Shown: positions 1 through 64,000 of the stretch, piece after piece
How the letters are laid out: the number at the start of each line of letters is the position of its first letter
How positions within the stretch are numbered: position 1 is the first letter of the stretch
Source of the DNA: Jiangella endophytica
Lineage (GTDB): Bacteria; Actinomycetota; Actinomycetes; Jiangellales; Jiangellaceae
Assembly (NCBI RefSeq): GCF_003427025.1
Contig: NZ_QVAI01000002.1
Location: 124,001 to 188,000, forward strand
Direction of reading: 5' to 3'
Length of the DNA: 64,000 nt
Notes under the pieces: model-generated
Seen by the model: only the letters and a program-made list of their open reading frames with translations
Told to the model about the DNA's origin: nothing
Databases searched by the model: none
Position numbers and translations under genes: made by a program

Positions 1-716
1 TCGTTCCAGACCCAGAGGAACTGGAAGATGCTGAACGCGGCGATCGCCGGCGTGACCAGCGGCAGCATGATCCGCAGGAAGATCGTGACGTGTCCCGCGC
101 CGTCGACCCGCGCCGCCTCGACCAGCTCGGCCGGGACCTCCTTGAAGAAGTTGTGCAGCAGGAAGATCGCCAGCGGCAGCGCGAAGATCGTGTGCGAGAT
201 CCACAGCGGCCAGAACGACCCCGCTCCGTGCAGGCCGGTGTCGACGTACAGCCGCAGCAGCGGGATCAGCGCGATCTGCAGCGGCACGATCTGCAGGGCG
301 AACACCGCGACGAACAGCGTGTCGCGGTACGGGAACCTCATCCACGCGAACGCGTAGGCCGCGAGGCACGCGATCGTCACCGGGATGACCACCGCCGGGA
401 TCGTGATGACGATCGAGTTGATGAAATACGTCGAGAGCGCGGTCCCGCCGTAGAGCACCTCGTCGTAGTTGGCGAGCGTCAGCTCCGGGTTGGTGAACCA
501 GGTCCACCAGCCGGTGGTCTTCAGCGACTGCTCCGGCCGGAACGACGTCAGCAGCAGGCCGAACGTCGGGATCGTCCACAGCACCGCGATGATCAGCGCG
601 GCCAGCGACGCCCAGCGGGACGTGAGGCGCTTGCGCGCGCGGCCGGAGATGGTGGCCGGCTCGCCGCCCGCGAGCTCTTCCTGGACGGCCGGGGTCGGGA
701 TGACGGCGCCGCTCAT
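1..716 (-). CDS. Carbohydrate ABC transporter permease (MalG type), partial at window edge
   Basis: Inner-membrane permease of a sugar importer of the CUT1 (MalFGK2) type; it forms half of the translocation pore. The reading frame starts at the ATG at 714-716 and runs off the window, so about the last quarter is missing. A hydrophobic segment near residue 35 is followed by further membrane helices. The EAA loop that docks on the ATPase is visible near residues 197-215 (EAARVDGAGHVTIFLRI). Its start overlaps the stop of the MalF-type permease by four bases (ATGA), so the two are translationally coupled. No ATPase gene is in the window; it may lie past the edge or be shared. The sugar cannot be told from the sequence. 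Confidence 0.9.
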   Translation of the reverse strand, partial: MSGAVIPTPAVQEELAGGEPATISGRARKRLTSRWASLAALIIAVLWTIPTFGLLLTSFRPEQSLKTTGWWTWFTNPELTLANYDEVLYGGTALSTYFINSIVITIPAVVIPVTIACLAAYAFAWMRFPYRDTLFVAVFALQIVPLQIALIPLLRLYVDTGLHGAGSFWPLWISHTIFALPLAIFLLHNFFKEVPAELVEAARVDGAGHVTIFLRIMLPLVTPAIAAFSIFQFLWVWN

Positions 717-1678
717 CGGTACTCCGCCTTTCGCATCTGCCGGACGTTGTAGACGACGATCGGCACCACCAGCACGAACAGCACGACGGCCAGCGACGAC
801 GCGATGCCGGTGTTCAGCGTCCGGAAGCCCTGCGTGTAGAACTCGTACGAGATGACGCTGGTCCCGAACTGACCGCCGGTCATGGTCCGGACGATGTCGA
901 AGACCTTGAGCGTGCCGATCGCGATCGTCGTCAGCACGACGACCAGCGCCGGCCGGATGCTCGGCACCGTGATGTAGCGGAACATCCGCACGCCGGTCAG
1001 GCCGTCGAGCTGGGCCGCCTCGGTGATGTCCGCCGGAATCGCCTTGATGGCCGCCGCCAGGACGGTCATCGCGAAGCCGGCCTGGACCCACACCATGATC
1101 ACGATGAGGAACAGGGTGTTCCACGGCTCGCCGATGAGGAACTGCCGTGGTTCGGCGCCCAGCCAGACGAGTACTTGGTTGAGCAGGCCGATCTGCTCGA
1201 TGCCCTGCTGGTCCGGCCGGTACTCGTAGACGAACTTCCAGATGATCGACGCGCCGACCAGCGAGATCGCCATCGGCAGGAAGATGACCGCCTTGGCGGC
1301 GGCCTCGACCCGGCTGCGGTCGACGAGGACCGCGTAGACCAGTCCGATGAACGTCGACAGGAGGGGCGTCAGGAACACCCAGATCGCAGTGTTGCGCAGC
1401 ACCGTGATCATCGCTTCGTTCGTGAAGACGAAGTCGTAGTTGTCCAGGCCGACGAAGTTCTCACTCGTGCGGTCGAAGAACGACTGGTAGCCGGTCCGGA
1501 TGGCCGGATAGACCAGCCCGACGATCAGGAGCAGCAGCGCCGGCGCCACGAACGCCAGCGACTGCCAGAGATCGGCTCTGCGCCGAGCCCGGCCGGTGAC
1601 CAGCAGGATCACGCCCATCAACGCGACGAACAGGGCGATCGCCAGGAGCATCTGGCCGAGCTTCTCGTAGTTGTCCAC
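713..1678 (-). CDS. Carbohydrate ABC transporter permease (MalF type)
   Basis: Second permease (321 residues) of the same sugar importer. Hydrophobic helices begin at residues 12-28 and 39-60, and the EAA loop (EAAQLDGLTGVRMFRYI) is near residue 219. It is longer at the N-terminus than the MalG partner, as expected for MalF-like subunits. It lies downstream of the binding-protein gene on the same strand after a 116-base gap and is coupled to the next permease by an ATGA overlap. The order binding protein, MalF, MalG is the normal CUT1 operon order, and expression probably follows the LacI-type operator at 3224-3237. Substrate unknown. Confidence 0.92.
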   Translation of the reverse strand: MDNYEKLGQMLLAIALFVALMGVILLVTGRARRRADLWQSLAFVAPALLLLIVGLVYPAIRTGYQSFFDRTSENFVGLDNYDFVFTNEAMITVLRNTAIWVFLTPLLSTFIGLVYAVLVDRSRVEAAAKAVIFLPMAISLVGASIIWKFVYEYRPDQQGIEQIGLLNQVLVWLGAEPRQFLIGEPWNTLFLIVIMVWVQAGFAMTVLAAAIKAIPADITEAAQLDGLTGVRMFRYITVPSIRPALVVVLTTIAIGTLKVFDIVRTMTGGQFGTSVISYEFYTQGFRTLNTGIASSLAVVLFVLVVPIVVYNVRQMRKAEYR

Positions 1679-1794
1679 GTGTCACCACCTCGAGATGCAG
1701 ACGACAAGGGGCATGGAGACGAGCACGGACGAGCGGGATGCGGAGCCGGCGTCTGACAACCGGCGAAGCACCCGCTCGCCCGTGGCTCACCCCT

Positions 1795-3159
1795 TTACGG
1801 CCAGGCGTTCTCGATCGCGTCGACCGTCTCCTGCGTGCTGGCGCCGGTGATCCAGTTGACCATCCCGGTCCAGAACGCGACGGTCCCGACCTCGGCCGGC
1901 ATCAGGTCCGACGCGTCGAATCCGAAGGCCGCCTCGGGGTCCTGGATGATCTCCGCCGACAGCTGGTTGACGGGGCTGTCGTACGCGTCGACCGGCACCG
2001 TCTTGTTGGCCGACACGAAGTTGCCCTTGCTGGCCCGCTCTGCATGCCAGTGGTCGCTGGACAGGTAGGTCTGGAAGGCCTGGACCTCGGGACGCTCGGT
2101 GAACGCTGCGGTGAACTCGCCGCCGCCCAGCACCGGGTTGCCCTGCGCGGGGTCGATCCCAGGCAGGTAGAAGGCGTACACGTCGCCATCCTCAGCAACC
2201 TCGACGCCGTCGCCCCAGTTCGCCTGGTAGAACGACGCTTGGCGATGCATCCAGCACTGGCCCTGCAGGATCGGCAGGCCGCCGTCCTCGAACCGCGTGG
2301 TGGCAATGCTGGAGACGTCACCCAGGCCGCCATTGACGTACTGGTCGTTCTTGAGGATCTCGCCCACGGTGTCGAACGCCTCGACCACCTGAGGGTCGTT
2401 GAACGGGATCTCGTGCTCGTACCACTGCCGGTAGACGTCGATGCCGGCGGTGCGGAGCATGACCTCCTCGACCCAGTCGGTGCCCGGCCAGCCGGTGGCG
2501 TCGCCGGAGCCGAAGCCGGCACACCACGGCATGCCCCCGTCGGCGACGATCTGATCGGACAGTGCGATCAGGTCGTCCCAGGTCTCGGGGATCTCGTAGC
2601 CGGCCTCCTCGAAGGCCGACGGCGAGTACCAGACGAACGACTTCACGTTCGCGCCGAACGGCGTGCCGTAGTACGTGCCGTCGACGGTGCCGTAATCGAT
2701 CCACGCCGCGTCGAACGACGCCTCGACGTTCGCCCGGGCGTCGTCCGGCACCGGGATGACGGCGTCGTAGTCGCGGACCAGCGTGGCCAGCAGACCCGGC
2801 TGCGGAATGATCGCCAGATCGGGCGGCGAACCACCCTGGATGCGCACCGGCAGCTGAGCCTCGAACTCGTCCGAGCCCTCGTAGACGACCGTCATGCCCG
2901 TGCACTCTTCGAACGTGTCGAAGGACGCCTCGAGGGGCGCGTCCTCCGGCGCGACGATGGTGCTGTAGACGCTCACCTGAGTGCCCTCGAGGTCGCCGTA
3001 GTCCTCCGCGAAGGCACAGTCGGCGTCGCCTCCGCCAGTGTCGCCGCCGCCCGCGGTGTCGTCGTCGCCGTCGTCGCCGCCGCACGCGGCCAGGACGAGC
3101 GACACGCTTGCAGCCAGGCCGACAGCCGCCCAACCCTTGCGGGCGCTGCTCATCGCCAT
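1795..3159 (-). CDS. Extracellular sugar-binding lipoprotein of the ABC importer
   Basis: Solute-binding protein (454 residues) that would capture the sugar outside the membrane and deliver it to the two permeases. The N-terminus is a lipoprotein signal: Arg/Lys near residues 7-8, a hydrophobic stretch, then the lipobox LAAC with the acylated Cys at residue 26. A Gly/Asp-rich linker follows. The body is a SBP_bac_1-type fold (ProDom-like periplasmic binding protein family 1) of usual length. A GGGAGG-type ribosome site precedes the ATG at suitable distance. It is first in the operon and has a palindromic LacI-family operator about 65 bases upstream. No LacI gene is in the window. Confidence 0.92.
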   Translation of the reverse strand: MAMSSARKGWAAVGLAASVSLVLAACGGDDGDDDTAGGGDTGGGDADCAFAEDYGDLEGTQVSVYSTIVAPEDAPLEASFDTFEECTGMTVVYEGSDEFEAQLPVRIQGGSPPDLAIIPQPGLLATLVRDYDAVIPVPDDARANVEASFDAAWIDYGTVDGTYYGTPFGANVKSFVWYSPSAFEEAGYEIPETWDDLIALSDQIVADGGMPWCAGFGSGDATGWPGTDWVEEVMLRTAGIDVYRQWYEHEIPFNDPQVVEAFDTVGEILKNDQYVNGGLGDVSSIATTRFEDGGLPILQGQCWMHRQASFYQANWGDGVEVAEDGDVYAFYLPGIDPAQGNPVLGGGEFTAAFTERPEVQAFQTYLSSDHWHAERASKGNFVSANKTVPVDAYDSPVNQLSAEIIQDPEAAFGFDASDLMPAEVGTVAFWTGMVNWITGASTQETVDAIENAWP

Positions 3160-3223
3160 GTGTCCGTCTCCCTCCCAGCAGGGATCGGTCCGAGCTCCTG
3201 CCGCTCGAATCCCAGTGCATGAA

Positions 3224-3237
3224 CGAAAACGTTTACG
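3224..3237. promoter_or_regulatory. LacI/GalR-family operator upstream of the sugar importer
   Basis: CGAAAACGTTTACG is a near-perfect palindrome centred on the CG typical of LacI/GalR operators (AAACGTTT core). It is markedly AT-rich against the local sequence and sits 65 bases before the binding-protein start. A second, looser inverted repeat, CGTAA-N3-TTACG, lies at 3272-3284. The family assignment follows from the core motif; the cognate regulator is not in view. Confidence 0.7.
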
Positions 3238-3328
3238 CTCGAAAAATGCAAGAGCCCATCGGCAACTTCGCCGTAACGATTACGTCACGCCGCACGGGCG
3301 CATGTGAGGTGTCACACGTCGGTGAGCG

Positions 3329-5008
3329 TCAGGCGTGCCGCCGCGCCGCGACCACCCGGAACCGCGAGGCCACGAACGCGGCATCGGTGAGACAGGCGTT
3401 CGCGGCCGGGTTGGCGCCGGTGCCGTGGAAGTCGGAGAACGCGGCCGACTGGTTGACGAAGACGCCGCCGGTCAGGTTGATCGACAACGGCACGCCGGCG
3501 TCGACGGCGGCCAGCTCGGCGGCATCCAGCACGGCCGGGTCGGTGGAGTAGACCGACGCCGTCATGCCACCGTGCTCGCGGACCGACGCGGCGAAGCGGT
3601 CCAGCGCCTGCTCCGTGGAGTCGGCGGCGATGAGGAACGAGACCGGGCCGAAGCACTCGGCGGAGTAGCGGTCCTCGTCGGCGATGTCGACGGCCACGAC
3701 GGCGGGCGTGCGGACGGTGGCGCCCGGCCAGGCCGGGTGCGTGATCGTGCGCGCGGCGAGGACGGCGCCGTCGTCGCCGGCCGTCGCGTCGACGCGGTCG
3801 CGGACGCCGTCGTTGACCACGGCGCCGAGGATCTCGACGGCGCGGGCGTCGTCGCCGAGCAGTTTGTCGATGGCGCCCGCGAGCGCCGCGCCGAACTCGT
3901 CGAACGTCACCTTGCCCTGGTCGGTGAGGATGCCGTCGCGCGGGACGAACACGTTCTGCGGCGCGGTGCACATCTGCCCGGTGTAGAGGCTCAGCGAGAA
4001 CGCGAGGTTGTTCACCAGGCCGCGCAGGTCGTCGGTGGAGTCGACGACGACGGTGTTCAGCCCGGCCTTCTCGGTGAACACGACGGCCTGGCGGGCGTTC
4101 TGCTCGAGCCAGGAGCCGAACGCCGTGGAGCCGGTGAAGTCGACGATGCGGATCTCGGGCCGGACGGCGAGCACCGCGGCCAGCCGGTCGGCCGGGTCCT
4201 CGGCCGCGAGCGTGACGAGGTCGGGATCGAAGCCGTACTCACCGAGCACCTCGCGGATCGTCTGCACGGTGATGGCCAGCGGCAGGACGGCGTTGGGATG
4301 CGGCTTGACGACGACGGCGTTGCCGGTGGCCAGCGATGCGAACAGGCCGGGCCAGGAGTTCCAGGTCGGGAACGTGTTGCAGCCGATGACCAGGGCGACG
4401 CCGCGGGGCACCAGGTGGAACGTCTTCGTCATGCGCAGCGGCTCGCCCTTGGCGGGCTTCTCCCACAGCACGTCGCCGGGGATGCGGGCCTGCTCGGCGT
4501 GCGCGTACGCGACCGCCTCGAGCGCGCGGTCCAGCGCGTGCGCGCCGCCGGCCTGGAATGCCATGACGAACGCCTGGCCGGAGGTGTGCATGACCGACTG
4601 GGCCACCTCGAAGATGCGTCCGTGCAGCCGCGACAGCACCTCGAGGCACACCGCGGCTCGGCCGTCGGCGCCGGCGTCGCGCCAGGCGGGGACGGCCGCC
4701 TGAGCCGCGGCCAGCAGCGTCGTGACGGCCTCGTCGGTGGCCGGGACCCGCGGGTAGCGGACCCGCAGTTCCGGCCCGAACGGGCTGGTCTCGGTGGCGA
4801 CGGTGCCCTCGGCGCCGGGGGTCCGGAGCGGGAAGTCGGTGCCGAGGTGCGCCTCGTGCGCGGCCTGCCCCTCGGCCGCTGCCGTCTCGCCATAGACTCG
4901 CGGGCTCGGCGACTCCGGGTAGGCGGAGAAGAACGTCCGCTCACCGATGGCGGTCTCGGCCCGGCCGAGGAGGTCGCGGTGCCGATCGATCAGACTTCCC
5001 AGCGCCAT
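3329..5008 (-). CDS. paaN: Phenylacetic acid degradation protein PaaN (aldehyde dehydrogenase type)
   Basis: Aldehyde dehydrogenase-superfamily enzyme (559 residues) of the aerobic phenylacetyl-CoA pathway, assigned to oxidation of the ring-opened CoA-semialdehyde. It matches the shorter PaaN form: the ALDH part is present but there is no C-terminal MaoC hydratase domain as in the E. coli PaaZ fusion. The catalytic Cys is in YTGQMCTAPQN (about residue 347) and the glycine-rich NAD site (FTGSTAFGSWL) lies before it. A second, separate hydratase must exist for ring opening; none is in the window. The gene is divergent from the hydroxyacyl-CoA dehydrogenase gene across a 96-base promoter region that holds a 9-base inverted repeat. 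Confidence 0.9.
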   Translation of the reverse strand: MALGSLIDRHRDLLGRAETAIGERTFFSAYPESPSPRVYGETAAAEGQAAHEAHLGTDFPLRTPGAEGTVATETSPFGPELRVRYPRVPATDEAVTTLLAAAQAAVPAWRDAGADGRAAVCLEVLSRLHGRIFEVAQSVMHTSGQAFVMAFQAGGAHALDRALEAVAYAHAEQARIPGDVLWEKPAKGEPLRMTKTFHLVPRGVALVIGCNTFPTWNSWPGLFASLATGNAVVVKPHPNAVLPLAITVQTIREVLGEYGFDPDLVTLAAEDPADRLAAVLAVRPEIRIVDFTGSTAFGSWLEQNARQAVVFTEKAGLNTVVVDSTDDLRGLVNNLAFSLSLYTGQMCTAPQNVFVPRDGILTDQGKVTFDEFGAALAGAIDKLLGDDARAVEILGAVVNDGVRDRVDATAGDDGAVLAARTITHPAWPGATVRTPAVVAVDIADEDRYSAECFGPVSFLIAADSTEQALDRFAASVREHGGMTASVYSTDPAVLDAAELAAVDAGVPLSINLTGGVFVNQSAAFSDFHGTGANPAANACLTDAAFVASRFRVVAARRHA

Positions 5009-5026
5009 CGCGGGACCTCCAGAGCA

Positions 5027-5065
5027 TGTGACAGACTAACGCACAGATGGCTCTACTCTGTCACA
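5027..5065. promoter_or_regulatory. Inverted repeat in the paaN/paaH divergent promoter region
   Basis: TGTGACAGA at 5027-5035 is repeated in perfect inversion as TCTGTCACA at 5057-5065, with 21 bases between. It lies in the only gap shared by the divergent paa genes, so it is a good candidate binding site for the phenylacetate regulator. Arm and spacer lengths resemble a dimeric repressor site, but no paaR gene is in view and the motif differs from PaaR sites I know. Confidence 0.55.
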
Positions 5066-5104
5066 ACGACCCGCCGCCCGTCCATGAGGGGAGACACTCG
5101 GAAC

Positions 5105-7018
5105 ATGGACGCGATCGCTCGTTCAGTGCCCGTCGGCGTCGTCGGCGCCGGGACCATGGGCGCGGGCATCGCCCAGGTGGCGGCGGCGGCCGGGCACGAA
5201 GTGCGGCTGTACGACGCGGCCGCCGGCGCCGCCGAGACCGCGGTCGAGACGATCTTCCAGCGGCTGGCGCGCGCGGTCGACAAGGGCCGGTTGCTCGCCG
5301 AGGAGGCCGAGGACGCCGTGAGCCGGCTGCACGCCGTCGCGACGCTCGAGGACCTCGCCGGCTGCGGCCTGGTGATCGAGGCCGTCGTCGAGGATCTGGG
5401 GGTCAAGCGGGCGCTGTTCACCGGGCTCGAGGCGGTCTGCGGTCCCGACGCGGTGCTGGCCACCAACACGTCGTCGCTGTCGGTCGACGCGGTCGCCGCC
5501 GAGCTCGCCCACCCGGCCCGGTTCGCGGGCCTGCACTTCTTCAACCCGGCGCCGTTGCTCCCGCTGGTCGAGGTGGTCAGCGGCGAGCACACGGATGCCG
5601 CGGTGGCGGACCTGCTGGTGGCGACGGCGCAGGCCTGGGGCAAGACCCCGGTGCGGGCGGCGTCGACGCCCGGCTTCATCGTCAACCGGGTGGCCCGCCC
5701 GTTCTACGGAGAGGCGTTCCGGCTGCTCGAGTCCGGCCGGGTCGACGCCGCGACGATCGACGCGCTGCTGCGCGAGTCCGGCGGCTTCCGGATGGGCCCG
5801 TTCGAGCTGGCCGACCTCATCGGCCACGACGTCAACCTCGCGGTGAGCCGCTCGGTGTGGGAGGCGTTCGGTCGCGACCCTCGGTTCACGCCGTCGGTGC
5901 TGCAGGAACGGCTGGTCGCCGACGGCCGGCTGGGCCGCAAGACCGGCGGCGGCGTCTACGCCGCGGACACGCCGCGCCCGGAGCCGGCGACGGCCGACCC
6001 GGTCCCCGCCGCACCGGCGGCGTGGGCCGGCGCAGGCGGGGTGGACCCGTCCGCACCGGGCTGGAGCGTGGGCACCGGCGAGGTCGAACTGCGGCCCACC
6101 GACGGGCGCACGGCCGCCCAGCACACCGGCGGCGGGCCGCGCACCGTCGTCCTGGTCGACCTCGCGCTGGACACGTCGCCGGCACGCGTCGGCATCGCCG
6201 CACCCGAGCACGCGCCGAAGGAGCATCTCGAGGCCGCGATCGGATTCCTGCAGGGCCACGGCTACGCGGTGACGGTGCTGCCGGACGTCCCCGGCCTGGT
6301 GGTGGCCCGGACGGTCGCGACACTCGCCGCCGCGGCCGCCGATGCCGTCGACTCCGGCGTCGCGACCGCCGAGGACGTCGACACCGCGATGCGCCTGGGC
6401 ACGAACTATCCGCGCGGCCCGTACGAGTGGGGCTCCGCCCTCGGCTGGGACTGGGTGACCGGCGTGCTGGACGCGCTGGCCGCCGCCGACGACCCGGGCC
6501 GCTACCGGGTCTCGCCGCGGCTGCGCGACCGCGCCACGGCCGGCGACGGCTGGCGCGACGACGCGGAGGTCGCCGAGCGCGACGACCTGGCCCGCAATGC
6601 CGCCGAGGCGATGTGGTCGGCCGACGCCGCCTCGCGGGCCCTGGGTATGGCGGTCGAGCAGGTCTCGTCCGGCACGGCCGTGGTGAGCATGCTGGTCCGT
6701 CCCGACATGATCAACGGCCACGGCGTGTGCCACGGCGGCCTGGTGTTCGCGCTGGCCGACAGCGCGTTCGCCGTCGCTTGCAACACCCACAACCGGCGCA
6801 CGGTCGCGCAGGGTGCGGACGTCACGTTCGTCGCGCCCGCCCACGAGGGCGACCGGCTGCTCGCCGTCGCCGACGAACGGCACCGTGGCGCGCGCAGCGG
6901 CATCTGCGACGTCACCGTGTACCGCGAGGATCCCGCGGGCCTCGAGACGATCGCCCTGTTCCGCGGCCGGTCGCGGGAGATCCCCGGCACGCTGGTGCCC
7001 GACGAGGAGGAGACATGA
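5105..7018 (+). CDS. paaH: Fused 3-hydroxyacyl-CoA dehydrogenase (PaaH) and PaaI-type hotdog thioesterase
   Basis: A 637-residue protein carrying two enzymes of phenylacetate breakdown. Residues 1 to about 480 are a 3-hydroxyacyl-CoA dehydrogenase: NAD site [12 protein letters not shown] near residue 12, [14 protein letters not shown] in the middle, and the second C-terminal domain with YPRGPYEWG. From about residue 497 a complete PaaI thioesterase follows ([16 protein letters not shown]; then [20 protein letters not shown], the hotdog active-site stretch). PaaH would oxidise 3-hydroxyadipyl-CoA; PaaI would clear dead-end CoA thioesters and so free CoA. They are normally separate genes. No stop or usable internal start was seen at the junction. 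The ATG at 5105 was chosen because the NAD fold begins there. The stop overlaps the thiolase start (ATGA). Confidence 0.9.
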
Positions 7019-8214
7019 CCGAGGCGTTCCTGGTCGGCGGCGTGCGCACCCCGATCGGCCGGTACGGCGGCGCGCTGTCGTCCGTGCGCCCCGACGACCT
7101 CGCGGCGCACGTGCTGCGTGCGCTGCTGGTCCGCCATCCCGAGGTGCCGGCCGACGCCGTCGACGAGGTCGTGCTCGGCTGCGCCAACCAGGCCGGTGAG
7201 GACAACCGCAACGTGGCCCGCATGGCCGTGCTGCTGGCCGGCTACCCGGCGACGGTGCCGGGCGTGACGGTGAACCGGCTGTGCGGCTCCGGGCTGGACG
7301 CGCTCGCCTACGCCGCCCGGGCCGTGCGCACCGGCGAGGCGGACGTCGTCGTGGCGGGCGGCGTCGAGTCGATGTCGCGGGCGCCGTTCGTCCTGCCGAA
7401 GGCGCAGTCCGCGTTCGACCGCGGCAACGCGCAGGTCTACGACACCACGATCGGCTGGCGGTTCGTGAACCCCGTGCTGGAGACCGCCTACGGCACCGAC
7501 TCGATGCCCGAGACGGCGGAGACCGTCGCCGCCGAGTACGCGATCTCGCGCGCCGACCAGGACGCCTTCGCACTGCGCAGCCAGCAGCGGGCGGCCGCCC
7601 GGCGCAAGGAGCTGGCGGCCGAGATCGTCCCCGTCACCGTCCCCCGCAAACGCGGCGAGCCCGATGTCGTCGACGCCGACGAGCACCCGCGAGAGACCTC
7701 GCTCGAGGCCCTGGGGCGGCTGCGGCCGATCGTGCGGCCCGACGGCACCGTCACGGCCGGCAACGCGTCCGGCGTCAACGACGGCGCCGCCGCGCTGCTG
7801 GTGCTGAGCGCCGCCGCGGTCGAGCGCTACGGCGTCGAGCCGCTGGCCCGGGTCACCGGCGCGGCCACCGCCGGCGTCGAGCCGCGGGTCATGGGCCTCG
7901 GCCCGGTTCCGGCGACGCGCAAGCTGCTCACGAAGGCCGGCGTCGCGCTGGCCGACGTCGGGAACGTCGAACTGAACGAGGCGTTCGCGGCCCAGTCGCT
8001 GGCCTGCCTGCGGCTGCTCGGGCTGCCCGACGACGCCGAGCAGGTGAACCCGAACGGCGGCGCGATCGCGCTCGGCCACCCGCTGGGCATGAGCGGTGCC
8101 CGCCTCGCGCTGTCCGCCGCGCTGGAGCTGCAGCGGCGCGGGTCGCGGCACGCGCTGGCCACCATGTGCATCGGGGTGGGCCAGGGGATCGCCGTCCTCC
8201 TGGCCCGTCCCTGA
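7015..8214 (+). CDS. paaJ: Thiolase, likely 3-oxoadipyl-CoA thiolase of phenylacetate degradation
   Basis: Acetyl-CoA acyltransferase family enzyme of 399 residues, the usual length. The acylated Cys is in [11 protein letters not shown] (about residue 88), the His in [16 protein letters not shown], and the second catalytic Cys in MCIGVGQG near the C-terminus. It would split 3-oxoadipyl-CoA to succinyl-CoA and acetyl-CoA, the last step of the pathway begun by PaaN/PaaH. Four-base overlap with the fused paaH gene couples translation. The sequence alone does not separate PaaJ/PcaF from a general acetyl-CoA acetyltransferase; context decides. The ring-epoxidation genes (paaABCDE) and the ligase paaK are not in the window. 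Confidence 0.87.
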
Positions 8215-8284
8215 GCCGACGTCGGCGCCGGGTTCCCCGTCGACCTCCGGCCCGTCGGCGCCGCGATGGGGCACGATGGGCCCT

Positions 8285-8635
8285 ATGAGTGATGATCAGC
8301 TGGAGGACGGGGCGCACGAGGCGATCATCTACGACGAGGACGGCCTGCCCGTCGCCGTCGCCGACCTGGATCGGGTCTCGACCAGGGGCATGTGGCTGGC
8401 GTTCGCGCTGGCCGCCGAGAGCGGGCACCTCGAGAGGTTCACCCCCATCATCAACGACGCCCTCGAGGGAGCCGGCGACGAGGCCCAGTACATCCTGACC
8501 GCGGCGCTGCACACCCTCGGCGGGCTGCTGCTGAACGACGCCTTGACCATCGCGGAGTCCGCTGGCGTCGACATGCGCGGCACCATCCGTGCGGTGCGCG
8601 ACGGCGAGGACTACCCGCCCGGCGGCCGGGCCTGA
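8285..8635 (+). CDS. Hypothetical protein, 116 residues
   Basis: I do not recognise this family. It is a small acidic protein without signal peptide or membrane segment. The N-terminus (MSDDQLEDGAHEAIIYDEDG) is strongly acidic, and the centre looks helical (MWLAFALAAESGHLERF; ILTAALHTLGGLLLNDALTIA). The ATG at 8285 was chosen since upstream codons read into the intergenic region. It lies 70 bases after the thiolase on the same strand and ends at a strong terminator, so it could be a late member of the paa transcript or independent. Codon use is like its neighbours. Confidence 0.7.
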   Translation: MSDDQLEDGAHEAIIYDEDGLPVAVADLDRVSTRGMWLAFALAAESGHLERFTPIINDALEGAGDEAQYILTAALHTLGGLLLNDALTIAESAGVDMRGTIRAVRDGEDYPPGGRA

Positions 8636-8686
8636 GGGCCTCCGCCGTGCCGGGCGTCGCGTGACGCCGCCGCACAGCGGAGGCCC
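8636..8686. terminator. Hairpin terminator between convergent genes
   Basis: GGGCCTCCGC at 8636-8645 pairs perfectly with GCGGAGGCCC at 8677-8686, and an inner stem GGCGTC/GACGCC folds within the loop. It begins right after the stop of the 116-residue gene and ends 10 bases before the end of the convergent E2 gene, so it can serve both strands. No U-run, as usual in actinomycetes. Confidence 0.75.
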
Positions 8687-8696
8687 AAGGCGTCGA

Positions 8697-10091
8697 TCAG
8701 CCCCAGACCAGGGCGTTGCCCGGGTCGTCGAGCAGCGCGGCGATGTCGGCCAGGAACTTCGAGCCCTGCTCACCGTCGACCAGCCGGTGGTCGAACGACA
8801 GCGCGAGCGTGGTGACCCAGCGCGGCTTCACCCGGCCCTTGTGCACCCATGGCTGCTTGCGCACCGCGCCGAACGCGACGATGGCCGCCTCGCCGGGCGG
8901 CAGGATCGGTGTGCCGGTGTCGACGCCGAACACGCCGACGTTGGTGATGGAGATGGTGCCGCCGAGCATGTCCTCGGGCGGCGTCTTCCCCTCGCGCGCC
9001 GTGGCCGCCAGCTGGTTGATCGCCACCGCCAGCTCGCGCAGCGGCAGCAGATCGGCGTCCTTGACGTTCGGCACGACCAGCCCGCGGGGGGTGGCCGCGG
9101 CGATGCCGAGGTTGACGTAGCGCTGCACGATGATCTCGCCGGCGGCGTCGTCCCAGCGGGAGTTGACGTCGGGGTTGCGGCGAGCCGCGATGCAGACCGC
9201 CTTGGCCAGCACGGCCAGCGGCGACAGCTTCACGTCGCGGAACTCGCGGGCGTCACGCAGCCGCTCGACCAGTTTCATCGTGCGGGTGACGTCGACGGTG
9301 ACGAACTCGGTGACGTGGGGAGCGGTGAACGCCGAGGTGGTGACCGCCTTCGCCGTGGCCTTGCGGACCGACCGGATGGCGACCCGCTCGTGCCGCGGCA
9401 GACCGGCCCAGCCGGTGCCGGCCGGCGGCACGGACGGGGCGGCGGGGACGGCGGCCGGCCCGGCGGCCGCGGCCTGGACGTCGTCGCGGGAGATGGTGCC
9501 GTTGGGGCCGGTCGGGCTGACGGTGGCGAGGTCGACGCCGAGATCCTTGGCGAGCTTGCGCACCGGCGGCTTGGCCAGCACCGACACCCGTGCGAAGGCC
9601 GGCTCGGGCGCCGGCGCGACCGGCGCCGGTGCGACGGGCGCGGGTGGGACGGGTGTGGGTGGGACGGGCGCCGCCGCGACGGGCGCGGCGGACGGCGCCG
9701 GCGCGGGAGCGGGAGTCTTGCGCTGCCGCCGCTTCGCCGTCGTCGACCGCGGGCCGTACCCGACCAGTACCGCCTGCCGCTCCCCCTCGGGCTCGGCCTC
9801 GGCCGCCGGTGTGGGCACGAGGTCCTCGGCCGGCGCGGGCGCCGCGCCGGCACCCGTGCGCACCGCGATGATCGGGGTGCCGACGTCGACCGTCTGCCCC
9901 TCGTCGACCAGCAGGGTCTCGACCACGCCGGCGAACGGGCAGGGCAGCTCGACCAGCGACTTGGCCGTCTCGATCTCGACGATGACGTCGTTGACCTTCA
10001 CGTCGTCGCCGGGCTTGACCTTCCACGACACGATCTCCGCCTCGGTCAGCCCTTCGCCGACGTCGGGGAGGTTGAACTGCGACACACTCAT
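8697..10091 (-). CDS. Dihydrolipoamide acyltransferase (E2) of a 2-oxo acid dehydrogenase complex
   Basis: E2 core of a pyruvate or branched-chain 2-oxo acid dehydrogenase complex (464 residues). It moves the acyl group from E1 to CoA on a swinging lipoyl arm. One lipoyl domain (residues 1-78) has the modified Lys44 in EIETAKSLVELP. An Ala/Pro linker follows, then the peripheral subunit-binding domain (VRKLAKDLGVDLATV) and the catalytic domain with LSFDHRLVDG near the C-terminus. The start at 10091 has a good site (GAGGAGGG) and lies 11 bases after the E1beta stop. One lipoyl domain and the E1alpha/E1beta partners resemble actinobacterial Bkd complexes (also named PdhABC); substrate remains open. 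No E3 gene here. Confidence 0.9.
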   Translation of the reverse strand: MSVSQFNLPDVGEGLTEAEIVSWKVKPGDDVKVNDVIVEIETAKSLVELPCPFAGVVETLLVDEGQTVDVGTPIIAVRTGAGAAPAPAEDLVPTPAAEAEPEGERQAVLVGYGPRSTTAKRRQRKTPAPAPAPSAAPVAAAPVPPTPVPPAPVAPAPVAPAPEPAFARVSVLAKPPVRKLAKDLGVDLATVSPTGPNGTISRDDVQAAAAGPAAVPAAPSVPPAGTGWAGLPRHERVAIRSVRKATAKAVTTSAFTAPHVTEFVTVDVTRTMKLVERLRDAREFRDVKLSPLAVLAKAVCIAARRNPDVNSRWDDAAGEIIVQRYVNLGIAAATPRGLVVPNVKDADLLPLRELAVAINQLAATAREGKTPPEDMLGGTISITNVGVFGVDTGTPILPPGEAAIVAFGAVRKQPWVHKGRVKPRWVTTLALSFDHRLVDGEQGSKFLADIAALLDDPGNALVWG

Positions 10092-10102
10092 GCAGACCCT
10101 CC

Positions 10103-11080
10103 TCAGTAGGCGAACGTGCGGTCGACGGCGTCGAGCACGCGGTCGAGGCCGGGGAGGTACTCCTCCTCGACCCGCGCCGGCGGGTACGGGGTGTCGTAGC
10201 CGGTGACGCGCTGGACCGGTGCCTCGAGCGAGTAGAAGCACTCCTCGGTGACGCGAGCGGCCACCTCGGCGCCGATGCCGAGCGTGCGCTGCGCCTCATG
10301 CACGACGACCAGCCGGCCGGTGCGCCGGACGGAGTCGTACACCGCGCGCAGGTCCAGGGGCGCGAGCGTGCGCAGGTCGATGACCTCCAGCGACCGGCCG
10401 TCGTCGGCGGCGGCCGCGGCGGCGTCGAGGCAGGTCTTCACCATGGGGCCGTAGGCCACCACCGTGGCGTCGGTGCCGGGTACCGCCACGCGCGCGGACT
10501 CGAGCGGGAGGTCGGCCGCGCCGTCGAGGTCGACCTCGCCCTTGGTGTAGTAGCGACCCTTGGGCTCGAAGAACACGACGGGATCGTCGAGCTCGATGGC
10601 CTGCTGGATCATCCAGTACGCGTCGAGTGGGTTGGAGCAGGTGACGACCTTGAGGCCCGGTGTGTGGGCGAAGTACGCCTCAGGGCTCTCGCTGTGGTGC
10701 TCGACGGCGCCGATGCTGCCGCCGAACGGGATCCGGATGACGATCGGCAGCCGCAACCGGCCGCCCGAGCGGTAGTGCATCTTCGCGACCTGGTTGACGA
10801 TCTGGTCGTACCCGGGGAACACGAAGCCGTCGAACTGGATCTCGCATACCGGGCGGTACCCGCGCAGCGCCAGGCCGACCGCGGTGCCGATGATGCCGGA
10901 CTCGGCCAGCGGGGTGTCGATGACGCGGTCTTCGCCGAAGTCCTTCTGCAGACCGTCGGTGACCCGGAAGACGCCGCCGAGCTTGCCGACGTCCTCGCCC
11001 ATGACCAGCACCTTGGCGTCGTTCTCCATCGAGCGCCGCAGGCCGGCGTTGATCGCCTTGACGATGTTGAGGCTCGTCAT
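10103..11080 (-). CDS. 2-oxo acid dehydrogenase E1 component, beta subunit
   Basis: Beta subunit (325 residues) of the thiamine diphosphate-dependent E1 that decarboxylates the 2-oxo acid and acylates the lipoyl group of E2. The N-terminal transketolase-like pyrimidine-binding domain has the expected GEDVGKLGGVFRVTDGL; the C-terminal transketolase domain contains EVIDLRTLAPLDL and VVVHEAQ. Translation starts at an ATG with AGGAGGTGG just upstream and overlaps the E1alpha stop by four bases. It is the middle gene of the E1alpha-E1beta-E2 operon. It could be annotated BkdB or PdhB; the specificity cannot be decided by eye. Confidence 0.92.
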   Translation of the reverse strand: MTSLNIVKAINAGLRRSMENDAKVLVMGEDVGKLGGVFRVTDGLQKDFGEDRVIDTPLAESGIIGTAVGLALRGYRPVCEIQFDGFVFPGYDQIVNQVAKMHYRSGGRLRLPIVIRIPFGGSIGAVEHHSESPEAYFAHTPGLKVVTCSNPLDAYWMIQQAIELDDPVVFFEPKGRYYTKGEVDLDGAADLPLESARVAVPGTDATVVAYGPMVKTCLDAAAAAADDGRSLEVIDLRTLAPLDLRAVYDSVRRTGRLVVVHEAQRTLGIGAEVAARVTEECFYSLEAPVQRVTGYDTPYPPARVEEEYLPGLDRVLDAVDRTFAY

Positions 11081-12216
11081 CGGGCCACCTCCTCGGCGAA
11101 GCTGTCGAGGTACGCCGACATCGCCTCGCGCTGGGCGACGAGGTCGGGCGTCGGCTCGACGTAGACGTGGTCGAAGATCGACGCCGGGGTCGGGTCGGGC
11201 AGCGCCCGGCAGGCCGCCCGCAGGTGCACGGCCAGCTCCTCGGCCTCCTGCTCGACGCTGTCGAAGAACGCCTGGTCGGCGATGTCGCCGCGGACCATAT
11301 AGGCCTTCACCCGCTCGATCGGGTCTTTGAGCTTCCAGTGCTCCAGCTCGGCGTTCAGGCGGTAGCGGGTGGGGTCGTCGGTGGTGGTGTGCGCGCCCAT
11401 GCGGTACGTGAACGCCTCGACCAGCGTCGGGCCCTCGCCGTCGCGAGCCCGCTGCAGCGCCTCGCGCGTGACGGCCAGGCAGGCGAGGACGTCGTTGCCG
11501 TCGACGCGGACGCCGGGGAAGCCGAAGCCGGCGGCGCGGCGGTACAACGGCACCCGGGTCTGCCGCTCCAGCGGCTCGGAGATGGCCCACTGGTTGTTCT
11601 GGCAGAAGAACACCACCGGGGCGTTGACCACGCTGGCCCAGATGAACGCCTCGTTGACGTCGCCCTGGCTGGTGGCGCCGTCGCCGAAGTAGGCGATGAC
11701 CGCGGCGTCGCGGTCGGGGTCGCCGGTGCCGATGGCGCCGTCGCGCTGAATGCCCATGGCATAGCCGGTGGCATGCAGCGTCTGTGCGCCGATGACGATC
11801 GTGTAGAGGTGGAAACGGGTCTCGACGGAGTCCCAGCTGCCTTGGTCGACGCCGCGGAACAGCGCCAGCAGCTTCACCGGGTCGACGCCGCGGCACAGGG
11901 CTACGGCGTGTTCGCGGTAGGTCGGGAAGACGTGGTCCTGGTCGCGCAGCGCGCGGGCGGACCCGACCTGGGCCGCTTCCTGGCCCAGCAGGCTGGCCCA
12001 CAGTCCCAGTTCGCCCTGCCGCTGCAGGGCGACGGCCTCGCCGTCGACGCGGCGGCCCAGCACCAGGTCGCGGTACAGGGCGCGGACGTCGTCGTCGGTG
12101 ATGTCCGCGATCAGGGCGTCGTAACGCTCATGCGGGACCCGCTGACCCTCGGGGGTGAGCAGCTGGACGAGCTCGGGATCGGGCGGGGTGGCCCCGGCCG
12201 CCGTCTCGACAGTCAT
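11077..12216 (-). CDS. 2-oxo acid dehydrogenase E1 component, alpha subunit
   Basis: Alpha subunit (379 residues) of the same E1. The thiamine diphosphate motif is seen as GDGATSQGDVNEAFIWASV (GDG...NN) ending at FCQNNQWAIS. The phosphorylation-loop region (YRMGAHTTTDDPTRYR) is typical of alpha subunits of branched-chain or pyruvate E1. It is first in the operon; the AGGAGACAC before the ATG is a plausible ribosome site. The upstream 400 bases should hold the operon promoter. In actinomycetes such sets often act on branched-chain 2-oxo acids and so supply starter units for branched fatty acids; this is inference. Confidence 0.92.
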   Translation of the reverse strand: MTVETAAGATPPDPELVQLLTPEGQRVPHERYDALIADITDDDVRALYRDLVLGRRVDGEAVALQRQGELGLWASLLGQEAAQVGSARALRDQDHVFPTYREHAVALCRGVDPVKLLALFRGVDQGSWDSVETRFHLYTIVIGAQTLHATGYAMGIQRDGAIGTGDPDRDAAVIAYFGDGATSQGDVNEAFIWASVVNAPVVFFCQNNQWAISEPLERQTRVPLYRRAAGFGFPGVRVDGNDVLACLAVTREALQRARDGEGPTLVEAFTYRMGAHTTTDDPTRYRLNAELEHWKLKDPIERVKAYMVRGDIADQAFFDSVEQEAEELAVHLRAACRALPDPTPASIFDHVYVEPTPDLVAQREAMSAYLDSFAEEVAR

Positions 12217-12560
12217 GTGTCTCCTTCACGTCGTCGGCCCCGCAGGATTGCCGCGGGAGCCTGCTCCTCGTGACCACCGGCGGCGTGGGTGAGGACTACG
12301 GGTGGGTCCTCGCCCTCGCCGCGGTGCATGACCGTGACCGGAGTCACGACCTCGCTACCGCCACGGTACCCAGATCCGGGGTCGGACGGGTGCATCGCGG
12401 CGGCAGGTGGGGCTCATCCTGCAGCACCTGATGTCAGCCTGCCCGCTGGGGATCGCTCACAGGCTCGTCGTTCCGGACAAACTTCCTCGCCGTGACCCTG
12501 CAGTGACCGCACAAGTCGTCTGTCGTCCGACTAACCGCGGCCGCCGGGCCAGGAACGACG
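12217..12560. other. Intergenic region upstream of the E1-E2 operon, no gene recognised
   Basis: This stretch separates the E1alpha start from the terminator of the surface-protein gene. A 60-codon frame at 12213-12395 has no family resemblance and low plausibility. A GTGAC direct repeat around the PstI-like CTGCAG near 12500 may be a regulator site for the operon. Nothing else could be supported. Confidence 0.4.
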
Positions 12561-12604
12561 CGAAGCCGCGCGGTGCGCCCCGGAGGACGCGCCGCGCGGC
12601 TTCG
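12561..12604 (-). terminator. Terminator after the LPDTG surface-protein gene
   Basis: CGAAGCCGCGCGG (12561-12573) and CCGCGCGGCTTCG (12592-12604) are a perfect 13-base inverted repeat. It lies 26 bases beyond the stop of the surface-protein gene, the right distance for intrinsic termination. Confidence 0.8.
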
Positions 12605-12630
12605 GATGTGGCGTACGTTACTCCGGGCCG

Positions 12631-13911
12631 TTACTCACCGGCCGCGGCGAAGCGGCGACGCAGCAGGAACGCGGCCGCGGCGACCAGTCCCAGGCCGACC
12701 GCCAGCAGCAACGTCGGCGAGGCACCGGTGTCCGGCAGGTCCTCGTCCGGCGTCTCGCTCGGCGACGGCGTCGGGCTCTCGCTCGGCGTCTCCGACGGGG
12801 TCTCGCTCGGCGTGGGCGTCTCGGACGGGGTCTCGGTCGGCGTCGGGGTCGGCGTCTCCGACGGCGTCTCGGACGGGGTCTCGCTCGGCGTCGGCGTCGG
12901 GGTCGGGGTCGGGGTCTCGGTCGGGGCGGCGGTCCAGTCGACCGTTCCCTCGACCGTGAGCTCGGTCTTCTCCGACTGCGCCAGGATCAGCGACTGGGTG
13001 CGGATCTCCTCCACGGAGCCGACGAAGAGCCGTCCCGTGTTCAAGTTCGCCTCGGCGTGCAGCTGGACCGTGCCGTCGCCCGGCTCGGCGTCGGCCGGCA
13101 CGTCCACGCCGAAGGTGTCGCCGTCGGCCAACTGGCCGTCGAGCGGCGCGCCGTCGGCGTCGACCAGCTCGACACCCTCGGGAAGGTCGGCGGTCACATC
13201 GACGGTCTCGGCGTTGGTGCTGACGGTGAACGGGCCGAGGACGCTGCCCACCTCGCCCGACAGCGACGTCGGGTCCAGGGTCAGCGCGGGCTCCGGCTGC
13301 TCGCCGATGCCGACGTTCTCCTCGCCGGTCAGGTAGTCGTAGAGCGCCAGGACGTCGGCGTCGATCTGGTCGTTCGCCGTGGTGATGTCGTCGCGGTCGA
13401 CCGTCATGCCGTCGCTGAAGGTCCACACGGCCGCCGCGGTGGCAGTGATGGCCTCGTCGGCCGAGAGCCCGCCGTTGAACGCGACGTCGGGCAGCGCGGC
13501 CTCGATCTCCTCGACCGAGAGCACGGGGTACGAGTGCTGCAGCGCCCAGAGGATCCTGGGCGAGTTCGCGGTGAACGGCGCGCCGGGCACCGGGTAGGCG
13601 TCCCAGGGCACCTCCGACATCTCCACGTCGGGCGCCGCGATGGGCACGTTGAGCTCGACGCAGTAGGCCCGCAGCAGCGCGCCGTCGTCGGCCCGCAGCC
13701 CGAACAGCACGGCTGCCACGGTGCCATCGGCGTCGGTCCGGTTCACGTCGTAGGCGAAGTCGTGGCCCCCGGGGTCGAGGTTCGCCCGCGGCTCGACGCC
13801 GGACAGGTCGAACTCCGAAGCGGCGGCGGGGGTGAGGAACGCGCCCCCGGCCAGCACGCCGACGGCCAACGCGCCGGCACCGAGGCGGCGCCGGCTCGGA
13901 AGGGTGGACAT
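12631..13911 (-). CDS. Sortase-anchored surface protein with a degenerate thioester (TQXA) domain
   Basis: Exported cell-wall protein of 426 residues. Signal peptide at residues 1-32 (RRR then a hydrophobic core, TPAAASE). Residues about 40-190 resemble the TQXA/thioester domain: the Cys is in AYCVELN (Cys84) and the end of the domain reads ITATAAAVWTFSDG. In family members the last motif is TQxA; here the Gln position is Ala159, so no Cys-Gln thioester can form by that route. An Ig-like region follows, then a Thr/Pro/Ser/Glu repeat stalk (about 327-388), the sorting signal LPDTG (392-396), a hydrophobic helix and RRR. The start at 13911 has an ideal AAGGAG. Monocistronic, with its own terminator. 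Confidence 0.88.
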   Translation of the reverse strand: MSTLPSRRRLGAGALAVGVLAGGAFLTPAAASEFDLSGVEPRANLDPGGHDFAYDVNRTDADGTVAAVLFGLRADDGALLRAYCVELNVPIAAPDVEMSEVPWDAYPVPGAPFTANSPRILWALQHSYPVLSVEEIEAALPDVAFNGGLSADEAITATAAAVWTFSDGMTVDRDDITTANDQIDADVLALYDYLTGEENVGIGEQPEPALTLDPTSLSGEVGSVLGPFTVSTNAETVDVTADLPEGVELVDADGAPLDGQLADGDTFGVDVPADAEPGDGTVQLHAEANLNTGRLFVGSVEEIRTQSLILAQSEKTELTVEGTVDWTAAPTETPTPTPTPTPSETPSETPSETPTPTPTETPSETPTPSETPSETPSESPTPSPSETPDEDLPDTGASPTLLLAVGLGLVAAAAFLLRRRFAAAGE

Positions 13912-14111
13912 AGAACTCCTTAGGGAAATGTCATCGCTCACGAAGGCAGGCGCCGCGGCACAGAGAAATGGCAAGAAAACGCCAGCGAAGCCCCCCAAGG
14001 CGGGCATCCTAGTTGATAAGCCCATTCACCCGGAAGACCGGGACGATCAGCGCCACGCACACGACCGTCGGCGCTGTCGATGTGGCGCGGAGTCGCATAG
14101 GGTCTTGACTC

Positions 14112-14909
14112 GTGCCTGACTTCGACGAAGCGTCGGCAACGCGCCGGGTGTCGCCCGGGCGCCACGACGTCGACATCGACGGGACCTGGTCGGTGGGCGA
14201 CGTGCCGAACGGGGGCTACCTGCTGGCTCTGGTGCTGCGCGCGGTGCTGGCCGAGTCGGCGCACCCGCACCCGGTGAGCACCAACGCGCACTTCGTGGCG
14301 CCGCCCAGCGCCGGTCCGGCGCACGTGCTGGTCGACGTCGTGCGCACCGGGCGGACCATCGAGACCCTGCGAGCCACCCTGGTCCAGGACGACGAGCCGC
14401 GGGTCGAGGCCACCGTCACCACCAGCGTGCTGTCGCGTACGTCGCCGGTCGAGTGGGTCGGCCCGCCGCCGGAGCCGGTGGCGCCGGTCGACGAATGCAT
14501 CCCGGCGGTCGTCGACCTCCCCGACGGCACCCACGTCGGCCTGCTCGAACACGTCGACCTGCGGCTGGACCCGCAGACCCTGGGCTGGTTCTCCGGCCGC
14601 CCGGCCGGCCAGCTGTCCATGCGCGGGCACGTCCGGCTGGCCGACGGCACCCAGCCCGACCCGGTGGTGCTGGCGCTGGCCGTCGACTCCCTGCCGCCGA
14701 CGGTGTTCGGGCTGGGCCGGCTCGGCTGGGCGCCCACCGTCCAGCTGACGGTCCTCACCCGCAGCCTGCCGGCACCGGGCTGGCTGACGGTGCACCTGCG
14801 TGGCCGGCTGGTCCGCGACGGCTGGTTCGACGAAGAGGCCGAGGTCTACGACGCCGACGGCGCCCTGGTCGCCCAGTCGCGGCAGCTGGCCCGGATCCGG
14901 GTGACCTGA
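14112..14909 (+). CDS. TesB-like acyl-CoA thioesterase family protein
   Basis: Probable acyl-CoA thioesterase of 265 residues with a double-hotdog fold, acting in the cytoplasm on unknown acyl-CoAs. The N-terminal half has VPNGGYLLALVLRAV and a PVSTNAHFVAPPSAG segment typical of the 4HBT_3/TesB-like group. The C-terminal half has LPPTVFGLGRLGWAPTVQLTVL and ends in the hotdog strand (AEVYDADGALVAQSRQLARI). Start is GTG at 14112; no clear Shine-Dalgarno was seen, so the transcript may be short-leadered. The histidine kinase gene starts 17 bases downstream on the same strand, but a functional link is not evident. Confidence 0.8.
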   Translation: MPDFDEASATRRVSPGRHDVDIDGTWSVGDVPNGGYLLALVLRAVLAESAHPHPVSTNAHFVAPPSAGPAHVLVDVVRTGRTIETLRATLVQDDEPRVEATVTTSVLSRTSPVEWVGPPPEPVAPVDECIPAVVDLPDGTHVGLLEHVDLRLDPQTLGWFSGRPAGQLSMRGHVRLADGTQPDPVVLALAVDSLPPTVFGLGRLGWAPTVQLTVLTRSLPAPGWLTVHLRGRLVRDGWFDEEAEVYDADGALVAQSRQLARIRVT

Positions 14910-14926
14910 GCGGCGGGCCTGATCCG

Positions 14927-16081
14927 GTGAGCGTCACCGAGTCCGGCCGCCCGGACGTACGGCTGCGCCGAGCCCGCTGGGTGGTGCTGCTGTTCGCGCT
15001 GGTGGCGGCCGTCGCGACGGCGCTCGCCGGCGGACTCGTCGGGGTGCTCGGCGAGGACGACGCGACCCGGGCCGCACTGGGCGCGCTCGGTGTCACGCTG
15101 TTCTGCTCGGCCCAGGCCGGCGCGCTGTACGCGGTGCTGACGCCGTCGGTCGGCGAGCCGGCACGGCGGCGCCGGCTGGTCGCGTTCCTGCTGGCGGCGG
15201 CCGCATCCGTCCCGCTCGTCGGACCGGCCGACGCCGACGACTGGGAGACGTGGGCGTGGCTGGGCGGGCCGCTGGCCGGGTCGGCGCCGCTGCTGCTCGG
15301 CCGGGTCGCCGGGACCGCGCTGGCCGCCGTCGCCGTCGGGGTCTCGGCCCTGGTGGGCTGGTGGACCGGCGGGTCGGTGCCGACGTACGTCCTGCTCACG
15401 CTGATCAACGCGATCACGGTGGCGGCGCTGTGCGGGGTGCCCATGTGGCTGTGGGACCTGCTGGTCGAGGCGCGCGAGGGCCGGGTGGCGCAGGCACGAC
15501 TGGCCGCGACCGAGGAGCGGCTGCGGTTCGCCCGCGACGTGCACGACCTGCTCGGGCACACGCTCTCGGTGATCGCGCTCAAGACCGAGCTGGCCGCCCG
15601 CCTCGCGCCCGTCGACGGCGACCGCGCCGGCCGCGAGGCCGAGGAGGCCCGCGCCCTGGCCGCGTCGGCGCTGAACGAGATGCGCCAGGTGGTGCACGGC
15701 TACCGGACGGTCGACCTCACCGGCCAGCTGGACGCGATCCGGCGCGTCCTGGAGTCCTCGGGCGTCCGCTGCACCGTCACCGGCTCGGCCGGGTCGCTGC
15801 CCGAACAGGTGAGCGCGCTGCTGATCCCGGTGCTGCGCGAGGCGAGCACCAACGTGCTGCGGCACAGCCGGGCCCGATGGTGCACCATCGACATCGGCAG
15901 AGAGGGTGACGAGGTGCGCATGACGGTGATCAACGACGGCGCCACGGGCGACGGCCCCGACGCGCACAGCTCCGGCCTGCGCGGGCTCGCCGACCGGTTG
16001 GCCGAGGCCGGCGGCACGCTGCGCTCCGACCGCGACGGCGACACCTTCACGCTCGACGTCACGCTGGCGGTGCGGCCGTGA
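14927..16081 (+). CDS. Sensor histidine kinase, DesK/NarL-system type
   Basis: Membrane sensor kinase of 384 residues. About five hydrophobic segments fill residues 15-165 with little extracytoplasmic loop, as in sensors of membrane or small-molecule state. A short coiled linker leads to the HisKA_3 domain with the phosphorylated His206 in FARDVHDLLGHTLSVI. The HATPase domain follows (LREASTNVLRHSRA N-box; SSGLRGLADRLAEAGG G-box). Start is GTG at 14927, chosen because the first helix follows directly. The stop overlaps the response-regulator start by four bases. The signal is unknown; no export genes of the DesK-linked ABC kind are adjacent. Confidence 0.9.
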   Translation: MSVTESGRPDVRLRRARWVVLLFALVAAVATALAGGLVGVLGEDDATRAALGALGVTLFCSAQAGALYAVLTPSVGEPARRRRLVAFLLAAAASVPLVGPADADDWETWAWLGGPLAGSAPLLLGRVAGTALAAVAVGVSALVGWWTGGSVPTYVLLTLINAITVAALCGVPMWLWDLLVEAREGRVAQARLAATEERLRFARDVHDLLGHTLSVIALKTELAARLAPVDGDRAGREAEEARALAASALNEMRQVVHGYRTVDLTGQLDAIRRVLESSGVRCTVTGSAGSLPEQVSALLIPVLREASTNVLRHSRARWCTIDIGREGDEVRMTVINDGATGDGPDAHSSGLRGLADRLAEAGGTLRSDRDGDTFTLDVTLAVRP

Positions 16082-16683
16082 TCCGCGTGCTGCTGGCCGA
16101 CGACGAGGAGCTGATCCGCACCGCCGTCGCCGCGCTGCTCGGTCTCGAGCCGGACCTCGAGGTGGTGGCGCAGGCACCGGACGGCCGGGCCGCCGTCGAC
16201 GCCGCGCTGGCGCACCGGCCGGACGTCGTCGTCGCCGACCTGGAGATGCCGCGGCTGTCCGGCATGGAGGTGGCGGCCGAACTGGCCACCGCGCTGCCGT
16301 CCTGCGCCGTCGTCATCCTCACCGGGCACGGCCGGCCGCCGCACCTGCAACGGGCACTGACGGCGGGTGCGAAGGGCTTCCTGCCGAAGGGGTCGCCGGG
16401 CGGCACGCTGGCCGACGTCATCCGCCGCGTGCACGGCGGCGAACGCTACGTCGACCCCGGGCTGGCCGCCGATGCGCTGACCGCCCCCGTCAACCCGCTG
16501 ACGCCGCGCGAGCTGGAGGTGCTCCGGCTGGCCGGCTACGACACCCCGGTCGCCGTCATCGCCCGGCGCACGCACCTGTCCCCCGGCACCGTCCGCAACT
16601 ACGTGGCCGCGGCCGTCGCCAAGCTCGGCGCGTCGAGCCGGGCCGAGGCCGTGCGCATCGCCGACGAGAACGGCTGGCTCTGA
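16078..16683 (+). CDS. LuxR-family response regulator (NarL/DesR type)
   Basis: Partner of the upstream kinase (201 residues). The receiver domain has acidic residues Asp8-Asp9, the phosphorylated Asp54 in VVVADLEMP, and Thr and Lys of the switch region (ILTGHG; GFLPKGS). A LuxR-type helix-turn-helix occupies about 135-195 (LTPRELEVLRLAGYDTPVAVIARRTHLS, then TVRNYVAAAVAKLGA). Start is GTG in a GTGA overlap with the kinase stop. Targets are unknown; the neighbouring Nramp gene is convergent and so is not an obvious target. Confidence 0.92.
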   Translation: MIRVLLADDEELIRTAVAALLGLEPDLEVVAQAPDGRAAVDAALAHRPDVVVADLEMPRLSGMEVAAELATALPSCAVVILTGHGRPPHLQRALTAGAKGFLPKGSPGGTLADVIRRVHGGERYVDPGLAADALTAPVNPLTPRELEVLRLAGYDTPVAVIARRTHLSPGTVRNYVAAAVAKLGASSRAEAVRIADENGWL

Positions 16684-16689
16684 GACCGG

Positions 16690-17952
16690 CTACCCGAGCA
16701 CCGTCAGCGTCAGCAGCGCGACGTTGAGGCTGACGACGACCACGCTCACCAGCACCGCCAGCGCCGTCGTCAGCCGCGAGTTGGCCCACCGGCCCATGAC
16801 CGACGACTTCGCCGTGACGGCGACCAGCGGGATGATCGCGAACGGGATGCCGAACGAGAGCACCACCTGCGAGAGCACCAGCAGCCACGTCGGCTCGGCG
16901 CCCGTGGTCAGGATCGCGACCGCCGGCACCAGCGTCACCAGCCGCCGCACCAGCAACGGAATGCGGCGCAGCAGCAGGCCCTCCATGATCACCGCGCCCG
17001 CGTAACAGCCCACCGACGTCGACGCCAGGCCGGACACCAGCAGCCCGACCGCGAACAGCGCGCCGACCGCCACCCCCAGCCCGGACTCGACGGCGGCGTG
17101 TGCCCCCGCGATGGTATCGGTGCCGTCGACCCCGCGCAGCGAGGCCGCCGCGACCAGAAGCAGCGCGATGTTCACGCTGCCGGCCACGACCATCGCGGCA
17201 CCGACGTCGACCCGGGTGGCGCTCAGCAGCCGCCCGACCAGCCCAGGCTCCGGCGTGGCGCCGAAGCGGTCGCGGGCCAGCGCCGAGTGCAGGTACACCA
17301 CGTGCGGCATGACCGTGGCGCCGAACATGCCGGCCGCCAGCAGCACCGTCTCGGTCCCCTCGAACCGCGGCACCAGCCCTTCGACCATGCCCGAGGGCGA
17401 CGGCGGCTGGACGAACAGCCCGGCCACGAACCCGACGGCGATGACCAGCAGCGCCGTCGTCACGACCCGTTCGAAGGCGCGCTGCCCGCGGCCGTTCTGC
17501 ACCGTCAGCAGCGCCATGGAGGCGACGCCGGTGATCAGGCCGCCGAGCCACAGCGGCAGGCCGAACAGCAGGTTCAGCGCGATGGCGCCGCCGACCACCT
17601 CGGCGATGTCGGTGGCCATCGCGACCACCTCGGCCTGCAGCCAGTACGCCAGCCGGCCGCCGCGGGGCAGCCGGTCGCGCAGCACCTCGGGCAGCGACGA
17701 CCCGGTGACCACGCCGAGCTTCGCCGAGAGGTACTGCACCAGCCCGGCCATCGCCGTCGCCAGGACGAGCACCCACACCAGCAGGTAGCCGTAGCCGGCC
17801 CCGGCCGACAGGTTGGTCGCGACGTTGCCGGGGTCGACGTAGGCCACCGCCGCCACGAACGCGGGACCGAGCAGGCCCATCCCGGCGCCGGGCAGCCGAG
17901 TGACTGGCTCGGCGGACCGATCAGGCCGGCGACGCCGCACCCGTACGTACAT
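16690..17952 (-). CDS. mntH: Nramp-family divalent metal transporter
   Basis: Proton-coupled manganese/iron importer of 420 residues in the cytoplasmic membrane. The metal-binding DPGN of helix 1 is at residues 40-43 (AYVDPGNVATNL). The helix 6 MPH motif is present (GATVMPHVVYLHSAL), with about eleven hydrophobic segments overall. It sits 6 bases from the end of nrdB on the same strand (nrdB ends at 17959, this gene starts at 17952), so nrdA-nrdB-mntH may be one transcript. That is striking because the NrdB here has the signature of an Mn/Fe enzyme (see findings). No MntR-like site was noted. Confidence 0.93.
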   Translation of the reverse strand: MYVRVRRRRPDRSAEPVTRLPGAGMGLLGPAFVAAVAYVDPGNVATNLSAGAGYGYLLVWVLVLATAMAGLVQYLSAKLGVVTGSSLPEVLRDRLPRGGRLAYWLQAEVVAMATDIAEVVGGAIALNLLFGLPLWLGGLITGVASMALLTVQNGRGQRAFERVVTTALLVIAVGFVAGLFVQPPSPSGMVEGLVPRFEGTETVLLAAGMFGATVMPHVVYLHSALARDRFGATPEPGLVGRLLSATRVDVGAAMVVAGSVNIALLLVAAASLRGVDGTDTIAGAHAAVESGLGVAVGALFAVGLLVSGLASTSVGCYAGAVIMEGLLLRRIPLLVRRLVTLVPAVAILTTGAEPTWLLVLSQVVLSFGIPFAIIPLVAVTAKSSVMGRWANSRLTTALAVLVSVVVVSLNVALLTLTVLG

Positions 17953-17958
17953 GGGTCC

Positions 17959-18945
17959 CTATCCTCCGCTGGCTCGGGCGTCGACCTCGTAGCTGGTGTT
18001 GATGGACTCGAAGAAGTTCACCAGTTGCAGCGTGTCGTTCGCAGTCGCCATCCACTTGGCGGGATTGGCGACCTTGTAGTGCGGTTCGAAGCCCAGCTCC
18101 TCCAGCCGGCGGTCGGCCAGGTACTTCACGTACTGGTTGATGTACTCGGCGTTCATACCCAGGATGCCGGTCGGCAGCAGGTCGCGGTTGTACTGCTCCT
18201 CCATCGCGACGCCGTCGATGATCATCTGCTCGATCTCGGCGGCGAACTCCGGCGTCTGCAGCTCCGGGTTCTCGTCGAGCACGGTGAGGACGAGGTTGAT
18301 GCCGAACTTCAGGTGCAGGCTCTCGTCGCGGACGATCCAGTCGATCAGCGACGCGAAGTTGCGCAGCAGGTTCCGCTGGCGGAAGCTCAGCGCCACCATG
18401 AACCCGCTGTAGAACCAGATGCCCTCGAGCACGATGTTGTAGGCGACCAGGTTCCGGACGAAGTCCTGCTTGCCCTCGACGGTGGTGACGTCCAGCGTCT
18501 GCTCGGCCATCCGCTTGATGTAGCGGACCTCGAACTCCTCCTTCGCCACCATCGACGGGATCGTGACGTGTGCGGCGTAGGCCTGCTCGCGGTCGATCGG
18601 GAACGTCTCGAGGACGTATTCGAAGGCCATGACGTGGTTGGCCTCCTCCCACATCTGCTTGGCGAGGTACAGGTGTGCCTCGGCCGCGCTCAGGTACGGG
18701 TAGACGCCGAACGCCAGCGCCTTGTTCACCAGCAGCTCGTTGGGGTTGAAGTAGCTCATCAGGAACGTCAGCGCGTGCCGTTCCTCGTCGGACATCTTCC
18801 TGAAGTCGGCCATGTCCTCGCCGAGCTGCACCTCGTGCGGGAACCACGTGTTCGCGACGGCCTGGTTGTACAGCTCGTAGGCCCAGGGATAGCGGACCGG
18901 CTTGAGCAGCAGGCCCTCCTGGATACCGGTGCCGAGAATGCTCAT
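17959..18945 (-). CDS. nrdB: Ribonucleotide reductase small subunit, class Ic (Mn/Fe) signature
   Basis: Small (R2) subunit, 328 residues, that houses the dinuclear metal oxidant used by NrdA to reduce ribonucleotides. Metal ligands line up as Glu70, Glu101, His104, Glu174, Glu208, His211. The radical Tyr of class Ia is replaced by Phe108 and the first ligand is Glu, not Asp. Both changes, and the spacings (31, 3, 4, 66, 34, 3), match the Chlamydia trachomatis Mn(IV)/Fe(III) class Ic enzyme; Tyr110 matches its relay Tyr two residues after the Phe. The C-terminal NTSYEV provides the interface Tyr. R2lox is excluded by the adjacent nrdA. Start 18945 has AGGAG; 13 bases after nrdA. Confidence 0.92.
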   Translation of the reverse strand: MSILGTGIQEGLLLKPVRYPWAYELYNQAVANTWFPHEVQLGEDMADFRKMSDEERHALTFLMSYFNPNELLVNKALAFGVYPYLSAAEAHLYLAKQMWEEANHVMAFEYVLETFPIDREQAYAAHVTIPSMVAKEEFEVRYIKRMAEQTLDVTTVEGKQDFVRNLVAYNIVLEGIWFYSGFMVALSFRQRNLLRNFASLIDWIVRDESLHLKFGINLVLTVLDENPELQTPEFAAEIEQMIIDGVAMEEQYNRDLLPTGILGMNAEYINQYVKYLADRRLEELGFEPHYKVANPAKWMATANDTLQLVNFFESINTSYEVDARASGG

Positions 18946-18958
18946 CGACGTGTCTCCT

Positions 18959-21514
18959 CTACTGGCAGGACTCGCACTGCAGCCGTTCCTGGGGATCGAC
19001 GGGGCAGGCGATCGCCTCGTCGCCGGTGTCGACCAGGTCCAGCTCCGCGACGGTCTCGGGCTTGACGGGTTCGGGCACACGCTCCGGCGACAGCGGGGCG
19101 GGGGCCGGCGCCGGCGCCGCCGCCCGGGCCGCGCCGAAGCCGCGCCGTTGCCCGCCCGCCGAGGCGCCGGTGCCGGCCAGCGACTCGGCCTTGTTCACCC
19201 GGACGGTGCTCTGCTCAGCCGTGTGCCGCGGCTTGACGTGCAGGTAGTAGGTGGTCTTGACGCCCTTGGCCCAGGCGGCGGAGTAGATGTCGACGTAGTC
19301 GTCCAGGTCTCGGGTCTCGAGGTACATGTTGCGGCTGATGGCCTGGTCGATCCACTTCTGCGCTCGGGCCGCGACCTCGATGAACGCGTACGGCGACAGC
19401 TGGAACGACGTCTTGTAGATCGCCTTGAGATCGGCCGGGACGGCGTCCAGCGTGGACACGTCGCCCTGGGCGCGCAGCAGGTCCTCGCGAACCTCGTCCC
19501 ACAGCCCTCGCTCCTTGAGGTCGGCCACCAGGTTGCGGTTGACCTCCAGGAACTTGCCCGAGCTGGTGGCCCGGCTGAACAGCTGCGAGAACTGCGGGTC
19601 CAGCCCCGGGGTGGTGCCGGCGACGAGGCCGATGGACGCCGTGGGGGCGATGGCCATCAGGGTGGCGTTGCGCATGCCGCCGCGGACCTTGTCGCGCAGC
19701 ACGTCCCAGTCGAGCCGGCTGGCCCGCGAGACGGTGATCGGCACACCGCGCTCCCGCTCGGCGCGGTCGAGCGTGTCGATCGGGACCAGGCCACGGCTCC
19801 AGCCCGAGCCCTCGAAGTTGGCGTACGAACCCCGCTCGCGAGCGAGGTCGGCGCTCTCGTCGATGGCGTGGTAGCTGATGAACTCCATCAGCCGGTCGAT
19901 GAGGTCGTAGGCCTGCTCGCTCTCGTAGGACCAACCCAGCCGCTCGACGACGTCGGTGAAGCCCATGACGCCGAGGCCGACGGCGCGGTTCAGCTCGTTG
20001 GACCGCTCGGACTCCGGCACCGACGAGACGGTGATGTCGATGAGGTTGTCGAGCTGCCGGACGGCGAGCCGGACGCTCTCGCGCAGCCGGTCCCACTCGA
20101 CCCGGCCGTCGGCCAGGTGCGCCGACAGGTTGATCGACGCCAGGTTGCAGACGGCGATGTTGTCGCGGTCCTGCGGCAGCGTGATCTCGGTGCACAGGTT
20201 CGACAGGTGGATGGTGCCGGTGTTGTCGTTGAGTGCGCGGTTGTTGATGGTGTCCTTCCACGTCAGCCAGGGGTGCGACGTGGTCTGCAGCGCGACGAGG
20301 ATGGCCCGGAACTGCTCGCGCGCCTTGATCCTGGTGAACGAGCGCAGTTCGCCGGCCTCGGCCGCCGCGGCGTACTCGGCGTAGCGGCGGCTGAAGGCGG
20401 CGCCGTACAGCTCGGGCAGGTCCCGCACCTCGAGGGGGTCGAACAGGTACCAGTCGTCGTCGTTGGCGACCCGGGTCATGAACTCGTCGGAGATCCAGAC
20501 CGCGGTGTTGGCGGTGCGGACCCGCCGGTACGGGTCGCCGGCGTTCTGCTTGAGGTCGAGGAACTGCGGGAAGTCGAGGTGCCAGTTCTCGATGTAGAAG
20601 GCCAGCGCACCGAACTTCTTACCGCCGCGCGACACCGCCCGCAGCGTGGAGTCGATGGTGTGCATGAACGGGATCGGGCCGGTCGAGGCGGTGTTGTTGC
20701 TGCGGATGGGCGAGCCCTCGGCGCGCAGCTTCGTCACCGACAGGCCGATGCCGCCCGTCCCTTTGGTCAGCCACATGACGTCGCGCACGCTCTTGGCGAT
20801 GTGCTCGATGTCGTCGTGCATCTCCATGACGAAGCAGTTCGACAGCTGCGAGTACGCCGTACCGGCGTTGACCAGCGTCGACCCGGCCGCCAGGTAGTCC
20901 AGGCGGGACATCTTGGCGTAGAACTCGACGGCCGTCGAGGTCGGGTCGGCCTCGTTCAGCGACAGTCCCATCGAGACGCGCATCCAGAAGAACTGCGGCA
21001 CCTCCAGCCGGTGGCCGTCACGGTCGTTGATCATGTAACGGTTGCTCATGGTGACCGCGCCGATGTACTTCAGCAGGTCGTCGCGCGACGGCTCCAGCGC
21101 GGCGGCCAGCCGGTCGAGGTCGAAGTGGGTCACGAGCCGATCGTCGAGAAGCCCAGCGGCCACGCCCTCCGCCACGTAGCCGGGGAACCTCTGCCGATGC
21201 AGTTCGGCCAGCTGGTCCGGGGTCTCGTAGTCGCCCAGGACCCGCTTGTACACCGTCTTCAGCAGCACCCGCGCCGCGACGGTGTCGAACGCGGGGTCGT
21301 CGCGGACGTTCTGCAGGGCCACCTGGACGACGGCCTCGTCCAGCTGCTGACTGGTGATGCCGTCGAAGACGGTGATCTCGAGTTCGGACTGCAGCTGCGT
21401 GACCCGGGCGACCTGGTTGTCCAGGCCCACGCTGGCGGCCTCGATGGCCCGGGCGATCTTGTAGCCGTCATAGGGCTCCACCGACCCGTCACGCTTGACG
21501 ACGCTGACGCTCAT
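18959..21514 (-). CDS. nrdA: Ribonucleotide reductase large subunit, class I
   Basis: Catalytic (R1) subunit, 851 residues. An ATP-cone occupies residues 1-95 (VVKRDGSVEPYDGYKIARAI), giving dATP feedback. Catalytic residues are in SNLCTEITLP (Cys with Asn and Glu); the redox pair includes LSNCFVME and VCNLASINL. The C-terminal shuttle cysteines are CESC in the last five residues. MAIAPTASIGLVAGTTPG is the phosphate-binding stretch. The gene leads an operon with nrdB and probably mntH. Its 5' leader of nearly 400 bases carries a cobalamin riboswitch on the same strand, so abundant B12 should turn it off. The start at 21514 has GAGGAGAG upstream and begins the ATP-cone; longer frames upstream run through the leader. 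Confidence 0.95.
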   Translation of the reverse strand: MSVSVVKRDGSVEPYDGYKIARAIEAASVGLDNQVARVTQLQSELEITVFDGITSQQLDEAVVQVALQNVRDDPAFDTVAARVLLKTVYKRVLGDYETPDQLAELHRQRFPGYVAEGVAAGLLDDRLVTHFDLDRLAAALEPSRDDLLKYIGAVTMSNRYMINDRDGHRLEVPQFFWMRVSMGLSLNEADPTSTAVEFYAKMSRLDYLAAGSTLVNAGTAYSQLSNCFVMEMHDDIEHIAKSVRDVMWLTKGTGGIGLSVTKLRAEGSPIRSNNTASTGPIPFMHTIDSTLRAVSRGGKKFGALAFYIENWHLDFPQFLDLKQNAGDPYRRVRTANTAVWISDEFMTRVANDDDWYLFDPLEVRDLPELYGAAFSRRYAEYAAAAEAGELRSFTRIKAREQFRAILVALQTTSHPWLTWKDTINNRALNDNTGTIHLSNLCTEITLPQDRDNIAVCNLASINLSAHLADGRVEWDRLRESVRLAVRQLDNLIDITVSSVPESERSNELNRAVGLGVMGFTDVVERLGWSYESEQAYDLIDRLMEFISYHAIDESADLARERGSYANFEGSGWSRGLVPIDTLDRAERERGVPITVSRASRLDWDVLRDKVRGGMRNATLMAIAPTASIGLVAGTTPGLDPQFSQLFSRATSSGKFLEVNRNLVADLKERGLWDEVREDLLRAQGDVSTLDAVPADLKAIYKTSFQLSPYAFIEVAARAQKWIDQAISRNMYLETRDLDDYVDIYSAAWAKGVKTTYYLHVKPRHTAEQSTVRVNKAESLAGTGASAGGQRRGFGAARAAAPAPAPAPLSPERVPEPVKPETVAELDLVDTGDEAIACPVDPQERLQCESCQ

Positions 21515-21671
21515 GCTCTCTCCTCGCGAGCTCGGCTGGCTCGGCCCGCGGCACTGAGGCAGGTTCTGGAGAGATGCGTCGCCGGCACCGCGCCTGGTGC
21601 GCTGGTGGCGCGGCGCGGCGGTGAGTACGTCGCCGTATCGTCCCCTGGCCCCTCCCTCGGGAGCCGCGGAC

Positions 21672-21696
21672 CACCGCACGCGTGTGGCGTGCGGTG
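21672..21696 (-). other. Hairpin just downstream of the B12 riboswitch (likely expression platform)
   Basis: CACCGCACGC at 21672-21681 and GCGTGCGGTG at 21687-21696 form a perfect 10-base stem with a 5-base loop. It abuts the 3' end of the aptamer and is 158 bases from the nrdA start. It may be the terminator half of a transcriptional switch, though no U-run follows. Confidence 0.55.
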
Positions 21697-21697
21697 C

Positions 21698-21902
21698 GCT
21701 GGCAGGTCTTCGGACTCACGGGCACGGAGGCCACCTGGCGGGTGGCGTTCCATCTACTGGCCGTCGCTTCCCAGGCCCTCTCGCGTGGAGGGCCCAGTGC
21801 TTCGTTGACGGCGGTCGTTCCCGTTCACCGCTGCGGGGCAGTCCCGGACTCACACCGGGTTCCCTGTTGCCTCCACCGCTCTGGCTGAACGGTGGAACCA
21901 GC
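21698..21902 (-). ncRNA. Cobalamin (B12) riboswitch in the nrdA leader
   Basis: Read on the minus strand the region contains all hallmark segments of the cobalamin aptamer in order: GGGAACCCGGTGTGAGTCCG, then GGGACTGCCCCGCAGCGGTGA (the B12-box core, here split for length), variable P7-P10 arms, and the 3' AGTCCGAAGACCTGCC. A closing stem GCTGG/CCAGC pairs 21898-21902 with 21698-21702. B12 riboswitches of this kind are known upstream of class I ribonucleotide reductase operons in Streptomyces, where B12 shuts the operon off while a B12-dependent class II enzyme works. That second enzyme should be elsewhere in the genome. Confidence 0.95.
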
Positions 21903-22101
21903 TGCAAGAGCCACAGTATCTGGTAGTTACAAAGATGCAAGTCACCTACATCTAGTGTCTCGCCAGCCGGTCGCTCACACCGTGACATATGCCGCGGAGG
22001 CGTTGTCCCGATATCGCAGCGACATGGCCGAAACTCGCTGTCGCTCCTGGCCGGCCATCCGCAACAATGAGCGCGGTCAGCACTGTTAGGAGGAGACGCT
22101 C
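21903..22101. promoter_or_regulatory. Promoter region between the nrdAB leader and the EamA exporter gene
   Basis: On the minus strand TTGCAT and TACTGT with a 16-base spacer, ending just before the riboswitch, form a plausible promoter. CACCTACATCTAGTGT at 21943-21958 matches one half of an NrdR box (TCTAGTGT), but no second box at the usual spacing is clear. On the plus strand an AGGAGGAG ribosome site precedes the exporter GTG. Confidence 0.4.
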
Positions 22102-23064
22102 GTGACCCAGGCGCCCGCACGGCCCACCATGATCTGGGCCGCGCTGATCGTCGTCTACATCGTGTGGGGCTCGACGTATCTCGCCATCCGGGTGGTGGTC
22201 GAGGCCGACATCCCGCCGTTCCTCGGCATGGGGCTGCGGTTCCTGGCCGCCGGACTGCTGATGCTGGGCTACCTGTGGCTCCGGCACGGCCGGGAACGGC
22301 TGCGGGTGAGCCCGCGCGAGCTGCGCGGGGCGGCCGTCATGGGGCTGCTGCTGCTCGTCCTCGGCAACGCGATGGTCGCGGTCGCCGAGCAGACGGTGCC
22401 GAGCGGTCTGGCCGCACTGGTCGTCGGGGCGATCTCGCTGTGGTTCGTCCTGCTCCAGGTCGCCGGCGGCCAGCGCCCGCCCGCGCTGACATGGATCGGC
22501 ATCCTGGTCGGCCTGGCCGGCGTCGCGGTCATCTGCCTGCCCCGCGGCGGCATCGAGGGTGTCGAGGCGTGGGGCATCGGGATCCTGCTGTTCGGCACCA
22601 TCTCGTGGGCGTTCGGGTCCTACTTCTCACCCCGCCTCGGGCTGCCCCGTAACGCGCTGGTGGCCTCGGCGTACGAGATGCTGACCGGCGGCGTGCTGCT
22701 GCTGATCGTGTCGGCCGCGACCGGCGAGTTCGCCGACCTGCACGTGGCGTCGGTGCCGGCGAAGGGCTGGCTGGCACTCGTGTACCTGATCGTGCTGGGT
22801 TCACTGCTCGCCTACACGGCCTACGGGTACCTGCTGGCGCACGCACCGTTGTCGCTGATCGGGACGTACGCCTACGTGAACCCGGTGGTCGCGGTCATCC
22901 TCGGCTGGGCGATCCTGGCCGAGCCGGTGACGTCGATCGTGCTGGCCGGCGGCGCGCTGGTCGTCGGCGGCGTCGTGCTGGTGGTCAACGGCGAACGGAC
23001 GCCCACCACGGGGCCGCGCGCCGAGCCGGCACCGGACCGCGCGCCCGACGAGGCCGTGGTCTGA
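22102..23064 (+). CDS. EamA-family (DMT) exporter
   Basis: Ten-helix drug/metabolite transporter of 320 residues with two EamA repeats, the second starting near residue 150. It resembles YedA/RhaT-like permeases: VYIVWGSTYLAIR at the start is the family hallmark, and YAYVNPVVAVILGWAILAEP lies near the end of the second repeat. It would export a small metabolite (often amino acids) by proton exchange; substrate unknown. The GTG start at 22102 has a strong AGGAGGAG site. It ends 111 bases before the first small peptide gene and could be an export route linked to it, but nothing shows this directly. Confidence 0.88.
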   Translation: MTQAPARPTMIWAALIVVYIVWGSTYLAIRVVVEADIPPFLGMGLRFLAAGLLMLGYLWLRHGRERLRVSPRELRGAAVMGLLLLVLGNAMVAVAEQTVPSGLAALVVGAISLWFVLLQVAGGQRPPALTWIGILVGLAGVAVICLPRGGIEGVEAWGIGILLFGTISWAFGSYFSPRLGLPRNALVASAYEMLTGGVLLLIVSAATGEFADLHVASVPAKGWLALVYLIVLGSLLAYTAYGYLLAHAPLSLIGTYAYVNPVVAVILGWAILAEPVTSIVLAGGALVVGGVVLVVNGERTPTTGPRAEPAPDRAPDEAVV

Positions 23065-23082
23065 GTCGATCATTCAGAGCCG

Positions 23083-23112
23083 TTGACATTTCGTCGCGCA
23101 AGTTGCAATGAT
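23083..23112 (+). promoter_or_regulatory. Promoter of small peptide gene A
   Basis: TTGACA at 23083-23088 is a consensus -35; with a 17- or 18-base spacer it is followed by CAATGA/AATGAT at 23106-23112 as -10. The leader to the GTG at 23176 is about 60 bases and contains GTCCAA (23147-23152), a half-site also seen in the regulator/peptide B gap. Confidence 0.6.
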
Positions 23113-23175
23113 TCACGGCACTCTTCCGAAAGGGCGCGTTTGTCGCGTCCAAGCCGCCGGAAGGAGGTGAGAGAC

Positions 23176-23340
23176 GTGATCCGAAGGATTGCCCTCGCGA
23201 CGCTGGTCGCCGTGGCGGGCCTCACCGGGACCGCGGTCGTCGCGGTCGGCGGCCTCGGCGGCGCCCCCGCAGAAGTGGCCCCCTGGAACGATGACGGCGT
23301 GCGCAACACGCCAGACGGCGGCTCCGACTTCTGTTGCTGA
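23176..23340 (+). CDS. Small secreted peptide A ending in Asp-Phe-Cys-Cys
   Basis: A 54-residue precursor with no family I recognise. It has two Arg at residues 3-4, a hydrophobic core (IALATLVAVAGLTGTAVVAV), then a short polar tail (PWNDDGVRNTPDGGSDFCC). This looks like a Sec signal plus a mature peptide of 20 to 30 residues. Evidence that it is real: a textbook AAGGAGGTGA seven to eight bases before the GTG, a consensus -35, and a perfect 17-base-stem terminator 12 bases after the stop. Its last four residues are identical to those of peptide B beyond the XRE-TPR regulator. The regulator gene is convergent with it. Likely role: pheromone precursor for that regulator; this is inference. Confidence 0.75.
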   Translation: MIRRIALATLVAVAGLTGTAVVAVGGLGGAPAEVAPWNDDGVRNTPDGGSDFCC

Positions 23341-23352
23341 TCGGCTCGGACG

Positions 23353-23391
23353 CACCGATGCCCCAGCGCTTCCGGCGCTGGGGCATCGGTG
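23353..23391. terminator. Perfect hairpin between peptide A and the convergent regulator gene
   Basis: CACCGATGCCCCAGCGC (23353-23369) and its exact inverse (23375-23391) enclose a 5-base loop TTCCG. The 17-base perfect stem lies 12 bases after the stop of peptide A and 22 bases before the end of the regulator gene, so it probably ends both transcripts. Confidence 0.9.
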
Positions 23392-23413
23392 TGTTGCGAG
23401 GTGCCTGTGACCG

Positions 23414-24820
23414 TCAGGCCGAGGCCGACGAGAGACCGAGCGGGCCGTCGAGACCCCCGGTGACGGCTTCGTCGGCGAGACCGGCCGGGATGTGCGGACC
23501 CACGCGGACCGACCGCAGCGCGTTGTCGTAGGCATCGAGCGCCGCGTCGGTGCGACCGAGGTCGCGGTAGAGGTCGGCCAGCTCACGCCAGGCCAGCGCC
23601 GCCACGCGCGACGCCCCCATGGACTCGAGCGCCGAAGCCGCCAGTGCCGCCTCGCGGATGCTCTGCTCGACGTCGCCCTGGGCACGCAGCACCCGTGCCA
23701 GGGTGAGCCGCGCGAGCGCCCCGCCCATCCGCGGCTGGTCGCCGAGCTCGCGCAGCGCGAGGTCGGCCGCGTCGCGAGCGTCGTCCAGCCGGCCGAGGCG
23801 CAGCAGGGCTTCGGCGCGCTTGGTGCCGAAGCTGGCGATGTCGGTGGCGCTGCCATGCTGGCGGATGGCCGCCTCGACGCCGTCGAGGATGGTCAGCGCC
23901 TCCTGCGCCCGAGGCTCGCTGCCCTGGAGCAGCAGCCAGGCGTGTGCCAGCCGCAGCCGGGCGAGGTTGCGGAGGTCGTCGCCCTCGCCGAACATCGCCA
24001 GCGCGCGGTCGACCAGGTTCAGCGCCAGCGCCAGCTCGCCGCGGGACTCCGCGATGAGCGAGGCGTTCCAGTACGCCGCGCCGCGAGTGTGCGGCGTGCC
24101 GATGCGGTCGGCGGCGGCCACCAGCTCGGCGGCGAGCGCCTTGGAGCGCACGAGGTCGCCGCGGCCGGAGTAGGCGCCGAGGACCGTGCACCCGAGGCGG
24201 ATGTACTCGTCGGTGCTCTCGAGCCCGAGGTCGAAGGCCGCGCGGCGGGCCTCCTCGCCGACCTGGATGGCCATGTCGTAGTCGCCGGCGCGGTCGTAGC
24301 ACCGGGTCAGCGCGATGGCGACGTCGAGCCAGGACTGCACCGCGGGCGTCTGCCGCGCTTCGTCGGCCAGCTCGCTGAGGATCTCGATGGCGCCCTCGAG
24401 GTCGCCGGTGCGCTCGCGGGCCAGTGCCCGGCCCAGACGGGCGGCGCGGCTCTGCTCGTCGTTCAGACCCGGATCGCCGACCAGCGTGGTGAACTGCTCG
24501 TAGGCTTCCTCGGGCCGGCCCTCGCGCAGCGCCATCTCGGCGCGGCCCAGGGCCAGGCGGGCCTTGGTGCGGACGGACGCGTCGACGCCGTCGCGCAGGT
24601 ACTCGACGTCGATGCGCAGCCTCTCGGCGATGTGCGCGAGCGCGGACGACGCCGGCTGGCGGCGGCCGCTCTCGACGAGCGAGACGTAACTGGGGGACAG
24701 CATGCCCTCTGCGATCTCTGCCTGGGAGAGACCGAGCTCCAACCGGCGGGATCGGATACGCTGCCCGACGGGCGTCGGAAGCGGCGCCTCGTCCACTGTT
24801 GCTGGCTGGTCTTCTGTCAT
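23414..24820 (-). CDS. XRE-family regulator with TPR domain (RRNPP-like architecture)
   Basis: Cytoplasmic regulator of 468 residues. A helix-turn-helix of the Cro/CI type spans about 18-75 (LSQAEIAEGMLSPSYVSLVESG is split across recognition helix). The rest, about 85-450, is a continuous array of helical pairs of TPR character (for example ALARERTGDLEGAIEILSEL; EALLRLGRLDDARDAADLAL). This is the architecture of peptide-sensing regulators PlcR, PrgX, Rgg and NprR, whose TPR domains bind short exported-and-reimported peptides. Here two tiny secreted-peptide genes flank it. A TTGGAC/TGTAGT promoter with an 18-base spacer places the RNA start about 5 bases before the ATG, so the mRNA may be nearly leaderless. 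Many actinomycete XRE-TPR proteins have no known ligand. Confidence 0.88.
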   Translation of the reverse strand: MTEDQPATVDEAPLPTPVGQRIRSRRLELGLSQAEIAEGMLSPSYVSLVESGRRQPASSALAHIAERLRIDVEYLRDGVDASVRTKARLALGRAEMALREGRPEEAYEQFTTLVGDPGLNDEQSRAARLGRALARERTGDLEGAIEILSELADEARQTPAVQSWLDVAIALTRCYDRAGDYDMAIQVGEEARRAAFDLGLESTDEYIRLGCTVLGAYSGRGDLVRSKALAAELVAAADRIGTPHTRGAAYWNASLIAESRGELALALNLVDRALAMFGEGDDLRNLARLRLAHAWLLLQGSEPRAQEALTILDGVEAAIRQHGSATDIASFGTKRAEALLRLGRLDDARDAADLALRELGDQPRMGGALARLTLARVLRAQGDVEQSIREAALAASALESMGASRVAALAWRELADLYRDLGRTDAALDAYDNALRSVRVGPHIPAGLADEAVTGGLDGPLGLSSASA

Positions 24821-24861
24821 GACAGTATTGGACTACAGTCAGTCACATTTTGCCAGTCCAA
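24814..24861. promoter_or_regulatory. Regulator/peptide B divergent control region with inverted repeats
   Basis: TTGGACT (24828-24834) and AGTCCAA (24855-24861) are an exact inverted repeat 20 bases apart. The AGTCCAA arm is the -35 of the regulator promoter on the minus strand (TTGGAC, 18 bases, TGTAGT at 24832-24837). A perfect 12-base palindrome CTGTCATGACAG (24814-24825) covers the regulator start codon. The gap is only 67 bases and unusually AT-rich. These are strong candidates for the operator of the XRE-TPR protein, giving autoregulation and control of peptide B. Confidence 0.65.
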
Positions 24862-24887
24862 ATGCCGACTTTAGGAGTTCGATCTAG

Positions 24888-25010
24888 ATGGGGCGTGCCA
24901 AGCGAGTTGTGATCGCGGTTGTCGCATCGTTCGCACTCACGTTCACGGTGAGCGCACCTGCGGTTGCCGCCTTCTCGCCGACCGCGAGCCCTGGAGACTT
25001 CTGCTGCTGA
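24888..25010 (+). CDS. Small secreted peptide B ending in Asp-Phe-Cys-Cys
   Basis: A 40-residue precursor, too short for usual gene callers. Lys5-Arg6, a hydrophobic core (VVIAVVASFALTFTV) and a signal-peptidase-like site (SAPAVAA, residues 22-28) leave a mature peptide of about 12 residues, FSPTASPGDFCC. AGGAG lies 10 bases before the ATG. The gene is divergent from the XRE-TPR regulator with 67 bases between and is followed by a perfect 15-base-stem terminator. Peptide A beyond the other end of the regulator ends in the same DFCC, with the same codons except one wobble base. No modifying enzyme is nearby, so a lanthipeptide or lasso peptide is less likely. Function inferred as signal peptide for the regulator. 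Confidence 0.72.
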   Translation: MGRAKRVVIAVVASFALTFTVSAPAVAAFSPTASPGDFCC

Positions 25011-25027
25011 CGCAGTAGCCATAGACC

Positions 25028-25079
25028 GCACGGACGGCGTCCGGCGTCTCGCCCCCCGAACGCAGGACGCCGTCCGTGC
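25028..25079. terminator. Perfect hairpin after peptide B
   Basis: GCACGGACGGCGTCC (25028-25042) and GGACGCCGTCCGTGC (25065-25079) are a perfect 15-base inverted repeat. It lies 17 bases after peptide B and 41 bases before the end of the convergent aminotransferase gene, so it can act in both directions. Confidence 0.9.
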
Positions 25080-25120
25080 TCATTCGCCCAGCGTCCTGGG
25101 ATCAGTGCTCGGAGGTCGCG

Positions 25121-26203
25121 TCAGCGTGCCTTCCACTCGCCGGTCAGTCGAATGAGCCTGTCATTGGCCTCCTGCTCGGCGATCGTGACCCGGCAGCCGT
25201 CGCCCGCGAAAGGCCGCACGACCAGCCCCGCGTCCTCACAGAAGCGGGCGAAGTCGACGGTCTGCCCACCCAGCGCCAGCCACACGAAGTTCGCCTCGGT
25301 GTGAGGTATCTCCCACCCCTGCCCCACCAGGGCGTCGTACACCCGCGTCCGCTCCCCGACCAGCGCCTCGACCCGCTCGAGCAGCTCGGCCTCGCGGGCC
25401 AGCGACTCGACGGCGGCCCGCTGGGCGATGCCGGAGACGCCGAACGGCACCGCGGTCTTGCGCAGCGCGTCGGCCACCTCGTCGTGCGCGATGGCGAAGC
25501 CGACCCGCAGCCCGGCGAGACCGTACGCCTTCGAGAACGTCCGCAGCACGCACACGTTGCCGTGCTCGCGGTAGGCCTCGATGCCGTCGGCGGCCTCGGG
25601 GTCGCGGACGAACTCGCGGTACGCCTCGTCGACGACCACCAGGACGTCCTCGGGCACCCGGCGCAGGAACGCCGTCAGCTCGGCGCGCGTCACGACCTGA
25701 CCGGTCGGGTTGTTCGGCGTGCACACGAACACCACGCGGGTGCGATCGGTGATGGCGTCGGCCATGGCCGTGAGGTCGTGTCGCGCACCGGGCGCCAGCG
25801 GCACCTGCACGGCGGTGGCGCCGGAGATGCCCACCACGATCGGGTACGCCTCGAACGACCGCCATGCGTAGACCACCTCGTCGCCCTCGGCAGCGGTGGC
25901 CTGGACGACCTGCTGGAGCACGCCGACGCTGCCGGTGCCCGTGGCCACGTGCTCCGGCGGCACGTCGAAGCGGTCGGCCAGCGCCGAGACGAGGCCGGTG
26001 GCGAACATGTCCGGATAGCGGTTCAGCGACCCCGCGGACGCGGCGACGGCCTCCAGCACACCCGGCAGCGGCGGGTACGGATTCTCGTTCGACGAGATCT
26101 TGAACGCCGGCTCCGCACCGGCGCCCGGCGCCGCCGGCCGGCCCGGCTTGTAGGACGGCAGACCGTCGAGAGCCTTGCGAATGCGCACCTGGGAACCGCT
26201 CAT
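25121..26203 (-). CDS. HisC-type aminotransferase (histidinol-phosphate or aromatic amino acid)
   Basis: PLP-dependent class I/II aminotransferase of 360 residues. The Schiff-base Lys is in [16 protein letters not shown], the cofactor-binding Asn/Asp/Tyr in [10 protein letters not shown] and [10 protein letters not shown], and the N-terminal [11 protein letters not shown] is the HisC/Pat hallmark. It stands alone, away from any his operon, which fits the actinobacterial HisC2/Pat group that transaminates phenylpyruvate and related aromatic 2-oxo acids. Without a search I cannot exclude true histidinol-phosphate activity. Start 26203 was chosen because the conserved part begins soon after; the longer upstream frame crosses the divergent neighbour. 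Confidence 0.87.
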
Positions 26204-26258
26204 GTTCCGCACGATAGCCGCTCCCACGGAGGGCCTCCGATGTGTACGCTCGGCAGCC

Positions 26259-26633
26259 GTGACGTCCTTCATCATCCGCCTGCTCGTCAACGGATTCGCC
26301 CTGTGGGTGGCGACCCGGATCGTCGACGGCGTGACCATCAGCTCTGACAGCACGTCAAGCGAGCTACTGACCTTGCTTGTCGTGGCCCTGATCTTCGGAC
26401 TCGTCAACGCGTTCATCAAACCAGTGGTCCAGTTGTTGTCACTGCCATTGTTGATCTTGACTCTCGGCCTGTTCACGTTGATCGTCAACGCGCTGATGTT
26501 CGAGCTGACCTCGTGGATCGCCGACGTGCTCGACGTGCCGTTCCACGTCGACGACTTCTTCTGGTCGGCGGTGCTCGGTGCGCTCGTGGTCTCGTTCGTC
26601 AGCTGGATCCTGAATCTGTTGTTGCCGAACTGA
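26259..26633 (+). CDS. Phage-holin-like family (YvlD type) membrane protein
   Basis: Small membrane protein of 124 residues with four hydrophobic helices: [19 protein letters not shown], then [40 protein letters not shown] and a C-terminal helix. The second holds the family motif [18 protein letters not shown]. It belongs to the Phage_holin_4_2/YvlD group, common in bacterial chromosomes and not tied to a prophage; its role is unclear, possibly membrane stress. Start is GTG at 26259, divergent from the aminotransferase by 55 bases; an earlier in-frame start at 26175 would run into that gene. No phage genes are near. Confidence 0.85.
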
Positions 26634-26831
26634 CGAACGGGGCACGGCCGGTCGTCCGTCCGTCGTCGTGGAGTGGGCCTTAACGCCAACTTGATACGAC
26701 CCTTCTTCCGCTGGGCCGATGTTTGACGTACCTTTGGCCCTAGCATCCTCTGCACGACGGATAGGCGCCCGTTTCTGCTGGCGCCACGGGGGTTCGTTGT
26801 GCCCTGAACTCAGTGTGGGCATGGTGAACAA

Positions 26832-27269
26832 ATGACGATCGGCTACGGCCCCGTCGGATCGGTTCTGACCGAACAACCTCCTTCGGGCCATCAGCGCGCC
26901 CGGCACCCGGATCGCGGCACCTCTCCGTCGCGACCGGTACCTCTCGCGGTCACCACGCCGCCGGGATATCCGGAACCCGACACCAACCGGCACGCGCTGA
27001 CGGGCTCGATGGTCTACGAGGTCGTCTACGACGATCCGCATGGCAACCCGATGCTCGCCTTCGCCGACGGCCAGTGGTTCGATGTCACCTCCTTCTCGCC
27101 ACGTCCGGTGTCGGTCCGGCACGCGCTGCGCCGTGATCCCGCGTGGTCGGGCGCCGTCGTGCAGACCATCTGTCTGTGGATGCGTAGCAACCCGAACCAC
27201 GAGCGGTCCTTCGATCTGGCCACCGAGCTCGCGTTGGCCGTCGGGGAGCTGGCGCGCCAGCGCCGCTGA
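26832..27269 (+). CDS. Hypothetical protein, 145 residues
   Basis: Unrecognised. The first 55 residues are Pro/Arg-rich and probably disordered (GYPEPDTNRHALTGS marks the end). Residues about 58-145 look folded: MVYEVVYDDPHGNPMLAFA, then FDVTSFSPRPVSVRHALRR and a helix-rich end (FDLATELALAVGELARQRR). The start may be at the internal ATG near 27009 (MVYEVVYD) instead, giving about 86 residues; ATG 26832 is kept because the codon pattern is coding-like from there. It lies 12 bases before the LMW phosphatase gene and may be co-transcribed with it. The 198 bases upstream hold no gene I can support. Confidence 0.6.
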   Translation: MTIGYGPVGSVLTEQPPSGHQRARHPDRGTSPSRPVPLAVTTPPGYPEPDTNRHALTGSMVYEVVYDDPHGNPMLAFADGQWFDVTSFSPRPVSVRHALRRDPAWSGAVVQTICLWMRSNPNHERSFDLATELALAVGELARQRR

Positions 27270-27280
27270 GGCGCCCGGCC

Positions 27281-27817
27281 GTGACCGACCCGAGCACCCC
27301 ATACCGCGTCTGCGTCGTCTGCGCCGGGAACATCTGCCGGTCGCCCATCGCCGAGTTCGTGCTGCGTCACCGCCTCGAGGGGGCCGGCCTCGGTGACCTC
27401 GTCACGGTCGACTCCGCCGGCACCGGCGGCTGGCACGCCGGCCAGCAGGCCGACCCGCGCGCCCTCGCCGCGCTGCACGACCACGGCTACGACGGCAGCG
27501 ACCACCGGGCCCGGCAGTTCCGCCGTGAGTGGTTCGCCGACGTCGATCTCGTGCTGGCCCTCGATCGCGACAACTTCGCCGACCTCAGCACGCTGGCTCC
27601 CGACGACGACGCCCGCGCCAAGGTGCAGTTGCTGCGCAGCTACGACCCCGACGCCGAGGCCGGCGACGACACCGAGGTCCCGGACCCCTATTACGGCGAC
27701 GCCGCGGCGTTCGAGCGGGTCCTGCTCATGATCGAGCGGGCGTCCGACGGCTTCGTGACGGCTGTGAGCGAGGAGATCGAACTCGACGTGCCGGGCGGTG
27801 AGCCCAGTCGACAGTGA
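27281..27817 (+). CDS. Low-molecular-weight phosphatase (protein-Tyr or ribulosamine-5-phosphate)
   Basis: LMW protein-tyrosine phosphatase family, 178 residues, somewhat longer than the usual 150-160. The P-loop CAGNICRS (Cys14 nucleophile, Arg20) and the general-acid Asp in PDPYYGD (near residue 133) are intact. Its stop lies 20 bases inside the next gene, a fructosamine-kinase homologue. In several distant bacteria the same order is found, and the Thermus enzyme was shown to remove phosphate from protein ribulosamine 5-phosphate. So a role in protein deglycation is as likely as tyrosine phosphatase activity. GTG start at 27281. Confidence 0.9.
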   Translation: MTDPSTPYRVCVVCAGNICRSPIAEFVLRHRLEGAGLGDLVTVDSAGTGGWHAGQQADPRALAALHDHGYDGSDHRARQFRREWFADVDLVLALDRDNFADLSTLAPDDDARAKVQLLRSYDPDAEAGDDTEVPDPYYGDAAAFERVLLMIERASDGFVTAVSEEIELDVPGGEPSRQ

Positions 27818-28664
27818 GCATCTGCACACGTTGCTGGGCACCGCCGTCGAATCGCTCACCCCGGTCGGCGGCGGTTCCATCTGCGAGGCGCGGCGAGCCC
27901 GGCTCGGCGACGGCCGCACCGTCTTCGTGAAGACCCGGGCCGGCGCTCCGGAGGGATTCTTCCGGGCCGAGGCGTTCGGCCTGGAGCGACTGGCGGCGGC
28001 CCGAGGCGGCGTCCCCGTCCCGCAGGTGCTCGCGCACGACGAACGCTGCCTCGTCCTCGAATGGGTCACGACGGGTGTCCCGTCCGCGGCGGCCGCCGAA
28101 CGGTTCGGCCGAACCCTCGCCGCGACGCACCGGCACGGCACCGACGTGTTCGGTTCCGCCCACGGCGCCGGCTGGATCGGCAGCCTCGACCTGCCCCAGG
28201 GTCCATGGCGGCACTGGGCGGACCTGTGGGCGTACGGACGCCTCGAGCCGTACCTGCGCACGGCCCGCAAGGCCGGCACCGTCGACAAGCGCACCGTCGC
28301 CGACGTCGAGAAGGTCATCGCCGAGCTGCCCCGGCTGGCCGGCCCGGCCGAACCGCCTGCGCTGATCCACGGCGACCTCTGGGCCGGCAACGTGTTGTGG
28401 ACCGAGACCGGCGCCTACCTCGTCGATCCCGCCCTGCACGGCGGGCACCGCGAGACCGACCTCGCCATGCTCACGCTGTTCGGGTTGCCGCACCTCGACC
28501 GCGTCCTCGCCGCCTACGACGAGGCCTGGCCGCTGGCCGCGGGCTGGCGCGAACGGCTGCCGCTGCATCAGCTGCATCCGGCGCTCGTCCACGCCGTGCT
28601 CTTCGGCGGTTCCTACGGCGCCCAGGCCGGCCGGCTGGCCCGCCAGGCGCTGCGCGCCGGCTGA
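27798..28664 (+). CDS. Fructosamine/ribulosamine 3-kinase family protein
   Basis: Kinase of 288 residues with the FN3K fold. Seen are TVFVKTRAG (ATP Lys), RAEAFGLERLAAA, the catalytic loop LIHGDLWAGNVLW (near residue 191) and metal Asp in YLVDPALHGGHRETDLAML. Bacterial members phosphorylate ribulosamines or erythrulosamines on proteins and free lysine at O3; the product then decomposes and frees the amine. It overlaps the phosphatase gene by 20 bases, so the two enzymes are made together. GTG start at 27798. Choline/aminoglycoside kinases share the HGD motif but lack the GPWRHWADLWAYGRLEP segment seen here. Confidence 0.9.
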   Translation: MSPVDSEHLHTLLGTAVESLTPVGGGSICEARRARLGDGRTVFVKTRAGAPEGFFRAEAFGLERLAAARGGVPVPQVLAHDERCLVLEWVTTGVPSAAAAERFGRTLAATHRHGTDVFGSAHGAGWIGSLDLPQGPWRHWADLWAYGRLEPYLRTARKAGTVDKRTVADVEKVIAELPRLAGPAEPPALIHGDLWAGNVLWTETGAYLVDPALHGGHRETDLAMLTLFGLPHLDRVLAAYDEAWPLAAGWRERLPLHQLHPALVHAVLFGGSYGAQAGRLARQALRAG

Positions 28665-28789
28665 TCATCCGGGTTCGCCGGGCTTGCCCCTCCTCCTGAG
28701 GTCGGACACGCACCTTCCGCAGCGCGAATGAGCTGGCCGGGGCCGCTCAGCGGGTAGGTTCGCAGCGACCGACCAACGATCGGGAGATC

Positions 28790-29863
28790 ATGATCACGGC
28801 CAAGGGGCTACACAAACGATACGGCGCGAAGACCGCCGTCGATCATCTGTCGTTCGAGGTGCGTCCCGGCATGGTGACGGGCTTCCTCGGACCCAACGGC
28901 GCGGGCAAGTCGACGACGATGCGGCTCATGCTCGACCTCGACAACGGGGGCGGCGAGACGCTGTTCGACGGTCGCAGGTTCGGCACGATCATGCACCCGA
29001 TGCGTGAGATCGGCGCCGTGCTCGAGTCGAAGGCGTTCCACCCGACCCGCACCGCCCGCAACCACCTGAGGATGCTGGCCGCGGGCAGCGGCATCGCATA
29101 CCACCGGGTCGACGAGGTGCTCGAGTTCGTCGGCCTCACCGAGGTGAAGAACAAGAAGCCGAAGAACTTCTCCCTCGGCATGGCACAGCGGCTCGGCCTG
29201 GCGCAGGCCCTGCTCGGCGACCCGAAGACGCTGATCCTCGACGAACCGGCCAACGGCCTGGACCCCAGCGGCATCCACTGGCTGCGCACCGTCCTCAAGT
29301 CGCTGGCCGACCAGGGCCGCACGATCTTCGTCTCCAGCCACCTGCTGTCCGAGATGGCGTTGATGGCCGACCAGCTGGTGGTCATCGGCCGCGGCAAGAT
29401 GATCTACAACGGCGACGTCGACGGCTTCGTCCGCGACTTCACCCAGTCCAGCGTGCTGGTGCGCAGCCCGCAGGCGGCCCAGCTGGCCGAGCTGCTGCGC
29501 CGGGTCGACGGCGTCACCGTCGACGAGGTGCCCGAGGATCGCCACGCGCCGGGCGCAGACCCGGCCGCGGCGCCGGCTCCGTCGCCGGCCCTGCGGGTGT
29601 CCGGCATCGAGACCGCCGCCGTCGGCGAACTGGCCTTCCAGAACAACGTCATGCTGCACGAACTGGTCACCCAGACCGCCTCGCTGGAGACCGCCTTCAT
29701 CACCGCGACCGGCGAGTCCGAGGAGTACGTCGCGCACGACCTCGGGCCGGCCGGCAGCGCTCCCGGCTCCGCGCCGGCCCCGGCGCACCAGGCCGGTCCG
29801 CCCGCGGCACCACCCGTCCCGCCGGTGCAACCCGGCGGCCCGACCGCGGGAGGTGCGGCATGA
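28790..29863 (+). CDS. ABC exporter ATP-binding protein
   Basis: ATPase of 357 residues for a two-gene exporter. Walker A GPNGAGKST at 34-42, signature FSLGMAQRLGLAQ, Walker B LILDEPANGLDPSG and the His switch SSHLL are complete. It belongs to the CcmA/BcrA-like group (antibiotic or peptide export; lantibiotic-immunity-like). The C-terminal 100 residues are extended and end in a Pro/Ala-rich tail, unusual for the group. The start has ATG 28790 with GGGAG upstream. Its stop overlaps the permease start (ATGA). Substrate unknown; no regulator is adjacent. Confidence 0.9.
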   Translation: MITAKGLHKRYGAKTAVDHLSFEVRPGMVTGFLGPNGAGKSTTMRLMLDLDNGGGETLFDGRRFGTIMHPMREIGAVLESKAFHPTRTARNHLRMLAAGSGIAYHRVDEVLEFVGLTEVKNKKPKNFSLGMAQRLGLAQALLGDPKTLILDEPANGLDPSGIHWLRTVLKSLADQGRTIFVSSHLLSEMALMADQLVVIGRGKMIYNGDVDGFVRDFTQSSVLVRSPQAAQLAELLRRVDGVTVDEVPEDRHAPGADPAAAPAPSPALRVSGIETAAVGELAFQNNVMLHELVTQTASLETAFITATGESEEYVAHDLGPAGSAPGSAPAPAHQAGPPAAPPVPPVQPGGPTAGGAA

Positions 29864-30636
29864 GCAGCGCGCTCCGCTTCGAATGGGTGCGGCTGCGCAC
29901 CCTGCGCTCGACCTACTGGCTGAGCGGCATCGGCGTGCTCATCACGGCCGGCGTGGCGTTCATCATCGCCTACGCCACGCGCAACGACCCGCTCGACGTC
30001 GACATCACGGCCCAGGTGCTCACCGGTGGCGCCGAGTTCGCCACGTTCATCCCGGTGTTCATGTCGATCATCGGTGTCTTCTCCACCGGCCACGAGTATC
30101 GGCACGGCACCATCCAGCCGACGCTGACGGCCATCCCGCAGCGGTCCCGGCTGCTGCTGGCGAAGATCGTCATCGTCAGCCTGTGGTCCGTGCTGGTGGT
30201 GGCGGTGTCGCTGGCGGTCAACCTCGGTCTCGGGCTGATCTTCTGGGGCGAGCTGCCGTCGTTCGACAACCCGCTCGACGAGGTCATCCCCGGCTACTTC
30301 CTGCTGGTGGTCCTGTACGCCATCTGCGGGCTCGCGCTCGCCCAGTTGTTCCGCGGTGTGCCGAGCGCCATCGTCGTGCTGCTGGTCACGCCGCTGCTGG
30401 TCGAAGGGCTGATCTCCGGGCTGTCGCTGGTGCCGGCGCTGGACTGGCTGCAGCCGGCGCTGAAGTTCCTGCCGTTCTCGGCCGGTGGGCGGCTGCTGGC
30501 CACGAGCCCGTATGAAGCGAACGGCGGACCGGAGTTCGACCCGCTGAGCCGCTGGGAGTCCGGTGGCGTGTTCGCGGCGTTCGTCGCGCTCATCCTGGCT
30601 GTCGCCTGGTACCTGTTCAAGAAGCGCGACGCGTGA
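29860..30636 (+). CDS. ABC exporter permease
   Basis: Membrane partner (258 residues) of the ATPase before it, of the ABC-2 type. About six hydrophobic segments: the first at 19-41 (TYWLSGIGVLITAGVAFIIA), the last at the C-terminus (VFAAFVALILAVAWYLFKKR). FSTGHEYRHGTIQPTLTAIP is the conserved cytosolic segment of such permeases. Translation is coupled to the ATPase gene by ATGA. The pair would act as a simple (AB)2 exporter. Confidence 0.88.
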   Translation: MSSALRFEWVRLRTLRSTYWLSGIGVLITAGVAFIIAYATRNDPLDVDITAQVLTGGAEFATFIPVFMSIIGVFSTGHEYRHGTIQPTLTAIPQRSRLLLAKIVIVSLWSVLVVAVSLAVNLGLGLIFWGELPSFDNPLDEVIPGYFLLVVLYAICGLALAQLFRGVPSAIVVLLVTPLLVEGLISGLSLVPALDWLQPALKFLPFSAGGRLLATSPYEANGGPEFDPLSRWESGGVFAAFVALILAVAWYLFKKRDA

Positions 30637-30654
30637 CGGCGTGCTGCGCCCGGA

Positions 30655-31314
30655 TCAGGACGCGGTGAAGTCGGCGGAGATCGTCGCCGACACCACGATC
30701 CGTTCCGGGCGCAGCGACACCGACGGACCGCCGTGGTCGGCGGCACCCATCTGCACGATCTTGAACGGCCCGCGTCCCTCCCAGCCGGGCTGCTCGTGCG
30801 GCCGGAGGCCCGGCTCGTACAGCGCCTCCACCTCGACCGTCGCGAACCCGAGCGTGGTGGCGTAGCCGGCCGCGCGGTCCTGCGCGTCGCGCACGGCCTC
30901 GGCCCGCACCTCGCGCTCGACCTCGCGGCGGCGCGCCTCGGTGAGCTCCCACTCGACGCCGTCGACGACCACGCCGTCGACGGCGCCCACGTCGGTGACC
31001 CAGGTGGAGAGCGCGACGAAGTCGGCGAACCTCACGGCCACGCCGGCGGCCGCGACTTGGAACGTCTCGCTGACGTCGGAGTCGCGGCGGTATCGCTGCA
31101 CGGTCGACACGTACAGCTGGTCGGCCGACCAGCGGGTCGCCGCGCCCGCCGTCACGTAGCGTTCCGCGTCGGCGGACAGCCGCGCGTGCAGATCGACGAC
31201 GAACGGGATGACGTCGGCCGAGCGGCGCGCCTCGCGGGTGGCGCGCAGGTGGACGGTGCCGCGTTCGGCCGGGAGCGGCCGCTGTGCCGTCCCGGCGACG
31301 GTGATGGTGACCAT
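30655..31314 (-). CDS. SIMPL domain protein (DUF541)
   Basis: Cytoplasmic-looking member of the SIMPL family, 219 residues, without a signal peptide (many relatives are periplasmic). [20 protein letters not shown] starts the fold and the central helix [19 protein letters not shown] is the most conserved family stretch. The function is not established; homologues were linked to oxidative stress or signalling-kinase partners. It is 3 bases downstream of the glyoxalase-like gene on the same strand and convergent with the ABC permease (18-base gap). Confidence 0.82.
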
Positions 31315-31317
31315 GGC

Positions 31318-31953
31318 TCAGACCGTGATCTCTCCGTGGCCGGTGCTGAACCGCACCGACCGCACGCCCGGCCCGCCGTTCACCGGCAGCCACCGCACGT
31401 CGACGTCGTCGAGCGGGTGGTCCTCGGGCTCGCCCAGCCAGGCCGTGACGAAGTGCGGGTCTCCGGCGATGTCGAGACTGAGCAGCTCGACGTCGTGGCC
31501 GCCCTTGGACGGGTGCTCGGCGGGGTCGGACTCCCAGTGCACGAAGAACGGCAGCTGCGGGTCGTTCATCAGGCCCATGACGCCGATCTGCCTCCACACC
31601 AGGTCGAAGCCGTCGGGCCGGACCCGGTGGCCGTCGACGGCGGGACGGCCCAGCCGCTCCTCGATCGGCGCGAGGTCGTCGACCGCGACCACCCAGCCGA
31701 GCCAGCCGCCGCCGGCCTCCGACCGCGCCTTCACCGCCTGACCGAACGGCACCTTGTCGACGGCGGGATGGTCCAGCGCCGCCACCACCTCGAGGTAGTG
31801 CCCACCGGCCAGCGGGAGCACGCGGTTGCGGGTGCCGAACCGCGGATGGAGGCCGCCGTCGACGAGCTCCACTCCCAGTTCACCGGCCAGCCGCTCCGCG
31901 GTGGCGTCGAGTCCGTCCGGTCCAGCCGCGTACGAGACGTGATCGAGGCGCAT
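31318..31953 (-). CDS. Glyoxalase-like (VOC superfamily) protein
   Basis: VOC-fold protein of 211 residues. [20 protein letters not shown] opens the first beta-alpha-beta unit, and [21 protein letters not shown] carries the usual metal-ligand region (His/Glu). It fits the Glyoxalase_3-like domain group, whose members are mostly of unknown substrate. The ATG at 31953 was chosen because the fold begins immediately; upstream frame is low-complexity. First gene of a two-gene unit with the SIMPL gene. Confidence 0.82.
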
Positions 31954-32146
31954 CCGTGCATCGTGGCAGCCTCCGGACCGGTTTGGCGAGCCGAGCCCGT
32001 CCGGACTGTCCGGCCCGTGCGTTACGGTTGCAGATCGGTGATCGCTGCGCATCGGGAAGATCGGTGCGAAGGGTCACCGGCACGAGTAGAAATGATCATG
32101 CAGCATCTGTGGCATCGATCCAGCATCCCCCTGGAGGCGACTGCGC

Positions 32147-32422
32147 GTGAGCATCGAGATCACCAGGACCGCCCGCAGCTACGCCGCTTACCTGGACGGA
32201 CTCCGGGTCGGCGAACTCACCTACGCCCGCCGCGACGACGAGATCGTGGCCCTGCACACCGTGGTCGAGGAGGCCGCCGAGGGCAAGGGGGTCGGCGGCG
32301 CGCTGGCCCGGGCCCTGCTCGACGACGCCCGCGAAGGCGGCCTGAAGGTGGTTCCGCAGTGCCCGTTCGTCGCCGGTTTCCTCGACCGGCACCCCGACTA
32401 CGCCGAGCTGCGAGCCGGCTGA
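32147..32422 (+). CDS. GNAT-like N-acetyltransferase (YjdJ/CG type), 91 residues
   Basis: Small single-domain protein of the minimal GNAT group. The acetyl-CoA loop is [20 protein letters not shown] (the Q/RxxGxG/A equivalent GKGVGG), preceded by the strand ALHT and followed by the C-terminal [20 protein letters not shown] typical of the group. Substrate unknown. GTG start at 32147 with GGAGG upstream. It converges on thiE with only 4 bases between the two stops. Confidence 0.85.
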
Positions 32423-32426
32423 GGTC

Positions 32427-33095
32427 TCACACCCGCAGCGCTGCCCGGAGCCGCCGGGCCGCGCCCTCCGGGTCGTCCGCGGCGGTGATGGCCCGGACGA
32501 CGACCACCCGTCGGGCACCCGCGTCGACCACCTCGGCGACGCTGCGCTCGTCGATGCCGCCGATGGCGAACCACGGTGTGGCCGGCGCCGTCGCGGCGAC
32601 CGCTCGAACGGTCTCGACGCCGACCGCCGGCCGGCCCTGCTTGGTCGGCGTCGGCCAGACAGGTCCGACGCAGAAGTAGTCGACGTCCGGGTCGGCCTCG
32701 GCCACCGCGGCCTGCTCGACGGAGTGCGTCGACCGGCCGAGCAGCACGTCCGGCCCGAGCAGCCGCCGGCTCGCCGCGACCGGCAGGTCCTCCTGGCCGG
32801 TGTGCAGAACGGCCGCCCCGGTCAGCTGGGCGAGGTCGGCGCGGTCGTTGACGGCGACCAGCGCGCCGTACCGCGCCGCGACCTCGGCCACCAGCGGCTG
32901 CAGTTCCAGCTCCGCGCGGGCGTCCAAGGACTTGTCGCGCAACTGGACGATGTCGACCCCGCCGGACAGTGCCGCGTGCAGGAACGACTCCAGGTCGCCG
33001 CGGGCGCGCCGGGCGTCGGTGCACAGGTAGAGCCGGGCGTCGGCCAGCCGGTGGCGCCGCAGCGCCGCCGTCGTCGCGTCGGGTGGCGTGGTCAC
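32427..33095 (-). CDS. thiE: Thiamine phosphate synthase
   Basis: Joins HMP diphosphate and thiazole phosphate to give thiamine phosphate (222 residues, TIM barrel). Seen are [14 protein letters not shown] (substrate Gln/Arg/Asp/Lys), [32 protein letters not shown] (flap) and [11 protein letters not shown]. Start GTG at 33095. It is divergent from the thiOSG operon and lies just beyond the TPP riboswitch, which is on the other strand; so it is not under that aptamer. Its own control is unknown. Together with thiO, thiS and thiG it supplies the thiazole-coupling branch; thiC and thiD are elsewhere. Confidence 0.95.
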
Positions 33096-33144
33096 AGGCG
33101 GAGTCTGCCACGGCCCGGTGCGGAGCCGGGGAGTACGGTGGACA

Positions 33145-33230
33145 GTGCACGGGAGCCCTGACGGCAGGGCTGAGAGGGCCAGCAGGCCGACCGTTGAACC
33201 TGAACTGGGTCATGCCAGCGGAGGGAGCAT
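33145..33230 (+). ncRNA. TPP riboswitch (thi box) in the thiO leader
   Basis: The conserved segments appear in order: GGGAGCCC, GGGCTGAGAGGG, GACCGTTGAACCTGA, CTGGGTCATGCCAGCG and GGAGGGA. The last overlaps the ribosome site of thiO (GTG at 33235), so TPP binding probably hides the site and stops translation of thiO-thiS-thiG. Confidence 0.96.
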
Positions 33231-33234
33231 CGAC

Positions 33235-34388
33235 GTGAGTGTGGACGTGGCCGTGGTCGGCTGCGGCATCATCGGCGCCTCGGTCGCCTGGCGGCTGTCC
33301 CAGCTCGGACTGACGGTCGCGTGCTTCGACCCGGCGCCCGGCGACGGCGCCACCTACGCCGCGGCGGGCATGCTGGCCGACGTCACCGAGGCCGAGTTCG
33401 GCGAGGACCACCTGACCGCACTGAACGTGGCGTCGGCGCGGTCGTGGCCGGACTTCGCCGCCGAGCTGACCGACGCCACCGGCGCCGACCTCGCGTTCCG
33501 GCGCACCGGCACGCTGACCGTCGCGTACGACTCCGGCGACCGGCAGCAGCTGCGCCGGCTGCTGGAGCTGCGCCGCGGTCTCGGGCTGCCGATCGAGGAG
33601 ATCACCGTCGACGACGCCCGGCGGATGGAACCGCTGCTCGGCCCGCGGCTGGCCGGTGCCACGTGGACGCCTGACGAGCACCAGGCCGACCCACGCCGGG
33701 TGCACGCGGCGCTGCTGTCGGTCCTGGCCGACCGGGGCGTGGCGGTCGTCCGCCGGCGGGTCGCCGAGCTGAGCCCCGCCCCGTCGGGCGGGGTGGACGG
33801 CGTGGTCGACGACCACGGCACCCGGCACGGGGCCGGGTCGGTGATACTGGCGGCCGGCTGGGCCAGCCGCGAGCTGGCCCGCACGCTGCCCGGGCTCGCC
33901 GGCGTGCCGACCCGGCCGGTCAAGGGGCAGCTGCTGCGGCTCGACGCGTCCGGGCAGCCGGGGTTCACGCTGGGCCGGGTGGTCCGCGGCTTCGTGCAGG
34001 CCCGGCCGGTCTACCTCGTCCCGCGGCCCGGCGGCGAGGTCGTCGTCGGCGCCACCAGCGAGGAGCAGCCCGACGACCGTCAGGTCACCGCAGGCGGCAC
34101 GTTCGCGGTCCTGCGCGACGCCCGGGCGCTGGTACCCGGCATCGACGAGCTGCCACTGACCGAGCTGACCGCGCGGGCCCGCCCCGGCAGCCCGGACAAC
34201 CTGCCGTTGATCGGCGATTCCGGCATACCGGGCCTGCTGCTGGCGACCGGTCACTATCGCAACGGCATCCTCCTCGCGCCGCTCACCGCCTCGGCGCTCG
34301 CGGCTCGGTACCGTGCGGGAACGGTGCCGGAGTGGGCCGCGGCCGCGGATCCGCGCCGGTTCGCCGCGACTGTGACGGGAGGACCCAC

Positions 34389-34392
<4 letters not shown>
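33235..34392 (+). CDS. thiO: Glycine oxidase ThiO
   Basis: FAD-dependent oxidase (385 residues) that converts glycine to dehydroglycine, the imine used by ThiG to build the thiazole ring. The Rossmann motif VVGCGIIGASVAW is at the N-terminus, YAAAGMLADVTEAEF is typical of ThiO, and DNLPLIGDSGIPGLLLATGHYRNGI closes the FAD site (split for length). GTG start at 33235 directly after the riboswitch; ATGA overlap with thiS. Use of ThiO, not ThiH, implies aerobic thiazole synthesis. Confidence 0.94.
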
Positions 34393-35400
<1,008 letters not shown>

Positions 35401-35461
35401 CCGTCCCGGGTGCCGGAGTCCGGCTGTCGCCGGATGATCGTTCCTGGCACGATTCGTCCTC

Positions 35462-36052
35462 ATGGGTCTGATCGACGTCCTCCTGCTCGACCTCGACGGT
35501 GTCGTACGCCACTACGATCCGGCGGCGACGGAGGCGATCGAGAAGGGCTCCGGCCTGCCGCCGGGCAAGCTGTACGAGACGGCGTTCGAGCCACGGCTGC
35601 TCCAGTCCGTCGTCACCGGCGGCATCACCCGCGCGCAGTGGGTCGACCGCGTCGCCGAGATCGTCGGGCCGGTCGCCGCCACCGCGTGGGCGACACAGCG
35701 CCCGTCCGTCGACCGCCAGGTGCTCGGCATCGTCCGCAAGCTGCGGGTGGCCGGGCTGCGGGTCTGCCTGCTCACCAACGGCACCGACCGCGTCGGCGCC
35801 GAACTGGCCGAGCTGCGTATCGCCGGCGACTTCGACCAGGTGTTCAACTCCGCGGACATCGGCGTGGCCAAGCCGGACCTGCGGGTGTTCATGCACGTGC
35901 TGCGGGTGCTGGGCGTCGATCGGTCGTCGGTGCTCTTCCTCGACGACTCCGCGGCGAACGTGCGGGGCGCGTCGGCGGTGGGCATGCGGGCGCACCTGTT
36001 CACGTCGGCGAGCGACCTCACCGACGCCTGCAAGACCTACCGGCTGCTCTGA
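35462..36052 (+). CDS. HAD-superfamily hydrolase (subfamily IA)
   Basis: Cytoplasmic phosphatase-like protein of 196 residues. Motif I LLLDLDGVV has nucleophile Asp10 and Asp12, motif II is CLLTNGT, motif III Lys is in GVAKPDLRVF, and motif IV is VLFLDDSAANV. A small helical cap lies between motifs I and II. The substrate (a phosphorylated metabolite) cannot be told. Its end overlaps the end of the convergent SulP gene by 16 bases. ATG 35462, 61 bases after thiG; it could be a read-through member of that operon but has no known thiamine role. Confidence 0.87.
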   Translation: MGLIDVLLLDLDGVVRHYDPAATEAIEKGSGLPPGKLYETAFEPRLLQSVVTGGITRAQWVDRVAEIVGPVAATAWATQRPSVDRQVLGIVRKLRVAGLRVCLLTNGTDRVGAELAELRIAGDFDQVFNSADIGVAKPDLRVFMHVLRVLGVDRSSVLFLDDSAANVRGASAVGMRAHLFTSASDLTDACKTYRLL

Positions 36053-37707
36053 CCGGCCGCCAGCAGGCCGTGCGCGTACCCGATGGCCTCGGGCGTGCCG
36101 GCGAACACCCGGCCCTGGTCGCGTAGCCGGGAGATGACGCCCAGCCGGTCCAGCGGGCGCGCGTGACCGCCGCGCAACCCGGAGAGCAGCACGACGACGT
36201 GCCGGCGCTCCAGCCGCTCGATGGCGTCCTTGAGCACCAGTGCGCCGGTGGCGTCGATCGTCGTCACCCGCGACATCCGCAGGATCACCACCCGCACGTC
36301 GGCGACCTCGGACAGCTCCAGCAGGAAGCGGTGCGCGGCGGCGAAGAACAGCGGCCCGTCCAGCCGGTACGCGACGACGTGCGAGGTCAGCAGCGCCCGT
36401 TCCTCATCGCCGTGGTCGGCGGGGATGTCGTCGTGCAGCGGGACCTGGTCGAGTCTGACGTTGCGGGCGACGGCGCGCAGCGCGAGCGCACCGGCCGCGA
36501 CCAGACCGAGGATGACCGCCTGCACCAGGTCCAGCGCCAGCGTCGCGACCGCGGTCAGGACCAGCACGAGGGCGTCGCCCCGAGTGGCGTGCAGCATCGC
36601 CCGCACCGAGCCGGCCTCGACCATGCGCACCGCCGTCGCCAGCAGCACCCCGGCCAGCGCGGCCAGCGGGATCCGCCCGACCACCGACGCGGCGGCGAAC
36701 ACGACCACCGCGAGCAGCACCGCGTGCGAGAGCGCGGCCAGCCGCGACACCGCGCCCGAACGCACGTTCACCGCCGTCCGGGCGATCGCGGCCGTCGCCG
36801 GAACACCGCCGAACAGCGGGGTGGCGACGTTGGCGAGGCCCTGGCCGAACAGTTCCTTGTCCGGGTCGTGCCGCTGGTCGACGCTCATGCCGTCGGCGAC
36901 GGTGGCCGACAGCAGTGACTCCAGCGCGGCCAGCGCCGCGACCGCCACGGCGGGTGCGAGCAGGTCCGGCAGCACGGCAGGGTCGACGAAGTCGAGCGAC
37001 GGCGCGGGCAGCCCGGCCGGCAGCGCCCCGATGCGCGCGACGTCGAACGCGGCCAGTTCGGCGACGACGGTGGCGGCGACGACCGCGATCAGCGAGAACG
37101 GGACGGACGGGCGCCGGCGCGCGCCGGCCAGCATGATCGCGGCGACGCCGGCGGCCAGGCCCATCGCGACCCAGTCCGGCGCGGCCACGAAGTCGCGCAC
37201 CGCCTCGGCGGCCACCAGGACCACGCGGTCACCGTCGGGCACCGGCACCCCCAGCGCGGCCGGCACCTGCTGCAGGGCGATGACCGCCGCGATGCCGATC
37301 GTGAAGCCCTCGACCACGGGCGCCGGCACGTAGGCCATATACCGGCCGGCCCGGGCGACCGCCAGTGCCAGGAGGAGCAGCCCGGCCAGCAGTCCGACCA
37401 TCAGGACGCCGTCGGCGCCGTGCTGGTGCACGATCGGTACCAGCACCACGGTCATCGCGCCGGTCGGCCCGGAGACCTGCAGGTTCGACCCGCCGCACAA
37501 CGCCGCCACCGCACCAGCGACCACCGCCGTCGCGATGCCGGCGGCCGCGCCCAGACCGGACGAGATGCCGAACCCGAGCGCGAGCGGCAGCGCGACGACC
37601 GCGACGGTGGCCCCGGCCAGCAGGTCGCGCCGTGGCTGCCGGCGCATGCTCGCAAGGTCGGCGCGGGTGGGCAGGACCGACCGGACCCGGGACCACGCCC
37701 GGTTCAT
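36037..37707 (-). CDS. SulP-family anion transporter with STAS domain
   Basis: Secondary anion transporter of 556 residues (sulfate, bicarbonate or related anion). The transport part has ten or more helices; GLGAAAGIATAVVAGAVAAL and SNLQVSGPTGAMTVV are the SulP signature region. A C-terminal STAS domain (about 440-540) carries ILRMSRVTTIDATGALVL. It overlaps the upstream ArsR-type repressor gene by four bases, so the repressor and transporter form one unit; ion identity is unclear. Sulfate uptake is the default guess; ArsR linkage also occurs with bicarbonate or sulfide-related SulP proteins. Confidence 0.9.
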   Translation of the reverse strand: MNRAWSRVRSVLPTRADLASMRRQPRRDLLAGATVAVVALPLALGFGISSGLGAAAGIATAVVAGAVAALCGGSNLQVSGPTGAMTVVLVPIVHQHGADGVLMVGLLAGLLLLALAVARAGRYMAYVPAPVVEGFTIGIAAVIALQQVPAALGVPVPDGDRVVLVAAEAVRDFVAAPDWVAMGLAAGVAAIMLAGARRRPSVPFSLIAVVAATVVAELAAFDVARIGALPAGLPAPSLDFVDPAVLPDLLAPAVAVAALAALESLLSATVADGMSVDQRHDPDKELFGQGLANVATPLFGGVPATAAIARTAVNVRSGAVSRLAALSHAVLLAVVVFAAASVVGRIPLAALAGVLLATAVRMVEAGSVRAMLHATRGDALVLVLTAVATLALDLVQAVILGLVAAGALALRAVARNVRLDQVPLHDDIPADHGDEERALLTSHVVAYRLDGPLFFAAAHRFLLELSEVADVRVVILRMSRVTTIDATGALVLKDAIERLERRHVVVLLSGLRGGHARPLDRLGVISRLRDQGRVFAGTPEAIGYAHGLLAAGQSSR

Positions 37708-38045
37708 CGGGCGGCGGCGGCTTCCTCTTCCAGCTCCTGCAGGAGCTCGCGCTGACCGGCGAGCAGCTCGGTGAGGATACGGCGGGCCGCGCGCAGCAGA
37801 TCGGCGACGTCGGGCCCGGCCATCGCGTAGACGACGGTGGACCCCTCGCGCGCGGAGGTGACGATGCCCGAGCGGCGGAGCACCGCCAGTTGCTGGGACA
37901 GGTTCGACGGCTCGACGTCGATCTGCTCGAGCAGCTCGCGTACCGGCACCGCACCGTCCTGGAGCAGCTCGAGGACCCGGATGCGGACCGGGTGACCGAG
38001 CATGCGGAAGAACTCCGCCTTGGCTTGGTGCAACGGGACCGGCAT
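37704..38045 (-). CDS. ArsR-family transcriptional repressor
   Basis: Winged-helix regulator of 113 residues. MLGHPVRIRVLELLQDGAVP starts the domain and VEPSNLSQQLAVLRRSGIV is the recognition helix. It has no Cys at all, so a thiol-based metal site or persulfide switch is excluded; sensing must use other ligands. A coiled C-terminal tail is rich in Glu/Leu. The gene leads the SulP unit with a 4-base overlap, and a perfect 16-base palindrome lies 20 bases upstream as likely operator. Confidence 0.9.
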   Translation of the reverse strand: MPVPLHQAKAEFFRMLGHPVRIRVLELLQDGAVPVRELLEQIDVEPSNLSQQLAVLRRSGIVTSAREGSTVVYAMAGPDVADLLRAARRILTELLAGQRELLQELEEEAAAAR

Positions 38046-38064
38046 CGCTCCATCATCTGCGCAA

Positions 38065-38080
38065 TTGAAGAATTCTTCAA
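38065..38080. promoter_or_regulatory. ArsR operator palindrome
   Basis: TTGAAGAATTCTTCAA is a perfect 16-base palindrome, all but AT-only in a GC-rich setting. It is 20 bases before the start of the ArsR-type gene and has the TGAA-N6-TTCA form of ArsR/SmtB sites. Likely autorepression of the arsR-sulP unit. Confidence 0.8.
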
Positions 38081-38157
38081 ATCGTGGCGGGCAGCCCGGC
38101 GCTGCGCCGGTGTTCTGTCCGCGACGTCCGCTACGGTCGTCTCACGAGGTGAGGCCG

Positions 38158-38673
38158 ATGACCGACGCCGATTCGGTAGTGCCGCTCGAGCGTGTCGTGC
38201 CGCCGCTGCGGGCCGACGAGCGCGAGGCCCTGATCCTGCGTCTCGACTTCCTGCGCGAGACCGTGGTCAACAACGTGGCCGGCCTGAGCCTGGTGCAGGC
38301 CACCACGGCGCCCGTCGCGCCGAGCACGCTCACTCCGGCCGGCATCGTCCGCCACCTCATCGGTGTCGAGCGGTGGTGGTTCGCGTTCACCTTCGCGGCA
38401 CTGCCCGAGGTCACCGATCCCTGGGCCGGCGACGACGGCGGCTTCGAGCTGGCGCCCGGCGAGTCGCTGGCCACCGTCGTCCGCAGCTACCTCGCCGAGT
38501 GCGCCCGCTCCAACGAGATCGTCACGGCCCACTCCCTCGACGACGTCGCCGGCCGCGACGGACACGATTTCGACCTGCGCTACGCCGTCCTGCAACTCGT
38601 CGAGGAGACCGCGCGGCACTGCGGCCATCTCGACCTCCTGCGCGAGGCCATCGACGGCGCCGCCGGCCACTGA
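38158..38673 (+). CDS. DinB-family protein (DUF664)
   Basis: Four-helix-bundle protein of 171 residues of the DinB/YfiT group, whose better known members are metal-dependent thiol transferases using mycothiol or bacillithiol. The metal His residues fit: IVRHLIGVERWW (first His), and LVEETARHCGHLDLLREAID (the ExxxHxGH-like pair). No substrate can be assigned. ATG 38158 with GAGGTGAGG upstream. Divergent from arsR over about 110 bases. Confidence 0.85.
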   Translation: MTDADSVVPLERVVPPLRADEREALILRLDFLRETVVNNVAGLSLVQATTAPVAPSTLTPAGIVRHLIGVERWWFAFTFAALPEVTDPWAGDDGGFELAPGESLATVVRSYLAECARSNEIVTAHSLDDVAGRDGHDFDLRYAVLQLVEETARHCGHLDLLREAIDGAAGH

Positions 38674-38843
38674 TCGAGTGGCGCGCCGGACGCCTCACGC
38701 CAGATCGCCTTCGAGCGGACAGCGGACGTCCGGATCGGGGTCCGGCGGGCAGTCGGGGTCGAGGTCCAGGTGCACGTGGCGCGACCCGGTGCCGAGGTAC
38801 CGGACGAGCGCCGTGCGCCTACCGATCACCACTCGAAGGCGGC

Positions 38844-39581
38844 TCAGTCGACCAACTTGAGGCGGATGCGGCGGAAGCCGCGGCCCTTGTTCTCGACCTT
38901 GGCCACCTCGACCCGGCCGATCTGTCTGGTCGACGCGACGTGGGTGCCGCCGTCGGCCTGGAGGTCGAGGCCACGGATGTCGACCAGCCGGATGTCCTGG
39001 AGGTCCGGCGGCAGCAGGTCGGTGGCGGTCTTGACGATCGGGCCGAGCGCGTACGCGTCGGCGCGCGGCAGCACCCGGACGTCGATGACGCGATCGGCGG
39101 CCACCTCGGCGTTGAGCCTCTCGGTGAGGCTCTCCTTGAACCCGGCCGGCACCTCGGCGAGGTCGAAGTCGAGGCGGGCCTGGCCGGGCTCCATGTTGCC
39201 GCCGGTCACCGGCACGCCGAAGTCGCGCGCCATGACGCCGCACAGCACGTGCAGCCCGGAGTGCGTGCGCATCAGCAGGCTGCGCCGCTCGTCATCGACG
39301 GCGCCGCGGACCTGCGTCCCGACCGGCGGCAGCGGATCGTCGGGGTCGGGCACCAGCCACAGGTCGTCGCGTGGGCGGACACCGACGATGCGGGTGGTGA
39401 CGCCGCCCCAGATCAGGACGCCGTGGTCCGGCGGCTGGCCGCCGCCGCCCGGGTAGAACGCGGACCGGTCGAGGACCAGCCCTTCCTCCGGGTCGCTGGC
39501 GAGGACCGTGCAGTCCCACTCGCGCAGCGTCTGGTCGTCGAGTTCCAGGCGATGCGTCCGCCCGTGGTGGTCGTGTCGCAC
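38844..39581 (-). CDS. AlaX-type alanyl-tRNA editing protein
   Basis: Free-standing editing domain of 245 residues that hydrolyses mischarged Ser- or Gly-tRNA(Ala). An AlaRS-like N-terminal barrel (SAFYPGGGGQPPDHG) precedes the editing core with the zinc HxxxH in RTHSGLHVL. The second zinc motif is ADGGTHVASTRQIG, where the usual Cys before GGTH is Ala/Asp; many AlaX proteins vary here, but it could weaken zinc binding. The 170 bases between the DinB and AlaX ends hold no gene. Start ATG 39581; 28 bases from the aldehyde dehydrogenase end on the same strand. Confidence 0.9.
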   Translation of the reverse strand: MRHDHHGRTHRLELDDQTLREWDCTVLASDPEEGLVLDRSAFYPGGGGQPPDHGVLIWGGVTTRIVGVRPRDDLWLVPDPDDPLPPVGTQVRGAVDDERRSLLMRTHSGLHVLCGVMARDFGVPVTGGNMEPGQARLDFDLAEVPAGFKESLTERLNAEVAADRVIDVRVLPRADAYALGPIVKTATDLLPPDLQDIRLVDIRGLDLQADGGTHVASTRQIGRVEVAKVENKGRGFRRIRLKLVD

Positions 39582-39609
39582 CTACGCGAACGTACTCCCG
39601 CCCCGGTGC

Positions 39610-41076
39610 TCAGGGAAGGCTGATCGCCACGTACTTGGTCTCGAGGTACTCCTCGATCCCCTCGGCGCCGCCCTCGCGGCCGAACCCGCTGGCCTTGACG
39701 CCGCCGAAGGGGGCGGCCGGGTTCGAGACGATGCCGGCGTTGAGACCGACCATGCCCGCCTCGAGTCCTTCGCTGACTCGCAGCGCCCGCTGCAGGTCGC
39801 GGGTGAAGACGTACGCGACCAGCCCGTACTCGGTGGCGTTGGCGCGGGCGACCGCCTCGTCGTCGGTCGAGAACGTGGTGACGGGGGCGACCGGGCCGAA
39901 GATCTCCTCGGTCAGCAGCCGGGCGTCGTCGGGGACGGCGGCGAGGACGGTGGGCTGGTAGAAGTAGCCGGCGTCGCCGGTGCGGCTGCCGCCGGTGACC
40001 ACCTTGGCGCCGCGGTCGACGGCGTCGGCGACCAGCTCCTCGACGGCGCCGCGCTGTTTGGCGCTGACCAGCGGGCCGACGTCGACGCCGTCGTCGGTGC
40101 CACGGCCGACCCGCAGCGACGTCATGCGCTCGGCCAGCTTGTCGGTGAACTCGGCGGCGACGGACTCGTGGACGTGGAACCGGTTGGCCGCGGTGCACGC
40201 CTCGCCGACGTTGCGCATCTTGGCCAGCATGGCGCCGTCGACGGCGGCGTCGAGGTCGGCGTCGTCGAACACGAGGAACGGCGCGTTGCCGCCCAGCTCC
40301 ATGGAGACGCGGAGCACCTGCCGCGCGGACTGCTCGATCAGCGTGCGTCCGACCGCGGTGGAACCGGTGAAGGAGAGCTTGCGCAGCCGCGGGTCGCGGA
40401 TGATCGGCTCGGACACGGCGCCGCTCGACGTCGTCGGGATGACGTTGAGGACGCCGTCGGGCAGGCCCACCTCGCGCAGGATGCGCGCCAGCGCCAGCAT
40501 CGACAGCGGCGTCTCGTGCGCCGGCTTCACGACCATGGTGCAGCCGGCCGCGATGGCCGGGGCGATCTTGCGAGTGCCCATGGCCATCGGGAAGTTCCAC
40601 GGCGTGATGAAGAACGACGGCCCGACCGGCTGCTTCATGGTGAGCAGCCGGCTGCCGCCCGCGGGCGCGACCGAGTAGCCGCCGCTGATGCGCACGGCCT
40701 CCTCGGAGAACCAGCGCAAGAACTCCGCGGCGTAGGCGATCTCGGCCTTCGACTCCTTGACCGCCTTGCCCATCTCGAGCGTCATGATCAGCGCGAGGTC
40801 GTCGGCCTGCGCCGTGACGGCCTCGAACGCGCGGCGCAGCAGCTCGCCACGCTCGCGCGGCGGGGTGGCCGCCCACGAGGCCTGCGCCTCGGCAGCGGCC
40901 GCCAGCGCCGCCAGACCGTCGTCGGGCGTGGCGTCGGCGACGGTGGTGACGACCTCGCCGGTGGACGGGTCCTCGACGCCGAACCGCTCGCCGGACGACG
41001 CGGCCCGCCACTCACCGCCGATCAGCAGGTCGGCCGGCACCCCGGACACCACGGCACGCTCTCTGTCCGCACTCAT
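39610..41076 (-). CDS. gabD: NAD(P)-dependent succinate-semialdehyde dehydrogenase
   Basis: Aldehyde dehydrogenase of 488 residues, full length. FITPWNFPMAMGTRK, FTGSTAVGRTLIEQSA, VSMELGGNAPFLVFDDADLD (catalytic Glu) and GEACTAANRFHVHE (catalytic Cys) match the GabD branch, which oxidises succinate semialdehyde to succinate in GABA or polyamine breakdown. No GABA transaminase is adjacent. It might accept glutarate semialdehyde instead. ATG 41076. Confidence 0.9.
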   Translation of the reverse strand: MSADRERAVVSGVPADLLIGGEWRAASSGERFGVEDPSTGEVVTTVADATPDDGLAALAAAAEAQASWAATPPRERGELLRRAFEAVTAQADDLALIMTLEMGKAVKESKAEIAYAAEFLRWFSEEAVRISGGYSVAPAGGSRLLTMKQPVGPSFFITPWNFPMAMGTRKIAPAIAAGCTMVVKPAHETPLSMLALARILREVGLPDGVLNVIPTTSSGAVSEPIIRDPRLRKLSFTGSTAVGRTLIEQSARQVLRVSMELGGNAPFLVFDDADLDAAVDGAMLAKMRNVGEACTAANRFHVHESVAAEFTDKLAERMTSLRVGRGTDDGVDVGPLVSAKQRGAVEELVADAVDRGAKVVTGGSRTGDAGYFYQPTVLAAVPDDARLLTEEIFGPVAPVTTFSTDDEAVARANATEYGLVAYVFTRDLQRALRVSEGLEAGMVGLNAGIVSNPAAPFGGVKASGFGREGGAEGIEEYLETKYVAISLP

Positions 41077-41085
41077 GCTCCATTC

Positions 41086-44000
41086 CTACCCCGGCGGCCG
41101 TGCCATGTCGCGGGCCGTGCCGGGAATGGTCACGGCCGGGCCGTCGACGACGAGGGCGAGGCCGTCGACGTCCAACTCGGCGCTCAGCGTGTAGGCGCCG
41201 CCGGCCAGGCCGGACAGCACGTGCAGGTACCGCACGCCGGCCCAGCGAAGGTCGTGCCGGGCCACCTCCGCGCCGGTCGCATCGCGGACGACGAGCACGG
41301 CGGCGTCGGCGGGCGCCCCGGTCGCCGACGGGCCGGTGAGGTCCAGCGTGACCGGGCGGACCCGGCCGGTCCCGCTGACGGTCCACTCCGGTTCCCACCG
41401 CTCGAGGGCGACGGGGGCGGACGCGCCCGACTCACCCGCGGCGTTGGCGGCGACGGCGGTCAGCTCGTTCGGGCCGACGCTCACCGGCACGGCCGCGTGC
41501 CAGCTGCCGTCCGGCGCAGTCGATGCCGTCGCGACCGGCTCGCCGCCGGCCAGCACCGTCACCGTCGACGGCCAGTCCGCGGTGCCGCTCGCCTCGACGG
41601 TGCTGGTCACCGTGACGGCCGGCGCGGTCAGCGCGGGAACCGACGGAGCGGTCAGCGTGGCGTCACGAGCCCAGTCGACGGCGTTGAGCAGCAGCCGCCC
41701 GCCGTCCTCCGTCCAGCCGCGGCCGGGGCCGACGGCGCCGGTGACCGCGCTGGCCGAGAGCACGACCTCGACGCTCCCGGCGGTGCGCCAGTCGTAACCG
41801 GCGGCGATGCCGGTGACCGGCGACGAGAGCGACGCCAGCGGCCGGCCGGCGTACGCCGACAGGGCGCTGTAGTACCCCCCGTCGGTGATCAGTGTGGCCG
41901 GGTCGGCGAGGCCGGCGAACAGGTCGTGGGCCGGGTCGAAGCCGGTGATCGTCACCGGCCCGTCGCCGTAGCCCTGGTCCCCGACGACGACCCGATCGGT
42001 GTACGCCTCCAGCAGCCGGACGCCGCCCTGGTCCACCCCCCAGGTACCGGTGAGGACGAGGCTGGTCTCGGCGGCGTCGGCCGCGGTCAGCACACCTTCG
42101 AAGGTCGCGCGGTCCGGCTCGCCGCCGTTGACCACGACCACCTCGTAGGCGTCGAGGCTCCCGGCCGCGACGGTCCAGTCCAGCGGCGCGGCCGCGACGC
42201 CCGCGTCGCGCAGGAACGTGGTCACCGCACCGCCCACGTCGCCGAGCACGCCGACATCCAGCGGCTCCAGCGTCACGTCCAGTGTGGCGGTGGCTCCCGC
42301 GGTCACGGTGACGGACGCGGTCCCCGGCAGGTGGCCGTCCGCGGTCACCGTCACCTCGTACGTGCCCTCCAGCAGGCCGTCGGCCACGTACGCGCCGGAC
42401 TCGTCGGTGATGGCGGTCCAGCCGTCCGGCCCGGTCCCGGTGAGGACGGCGCCGCCGACCGGGTCGCCGTCGGCCGTGACGGTACCGGCGACGCTCCCCC
42501 GCGGCAGTGGCGTCAGGTCGGCGTCGAGCGTGACGGTGCCGGATGCCGGGACCTCGACGGTGTGCGTCGACGGCGCGTACCCGAACGCCTCGACGCGGAC
42601 GGTGTGCGTTCCGGCCGCCAGGCCGAGCACGTACGAGCCGTCCGTCTCGGTCGTCGTCGACACGGCGGCCTCGACCGCCGTCACCGTCGCGCCGCCGACC
42701 GGTTCGCCGCCTGCCGTCACGGTGCCCACCACCTGGGCCTGCCGCGCCTCGGTCGCCCACGCGACGGCGTTGAGGTAGATGTCCGCCGCGGCCTCGGTCC
42801 ACCGGTCGCCCGGCCGGCCGTACGAGCTGGCCGCGAGCCCGCCGAGCAGGATCTCGACGCTGGATCCCGACGTGAACCGGTAGCCGACCGCGTCGCCCAG
42901 CGCGGTGCCGTCGGCCGCCCGCAGCGAGGCGACCGTCGTCCCGCTGTAGCCGGAGTAGGTGAGGTACTGCTGGTTGCCGCCGGGGTTGAGCAGCAGCGGG
43001 ATCGGCTCACCGGCCGGGTACCCGGCGAAGATCGGGTGCGCGGCCGACGGCACGTACTCGACCGCCTCCGGCACGAAGTCGTACTCGACGTCCGCAGGGT
43101 CGCCGCGCAGGCCGGACAGCGCACCGACCGCGTACCCGCCCCACTGCCCGGCGTAGACGACGGACACACCCGCCGCCTCCGCGGCCGCGACGACCTCGCC
43201 GAACGCCGCGCGCTCGGAGCTGAGGACCGTGCCGTTGAAGACGATCAGCCGGAAGTCGCCGGCCCGAGCGGCCAGCCCGCCGAGCTGCGCGCCGCTGACC
43301 TGCTCGACGGCGTACCCCTCACGCTGCAGCAGCCCGGTGATCGACGACGACAGGTCCTTCACGACCGCGATCGGCAGCGACGCCCGCAGCCGGACGTCCA
43401 CCTGCGCCGTCGCGCCGTCCGGCACCGCGACCGGCCGCTCGGCCGCCTGGAACCCGGCCGCCGTGACCCGCAGCGTCCACCCGTCGGCCGGCACGCCGGG
43501 CACGCTGAACGTGCCGTCGGCGGCGGTCGTGGTGGTCAGCGGGGTGCCGAGCAGCTCGATCCGCGCGCCGCCGACCGCCGCGCCGTCCGGGCCGGTGACC
43601 GTGCCGGCGACGGTGCCCATCGGCCGAGTGGCCAGCTGGATCGGCCGGGTCAGCACCTGTCCGGCGGTCACCGTCACCGCGACCTCCGCCGTGACGTGCC
43701 CGAAGCTCTCCGCGCGCAGCGTCCACGTGCCCGGCGCCAGCGGGACGACGAAGCTGCCGTCGCCGGCCCGTGCCGGGACCGTCTCACCGGTCTCCGCCAC
43801 CGAGACGGTTCCGGTCAGCGCCGCGCCACCGGTGCCGGTGAGTGCGCCACGCACCTCCGCGCCGAGCCGCTCGCCGTCCAGCGCGTAGCCGAGCGCGTTG
43901 CGCAGCAGGCGCTCCGCCTCCGGCGACCAGCTCAGCCCGGCCTGCGAGCCGTAGGCCGGGTAGCCGTAGGTGCTCACGGAGAGCGAGCCGAGCAGCACGT

Positions 44001-47000
44001 CGACGGCCCGAGCCCCCCGGTGCCGCACTCCGGCGAGGCCGCCACCGGACCCGTCCGCGGCGGCGACCGTCGCGACCGTCGTGCCGCTGAACTCGTCGAA
44101 CCACGAATACTCGGCATCGGCCTCGGCCAGCGGGAACGTCGCCGGCAGCCCGGCCAGCAGCGGGTGCTCGGGCAGCGCGGCGGACGCCGTGACGGCGCCG
44201 TCGTCGCGGCCCTCACCGGTGACCCCCGGGTCGCCGCCGTAGTCGGACAGGTACCGGAACGCGCCGCGGCCGAACTGGTCCAGCCAGATCGCCGGCACGC
44301 TCGCCCGGTTGAGCGCGTCGTCGAACGCGGCCCAGCCGGCCGAGCCGGGGTCGGACCCGGACGCCGAGCCGAAGTTCCCGACGACGAGGTCGAGGTCGCC
44401 GACAGCGGCGGTGTCGGACCAGGTCAGGGCGTGCGGCTCGTAGCCCCAGTACGCGAGGTACGCGGTCAGCCTGCCCTGGTAGTCGTCCAGCACGCCGACC
44501 GACGGCGACGACCGCAGCTCGGCGTCGGCGCCGGTCTGCCCGCCGATCGTGACGGTCACCGGCACGCGGGTGCGGACATGCCCGTCGGCGACCACCTCCA
44601 GTTCGTAGTCGCCAGGCTCGACCAGCGTCAGCGTGTACGTGCCGTCGTCCGCGGTCGTGGTCGTCAGCGGGGTGCCGAGCAGCGTCACCGTGGCGCCGGT
44701 GACGGGGTCGCCCAGCGCGGACGGCCCGGTGACGCCGGCCTCGCCGGTGATCCGGCCGCTGATCGTCCCGGTGTCGGCCGGGGTCAGCTCGACGTCGAGG
44801 GCGGTGACGCCGTTGCGCGTGACGGTGACGGCGTGCTCCGCGGTCTTGTAGCCGAACGCGGTGATCCGCAGCGTGTAGTCGCCGGCCTCCAGCGGGACGA
44901 CGTACGTACCGGCGGCGTCCGCGGCGACCGTGCGGCCGGACTGCGTGACCTCGATCGTGGCCGGCACCCGGACGCCGCCCGCGCCGGTGACGGTGCCCTC
45001 GACGCTGCCCAGCCCGGGCGCGGCGGCCCAGCGGACCGCGTTGAGGTAGAGCGCGCGGCCGTCGTCGGTCCAGTCGTCGGCCGGGTGCTGCAGCACGGTC
45101 GCGGCCAGCCCGGACAGCAGCAGGTGGACGCTGCCCGGTGTGCGCGCGGTGAAGGCGGCGCCGACGCCGCGGTCGCCACCCTCCTCGGTGATCGTGTGCG
45201 CCAGCGGGGTGCCGGAGTAGTCGACGATGCCGGCGGTGTACCGGTCGGCGCGCAGGATCTCCGGCTGGTCGGGCAGCCCGGCGAACAGCGGGTGGTCCGG
45301 CCGCGTCGGCGCGAACGCGACCAGGCCCTCGCCGGTGATCGGCGTGGTCCCGGCCGGGTCGCCGAGGTACTTGCGCAGCAAGCGGACGCCACCGTCGGTG
45401 CTGAACCGGTCGTCCGGGAAGATGCCGCTGACCTGCGCGGCGTCCATCGCGTCGAGGAAGGCGCGGAAGGTCGCCTCGCCCGGGTCCGGCGGGTCGTTGA
45501 ACACGACCACGTCGAACTCGCCGACGCGCGCGACGTCGGTGAACGCGATCGGCTCGGCGGCGATCTCCGCGGCGGTGAGCAGCGCGACGATGCCGTCACT
45601 CGCGTAGTCGCCGATGACGCCGACCCGCGGCGACGCTGCCAGCTCGACGTCCGCGACGCTCTCCTGACCGGCCACGACGTCGACGGCGGCGCTCGCGGTG
45701 AAGTGCCCTGGGGCCGAGACCCGCAGCTCGTACGTGCCGCCCGGCACGTCGGCCAGCGTGTACGTCCCGGCCGCATCGGTGGTGACGGTCAGCGCGGTGC
45801 CGGTGACGGTGACCTGCCCGCCGGCGACCGGGCTGCCGTCGCGGCCACTGGTGACGGTGCCGCGGATCGCGCCGAGGCCGGAGCCGGCCAGCGTCGCGTC
45901 GACGGTGATCGTTCCGCCGCCGGCGACCGTGACCGGCCGCTCGACCGGTGTGCTGCCGGGCCGGGCGAACCGGACCGCGTGGTCGCCGGGTTCGAGCAGC
46001 AGCCGGTAGCCGCCGTCGGCGCCGGTCGTGGCGCTCTGCCCGGCCGCCGTGACGGTGACGCCTGGCAGCGCCGCGCCGGCCTCGTCGGTGACGGTGCCGG
46101 TGACCGCGCCGAACTCCGCGTCGGCCGCGTAACGGACCGCGTTGCCGAGCACGGTGAACGCAGGCGGCAGCCAGTCCTCGTCCGGGACGCCCCAGCTCGC
46201 CGCCGCCGCCAGCGAGCCGAGCAGCACGTGCGCACCGCCGACGCCGCGCGGTGCGTAGCCGATCGCACCGCCGGCAGCGCCGGTCTCGTCGGTGTGCAGC
46301 TCCGCGACCGTCACACCGGAGTAGCCCGTGAACGCCGACCACGCGGAGCCCGCGGCCAGGAGCTCCGTTCGCTCACCCGGCGCCAGCCCGGCGGTGAGCG
46401 GATGCTGCGCCGTCGGCAGCAGCGACACCCGGCCGGCGCCGCTGAGGTCGCCCGGTGCGGCCTGCGGGTCACCGGTGTAGTCGACGAGGTGGTTGATCGC
46501 GCCCCAGCCCAGCGACCACTGGTCCAGCCAGACGACGCTGGTGCCGGCCGCGTCCGTGGCGGCGAGGAACGCGTCGAATCCCTCCTGGCCGGGCTCGCTG
46601 CCGTCGGCGCCGTTGGCCACGACCACCTCGAAGTCGCCCGGCCGCGCCGTGACGTCGGCGTAGTCGGTGGCCTGCGCGGCGTAGCCGAGGTCCTCGAGGA
46701 CCGCGAGGATGCGCCCGCGGTCGTCCCCGACGACGGCCACCTCGTAGCGGGTGAGGGTGAGGTCCGCGGTCGCGGTCTGACCCGCGGTGACGGTGATCCG
46801 CTGATGCAGCGGCGCGTAGCCGGGCAGCTCCGCCGTGACGGTGTACGCGCCGGCGGCGACGCCGTCGAACCCGAAGCCGCCGTCGTCGCCGGTGGTCGTG
46901 GGGTCGAGCGGGGTGCCACCGAGCGTGACGGTGACGCCGGCCAGCGGGTCGCCCGCGGCGTCGCGGACGGTTCCGGCGACGGCGCCGGTCTCGACGGCGG

Positions 47001-50000
47001 TGAGCTCGGCGTCGATCGTGACGGTGGCGCCGGCGGCCAGCTCGACCGTCTCGGTGTGCGTGCTGAGCCCGTAGTGCGCGACGGTGACGGTGTAGCTGCC
47101 GGGCGGCTCGGTGAACTCGAAGGCCCCGGTGTCCGGGTCGGCCGTGAGCTCGGTGCCTGACTCCTCGACGCGGACGGTCGCGGCAATCGGGCCGTCCGGC
47201 CCGGTGACGGTGCCGCGGATGGTCCCGGTCGGGCGGAACGCGTGGACGTTGCCGCGAACGTCGGCGCTGACCAGCAGCCCGTCGGCGTAGGCAGGCGACG
47301 TCGTCACGTTGCCCGCGGCCGCGGCGTCCCAGACCAGCCTGCCGGTGACCGCGTCGAGCGCCCAGAGCCGGAAGTCCAGTTGCGAGCCGCCGACCACGAA
47401 GCCGTCGTCGGTGACCATGATCGACGCGCTGACCGCGCCGGACACGGCGTACTGCCAGACCCGCTCGCCGGTCTCGCGGTCGTACGCGACGACCAGCCCG
47501 AGGCCGTGCGACCCGGCGATCACCAGGTCGCCGTAGACGGCCGGCGTGCTGCCCTGGCCGTCGCCGTGCGTCGCGGCCTCCCAGCGCAGCGTGCCGGTGG
47601 CCGCGTCGACGGCGAGCAGGCTGCCGCCGCCGTCGCCGTCCGTCGTCGGGACGAACACGGTGCCGTCGACGATGCTCGCACCGCCGATGAAGTAGTCGCG
47701 GTCGCGCGTCAGCGTCCAGCGGACCGCGCCGGTGGCCGCGTCGAGCGCGATCAGCTCGCCGTCGTCGGCGTTCCCGACGATCGCCAGGCCCTCGCCGACC
47801 GCGGGTCCGGCGAACACCGACGTGCCGACGTCGGTGGCCCAGAGCTGCTCCCCCGTCGCCGCGTCCAGCGCGAACACGGTGTCGTCGCGGGTCTGGGTCG
47901 GTCCGGTGGCCGCATAGACGACGCCGTCGACGACGCTCGGCGCGGTGTAGACGGTGAGCCGGCCCGGCGTGGGGACGGACCACCGCGGCTGCCCGGTCGC
48001 CGTGTCGAGCGCGACCAGTCCGCCGTCCAGCCCGCCGCCGGTGACCACCAGGTCGCCGGCCACGGCCGGGGTGCCGCGCAGCGCGTCGCCGGTCTGGTAC
48101 GACCACAACCGCTCGCCGCCGCCCGCGTCGTAGGCGGCCAGCCGGCCGCCGTCGGAGCCGAGGAACACCCGTCCGCCGGCGATCACCGGCGAGGCGAACG
48201 TCACCGCGCTGCCGGCGCGCTGCGTCCAAGCCGGGCGCAGCGTCGCCGCGGCGAGCGCGTCGCCGCTCATACCGCTGCGGGTCGCGTTGTTCTGGTACTG
48301 CGTCCAGCCCGGGTCGGTGGGCTGATCGAGCGCGTCGAGCGCGATGTCGAGGTGCTCGTCGGCGTCGAGCGTCCACTCCTGGGTGCGCGGCTGGTGGCCG
48401 GCCGCGGTGACCCGGACGGTGTACGTGCCGGCCGCGACCCCGTCGAACGCGAAGCCGCCGTCGGCACCGGTGGTGGCGGGGTCGAGCGGGGTGCCGTCGA
48501 GCGTCACCCGGGCGTGCGCGACCGGGCCGTCGCCGCCGGTGACGGTGCCGGTGACGTCGTGCGTCGCGGCGGCGTCGAGCACGAGGTCCAGGGTGGTCGT
48601 CTCGCCGATCGTGACGGCGACGGCCGCGGTCGCCGTCACGTAGCCGTAGGCGGCCGCCGTCACGTCGTGGTCGCCGGCCGCCGCGGGCAGCGAGTATGTG
48701 CCGTCGGCGGCGGTCGTGGCCGCGTCCTCCCCGGCGGTGACCGTGACGCCGCCGAGCGGGTCGCCGCCGGCGTCGGTGACCGTGCCGCCGACGGTGCCCG
48801 AGTAGGCCGCGCGCGTGACGGCGGCGAACGCGTCGACGATGCCGGCGCCGTAGGTGTCGTTCGGGACCTCGCCCATGTGCGCCTCGGTGCGCGCGGTGTC
48901 CTCGAGCAGGCCGCGGACGTCGTCGATGGTGAGGTCCGGGTTCGCCGACATCATCAGCGCGACGACACCGGTGGCGTGCGGCGCGGCCATCGACGTGCCG
49001 GAGATGGTGTGGTAGCCGTCCTCGCCGTCAGGGAGATCCCGCGGCCAGGTGGAGCGGATCTGGTGGCCGGGCGCGCTGAACTGCGGCTTCCGGTACCGCT
49101 CGCCGTCCCAGATCGACGGGCCCCGGCTGGAGAAGCTCGCGACGAGGTCGTTGACGTCGGTCGCGCCGATGCCGATGGCGTTCGGGAAGCTGGCCGGCGA
49201 GCCGACCGTGCCCGGCGCCGGGCCGTTGTTGCCGTTGGCGAAGATCGGCACGATGCCGGCCGCCTCCCATGCGGCCACGTCGTCCCAGAACGTCGTCGCG
49301 CCGCCGGCGTCGGAGCCCCACGAGTTGTTCACGACGTCGGGTGCGGCGGCCGGATCGCCGCCGGGCGCGAGCATCCACTGAAAGCCGTCGTGGATGATCG
49401 ACTCGGTCGTGCTGCCGGAGTCGCGGAAGATCTTCGCCGCGATCCAGGTGGCGCCGGGCGCGACGCCGGTCAGCTCGCCGGGCGCGGAGCCGACGATGCT
49501 GCCGGTGACGTGCGTGCCGTGGCCGCTGCCGTCGCCGGGCGTCGGGTAGTTCTCGCCGGTCGGGACGTACCAGCTGGTCGCCGGGTCGCCGGAGGTGCCG
49601 CGCCACGACGGCGCCAGCGCCGGGTGCCCGCCGTCGGCGCCGCCGTCCATGATGCCGACGACGACGCCCTCGCCGCGGACGCCGTACTCGCCCCAGACGT
49701 CCGGCGCGTGGATCTTCTCCAGGCTCCAGCTCGGCAGCAGCGCCTCGCCGGGCGCGGGCTCGATCGGCTCCTCGAGGGTGATCTCCTCGTCCAGCCCGAC
49801 GCTCTGGACGTCCGGGTGGCCGTCGAGGGCGGCCAGCGTCGCGGCGTCGATCGTGGCGGCGATGCCGTTGAAGATCCAGTACGGGGTGACGGCGGTGGCC
49901 CCGCGCTCCGCGAGCAGGTCGAGGACGGCCGGCTGGGTGGCGTCGGCGGTGTCGCGCAGTTCGGTGACGACGGTCTCGGCGCGGGCGGCCCGGGCCCGCT

Positions 50001-50430
50001 CGGCGACCGCTCGCTCCGCCTCGGGCCCGCTGGACCGCAGGCTCGCGCGCGCTTCGGTGGCGGCCGCCGTCGCGGCGGCGTCGGCGCGGTCCGCCACGGC
50101 GGCGATGTCGGCCTGGTCGCGCAGCCGGATGATCACGGGGACGGTGCCCCCGTCCGCCGCTGCGGTGCGGACGGCGTCCTCGACGCCCGTGGGTGCCGCG
50201 GTGTCCGCGTCCGGCACGGCGCTCGTCGCGGCTCCGAAGCTCGCCGGGTCGACCGGGAGCCCCGCTGTGAGCTCGGCCGCTATGCCGTCAGCCCCGGCCG
50301 CGGCCTTCGTGACCGCGGGCCGGGCCGGGAGAGAGCCGGACGCCGTCGCCGTCGGCGGCAGCACCCCCACGGCCAGCAGCGGCGCCAGAAGCACGGCGAG
50401 CGACCGCGAGAACAGCGTCGCCACAACCAT
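41086..50430 (-). CDS. Giant secreted S8 subtilase with PQQ-like propeller and five repeated Rossmann-like modules
   Basis: About 3,114 residues. Signal peptide (SRSLAVLLAPLLAVGVLP) at the N-terminus; a propeptide-like region to about 230; subtilase domain with Asp262 (GIMDGGADGG), His304 (GHGTHVTG) and Ser480 (GTSMAAPHATG). Then carboxypeptidase-regulatory-like beta domains, a PQQ-type propeller at about 713-1065 (GRLAAYDAGGGERLWSYQTG and similar blades). Five modules of about 200 residues follow near 1230, 1600, 1976, 2352 and 2724, each starting like VGVIGDY, with VVVFN and HPLFAGLP and ending LNAVRWA; beta domains separate them. The C-terminus is Ig-like, with no sorting signal or membrane anchor. 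ATG 50430 preferred over GTG 50439 because AGGGTGG fits it. Monocistronic. Confidence 0.9.
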   Translation of the reverse strand: MVVATLFSRSLAVLLAPLLAVGVLPPTATASGSLPARPAVTKAAAGADGIAAELTAGLPVDPASFGAATSAVPDADTAAPTGVEDAVRTAAADGGTVPVIIRLRDQADIAAVADRADAAATAAATEARASLRSSGPEAERAVAERARAARAETVVTELRDTADATQPAVLDLLAERGATAVTPYWIFNGIAATIDAATLAALDGHPDVQSVGLDEEITLEEPIEPAPGEALLPSWSLEKIHAPDVWGEYGVRGEGVVVGIMDGGADGGHPALAPSWRGTSGDPATSWYVPTGENYPTPGDGSGHGTHVTGSIVGSAPGELTGVAPGATWIAAKIFRDSGSTTESIIHDGFQWMLAPGGDPAAAPDVVNNSWGSDAGGATTFWDDVAAWEAAGIVPIFANGNNGPAPGTVGSPASFPNAIGIGATDVNDLVASFSSRGPSIWDGERYRKPQFSAPGHQIRSTWPRDLPDGEDGYHTISGTSMAAPHATGVVALMMSANPDLTIDDVRGLLEDTARTEAHMGEVPNDTYGAGIVDAFAAVTRAAYSGTVGGTVTDAGGDPLGGVTVTAGEDAATTAADGTYSLPAAAGDHDVTAAAYGYVTATAAVAVTIGETTTLDLVLDAAATHDVTGTVTGGDGPVAHARVTLDGTPLDPATTGADGGFAFDGVAAGTYTVRVTAAGHQPRTQEWTLDADEHLDIALDALDQPTDPGWTQYQNNATRSGMSGDALAAATLRPAWTQRAGSAVTFASPVIAGGRVFLGSDGGRLAAYDAGGGERLWSYQTGDALRGTPAVAGDLVVTGGGLDGGLVALDTATGQPRWSVPTPGRLTVYTAPSVVDGVVYAATGPTQTRDDTVFALDAATGEQLWATDVGTSVFAGPAVGEGLAIVGNADDGELIALDAATGAVRWTLTRDRDYFIGGASIVDGTVFVPTTDGDGGGSLLAVDAATGTLRWEAATHGDGQGSTPAVYGDLVIAGSHGLGLVVAYDRETGERVWQYAVSGAVSASIMVTDDGFVVGGSQLDFRLWALDAVTGRLVWDAAAAGNVTTSPAYADGLLVSADVRGNVHAFRPTGTIRGTVTGPDGPIAATVRVEESGTELTADPDTGAFEFTEPPGSYTVTVAHYGLSTHTETVELAAGATVTIDAELTAVETGAVAGTVRDAAGDPLAGVTVTLGGTPLDPTTTGDDGGFGFDGVAAGAYTVTAELPGYAPLHQRITVTAGQTATADLTLTRYEVAVVGDDRGRILAVLEDLGYAAQATDYADVTARPGDFEVVVANGADGSEPGQEGFDAFLAATDAAGTSVVWLDQWSLGWGAINHLVDYTGDPQAAPGDLSGAGRVSLLPTAQHPLTAGLAPGERTELLAAGSAWSAFTGYSGVTVAELHTDETGAAGGAIGYAPRGVGGAHVLLGSLAAAASWGVPDEDWLPPAFTVLGNAVRYAADAEFGAVTGTVTDEAGAALPGVTVTAAGQSATTGADGGYRLLLEPGDHAVRFARPGSTPVERPVTVAGGGTITVDATLAGSGLGAIRGTVTSGRDGSPVAGGQVTVTGTALTVTTDAAGTYTLADVPGGTYELRVSAPGHFTASAAVDVVAGQESVADVELAASPRVGVIGDYASDGIVALLTAAEIAAEPIAFTDVARVGEFDVVVFNDPPDPGEATFRAFLDAMDAAQVSGIFPDDRFSTDGGVRLLRKYLGDPAGTTPITGEGLVAFAPTRPDHPLFAGLPDQPEILRADRYTAGIVDYSGTPLAHTITEEGGDRGVGAAFTARTPGSVHLLLSGLAATVLQHPADDWTDDGRALYLNAVRWAAAPGLGSVEGTVTGAGGVRVPATIEVTQSGRTVAADAAGTYVVPLEAGDYTLRITAFGYKTAEHAVTVTRNGVTALDVELTPADTGTISGRITGEAGVTGPSALGDPVTGATVTLLGTPLTTTTADDGTYTLTLVEPGDYELEVVADGHVRTRVPVTVTIGGQTGADAELRSSPSVGVLDDYQGRLTAYLAYWGYEPHALTWSDTAAVGDLDLVVGNFGSASGSDPGSAGWAAFDDALNRASVPAIWLDQFGRGAFRYLSDYGGDPGVTGEGRDDGAVTASAALPEHPLLAGLPATFPLAEADAEYSWFDEFSGTTVATVAAADGSGGGLAGVRHRGARAVDVLLGSLSVSTYGYPAYGSQAGLSWSPEAERLLRNALGYALDGERLGAEVRGALTGTGGAALTGTVSVAETGETVPARAGDGSFVVPLAPGTWTLRAESFGHVTAEVAVTVTAGQVLTRPIQLATRPMGTVAGTVTGPDGAAVGGARIELLGTPLTTTTAADGTFSVPGVPADGWTLRVTAAGFQAAERPVAVPDGATAQVDVRLRASLPIAVVKDLSSSITGLLQREGYAVEQVSGAQLGGLAARAGDFRLIVFNGTVLSSERAAFGEVVAAAEAAGVSVVYAGQWGGYAVGALSGLRGDPADVEYDFVPEAVEYVPSAAHPIFAGYPAGEPIPLLLNPGGNQQYLTYSGYSGTTVASLRAADGTALGDAVGYRFTSGSSVEILLGGLAASSYGRPGDRWTEAAADIYLNAVAWATEARQAQVVGTVTAGGEPVGGATVTAVEAAVSTTTETDGSYVLGLAAGTHTVRVEAFGYAPSTHTVEVPASGTVTLDADLTPLPRGSVAGTVTADGDPVGGAVLTGTGPDGWTAITDESGAYVADGLLEGTYEVTVTADGHLPGTASVTVTAGATATLDVTLEPLDVGVLGDVGGAVTTFLRDAGVAAAPLDWTVAAGSLDAYEVVVVNGGEPDRATFEGVLTAADAAETSLVLTGTWGVDQGGVRLLEAYTDRVVVGDQGYGDGPVTITGFDPAHDLFAGLADPATLITDGGYYSALSAYAGRPLASLSSPVTGIAAGYDWRTAGSVEVVLSASAVTGAVGPGRGWTEDGGRLLLNAVDWARDATLTAPSVPALTAPAVTVTSTVEASGTADWPSTVTVLAGGEPVATASTAPDGSWHAAVPVSVGPNELTAVAANAAGESGASAPVALERWEPEWTVSGTGRVRPVTLDLTGPSATGAPADAAVLVVRDATGAEVARHDLRWAGVRYLHVLSGLAGGAYTLSAELDVDGLALVVDGPAVTIPGTARDMARPPG

Positions 50431-50546
50431 GGTGACCACCCTTCACCACGAAGTCAGACATTGTGGTGCGTAACGGTATAGACCAGTCACGGCGGGTGTA
50501 AAGATCGTGATGTGACGATCGTGTGTCCGGTTGCTGCCAGTGACAG

Positions 50547-51509
50547 CTACGGGACAGCGCGCGCCGCGCGATACGCCATCGGGGCGAGGCCGGTGTGCCG
50601 GCGGAAGTGTTGCCGCAGGTTGGCAGCCGTGCCGAAGCCGGTCGCCCCCGCGATCTCGGCGACGTCCAGCGCGGTCGTCTCCAGCAGTGAGCGGGCGAGG
50701 TCGATGCGCTCGTGGTGCAGCCAGCGCAGCGGCGTGGTGCCGGTCTCGGCGAGGAAGCGGCGGTGGAACGTGCTCGGGCTCATCGCGGCGCGACCGGCCA
50801 GCTCGGCGACGGTGAGCGAGTGGTCCAGATGCGCCGACGCCCAGGCCATCGCACCGGCGAGCGTCGCCGCGCCGGGCCGCGGCACCGGCCGCTCGATGAA
50901 CTGCTGCTGGCCGCCGTCACGGTGCGTCGGGAACACCAGCCGGCGGCTGACCGCGCTGGCGACCGCGGCACCGTGGTCGGACCGGATGATGTGCAGGCCC
51001 AGGTCCATGGCCGCCGCGCTGCCGGCCGCCGTCAGCACCTGTCCGTCGTCGACGAACAGCACGTTCGGCCGCAGGTCGACGGCCGGGTAGCGGCGGCTGA
51101 ACCGGTCGGCCCAGCGCCAGTGCGTGGTGACGGTGTGCCCGTCCAGCACGCCGGCCTCGGCCAGCGTGAACGCGCCGGTGCAGAAGCTCACCATCCGGGC
51201 GCCGCGCGAAGCGGCCGCCCGGAGCGCGTCGAGGACCTGGTCGCCGAAGCCGTGCTCCGGGTCGGGCCGGTTCGGTGCGATCACGGTGTCGGCCGCCGCG
51301 ACGTCGTCCAGCGTGCCGGGGCAGCGCATGGTGAACAGGCTCTCGCGGACCTCCAGCTCGTCGCCGGCCGAGCAGACCACGAAGTCGTACCAGTCGACGT
51401 CCAGCTCCGGCCGGGCGATGCCGAACAGCTCCATCCCGATGGCCATCTCCAGCGGGTTCGCGCCCGGCCCGACCAGCAGGGCGACGCGGTGCGAGGATCC
51501 TTGCGACAT
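50547..51509 (-). CDS. GlxA-family AraC-type regulator
   Basis: Regulator of 320 residues: an N-terminal DJ-1/PfpI-like (class I amidotransferase) domain to about 195, with the nucleophile-elbow region FCTGAFTLAEAGVL, and two AraC helix-turn-helix motifs at the C-terminus (TVAELAGRAAMSPSTFHRRF and VAEIAGATGFGTAANLRQHF). The Cys in SFCTGAF is kept, though these domains are usually non-catalytic ligand sensors. It is divergent from a cupin gene with about 50 bases between, a natural target pair. Ligand unknown. Confidence 0.9.
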   Translation of the reverse strand: MSQGSSHRVALLVGPGANPLEMAIGMELFGIARPELDVDWYDFVVCSAGDELEVRESLFTMRCPGTLDDVAAADTVIAPNRPDPEHGFGDQVLDALRAAASRGARMVSFCTGAFTLAEAGVLDGHTVTTHWRWADRFSRRYPAVDLRPNVLFVDDGQVLTAAGSAAAMDLGLHIIRSDHGAAVASAVSRRLVFPTHRDGGQQQFIERPVPRPGAATLAGAMAWASAHLDHSLTVAELAGRAAMSPSTFHRRFLAETGTTPLRWLHHERIDLARSLLETTALDVAEIAGATGFGTAANLRQHFRRHTGLAPMAYRAARAVP

Positions 51510-51560
51510 ATGCCATTTCTACTACTCGCGGCGACGTCGCCGCCGGTGGATCCTGGCGGC

Positions 51561-51962
51561 ATGACCTCCTCGCCCATCGGCCTCGACGCCGCCCTCGCCT
51601 CGTTCGACGACCTGTGGAACCCGCGCATCGTCACGCGCGTCAACGACTACGACGTCCGGGTGGCCAAGGTGGCCGGCGACTTCGTCTGGCACTCGCATGA
51701 CGACACCGACGAGTTCTTCCTGGTTCTGGACGGCGAGCTGACCATCGCGCTGCGCCCGGCCGCCGACGAGCCGGAGACGGCTGTCGTGCTGCGCCGCGGC
51801 GACGTCTTCGTCGTCCCGCGCGGCATGCCCCACCGCCCGTCGTCCAGCGGCGCGTCGATCCTGCTGTTCGAGCCGACGGGCACGGTGAACACCGGTGACC
51901 ACGACGGCGACGTGCCCGGCCACATCACCCGCACGACCGGCCAGGAGCTGCCGGCCTCGTGA
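51561..51962 (+). CDS. Cupin-domain protein, 133 residues
   Basis: Single-domain cupin. The metal motif is complete: WHSHDDTDEFFLVLDGEL (two His, Glu) and then GDVFVVPRGMPHRP (last His). Enzyme activity or simple binding cannot be decided; related small cupins near AraC regulators are often of unknown role. ATG 51561, on the strand opposite to the GlxA-type regulator gene which likely controls it. A longer frame upstream overlaps that regulator and was rejected. Confidence 0.87.
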   Translation: MTSSPIGLDAALASFDDLWNPRIVTRVNDYDVRVAKVAGDFVWHSHDDTDEFFLVLDGELTIALRPAADEPETAVVLRRGDVFVVPRGMPHRPSSSGASILLFEPTGTVNTGDHDGDVPGHITRTTGQELPAS

Positions 51963-51995
51963 GCGGGCCGAGGAGGTTCGTGCGGGCGTCACGCG

Positions 51996-52640
51996 TCAGC
52001 CGAGCGGTGACCCCCAGCGGTCGAGGTAGCTGAGCTCCTCGACCGGCTGCCGGGTGCCGGGCTTGAAGTCCTGCGTCGTCGTGTAGGCGACCGGCAGCAG
52101 GCCGACCTGCGTGACGTCGTCGGGGATGCCGAGGATGCGGGCCGCCTCGGCCTCCTTGACCAGGTGGTAGGACGTCAGCGTGGAGCCGAGGCCGCGGGAG
52201 CGCAACGCCAGCTGGAAGCTCCACACCGCCGGGAAGATGCCGCCGTAGAACACCGAGTCGGCGGCGTTGTCGCCGTGCGGCCGGCCCCGCACGCAGGGGA
52301 TGACGAACACCGGCACCCGCTCGATGACGTCGACGAGGTACTGGCCGGACGCGAGGATGCGTTTCATCGGCTGCTGCTCGGCGGCCGGGCCGGCGGCCTC
52401 GCGGCGGCGGCGCATGTACTCGGAGCCCACCTCACGGAAGATCGCGCCGAGCTGGTTGCGCAGCTCCTGGTCGCGCACCACCAGCCAGCGCCAGCTCTGC
52501 GCCGCGCCCGGGGTGGGCGCCTGCACGGCGAGACGCAGGCACTCGGTGATGACCTCGGGCTCCACCTCGCGGTCGAGGTCGAGCTTGCGCCGGACGGCGC
52601 GCGTGGTGCTGAGCAGGTGGTCGGTGACGACGGTGTCCAT
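51996..52640 (-). CDS. Nitroreductase-family protein
   Basis: FMN-dependent reductase of 214 residues. TTRAVRRKLDLDREV (FMN phosphate site), APTPGAAQSWRWLVVRD and the C-terminal GLGSTLTSYHLVKEAEAARI with GIPDDVTQVGLLPVAY match the nitroreductase fold of the mycobacterial/actinobacterial type, maybe deazaflavin- or FMN-using. Natural substrate unknown. ATG 52640 has a strong GAGGAGG. Convergent with the cupin gene by 33 bases. Confidence 0.88.
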   Translation of the reverse strand: MDTVVTDHLLSTTRAVRRKLDLDREVEPEVITECLRLAVQAPTPGAAQSWRWLVVRDQELRNQLGAIFREVGSEYMRRRREAAGPAAEQQPMKRILASGQYLVDVIERVPVFVIPCVRGRPHGDNAADSVFYGGIFPAVWSFQLALRSRGLGSTLTSYHLVKEAEAARILGIPDDVTQVGLLPVAYTTTQDFKPGTRQPVEELSYLDRWGSPLG

Positions 52641-52747
52641 CGTGCGGGGCCTCCTCGATGAGTGAGTCCGATTGTCGGTGATCGCGCTCGGGGGCGACGT
52701 GTCCGCGGCCGTCCCGGGGTCGCTGGGCACACCAGCGACACCAGGAC

Positions 52748-55700
52748 TCACTCAGCTGGTGGCCCGGAGGCGGCATCGTGCCGGCGCCCGTCGGTCGCGT
52801 ACTCGACCAGGCGGCACAGCGCGTTGATGCCCTGCACCTGGTCGAGGCTGCGGACCGGTGCGCTCAGCAGCGCCGGGCTGCCGACCAGTACGGCCAGCGA
52901 CCGAGCCCGGGAGACGGCGACGTTGAGGCGGTTGCGGTTGGCGACGAAGTCGACGCCGCGAGAAGCGTCGGCGGAGGAGGACGTGGTCAGGGAGACGATG
53001 ACGACGGGCGCCTCCTGGCCCTGGAACTTGTCGACGGTGCCGACCCGGGCCCGGCCGTCGAGCGCGCCGAGCAACTGGCCGACCTGCGCGTTGTAGGGCG
53101 CGACCACCAGGATGTCGCCGGGTCCGAGTGCCCGCGACGAACCGTCGGCGGCCGTCCACGGACGCCCGGTCAGCGACGCGACCAGCTCGGACACCACGGC
53201 GACCTCGGCGTCGCTGCGGACGGAGCAGCCGGCGTGCTCGACCGGGACCCAGCGCACCCCGGCGCCGGCCAGCGCGTCGGACCCGCCGACCAGCTGTGCG
53301 GCCAGCCCGGCCCGCGGCACCAGCAGGGCGTCGTAGGACAGCTCGGACACCGGAGCGCACACGTCGGGGTGCATGCGCCACGTGGTGTCGAGGAACAGGC
53401 CGCGCTCGGGCGGAACGGTGTCGTGCTCGCCCAGCACGTGGTCGAGCGCGGACACGCCGGCGCCGTCGGGGTGGTTGCCCTTGGCCGGCTGCGGCAGCTG
53501 GCGGGGGTCGCCGAGCAGGACGACGGAGCCGGCGGCGGCGCCCGCGGCGACGGTGTTGGCCAGCGAGAACTGCCCGGCCTCGTCGACCACGAGTACGTCG
53601 ACGTGGATGTCCGGACGGGCGAACAGCCAGCCGGTGCCGGCCACGAGGTTGACGGTGCCGGCCGCGACGGCCGCTTCGACGTCGTCGTTGGAGTTCGTGA
53701 CCGTGACGCCGGGATGCCGGCTGGCGTTGCCGTCGTCGGCCTTCTGAATGGCCCGCACGAGCCGGCCGGCGTCGTCGCCGGCGGCCGTCATGACGGCGTC
53801 GAGCAGGTGCGTGATGACCCGGTGGCTGAGCGCGGTGATGCCCACCGTGCGGCCCGCACGCAGCAGCTCGACGACGGCGTGCGAGCCGGCGTACGTCTTG
53901 CCCGCGCCCGGCGGACCCTGCACCGGCAGCGCGCCGTCGAGCAGCGGCGCCACCCGGCGCAGCGCGTCGGCGCCGGGCTCGCCCGCCAGCCGCAGCGGCG
54001 CGTCGCCGGCCAGCCCCGGCGGCCGCCCGGCCAGCAGGTCGCGCACGCCGCGGAACGGGCCGGCACCGGCGAAACCGTGCTCGGCCACCCAGCCGCCGAC
54101 CCGGACCAGCGCCTTCTCCTGCACGCCGGCCGGGATCGGGCCGACGTTCAGCACGCCGGTGGGGTGCGGGTGCTCGTTGGCGAGCGAGCGCTTGAGGTCG
54201 ACGTGGCCGTGCTCGAGGTCGAGCCCGACGACGATGCTCGACCGGCCCTCCTGCCCGGCGTGCTCGACCCGCTCGCCGACTCGGACGCGGCAGTCCTGCG
54301 GCGGAATGGAGTAGCGCCACACCCCGGACCGCAGCTCGGTGCGCAGCAACCGCGGATCGGCCAGCCCGCCCAGCGGCGACACGTCGTCGACGAGCTCGCC
54401 GGAGGAGAGCCGGCGCAGCCGGAAGTACTCCCACCACTCCGCGCGGGCCTCGCGCCGGTGCCACTCGAGCAGCCCCGCCAGCAGCGCCCGGGCCTGCTGG
54501 TCGGGCGTCCGGGCGTCGGGGTCGGCCGGCACGCCGTCGAGCAGCCGTTCCTCGACCGCGACGAGGTCGGGGTCGCGTTCCTTGAGGTAGTCGCCCTGCT
54601 CGTCGACGTCGTCGGGACGTGGGACGTGGTGCCCGGCGGACAGTGCCTCGGACCGGCGGTCCTCCAGCCAGTCGCGCAGCTGCCGCGTGCTGACGCAGTC
54701 GTCGCGGTTGTAGGCCTCGATGTCGTCGAGGATCTGCTGGTCGCGCTCGGCCAGCCAGCGCTCGTACTCGACGATGCTGGACCCGGCGTCCTTGACGGCG
54801 GCGCCGGCCCGGCCGCCGGGCGAGTAGAACCGTTCCAGCGCCTTGATGGAGTAGGACTCGGTCCCGATCAGCAGCCCCTGCCTGACCACGGCGTAGAGGT
54901 CGACCAGCCGCTCGCCCCGCAGCAGGGCGTCGACCTCGTCGATGCGGGTGCCGTAGCGCTGCGACAGGCCCTTGAGCCGGCTCGGCTCGTACGGCGCGTA
55001 ATGGTAGACGTGCATGCCTGGCCGGGCCCGCCAGGCCGCCATGAGGTGGTCGACGACGTGCTCGAACGCGCGCCGCTCGGCCAGGGGGTCGTGCGCCCAC
55101 CAGGACGTGAAGCCGTCCTGCGCGTCGGAGACGCCCCACAGGTACTCGAGCCCGTGGTCGCCGAAGAACGGGTCGCCCTCGAGGTCGAGGAAGAGGTCGC
55201 CGTCGTCGGGATCGGGCAGCAGCGCCAGCCCGCGGCGCACCTCGACCGGCGTGACCAGCTCGTACGGCGGCAGCTCCCGCGACCGCGCGCCGACCTGCAG
55301 CCGGGCCTGCGCGGCCAGCTTGCGCTTGGCCGACCCGCCGACCCGGCCGACGGCGTCGAGCTCGCCCGGCGCCGTGGCGGCCAGTTGCTCGACCGTCGTG
55401 ATGCCGGCCGACCGGAGCGCGTCGCGCTGGTCGCGCCGCAGCAGCGGCACCAGCACGAGGTCGTCGTCGCGCTGCCACTGCTGCGCGCAGGGCTCCTTCC
55501 ACGGGCAGATGGCGCAGTGGCTGACGCGCAGCGGATAGGTCTGCGGCGGATGGGCCAGCCACTGCCCGTACTGCCGCATGGCGTGCCGCGCGTAGGCTGC
55601 GACGTCGACGTACGGGACCGCGACCTGCTGGCGGTCGCCGAGGATGACGGTGAGCGTCTGCGGCGGCACGCCCTGCAGCTCCTCGAGCCGCTGCGCGTAG

Positions 55701-56149
55701 ACGGCCATCTGCAGCAGCGCCGCCGCCTTGACGTGCCGCGCGAGCTTGGTGTCGGCGATGTCGTAGGACCACGCGCCGAGGCCGGACGGGCGGTCGTCGT
55801 TGCGGATGAGGAAGTCGGCGTGGCCGCGCCACCGGCCGTCGAAGAACGTGGCCTGGAAGATGCGGTCGGCGCCGTCCTTCATGGCCGCCAGCGTGCGGTC
55901 CTCGGCGTCGGCCGGACCGATGCCGCGCGGGATCTCGACCACCCGGTGCGCCCTGGCCATCTCGGCCAGCACGGCGGCCTCGTGCTCGTCGCCGCGGCGA
56001 CGCACGACGTCGGCGCCGGGATCGGCGGCCGCCGGCCGCGGCCGGCGGCCCTCGGCGACCTCGCGGTTCAGCGTGGTGAGGTGCGCGCACTCCAGATGGC
56101 CGACCAGGTCGGTCGGGCTCAGGACCAGGTGGCCGTCGGTGACGTACAT
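52748..56149 (-). CDS. TM0106-type RecB-like nuclease fused to a DNA2/NAM7-like helicase
   Basis: Protein of 1,133 residues. The N-terminal half is a RecB-like nuclease (TM0106 family): HADFLIRNDDRPSG (Asp) and DTKLARHVKAAALLQMAVYA (Lys, Gln), with Cys-rich CAICPWKEPCAQQW hinting at an Fe-S cluster as in Cas4/AddB. A ribonuclease-H-like YprB segment follows (FLDLEGDPFFGD; RDDCVSTRQLRDWL). The C-terminal half is an SF1 helicase: Walker A GPPGAGKTYAGSH with Lys751, VVDEAGQFSL, and TVDKFQGQEAPVVIVSL. Start ATG 56149 has GAGGAGG; the longer frame was rejected. Known members' role is unclear; DNA or RNA repair is likely. Confidence 0.9.
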   Translation of the reverse strand: MYVTDGHLVLSPTDLVGHLECAHLTTLNREVAEGRRPRPAAADPGADVVRRRGDEHEAAVLAEMARAHRVVEIPRGIGPADAEDRTLAAMKDGADRIFQATFFDGRWRGHADFLIRNDDRPSGLGAWSYDIADTKLARHVKAAALLQMAVYAQRLEELQGVPPQTLTVILGDRQQVAVPYVDVAAYARHAMRQYGQWLAHPPQTYPLRVSHCAICPWKEPCAQQWQRDDDLVLVPLLRRDQRDALRSAGITTVEQLAATAPGELDAVGRVGGSAKRKLAAQARLQVGARSRELPPYELVTPVEVRRGLALLPDPDDGDLFLDLEGDPFFGDHGLEYLWGVSDAQDGFTSWWAHDPLAERRAFEHVVDHLMAAWRARPGMHVYHYAPYEPSRLKGLSQRYGTRIDEVDALLRGERLVDLYAVVRQGLLIGTESYSIKALERFYSPGGRAGAAVKDAGSSIVEYERWLAERDQQILDDIEAYNRDDCVSTRQLRDWLEDRRSEALSAGHHVPRPDDVDEQGDYLKERDPDLVAVEERLLDGVPADPDARTPDQQARALLAGLLEWHRREARAEWWEYFRLRRLSSGELVDDVSPLGGLADPRLLRTELRSGVWRYSIPPQDCRVRVGERVEHAGQEGRSSIVVGLDLEHGHVDLKRSLANEHPHPTGVLNVGPIPAGVQEKALVRVGGWVAEHGFAGAGPFRGVRDLLAGRPPGLAGDAPLRLAGEPGADALRRVAPLLDGALPVQGPPGAGKTYAGSHAVVELLRAGRTVGITALSHRVITHLLDAVMTAAGDDAGRLVRAIQKADDGNASRHPGVTVTNSNDDVEAAVAAGTVNLVAGTGWLFARPDIHVDVLVVDEAGQFSLANTVAAGAAAGSVVLLGDPRQLPQPAKGNHPDGAGVSALDHVLGEHDTVPPERGLFLDTTWRMHPDVCAPVSELSYDALLVPRAGLAAQLVGGSDALAGAGVRWVPVEHAGCSVRSDAEVAVVSELVASLTGRPWTAADGSSRALGPGDILVVAPYNAQVGQLLGALDGRARVGTVDKFQGQEAPVVIVSLTTSSSADASRGVDFVANRNRLNVAVSRARSLAVLVGSPALLSAPVRSLDQVQGINALCRLVEYATDGRRHDAASGPPAE

Positions 56150-56219
56150 GTCCGCACCTCCTCGCTGCTCACTGCGGCCAAGCCTGCCGTATGCCACCGA
56201 CAGAATCAGGGGCGCGACA

Positions 56220-56945
56220 TCAACCGGCGAGTGAACGGACGATCAGGGTCACGGCCGACACCGCGCACACCACCATCACCGCCAGCCGCAGCCGCCCGCC
56301 GTCGACGAACGCCCGCAGCGCCGACGCCGCCAGGAAGCCGGCCACCATCGGCGGCGCGAGCCAGAGCGCCGCCTTCGTCTCCGTCAGCCCCAGCTCCCCG
56401 ACGACGCTCAGCGCGACCAGCGAGAATCCGGCACCGAACAGGAAGTACACCGCCAGCGTCGAGCGCACCCGCGGGCCCAGCTCGCTCTGGTACACCAGCG
56501 CCAGCGGCGGCCCGCCGATGGAGGTCGCCGTCCCGGAGATGCCCGACACCGCGCCGGCCGCCGCCAGCACGCCGCGCCGCATCGGCAGCCGGATCGTCCG
56601 CACGGTGAGCGCGACCGCGACCAGGATCACCAGGCCGACGACCACGCTCAGCACGCGCGGCGAGCTGACCGAGACGATCCACGCACCCAGCACCGTCGCT
56701 GGGACGCGGCCGAGGAACGCCCACCGCAGCCCCCACCAGTCGACGTGCGCCCACTCCCGGGCCAGCGTGAACACCGGCAGCAGCATCGACAACCAGAGCA
56801 GCGTGCCCGGCACCAGCTCCGGCGCCAGCAAGGCCGCCACCGGCGCGGCCAGCAGGCCGAGGCCGAGTCCGATCGCACCCTGCACGGCGGCGCCGGCGAA
56901 CACGGCGACCGCGAGCACGATCATCACGTCAACGGGCGGCATCAT
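56220..56945 (-). CDS. TauE/SafE-family sulfite exporter-like membrane protein
   Basis: Permease of about 241 residues with seven to eight hydrophobic helices. GLGLGLLAAPVAALLAPELVP and GTATSIGGPPLALVYQ are TauE/SafE hallmarks (two repeated domains). It probably moves a sulfur-containing or organic anion; which one is unknown. ATG 56945 or 56942 are both possible; a longer frame to 56963 would overlap the divergent MazG-like gene more. The two starts face each other with practically no gap. Confidence 0.84.
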   Translation of the reverse strand: MMPPVDVMIVLAVAVFAGAAVQGAIGLGLGLLAAPVAALLAPELVPGTLLWLSMLLPVFTLAREWAHVDWWGLRWAFLGRVPATVLGAWIVSVSSPRVLSVVVGLVILVAVALTVRTIRLPMRRGVLAAAGAVSGISGTATSIGGPPLALVYQSELGPRVRSTLAVYFLFGAGFSLVALSVVGELGLTETKAALWLAPPMVAGFLAASALRAFVDGGRLRLAVMVVCAVSAVTLIVRSLAG

Positions 56946-57285
56946 GAGCCCCGTGACCGACACCTCGAGCCTGGACGGCCTGCGCGACCGGCTGCACCGC
57001 TTCGTCGCCGACCGTCAGTGGGAGCCGTACCACACCCCGAAGAACCTCGCGATGGCGCTGGCCGGCGAGGTCGGCGAGCTGCTGGCCGAGCTGCAGTGGC
57101 TGACGCCGGAGGAGTCCGTGGCGGTGGTGACGGCCGACCCGGAGGCGGCCGCGCGGATCCGCTCCGAACTGGCCGACGTCACCAACTATCTCGTCCACCT
57201 CGCGATGGCCCTGGACGTCGATCTGGTCGCCAACGCGCACCACAAGCTGGACGAGGTGGAGGTGCGCTACCCGCCTGGCACCTGA
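56944..57285 (+). CDS. MazG-like nucleotide pyrophosphohydrolase
   Basis: All-helical NTP-PPase of 113 residues, similar to the RS21-C6/dCTPase group that cleans dNTP pools. The metal motif is ALAGEVGELLAELQWL (ExxE) followed by ELADVTNYLVHLAMALD (the ExxD pair). If ATG 56944 is used it overlaps the divergent TauE gene by two bases; GTG 56953 avoids this and gives 110 residues. The gene converges with the DUF4862 gene at a 5-base gap. Confidence 0.85.
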   Translation: MSPVTDTSSLDGLRDRLHRFVADRQWEPYHTPKNLAMALAGEVGELLAELQWLTPEESVAVVTADPEAAARIRSELADVTNYLVHLAMALDVDLVANAHHKLDEVEVRYPPGT

Positions 57286-57290
57286 CGGCG

Positions 57291-58241
57291 TCACGCGCGA
57301 GCGCCGCGGTCCGCCTCGACAGCGGCGGCCACGATCGCGACGTTCGACCGCACCAGGTCCAGGCAGTCCGCCGGCGTGGCGGTGCTGGGCGAACCGACCT
57401 TGACGCCGACGATCGCCGGGCCGCCGGCCGCGCGCACGCAGCCGGTCACCTCGGCGGAGGTGAGCAGGCTGGTCGCGGCCTCGCCGGCGATAGGGGCGTC
57501 GGACCAGTCGCGGATCGGCAGGTGCAGGTCGGCCCACGCCGGCCCGTCCAGGGTGTCGGCGTCGGACACCCCGGAGAACACCAGCCCGTCCAGCCGGCCG
57601 CCGCGGACCGCGGCGGCGATGTGCTCGCGCGGGCCGTCGGCGCTGCGGGTCTCGATGGCCGAGCGGCCCCAGTTCAGGGACAGCCCGATGCCACGCTCGT
57701 CCGCGACCGCCAGCTCGTCGGCCAGCGGCAGGAACCCCTTGGCCGGCTCGTGCGCGTCGCTGTGCGCGTCGGAGTGCTCGATCAGCAGCCGGACGCCGCC
57801 CCAGTCCCAGGCCAGCACCTCGTCGAGGGTCGCGCGGAACGCGTCGGCGGACGTGTGCGGGTGCCGCGGCGCCGAGTGCAGCTCCACCGCGGTGAACCGG
57901 CCGCCCGATCCCGCGTTGACGTCGGTGACGAACTCGAACGCGCGGCGCAGCTGCTCGACGGCCTGCTTCCGACCCGCGTCGTCCGACGACGCCAGCCCCT
58001 GGGCCGGCGACCCGGCCAACGCCATGATCGTCGCCGGGATCATCGTCAGCACGTGCTCGCTCGTGGGAGCGGTCGCCCGCAGGTAGGCGGGGTCGTTCCA
58101 GGGCGAGCCGTTCTCCTGGAACGGCACCTCCAGCCCGTCGACCGCCGGCAATCCCAGCACGTCGTCGACGTAGGTCCGGAACTGCGTGCCGGGCTCGAGG
58201 CCCCGGGGTGCCGCGGCGTACGCACCGACGATGAAGGGCAT
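57291..58241 (-). CDS. DUF4862-family protein
   Basis: Protein of 316 residues that reads as a TIM-barrel related to sugar-isomerase-like folds: MPFIVGAYAAAPRGLEPG at the start, a centre with EVLAWDWGGVRLLIEHSDAH, and GIGLSLNWGRSAIETRS. The family occurs next to sugar and oligosaccharide genes in actinomycetes, function unknown. No sugar genes lie next to it here. Start ATG 58241; the longer frame runs into the MFS gene. Confidence 0.78.
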   Translation of the reverse strand: MPFIVGAYAAAPRGLEPGTQFRTYVDDVLGLPAVDGLEVPFQENGSPWNDPAYLRATAPTSEHVLTMIPATIMALAGSPAQGLASSDDAGRKQAVEQLRRAFEFVTDVNAGSGGRFTAVELHSAPRHPHTSADAFRATLDEVLAWDWGGVRLLIEHSDAHSDAHEPAKGFLPLADELAVADERGIGLSLNWGRSAIETRSADGPREHIAAAVRGGRLDGLVFSGVSDADTLDGPAWADLHLPIRDWSDAPIAGEAATSLLTSAEVTGCVRAAGGPAIVGVKVGSPSTATPADCLDLVRSNVAIVAAAVEADRGARA

Positions 58242-58327
58242 GCCGATCTCCTCGCTGCTGTGGACCGAGTCGCGCTCAGCGTAGGTCGGGCCGGCATGGA
58301 ACGGTATGCCGGGTCGGCTCGACGCGG

Positions 58328-59701
58328 TCAGCGGCGCCGGGCGGCGAGCAGGCCGAGGGCGAACAGCACGACCGCGACCCCGGTGATGAGCAGACCGACA
58401 TCGTGCAGGCCGCCGGTCGAGAGGTTCTGTTCGAGGATGACGCCGAGCACGCTGGTGGCCGCGATGGCGCCGAGGTAGCGGAACGTCTGGAACAGACCCG
58501 CGGACGCGCCCATCCGGCCGGCCGGCGCCGCCGAGTAGAGCGCCGTCTGCAGGCTGAGGCCCGTCACGCCGTTCGGGATGCCGAGCAGGACGGCGATGCC
58601 GAGCAGCAGCGCGACCGGCGTCGTGTCGCCGAGCAGTTGCAGTGCCGACGCCGCGACCACCAGGAGGCCGAGCCCGAGCAACCGCGGCCCGGTCGACCCG
58701 TGCCTGCCGATCGCCCGGGCCGTGATCGGCGTGACCAGCATGCTGAGCACCGTCATCGGCAGCACCAGCAGGCCTACCGTCGCGGGGTCGAAGCCGCGGA
58801 CCTGCTCCAGCCAGATCGGCATGCCGAAGAAGATGCAGTAGAAGACCAGGTTGACCCCGCTCTGCTGCACGAGAACGCTGCCCAGCGCGCGGTTCGCGAC
58901 CAGCCCCCGCACGTCGAGGAACGGCTCGGGCACGGTCCGCTCCCGCCACACCAGCAGCGCACCCAGCACGACGACGACCGCGCCCAGCCACCACAGCGGC
59001 TCGTCCGCCAGCGACAGCACGCCGAAGATCAGCGCGACCAGCGTGCCGGCGAACAGCGCGATGCCGGGCAGGTCCAGGTCGCGCAGCCCGATCCGCGGGC
59101 CCCGCTCGACCGGGACACCGGCCAGCACCCGCACCGCCAGCACGATGCCCACCGCCGTCACCGGCACGTTGACCAGGAACACCGCCTGCCATCCCGCGAC
59201 GGCGACCAGCAGGCCCGCGAGCACCGGGCCGAGCGCCGCGCTCCCGGACGCGGCCACCGACAGGACGGCGAGCGCGCGGGCCGGCGGCCGGGCGCCGTCG
59301 CCGCCGTGATCCCCGCCCGCGGCCGACCGCACCAGGATCAGCGCCGACGGGTACGCCGTCGACGTCGCCGCCGCCTGGATCAGCCGGACCACCAGCAGCC
59401 AGCCGAAATCCGGCGCGAGCGGCGCCAGCGCCGACGCCGTCCCCATGACCACCAGCCCGGCGACGAACAGCCGCCGGGCGCCGAGCTGGTCGGCCAGTCG
59501 TCCCATCAACGGCTGACACACCGCGGCGACGACGTAGAACCCGGACGCCAGCCACGTCGAGGTCGCGATGCCGACGCCGACGTCGCGATGCAGGCTGACC
59601 AGCGCCACCGCGATCATCGACGAGTTCAGCGGGTTGAGCGCCGTGCCCAGCGACAGCGTGAGCAGCAACCGGTTGGTCACGCCGCCGGGGCCCTCGGTCA
59701 T
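58328..59701 (-). CDS. MFS transporter of the drug:H+ antiporter type
   Basis: Membrane exporter of 457 residues with 12 to 14 hydrophobic helices. GRLADQLGARRLFVAG is the loop 2-3 motif A of MFS and LGPVLAGLLVAVAGWQAVFLVNVP is motif C of DHA antiporters (split for length). Likely multidrug or metabolite efflux. Its start overlaps the stop of another MFS gene by four bases, so the two are made together. Confidence 0.88.
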   Translation of the reverse strand: MTEGPGGVTNRLLLTLSLGTALNPLNSSMIAVALVSLHRDVGVGIATSTWLASGFYVVAAVCQPLMGRLADQLGARRLFVAGLVVMGTASALAPLAPDFGWLLVVRLIQAAATSTAYPSALILVRSAAGGDHGGDGARPPARALAVLSVAASGSAALGPVLAGLLVAVAGWQAVFLVNVPVTAVGIVLAVRVLAGVPVERGPRIGLRDLDLPGIALFAGTLVALIFGVLSLADEPLWWLGAVVVVLGALLVWRERTVPEPFLDVRGLVANRALGSVLVQQSGVNLVFYCIFFGMPIWLEQVRGFDPATVGLLVLPMTVLSMLVTPITARAIGRHGSTGPRLLGLGLLVVAASALQLLGDTTPVALLLGIAVLLGIPNGVTGLSLQTALYSAAPAGRMGASAGLFQTFRYLGAIAATSVLGVILEQNLSTGGLHDVGLLITGVAVVLFALGLLAARRR

Positions 59702-60900
59702 GGCGTGGCGCCGTTCCGCGGCACCCAGCGGGCCATCAGCGCCGCCGCGACGAACGCGACGGCGCCGGCCGTGGCGATCGCGGCGCCCAGCGTGGCGGCT
59801 GCCGTCACGACACTGACGAGAACCGGCCCGACTCCGTTCCCGACATCGGCGAACAACCGCCACGCCCCCAGGAACGTCGCGCGGCTGACGTCCGGCGACA
59901 CGTCCGAGCCGATCGTCATGATGATGCCGCTGCCCAGGCCGTTGCCGAACCCCATGAGCAGCGCGACCGCCGTGTAGGTGCCGATGCCGCTGGTCAGCGG
60001 CAGCAGCACGAGCGAGAGGCCGAGCAGCACCATCGACGGGACGACGATCCACCGCCGGCCGAGGCGGTCCATCGCGTAGCCGGCCGGGTAGAAGATCAGC
60101 ATCTCCATCGCGCCCGAGACACCGAACAGCAGACTCACCGTCGCCGGGTCCAGGCCGATGTGCTCACCCCACAGCGGGATCGCCACCTGCCGCGACGCCC
60201 GGGCCGCCCCGACCAGCAGCGCGCCGACGCCCAGGGTGCGCAGGACCGGCAGGTGACGGCGGATGATGCGGGCCGTGCTGTCCGGCTTCGCCGCCGACCG
60301 GACCGCGGCCCGCTCACTCGCGCCGCCGGCGGCCGGTGGTTCGCGGACCACGAGCAGCACCACGGCGGCGGCGACCGCGACCACGACGTGGACCCAGTAG
60401 CCGCCGGCGATGCCCAGCCAGCGCATCACCGCCGCGCCGAGGAACGGGCCCACGAACAGGCCGATGCGTTGCATCCCGCCGAGGGTCGACAGCGCCCGGC
60501 CGCGTAGGTGGAACGGGATCGCCTCGGTGACGTACGCATGCCTGGCCAGCCCGAACACCGACGACGAGATGCCGATCAGCACCACCGCCGCCGCCAGCAG
60601 CTGGACCGACGGCGCCAGCAGGCAGGCGGTGAGCGCGGTCAGGACGAGGCCGAGCGCGAAGAGCATCGCGCGCCGCTCCCCCAGCCGGACCGCCAGCATG
60701 CCGGCCGGCAGATCGCCGACGATCTTGCCGACGCCCAGCAGCGCGACCACCAGGCCGGCCGTCGCGACCGAACCGCCCAGCTCCCGCGCCGACAGCGGGA
60801 TGACCGGCGCGATCGCCCCCTGGCCGATGCCGAACAGGAGCGACGGAAGGTACACCGAGGGACCGATCGACCAGATGCCGACCTGCGGGCGCGCCGTCAA
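59698..60900 (-). CDS. MFS transporter, 400 residues
   Basis: Twelve-helix MFS protein of a different branch from its downstream neighbour. GDLPAGMLAVRLGERRAML carries motif A, and YPAGYAMDRLGRRWIVVPSM repeats it in the second half. The only start close to the first helix is TTG at 60900; no in-frame ATG or GTG with a good site was seen, so the true start is uncertain. Substrate unknown. Confidence 0.83.
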   Translation of the reverse strand: MTARPQVGIWSIGPSVYLPSLLFGIGQGAIAPVIPLSARELGGSVATAGLVVALLGVGKIVGDLPAGMLAVRLGERRAMLFALGLVLTALTACLLAPSVQLLAAAVVLIGISSSVFGLARHAYVTEAIPFHLRGRALSTLGGMQRIGLFVGPFLGAAVMRWLGIAGGYWVHVVVAVAAAVVLLVVREPPAAGGASERAAVRSAAKPDSTARIIRRHLPVLRTLGVGALLVGAARASRQVAIPLWGEHIGLDPATVSLLFGVSGAMEMLIFYPAGYAMDRLGRRWIVVPSMVLLGLSLVLLPLTSGIGTYTAVALLMGFGNGLGSGIIMTIGSDVSPDVSRATFLGAWRLFADVGNGVGPVLVSVVTAAATLGAAIATAGAVAFVAAALMARWVPRNGATP

Positions 60901-61179
60901 CGCCGGTCCTGCACTGGGGCAGCCTCCCTGGCCCGGTCACGCGGGGCTGTGGCGCTCGTTCTGTCCGGGGTCCGTCGTACCGTCCTCTCGCTCCGGTCGA
61001 CCTGCTCGGTCTTTGGGGGTGCGGGCAGGTCGGCCGGAGTCCAGCCGCATCGTTGCGGCGGGGCCTTCACGTCCGGTGGATATTGTAGCCGTGGGTCGGG
61101 GTCTGGCGGGCGGGTTCGGGCGGCGCCCCAGCAGCCCGCCAAAGTCTGCGCGCGAGTCCCGCCGACGACCCAGCCGACG

Positions 61180-62493
61180 TCAGACGTACAGGCCGGCGCC
61201 CGTCGTGGGGGCCCAGCCGCCGTCGCCGGTGAAGCGTTGGAGCGTCGCCGTCGTGACCGCGTCGCCGTCGGCCAGGACCGAGCAGCGCACCAGCTCGCGC
61301 AGGTCGGCGCCGGACGCGCCGTCGGTGGCGTCGGCGATGGCCGCGACCTCGACGGCGGCGGCCAGCGGTCCCAGGTAGCGGCGCAGGATGGCCCGCCGTT
61401 GCGCGGTGTCGGGCAGCGGCACCTCGACCGTGCGGTCGAACCGCGCGGCCCGCACGGCGGCATCGTCGAGCACTCGCGGGTCGTTCGTGGTGGCGACCGT
61501 GACGACGCCCTGGTGCCGGCTCATCGCGCCGTCGAGCGCGGCGAGGAACCCGTGCAGCCCGAGATCGTTGCCCTGCCGCCGGCGGCCGATGACGAGGTCG
61601 AGGTCCTCGAGGACGACCAGCGCCGGTGCGAGCCTCGTCAGCTCCTCGTACACCGCCTCGACAGCGTCGGCGACACTGCGCGCGTCGCAGAACACCACCG
61701 TGATGTCGCCGGCCAGCTCGGCGGCGAGCACCCGGCACAGCGCCGACTTGCCGGTGCCCGGCGGGCCGTGCAGCAGCAACCCGCGGTTGGTGCCCAGTCC
61801 GAGCCGTGCCAGCAGGTCGCGACGGCGGAACAGCCCGGCGACGTTGAGGTCGATGTCGGCCCAGACCGACGCCGGCACGATGACGCCGTCGCGCGAATCG
61901 TCCGGCCGCGGGACGGGCACGACCTCGAACGAGCTGCGGGTGGCGCGAATGTGCAAGCAGCGGCCCTTGAAGTAGTTCCGCGGCCCGCGCGCCCGTGCGA
62001 CGACGTCCTGCAGGTACCGCTCCGCCGCCTCGACGTCGGCCGTGCGGGCGTGCACGATGAGCTCCTTGTCGGACCACCGCGCGTCGATGGCGACGACCAG
62101 CGGCGCGGCGCTCAGGGTGCCCGGCTCGAACGCCGCGACGAGCGACGTCGGCACGGTCTCGACGGTGTCGTCGAGCTGCAGGCGGTCCCAGCGCGGGCTC
62201 TCGTCGCTCTCCAGCCCGGCGAGGTCGGACGGCTGGTGCGCGTGCATGTCCTCGGCCAGCACGCGGGCGACCAGCGGCGCCGTGAACGGCCCGAGCCGCT
62301 CCCGCACCGCGACGACCCCGACGGTGTCGCCGGCCAGCTGCCGCCGGGCGAACTCGTCGTGGTCCTCGGCCGCGCGAAGGGGCAGCGTGGTGTCGAGCAT
62401 GTGCGCCAGCCACGACAGTGTGTCGCGGATGCCGGCCGGCATCCGCCGCGTCACGTCATGCGCGTGCGCAGGCTCCTCCTCGGCGTCCGTCAC
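61180..62493 (-). CDS. AAA+ ATPase of the ATPase-family-associated (CDC48/FtsH-like) type
   Basis: Protein of 437 residues. The N-terminal half (to about 220) has no recognised domain: helix-rich, acidic. The AAA module has Walker A GPPGTGKSALCRV (Lys249), Walker B LVVLEDLDLVI, the second region of homology ATTNDPRVLDDAAVRAARFDR with an Arg finger, and a helical lid. It resembles orphan single-ring AAA proteins that remodel other proteins. GTG 62493 chosen since GGGGGAGG ends five bases before it. No protease or partner gene is adjacent. Confidence 0.82.
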   Translation of the reverse strand: MTDAEEEPAHAHDVTRRMPAGIRDTLSWLAHMLDTTLPLRAAEDHDEFARRQLAGDTVGVVAVRERLGPFTAPLVARVLAEDMHAHQPSDLAGLESDESPRWDRLQLDDTVETVPTSLVAAFEPGTLSAAPLVVAIDARWSDKELIVHARTADVEAAERYLQDVVARARGPRNYFKGRCLHIRATRSSFEVVPVPRPDDSRDGVIVPASVWADIDLNVAGLFRRRDLLARLGLGTNRGLLLHGPPGTGKSALCRVLAAELAGDITVVFCDARSVADAVEAVYEELTRLAPALVVLEDLDLVIGRRRQGNDLGLHGFLAALDGAMSRHQGVVTVATTNDPRVLDDAAVRAARFDRTVEVPLPDTAQRRAILRRYLGPLAAAVEVAAIADATDGASGADLRELVRCSVLADGDAVTTATLQRFTGDGGWAPTTGAGLYV

Positions 62494-62620
62494 CGTCACC
62501 TCCCCCGGCGTCGAAGCGCGACACCTCCTGATGCGCGCTCCACCGTGAAGGCGCTGGTCGTTGCGTGACCGTTTCCCATGCCTCGACGATACGGGCGGCC
62601 ACCGGCCGATCTCCATCGGT

Positions 62621-63037
62621 TTATCCGGCCGCCCGGGGCCCCGCCGCCCGTGCCACCGCAACCAGCTCGGGCGGGCGGAGATCGACGGTGTGGAGGAGGT
62701 CGAGCGGGACGCGCTCGGGGGTGTGGCCGTCGGTGAGTTCGGGGCCGCAGCGCAGGGCCGGGTCCACGGTCAGCAGCCGGGCGAGGAAGACATGTTGACG
62801 GGTGGGGTGAGCGGGGGTCGGCGGGACGACGTGGACCTGGCCGAGGAGGGCGGCGGTCGCGCCGAGCTCCTCCATGAGCTCCCGGTGCAGGGCGGCCTCG
62901 ATCGACGCGTCACAGGGCTCGACCCGGCCGCCGGGCGTCGTCCAGTAGGGCGGGCGGCCCGGCTTCGTGCGCTTGATCAGCACCAGCCGCCCGGCGTCGT
63001 CGACGAGGAGGGCTCGGGCCGAACGGGTCACCGTCAC
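62621..63037 (-). CDS. NUDIX hydrolase
   Basis: NUDIX enzyme of 138 residues. The box begins at Gly36: GGRVEPCDASIEAALHREL continuing MEELGA, with the metal Glu residues in place. It hydrolyses a nucleoside diphosphate linked to another moiety; substrate unknown. GTG start at 63037 (MTVTRSARALLVDD). It is divergent from the OGG-fold gene by 40 bases, so both could belong to nucleotide or DNA damage control; that link is only suggestive. Confidence 0.9.
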   Translation of the reverse strand: MTVTRSARALLVDDAGRLVLIKRTKPGRPPYWTTPGGRVEPCDASIEAALHRELMEELGATAALLGQVHVVPPTPAHPTRQHVFLARLLTVDPALRCGPELTDGHTPERVPLDLLHTVDLRPPELVAVARAAGPRAAG

Positions 63038-63077
63038 GGCCCCCGATCATGTCAGTCCCGCCCCGTACCTTGACCCC

Positions 63078-63830
63078 ATGAGCACGTCGCCGCCACCGGT
63101 GCTGCGCGATCTGCTGGACCGCTACGCCGACGTGCGCGAACAGCCCGCACCCCTCCGGCCGAGCACCTGGCAGAACGCGCTCATCCGCGTGCCCGACGGG
63201 CTCGAGGCCACCACGCTGCTGAGCAGCCGCCGCTTCACCAGCGCCGTGCCGGGGTCGAAGACGCACGACCGCATGGTCAGCCGCGACGGCGTCCGGCGGG
63301 CGTGTGCCGCCATGAACGTCGACGACACCAACGAGGTGGTGCAGACGTTCGTGCTGGCCATGGCATGGTCGTCCGGCCTGACCGGCGGTCGCTACCAGGC
63401 CAACACCGCGACGGCGATCCTCGACCCGGCCCGCGCATTCCGCGTCCTCAGCGACGCCGCCAAGGCGCTGCGGCACGCCGCCTCCATGCACGACGGCGCG
63501 CTCGAGGACGTGCACCGGTGGTGGTCGTTGCCGGGCATCGGGCAGTCCTACGCCAGCAAGTGGTGGGCCTTCGCCGGCCACGCCCGCGGGCGCGACTGGC
63601 AGCCGCTCGTCCTCGACACCCGGGTCTACGCCACGCTCAACGACACCCTGCGCATCGGCGGCACGGCGCGGCTGGCCGGCTCGCGGCGCCGGGCCGACCG
63701 CTACCGCGCCTACGTCGAGACCATCCACCGCTGGGCCGTCGACCTGCAGGTGTCCGGCCTCGACGTCGACGCCGGACGCATCGAGTTCGTGCTGTCCCAC
63801 CACAACGGAGGCGCACCACCGGCCGCATAA
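63078..63830 (+). CDS. OGG-fold (helix-hairpin-helix DNA glycosylase-like) protein
   Basis: Protein of 250 residues without a named function. LPGIGQSYASKWWAFAGHA looks like a helix-hairpin-helix and KxxWAF matches the 8-oxoguanine glycosylase-like family seen in actinomycetes; QPLVLDTRVYATLNDTLRIG would hold the Asp. It could remove a damaged base, or only share the fold. ATG 63078 is 40 bases from the divergent NUDIX gene. Confidence 0.72.
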   Translation: MSTSPPPVLRDLLDRYADVREQPAPLRPSTWQNALIRVPDGLEATTLLSSRRFTSAVPGSKTHDRMVSRDGVRRACAAMNVDDTNEVVQTFVLAMAWSSGLTGGRYQANTATAILDPARAFRVLSDAAKALRHAASMHDGALEDVHRWWSLPGIGQSYASKWWAFAGHARGRDWQPLVLDTRVYATLNDTLRIGGTARLAGSRRRADRYRAYVETIHRWAVDLQVSGLDVDAGRIEFVLSHHNGGAPPAA

Positions 63831-63904
63831 AACCACTGACCAACAGTCCCTCCATGGGCGTAATGTCCCGATCAGAGACATCAGCGGCCCACGGGGGTGG
63901 CCAC

Positions 63905-64000
63905 ATGGTGCGCACCATCAGCGGCACGAGCCTGCCGGCCGCACTGCCGGCGCTCATCGACAAGTACCGCGACGCCCAGCCGAGGCCGGTGCGGTTCCGC
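63905..64000 (+). CDS. Start of an unknown gene, cut by the window end
   Basis: ATG at 63905 opens a frame of 32 codons to the window edge (MVRTISGTSLPAALPALIDK at the start). GGGGG lies 12 bases upstream. The end of the visible part (ALIDKYRDAQPRPVRFR) faintly resembles the N-terminus of the OGG-fold neighbour (LLDRYADVREQPAPLRPSTW), so it may be a tandem relative. Too short to name. Confidence 0.4.
   Translation, partial: MVRTISGTSLPAALPALIDKYRDAQPRPVRFR

Follow-up and report, generated by a model that had tools for sequence, protein, structure and literature searches.

The locus analysed here probably encodes an actinomycete peptide-pheromone circuit of RRNPP type with a two-cysteine pheromone, whose secretion, binding and output are predicted steps. 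The proposal is built on the observed anatomy of the genes, the recurrence of the pair across families, the conservation of a Cys-Cys (CC) end and the association of tail with receptor; the receptor fold comes from a model. In the passages of PMC10075063 that bear on this, signalling in Actinomycetota is described as typically relying on enzyme-made small molecules, with peptides as the Bacillota way. Among the matches listed in a search of open-licence PMC papers, none describes an actinomycete pair of this kind. If the proposal is true, it opens peptide communication in the main antibiotic-producing phylum, and the two-cysteine tail would be a concrete, synthesizable candidate inducer.

The locus and its counterparts in the family

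The window is a stretch of 64,000 nucleotides (contig positions 124001-188000) from a genome of 7.85 Mb, and the regulator's best named matches are Jiangella species. The first-pass annotation of the window had described frames of 54 and 40 codons, both ending in DFCC and both preceded by Shine-Dalgarno sites, on either side of a 468-residue HTH-TPR regulator. Translation confirms the frames, their ends and the regulator, and Shine-Dalgarno-like sites are recognisable by eye before both small frames (Table 1). Two perfect stems had been read as terminators; both are present at the lengths given, with folding z-scores of -8.2 (17 bp) and -5.0 (15 bp), and are terminator-like, yet neither is followed by a T-run. 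The start codons of the regulator and the main propeptide are 67 bases apart, and 73 bases separate the convergent frames. Two copies of GAYTTYTGYTGYTGA, the DNA pattern encoding DFCC-TGA, are present in the genome, both at this locus, and the reversed control pattern is absent. Alignment and inspection by eye found no motif common to the upstream regions of the two propeptides.

Table 1 Features of the locus (positions in the window)
Feature	Position	Strand	Basis and remarks
Main propeptide gene, 40 aa, MGRAKRVVIAVVASFALTFTVSAPAVAAFSPTASPGDFCC	24888..25010	+	Translation; ATG start; ends GDFCC; divergent from regulator
Second propeptide gene, 54 aa	23176..23340	+	Translation; GTG start; ends GGSDFCC; lineage-specific; convergent with regulator, beyond its 3' end
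HTH-TPR regulator, proposed intracellular receptor, 468 aa	23414..24820	-	Translation, Pfam, model, fold matches
HTH_3 DNA-binding domain, residues 17-77	24590..24772	-	Pfam HTH_3 2.5e-9, residues 22-75; helices in model
About 9 TPR-like helix pairs, residues 81-437, proposed peptide groove	23510..24580	-	Pfam TPR, model, fold matches
N252 codon, helix A of fifth repeat; column most tied to CC tail	24065..24067	-	Column test
Shine-Dalgarno-like AGGAG, main propeptide	24873..24877	+	By eye; GGAG or GGGG in 20 aligned loci
Shine-Dalgarno-like GGAGGTG, second propeptide	23163..23169	+	By eye
Promoter-like TTGACA-17-CAATGA ahead of second propeptide	23083..23111	+	By eye; TTGACA kept in the 4 genomes having second propeptide
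17-bp perfect stem, terminator-like, without T-run; between the two convergent genes	23353..23391	.	Arms 23353-23369 and 23375-23391, loop 5
15-bp perfect stem, terminator-like, without T-run; after main propeptide	25028..25079	.	Arms 25028-25042 and 25065-25079, loop 22
Conserved intergenic block, candidate operator and peptide promoter (putative function)	24815..24846	.	GTCATGAC palindrome and TATTG.AC.ACA; 20-locus alignment

Of the 22 family genomes, 21 contain a single match to the regulator at E<=1e-60, its own genome among them. The divergent peptide is CC-ended at 20 of these 21 loci; at the remaining one (L023) the peptide's place is cut off, the contig stopping 199 bases upstream of the regulator match. 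Tail ends at the 20 loci include DFCC, EFCC, QFCC, MFCC, SYCC, MYCC and QYCC, as well as DMCC, GMCC, VMCC, TMCC and NTCC. The conserved unit is CC, usually after W, Y, F or M. The first-pass annotation had staked its reading on DFCC ends beside orthologous regulators; the CC is conserved there and the full DFCC is not. In the 13 peptides of equal length (12 from the genus, 1 from the family) both cysteines are invariant, two of the 13 genes using the synonymous codon TGT for one of them; residues 29-33 and 37 vary.

The second propeptide occurs in 4 of the 22 family genomes, all of one genus. This leaves unsupported, as a general design, the earlier suggestion of two peptides acting as an agonist/antagonist pair, though tandem peptide copies do stand beside some other receptors. 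Between the regulator and the main propeptide, the block GTCATGACA.TATTG.AC.ACA is kept in 20 of 20 aligned loci apart from single bases. Its palindrome, noticed by eye, lies over the regulator start codon and is a candidate operator. No second operator-like site was found in the genome, where the intergenic 19-mer occurs once at up to 3 mismatches.

The CC peptides are 30-58 aa long (75 distinct sequences) and have leaders that look like Sec signal peptides, judged approximately by a basic start and a hydrophobic core, both scored by script, and by a placed A-x-A site. Of the 78 distinct CC peptides, 72 carry an [AV]xA site that would leave a tail of 5-32 residues; among background frames of similar length, 14 of 27 do. 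A looser A-x-A test is passed by 72 of 75 CC peptides and by 47 of 66 background frames; since much of the Ala-rich background passes it, this test says little alone. In 59 of the 78, position -3 holds W, Y, F or M. An A-x-A site precedes the tail of the main propeptide, and candidate tails include FSPTASPGDFCC, SPGDFCC and DFCC. Neither the two window peptides nor eight relatives matched a named peptide family in Pfam or NCBIfam above cut-off.

Recurrence of the pair across Actinomycetota

Regulators were gathered by their own sequence alone, with peptides ignored. The class search with the regulator matched 67 genomes at 1e-25 (393 genomes), a phylum search with a profile matched 23 of 396 at 1e-50, and profile searches of two other orders at 1e-60 matched 133 of 200 and 26 of 196; scoring in the class and order searches was confined to the top 4 or 8 first-look candidates of each genome. 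From the class search, 66 of 70 places outside the family were fetched (40 + 26), the other four being L155, L161, L176 and L177. The phylum search contributed 20 of its 23 non-own places and each order search 30 loci, the best-scoring ones in one order and 30 of the 35 listed in the other. The 150 distinct regulators are therefore no random sample, since these loci are a best-scoring or listed subset of the order searches. L176 and L177, which stand outside the 150, were scanned for CC frames alone.

A script then collected, around the fetched regulators, frames 28-110 codons long whose products have a basic N-terminus and a hydrophobic core. A CC-ended peptide accompanies 72 of the 150 regulators, 5 have CC near the end, 18 have a divergent peptide with another tail, 53 have none and 2 are truncated; five loci (L100, L104, L191, L198, L210) were set to none by hand, their frames lacking the tail or being distant. 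A search of actinomycetes for XRE-TPR genes adjoined by small frames had been recommended at the outset, and the outcome is that the pairing recurs across families, with CC ends. Counted by frames, 81 of 187 candidates beside the regulators are CC-ended, all belonging to the 72. Background frames passing the same filter gave 0 of 66 in 175 kb, made up of the window outside the locus, the flanks of eight related loci and three Streptomyces plasmid loci; the background was scanned on both strands and the regions near regulators on one. The CC peptide is divergent in 47 cases, past the regulator's 3' end in 29 and in both places in 4.

These counts bear on the concern that the small frames are coincidental or mis-called. 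Such frames arise easily in G+C-rich DNA, and signal-like features alone are common. Against this stand the absence of CC ends from the background, the DFCC-TGA pattern found just twice in the genome, the synonymous change within CC codons, and the CC end at every family locus but the one where it is cut off. Chance is scarcely credible as an explanation.

Peptides of family f26 mostly end in WCC, and the phylum set includes the CC tails APWPPCC and APWPHCC. Among the 18 regulators with other tails, 17 have tails that hold an aromatic residue and proline. Examples are GWGWPG, GWVYPG and WSYPD in family f17, and FPWPK, NWPHVP and NWPHH in the phylum set. Family f17 is probably Streptosporangiaceae, a weak assignment based on matching records from Nonomuraea and Streptosporangium. 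Divergent peptides from other classes of the phylum (L082-L089, L099) span no more than about 30 aa, and their [FYW]P tails come shortly after the hydrophobic stretch. In f26, similar CC propeptide copies stand in a row 3' of a single receptor at L144 (two), L145 (three) and L152 (three). At L079, L097, L194, L201 and L207 the CC is followed by 1-5 further residues. These members suggest either that what counts is aromatic-Cys-Cys and not a free carboxylate, or that the added residues are trimmed off.

The same five members would also suit a RiPP precursor whose C-terminal CC is enzymatically altered or cyclised, and invariant last residues with a variable remainder do recall some precursor peptides. 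The genes around the pair argue otherwise. When neighbouring frames at 61 loci were clustered, 13 of the 14 largest clusters consisted of f17 loci only, and the remaining one drew five loci from three families, in positions that differ. Thus no neighbour gene holds a constant place across families among these clusters, which would leave a remote enzyme, and the leader resembles a Sec signal peptide. We consider a RiPP highly improbable. As none of these clusters recurs at a constant place across families, the pair itself is the shared unit. Conserved neighbours were also considered as the output of the circuit and set aside, as the 14 largest clusters hold none beyond f17 save the five-locus cluster at differing places.

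Some relatives lie on plasmids. Sixteen plasmid records match the regulator, 14 of them from Streptomyces, at an identity of at most 40%, and the three Streptomyces plasmid loci used in the background hold no CC-ended candidate frame. On Streptomyces plasmids L162 and L163, distant relatives of the regulator lie near secondary-metabolism-type genes. Viral contigs were rejected as a source of relatives: at the 7 loci found, matches are confined to the HTH. A separate unannotated human-faecal phage record, L166 (MT836207.1), encodes an HTH-TPR protein with 35% identity across 57% of the query.

Tail type and the receptor

A tree spanning 124 of the 150 regulators requires 14 changes of the CC label against a mean of 40.6 for shuffled labels, a comparison that demonstrates clustering alone. 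One clade (support 100), next to a CC receptor, unites seven f17 receptors whose tails lack Cys; six of these tails are of the Trp/Pro type. As read from this tree, tail type clusters among the receptors and switches along it. The natural switch from CC to Trp/Pro among close receptors would provide a route to learning how TPR receptors choose their peptides.

Tail type is also associated with residues of the TPR domain. Among 359 TPR columns in the class set, the best marker of CC is N252, present in 66 of the 74 receptors whose peptide has CC at its end or close to it and in 7 of 54 others; T212 is second (64 of 74 and 11 of 54). The p-values of these associations are inflated by shared ancestry. 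Each residue precedes a nearly invariant Gly (G261 and G221, respectively) by nine residues, so that 212 and 252 hold the same helix-A place in repeats 4 and 5. Of nine class-set receptors with other tails, 8 have Gly or Ala at residue 252. Glu stands there in every one of the 17 peptide-less f17 receptors near CC receptors (L066-L068, L104, L105, L107, L112-L114, L116-L120, L123, L130, L131), whose peptide may have been lost or moved elsewhere. In a second f17 group of 18, chosen by score and genome rather than by tree, residue 252 is Gln in 12, and none of the 18 has a peptide.

The marker has exceptions. Asn is missing from 5 of the 70 class-set receptors with a CC end, one of which, L121, has Glu, as in the adjoining peptide-less clade; Gln takes its place in 3 of the 4 whose CC lies near the end; 7 peptide-less receptors carry Asn; and in the phylum set Asn at 252 is common regardless of tail. 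An asparagine of this kind has a precedent in the relevant passages of PMC3601965, where Asn225 of RapJ, beside Tyr224, hydrogen-bonds the peptide main chain and the N225A mutant abolishes the response. Anchoring of the peptide main chain by a Rap TPR asparagine adjoining Tyr (N225/N226) is described in parts of both PMC3601965 and PMC11343458. Trp251-Asn252 here is like the Tyr-Asn pair of Rap in sequence pattern.

The tail-receptor association also bears on whether the peptide could be an effector, that is a secreted redox-active, metal-binding or antimicrobial product whose promoter the regulator controls in response to another ligand. A divergent arrangement suits simple local control, and several peptide copies beside one regulator are compatible with it. 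Chemically, a Cys-Cys end is reactive and might bind metal or close into a vicinal disulfide, and CC might be conserved just as well for a function outside the cell. Yet Cys-less tails such as GWGWPG, FPWPK and NWPHH fill the same slot beside related regulators, so that cysteine chemistry is not the common function, and a TPR residue of the receptor is associated with the tail. An effector is unlikely on this evidence.

The 53 of 150 relatives that have no nearby frame, including the 17 f17 receptors near CC receptors and all 18 of the second f17 group, count against the pheromone proposal. They also count against a toxin-antitoxin-like pair, in which a toxic hydrophobic peptide would be repressed by an XRE-type regulator, as whole clades retain the regulator without a recognisable peptide. 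A small basic-hydrophobic peptide adjoining an XRE-type protein is what such a pair would look like, but the element shared across families is the very end of the peptide and not its membrane segment, and the long TPR domain is retained. A toxin-antitoxin function therefore seems very doubtful.

Proposed circuit and its relation to known systems

We propose that a pheromone circuit would operate as follows. The 40-aa propeptide would be exported by Sec and cut by signal peptidase after A-x-A, releasing a short tail ending in aromatic-Cys-Cys that is perhaps trimmed further. The tail or a fragment of it would be re-imported by an oligopeptide permease; the genome holds 38 SBP_bac_5 matches, of the peptide-permease type. 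Inside the cell it would bind the concave TPR groove of the divergently encoded HTH-TPR regulator and alter the action of the HTH at the shared divergent promoter, so that peptide and receptor would be controlled together. The regulator probably acts on further genes elsewhere. The role of such a circuit would be quorum or self-sensing.

A more speculative extension, possible and on balance rather unlikely, is that these are phylum-wide redox-gated pheromones. The terminal Cys-Cys would form a vicinal disulfide outside the cell, be opened or metal-bound in the reducing cytoplasm, and have its state read by the receptor. If this were true, the circuit would report peptide level together with redox condition, and members with Trp/Pro tails would be redox-blind.

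The proposed receptor was modelled with AlphaFold2 at a mean pLDDT of 89.6, and several Pfam TPR models score above cut-off. Its VIA-align matches are TPR superhelices: LGN (Z about 26), Rap rows (20-24), NprR (23.3 and 20.8), MalT (22.5) and PlcR (19.8, over residues 15-293 with the HTH included); Foldseek puts PlcR fifth. Engineered and unrelated TPR proteins also match the regulator in profile or fold. The modelled fold fits an RRNPP receptor without proving it, because LGN, an unrelated TPR protein, scores above Rap.

The RRNPP signature given in the pertinent part of PMC10075063 has five parts: a propeptide of 10-100 aa, its secretion by Sec (SignalP), a receptor of about 250-500 aa, TPRs in that receptor, and genes -60 to 400 bp apart. 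Here the propeptides have 40 and 54 aa, the receptor has 468 aa and TPRs by both Pfam and model, and the distances are 67 and 73 bases. By these computable parts, with the Sec step approximated, the pair is RRNPP-like and a variant by its phylum, its divergent/convergent order and its Cys-Cys tail. The core of the first-pass proposal, a secreted peptide read by an HTH-TPR receptor, thus gains support from cross-family recurrence, the tail-receptor association and the fold; its two-peptide design does not.

Among known systems, the NsdA family (NCBIfam NF053720) also consists of TPR-like regulators. The profile match to it is weak, and at 34.7 bits against a curated cut-off of 75 we rejected membership. 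ComR is a cytoplasmic HTH receptor that reads a short peptide, ComS; the ComR chains matched by profile are short HTH-only constructs, with the receptor domains outside that comparison. Rgg-SHP systems are alike in that cytoplasmic HTH receptors read short peptides, and unlike in that, in the same part of PMC10075063, SHP peptides are exported by PptAB and not by Sec.

The TPR domains of NprR-NprX and Rap-Phr receptors align over about model residues 79-440, at an identity with the regulator of 9-13%. Rap is not known to have an HTH, and no Cys-Cys tails are known from Phr or NprX. HTH-less TPR paralogues also occur among the regulator's relatives. L175 has three in tandem (2815-6599, minus strand), whose profile match starts at position 77-81, that is after the HTH. 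A CC-ended frame lies between two of them (4139-4270, plus strand), a configuration that looks like a Rap-like version of the receptor. Another stands at L176 (2521-3760), in an f26 genome that also has two full receptors; no CC frame was found near it within the fetched stretch, and likewise none at L177.

The closest natural likeness in sequence profile is to PlcR-PapR, the RRNPP pair of the Bacillus cereus group. PlcR is the best natural chain in the sequence-profile search (E 4e-16, over the HTH and first TPRs), after engineered TPR proteins, and its fold match covers the HTH. In both systems an HTH is followed by TPR repeats and a small propeptide gene is adjacent. The putative receptor described here differs from PlcR in having about nine TPR pairs instead of five, a divergent/convergent gene order and a Cys-Cys tail, and it belongs to Actinomycetota, not Bacillota.
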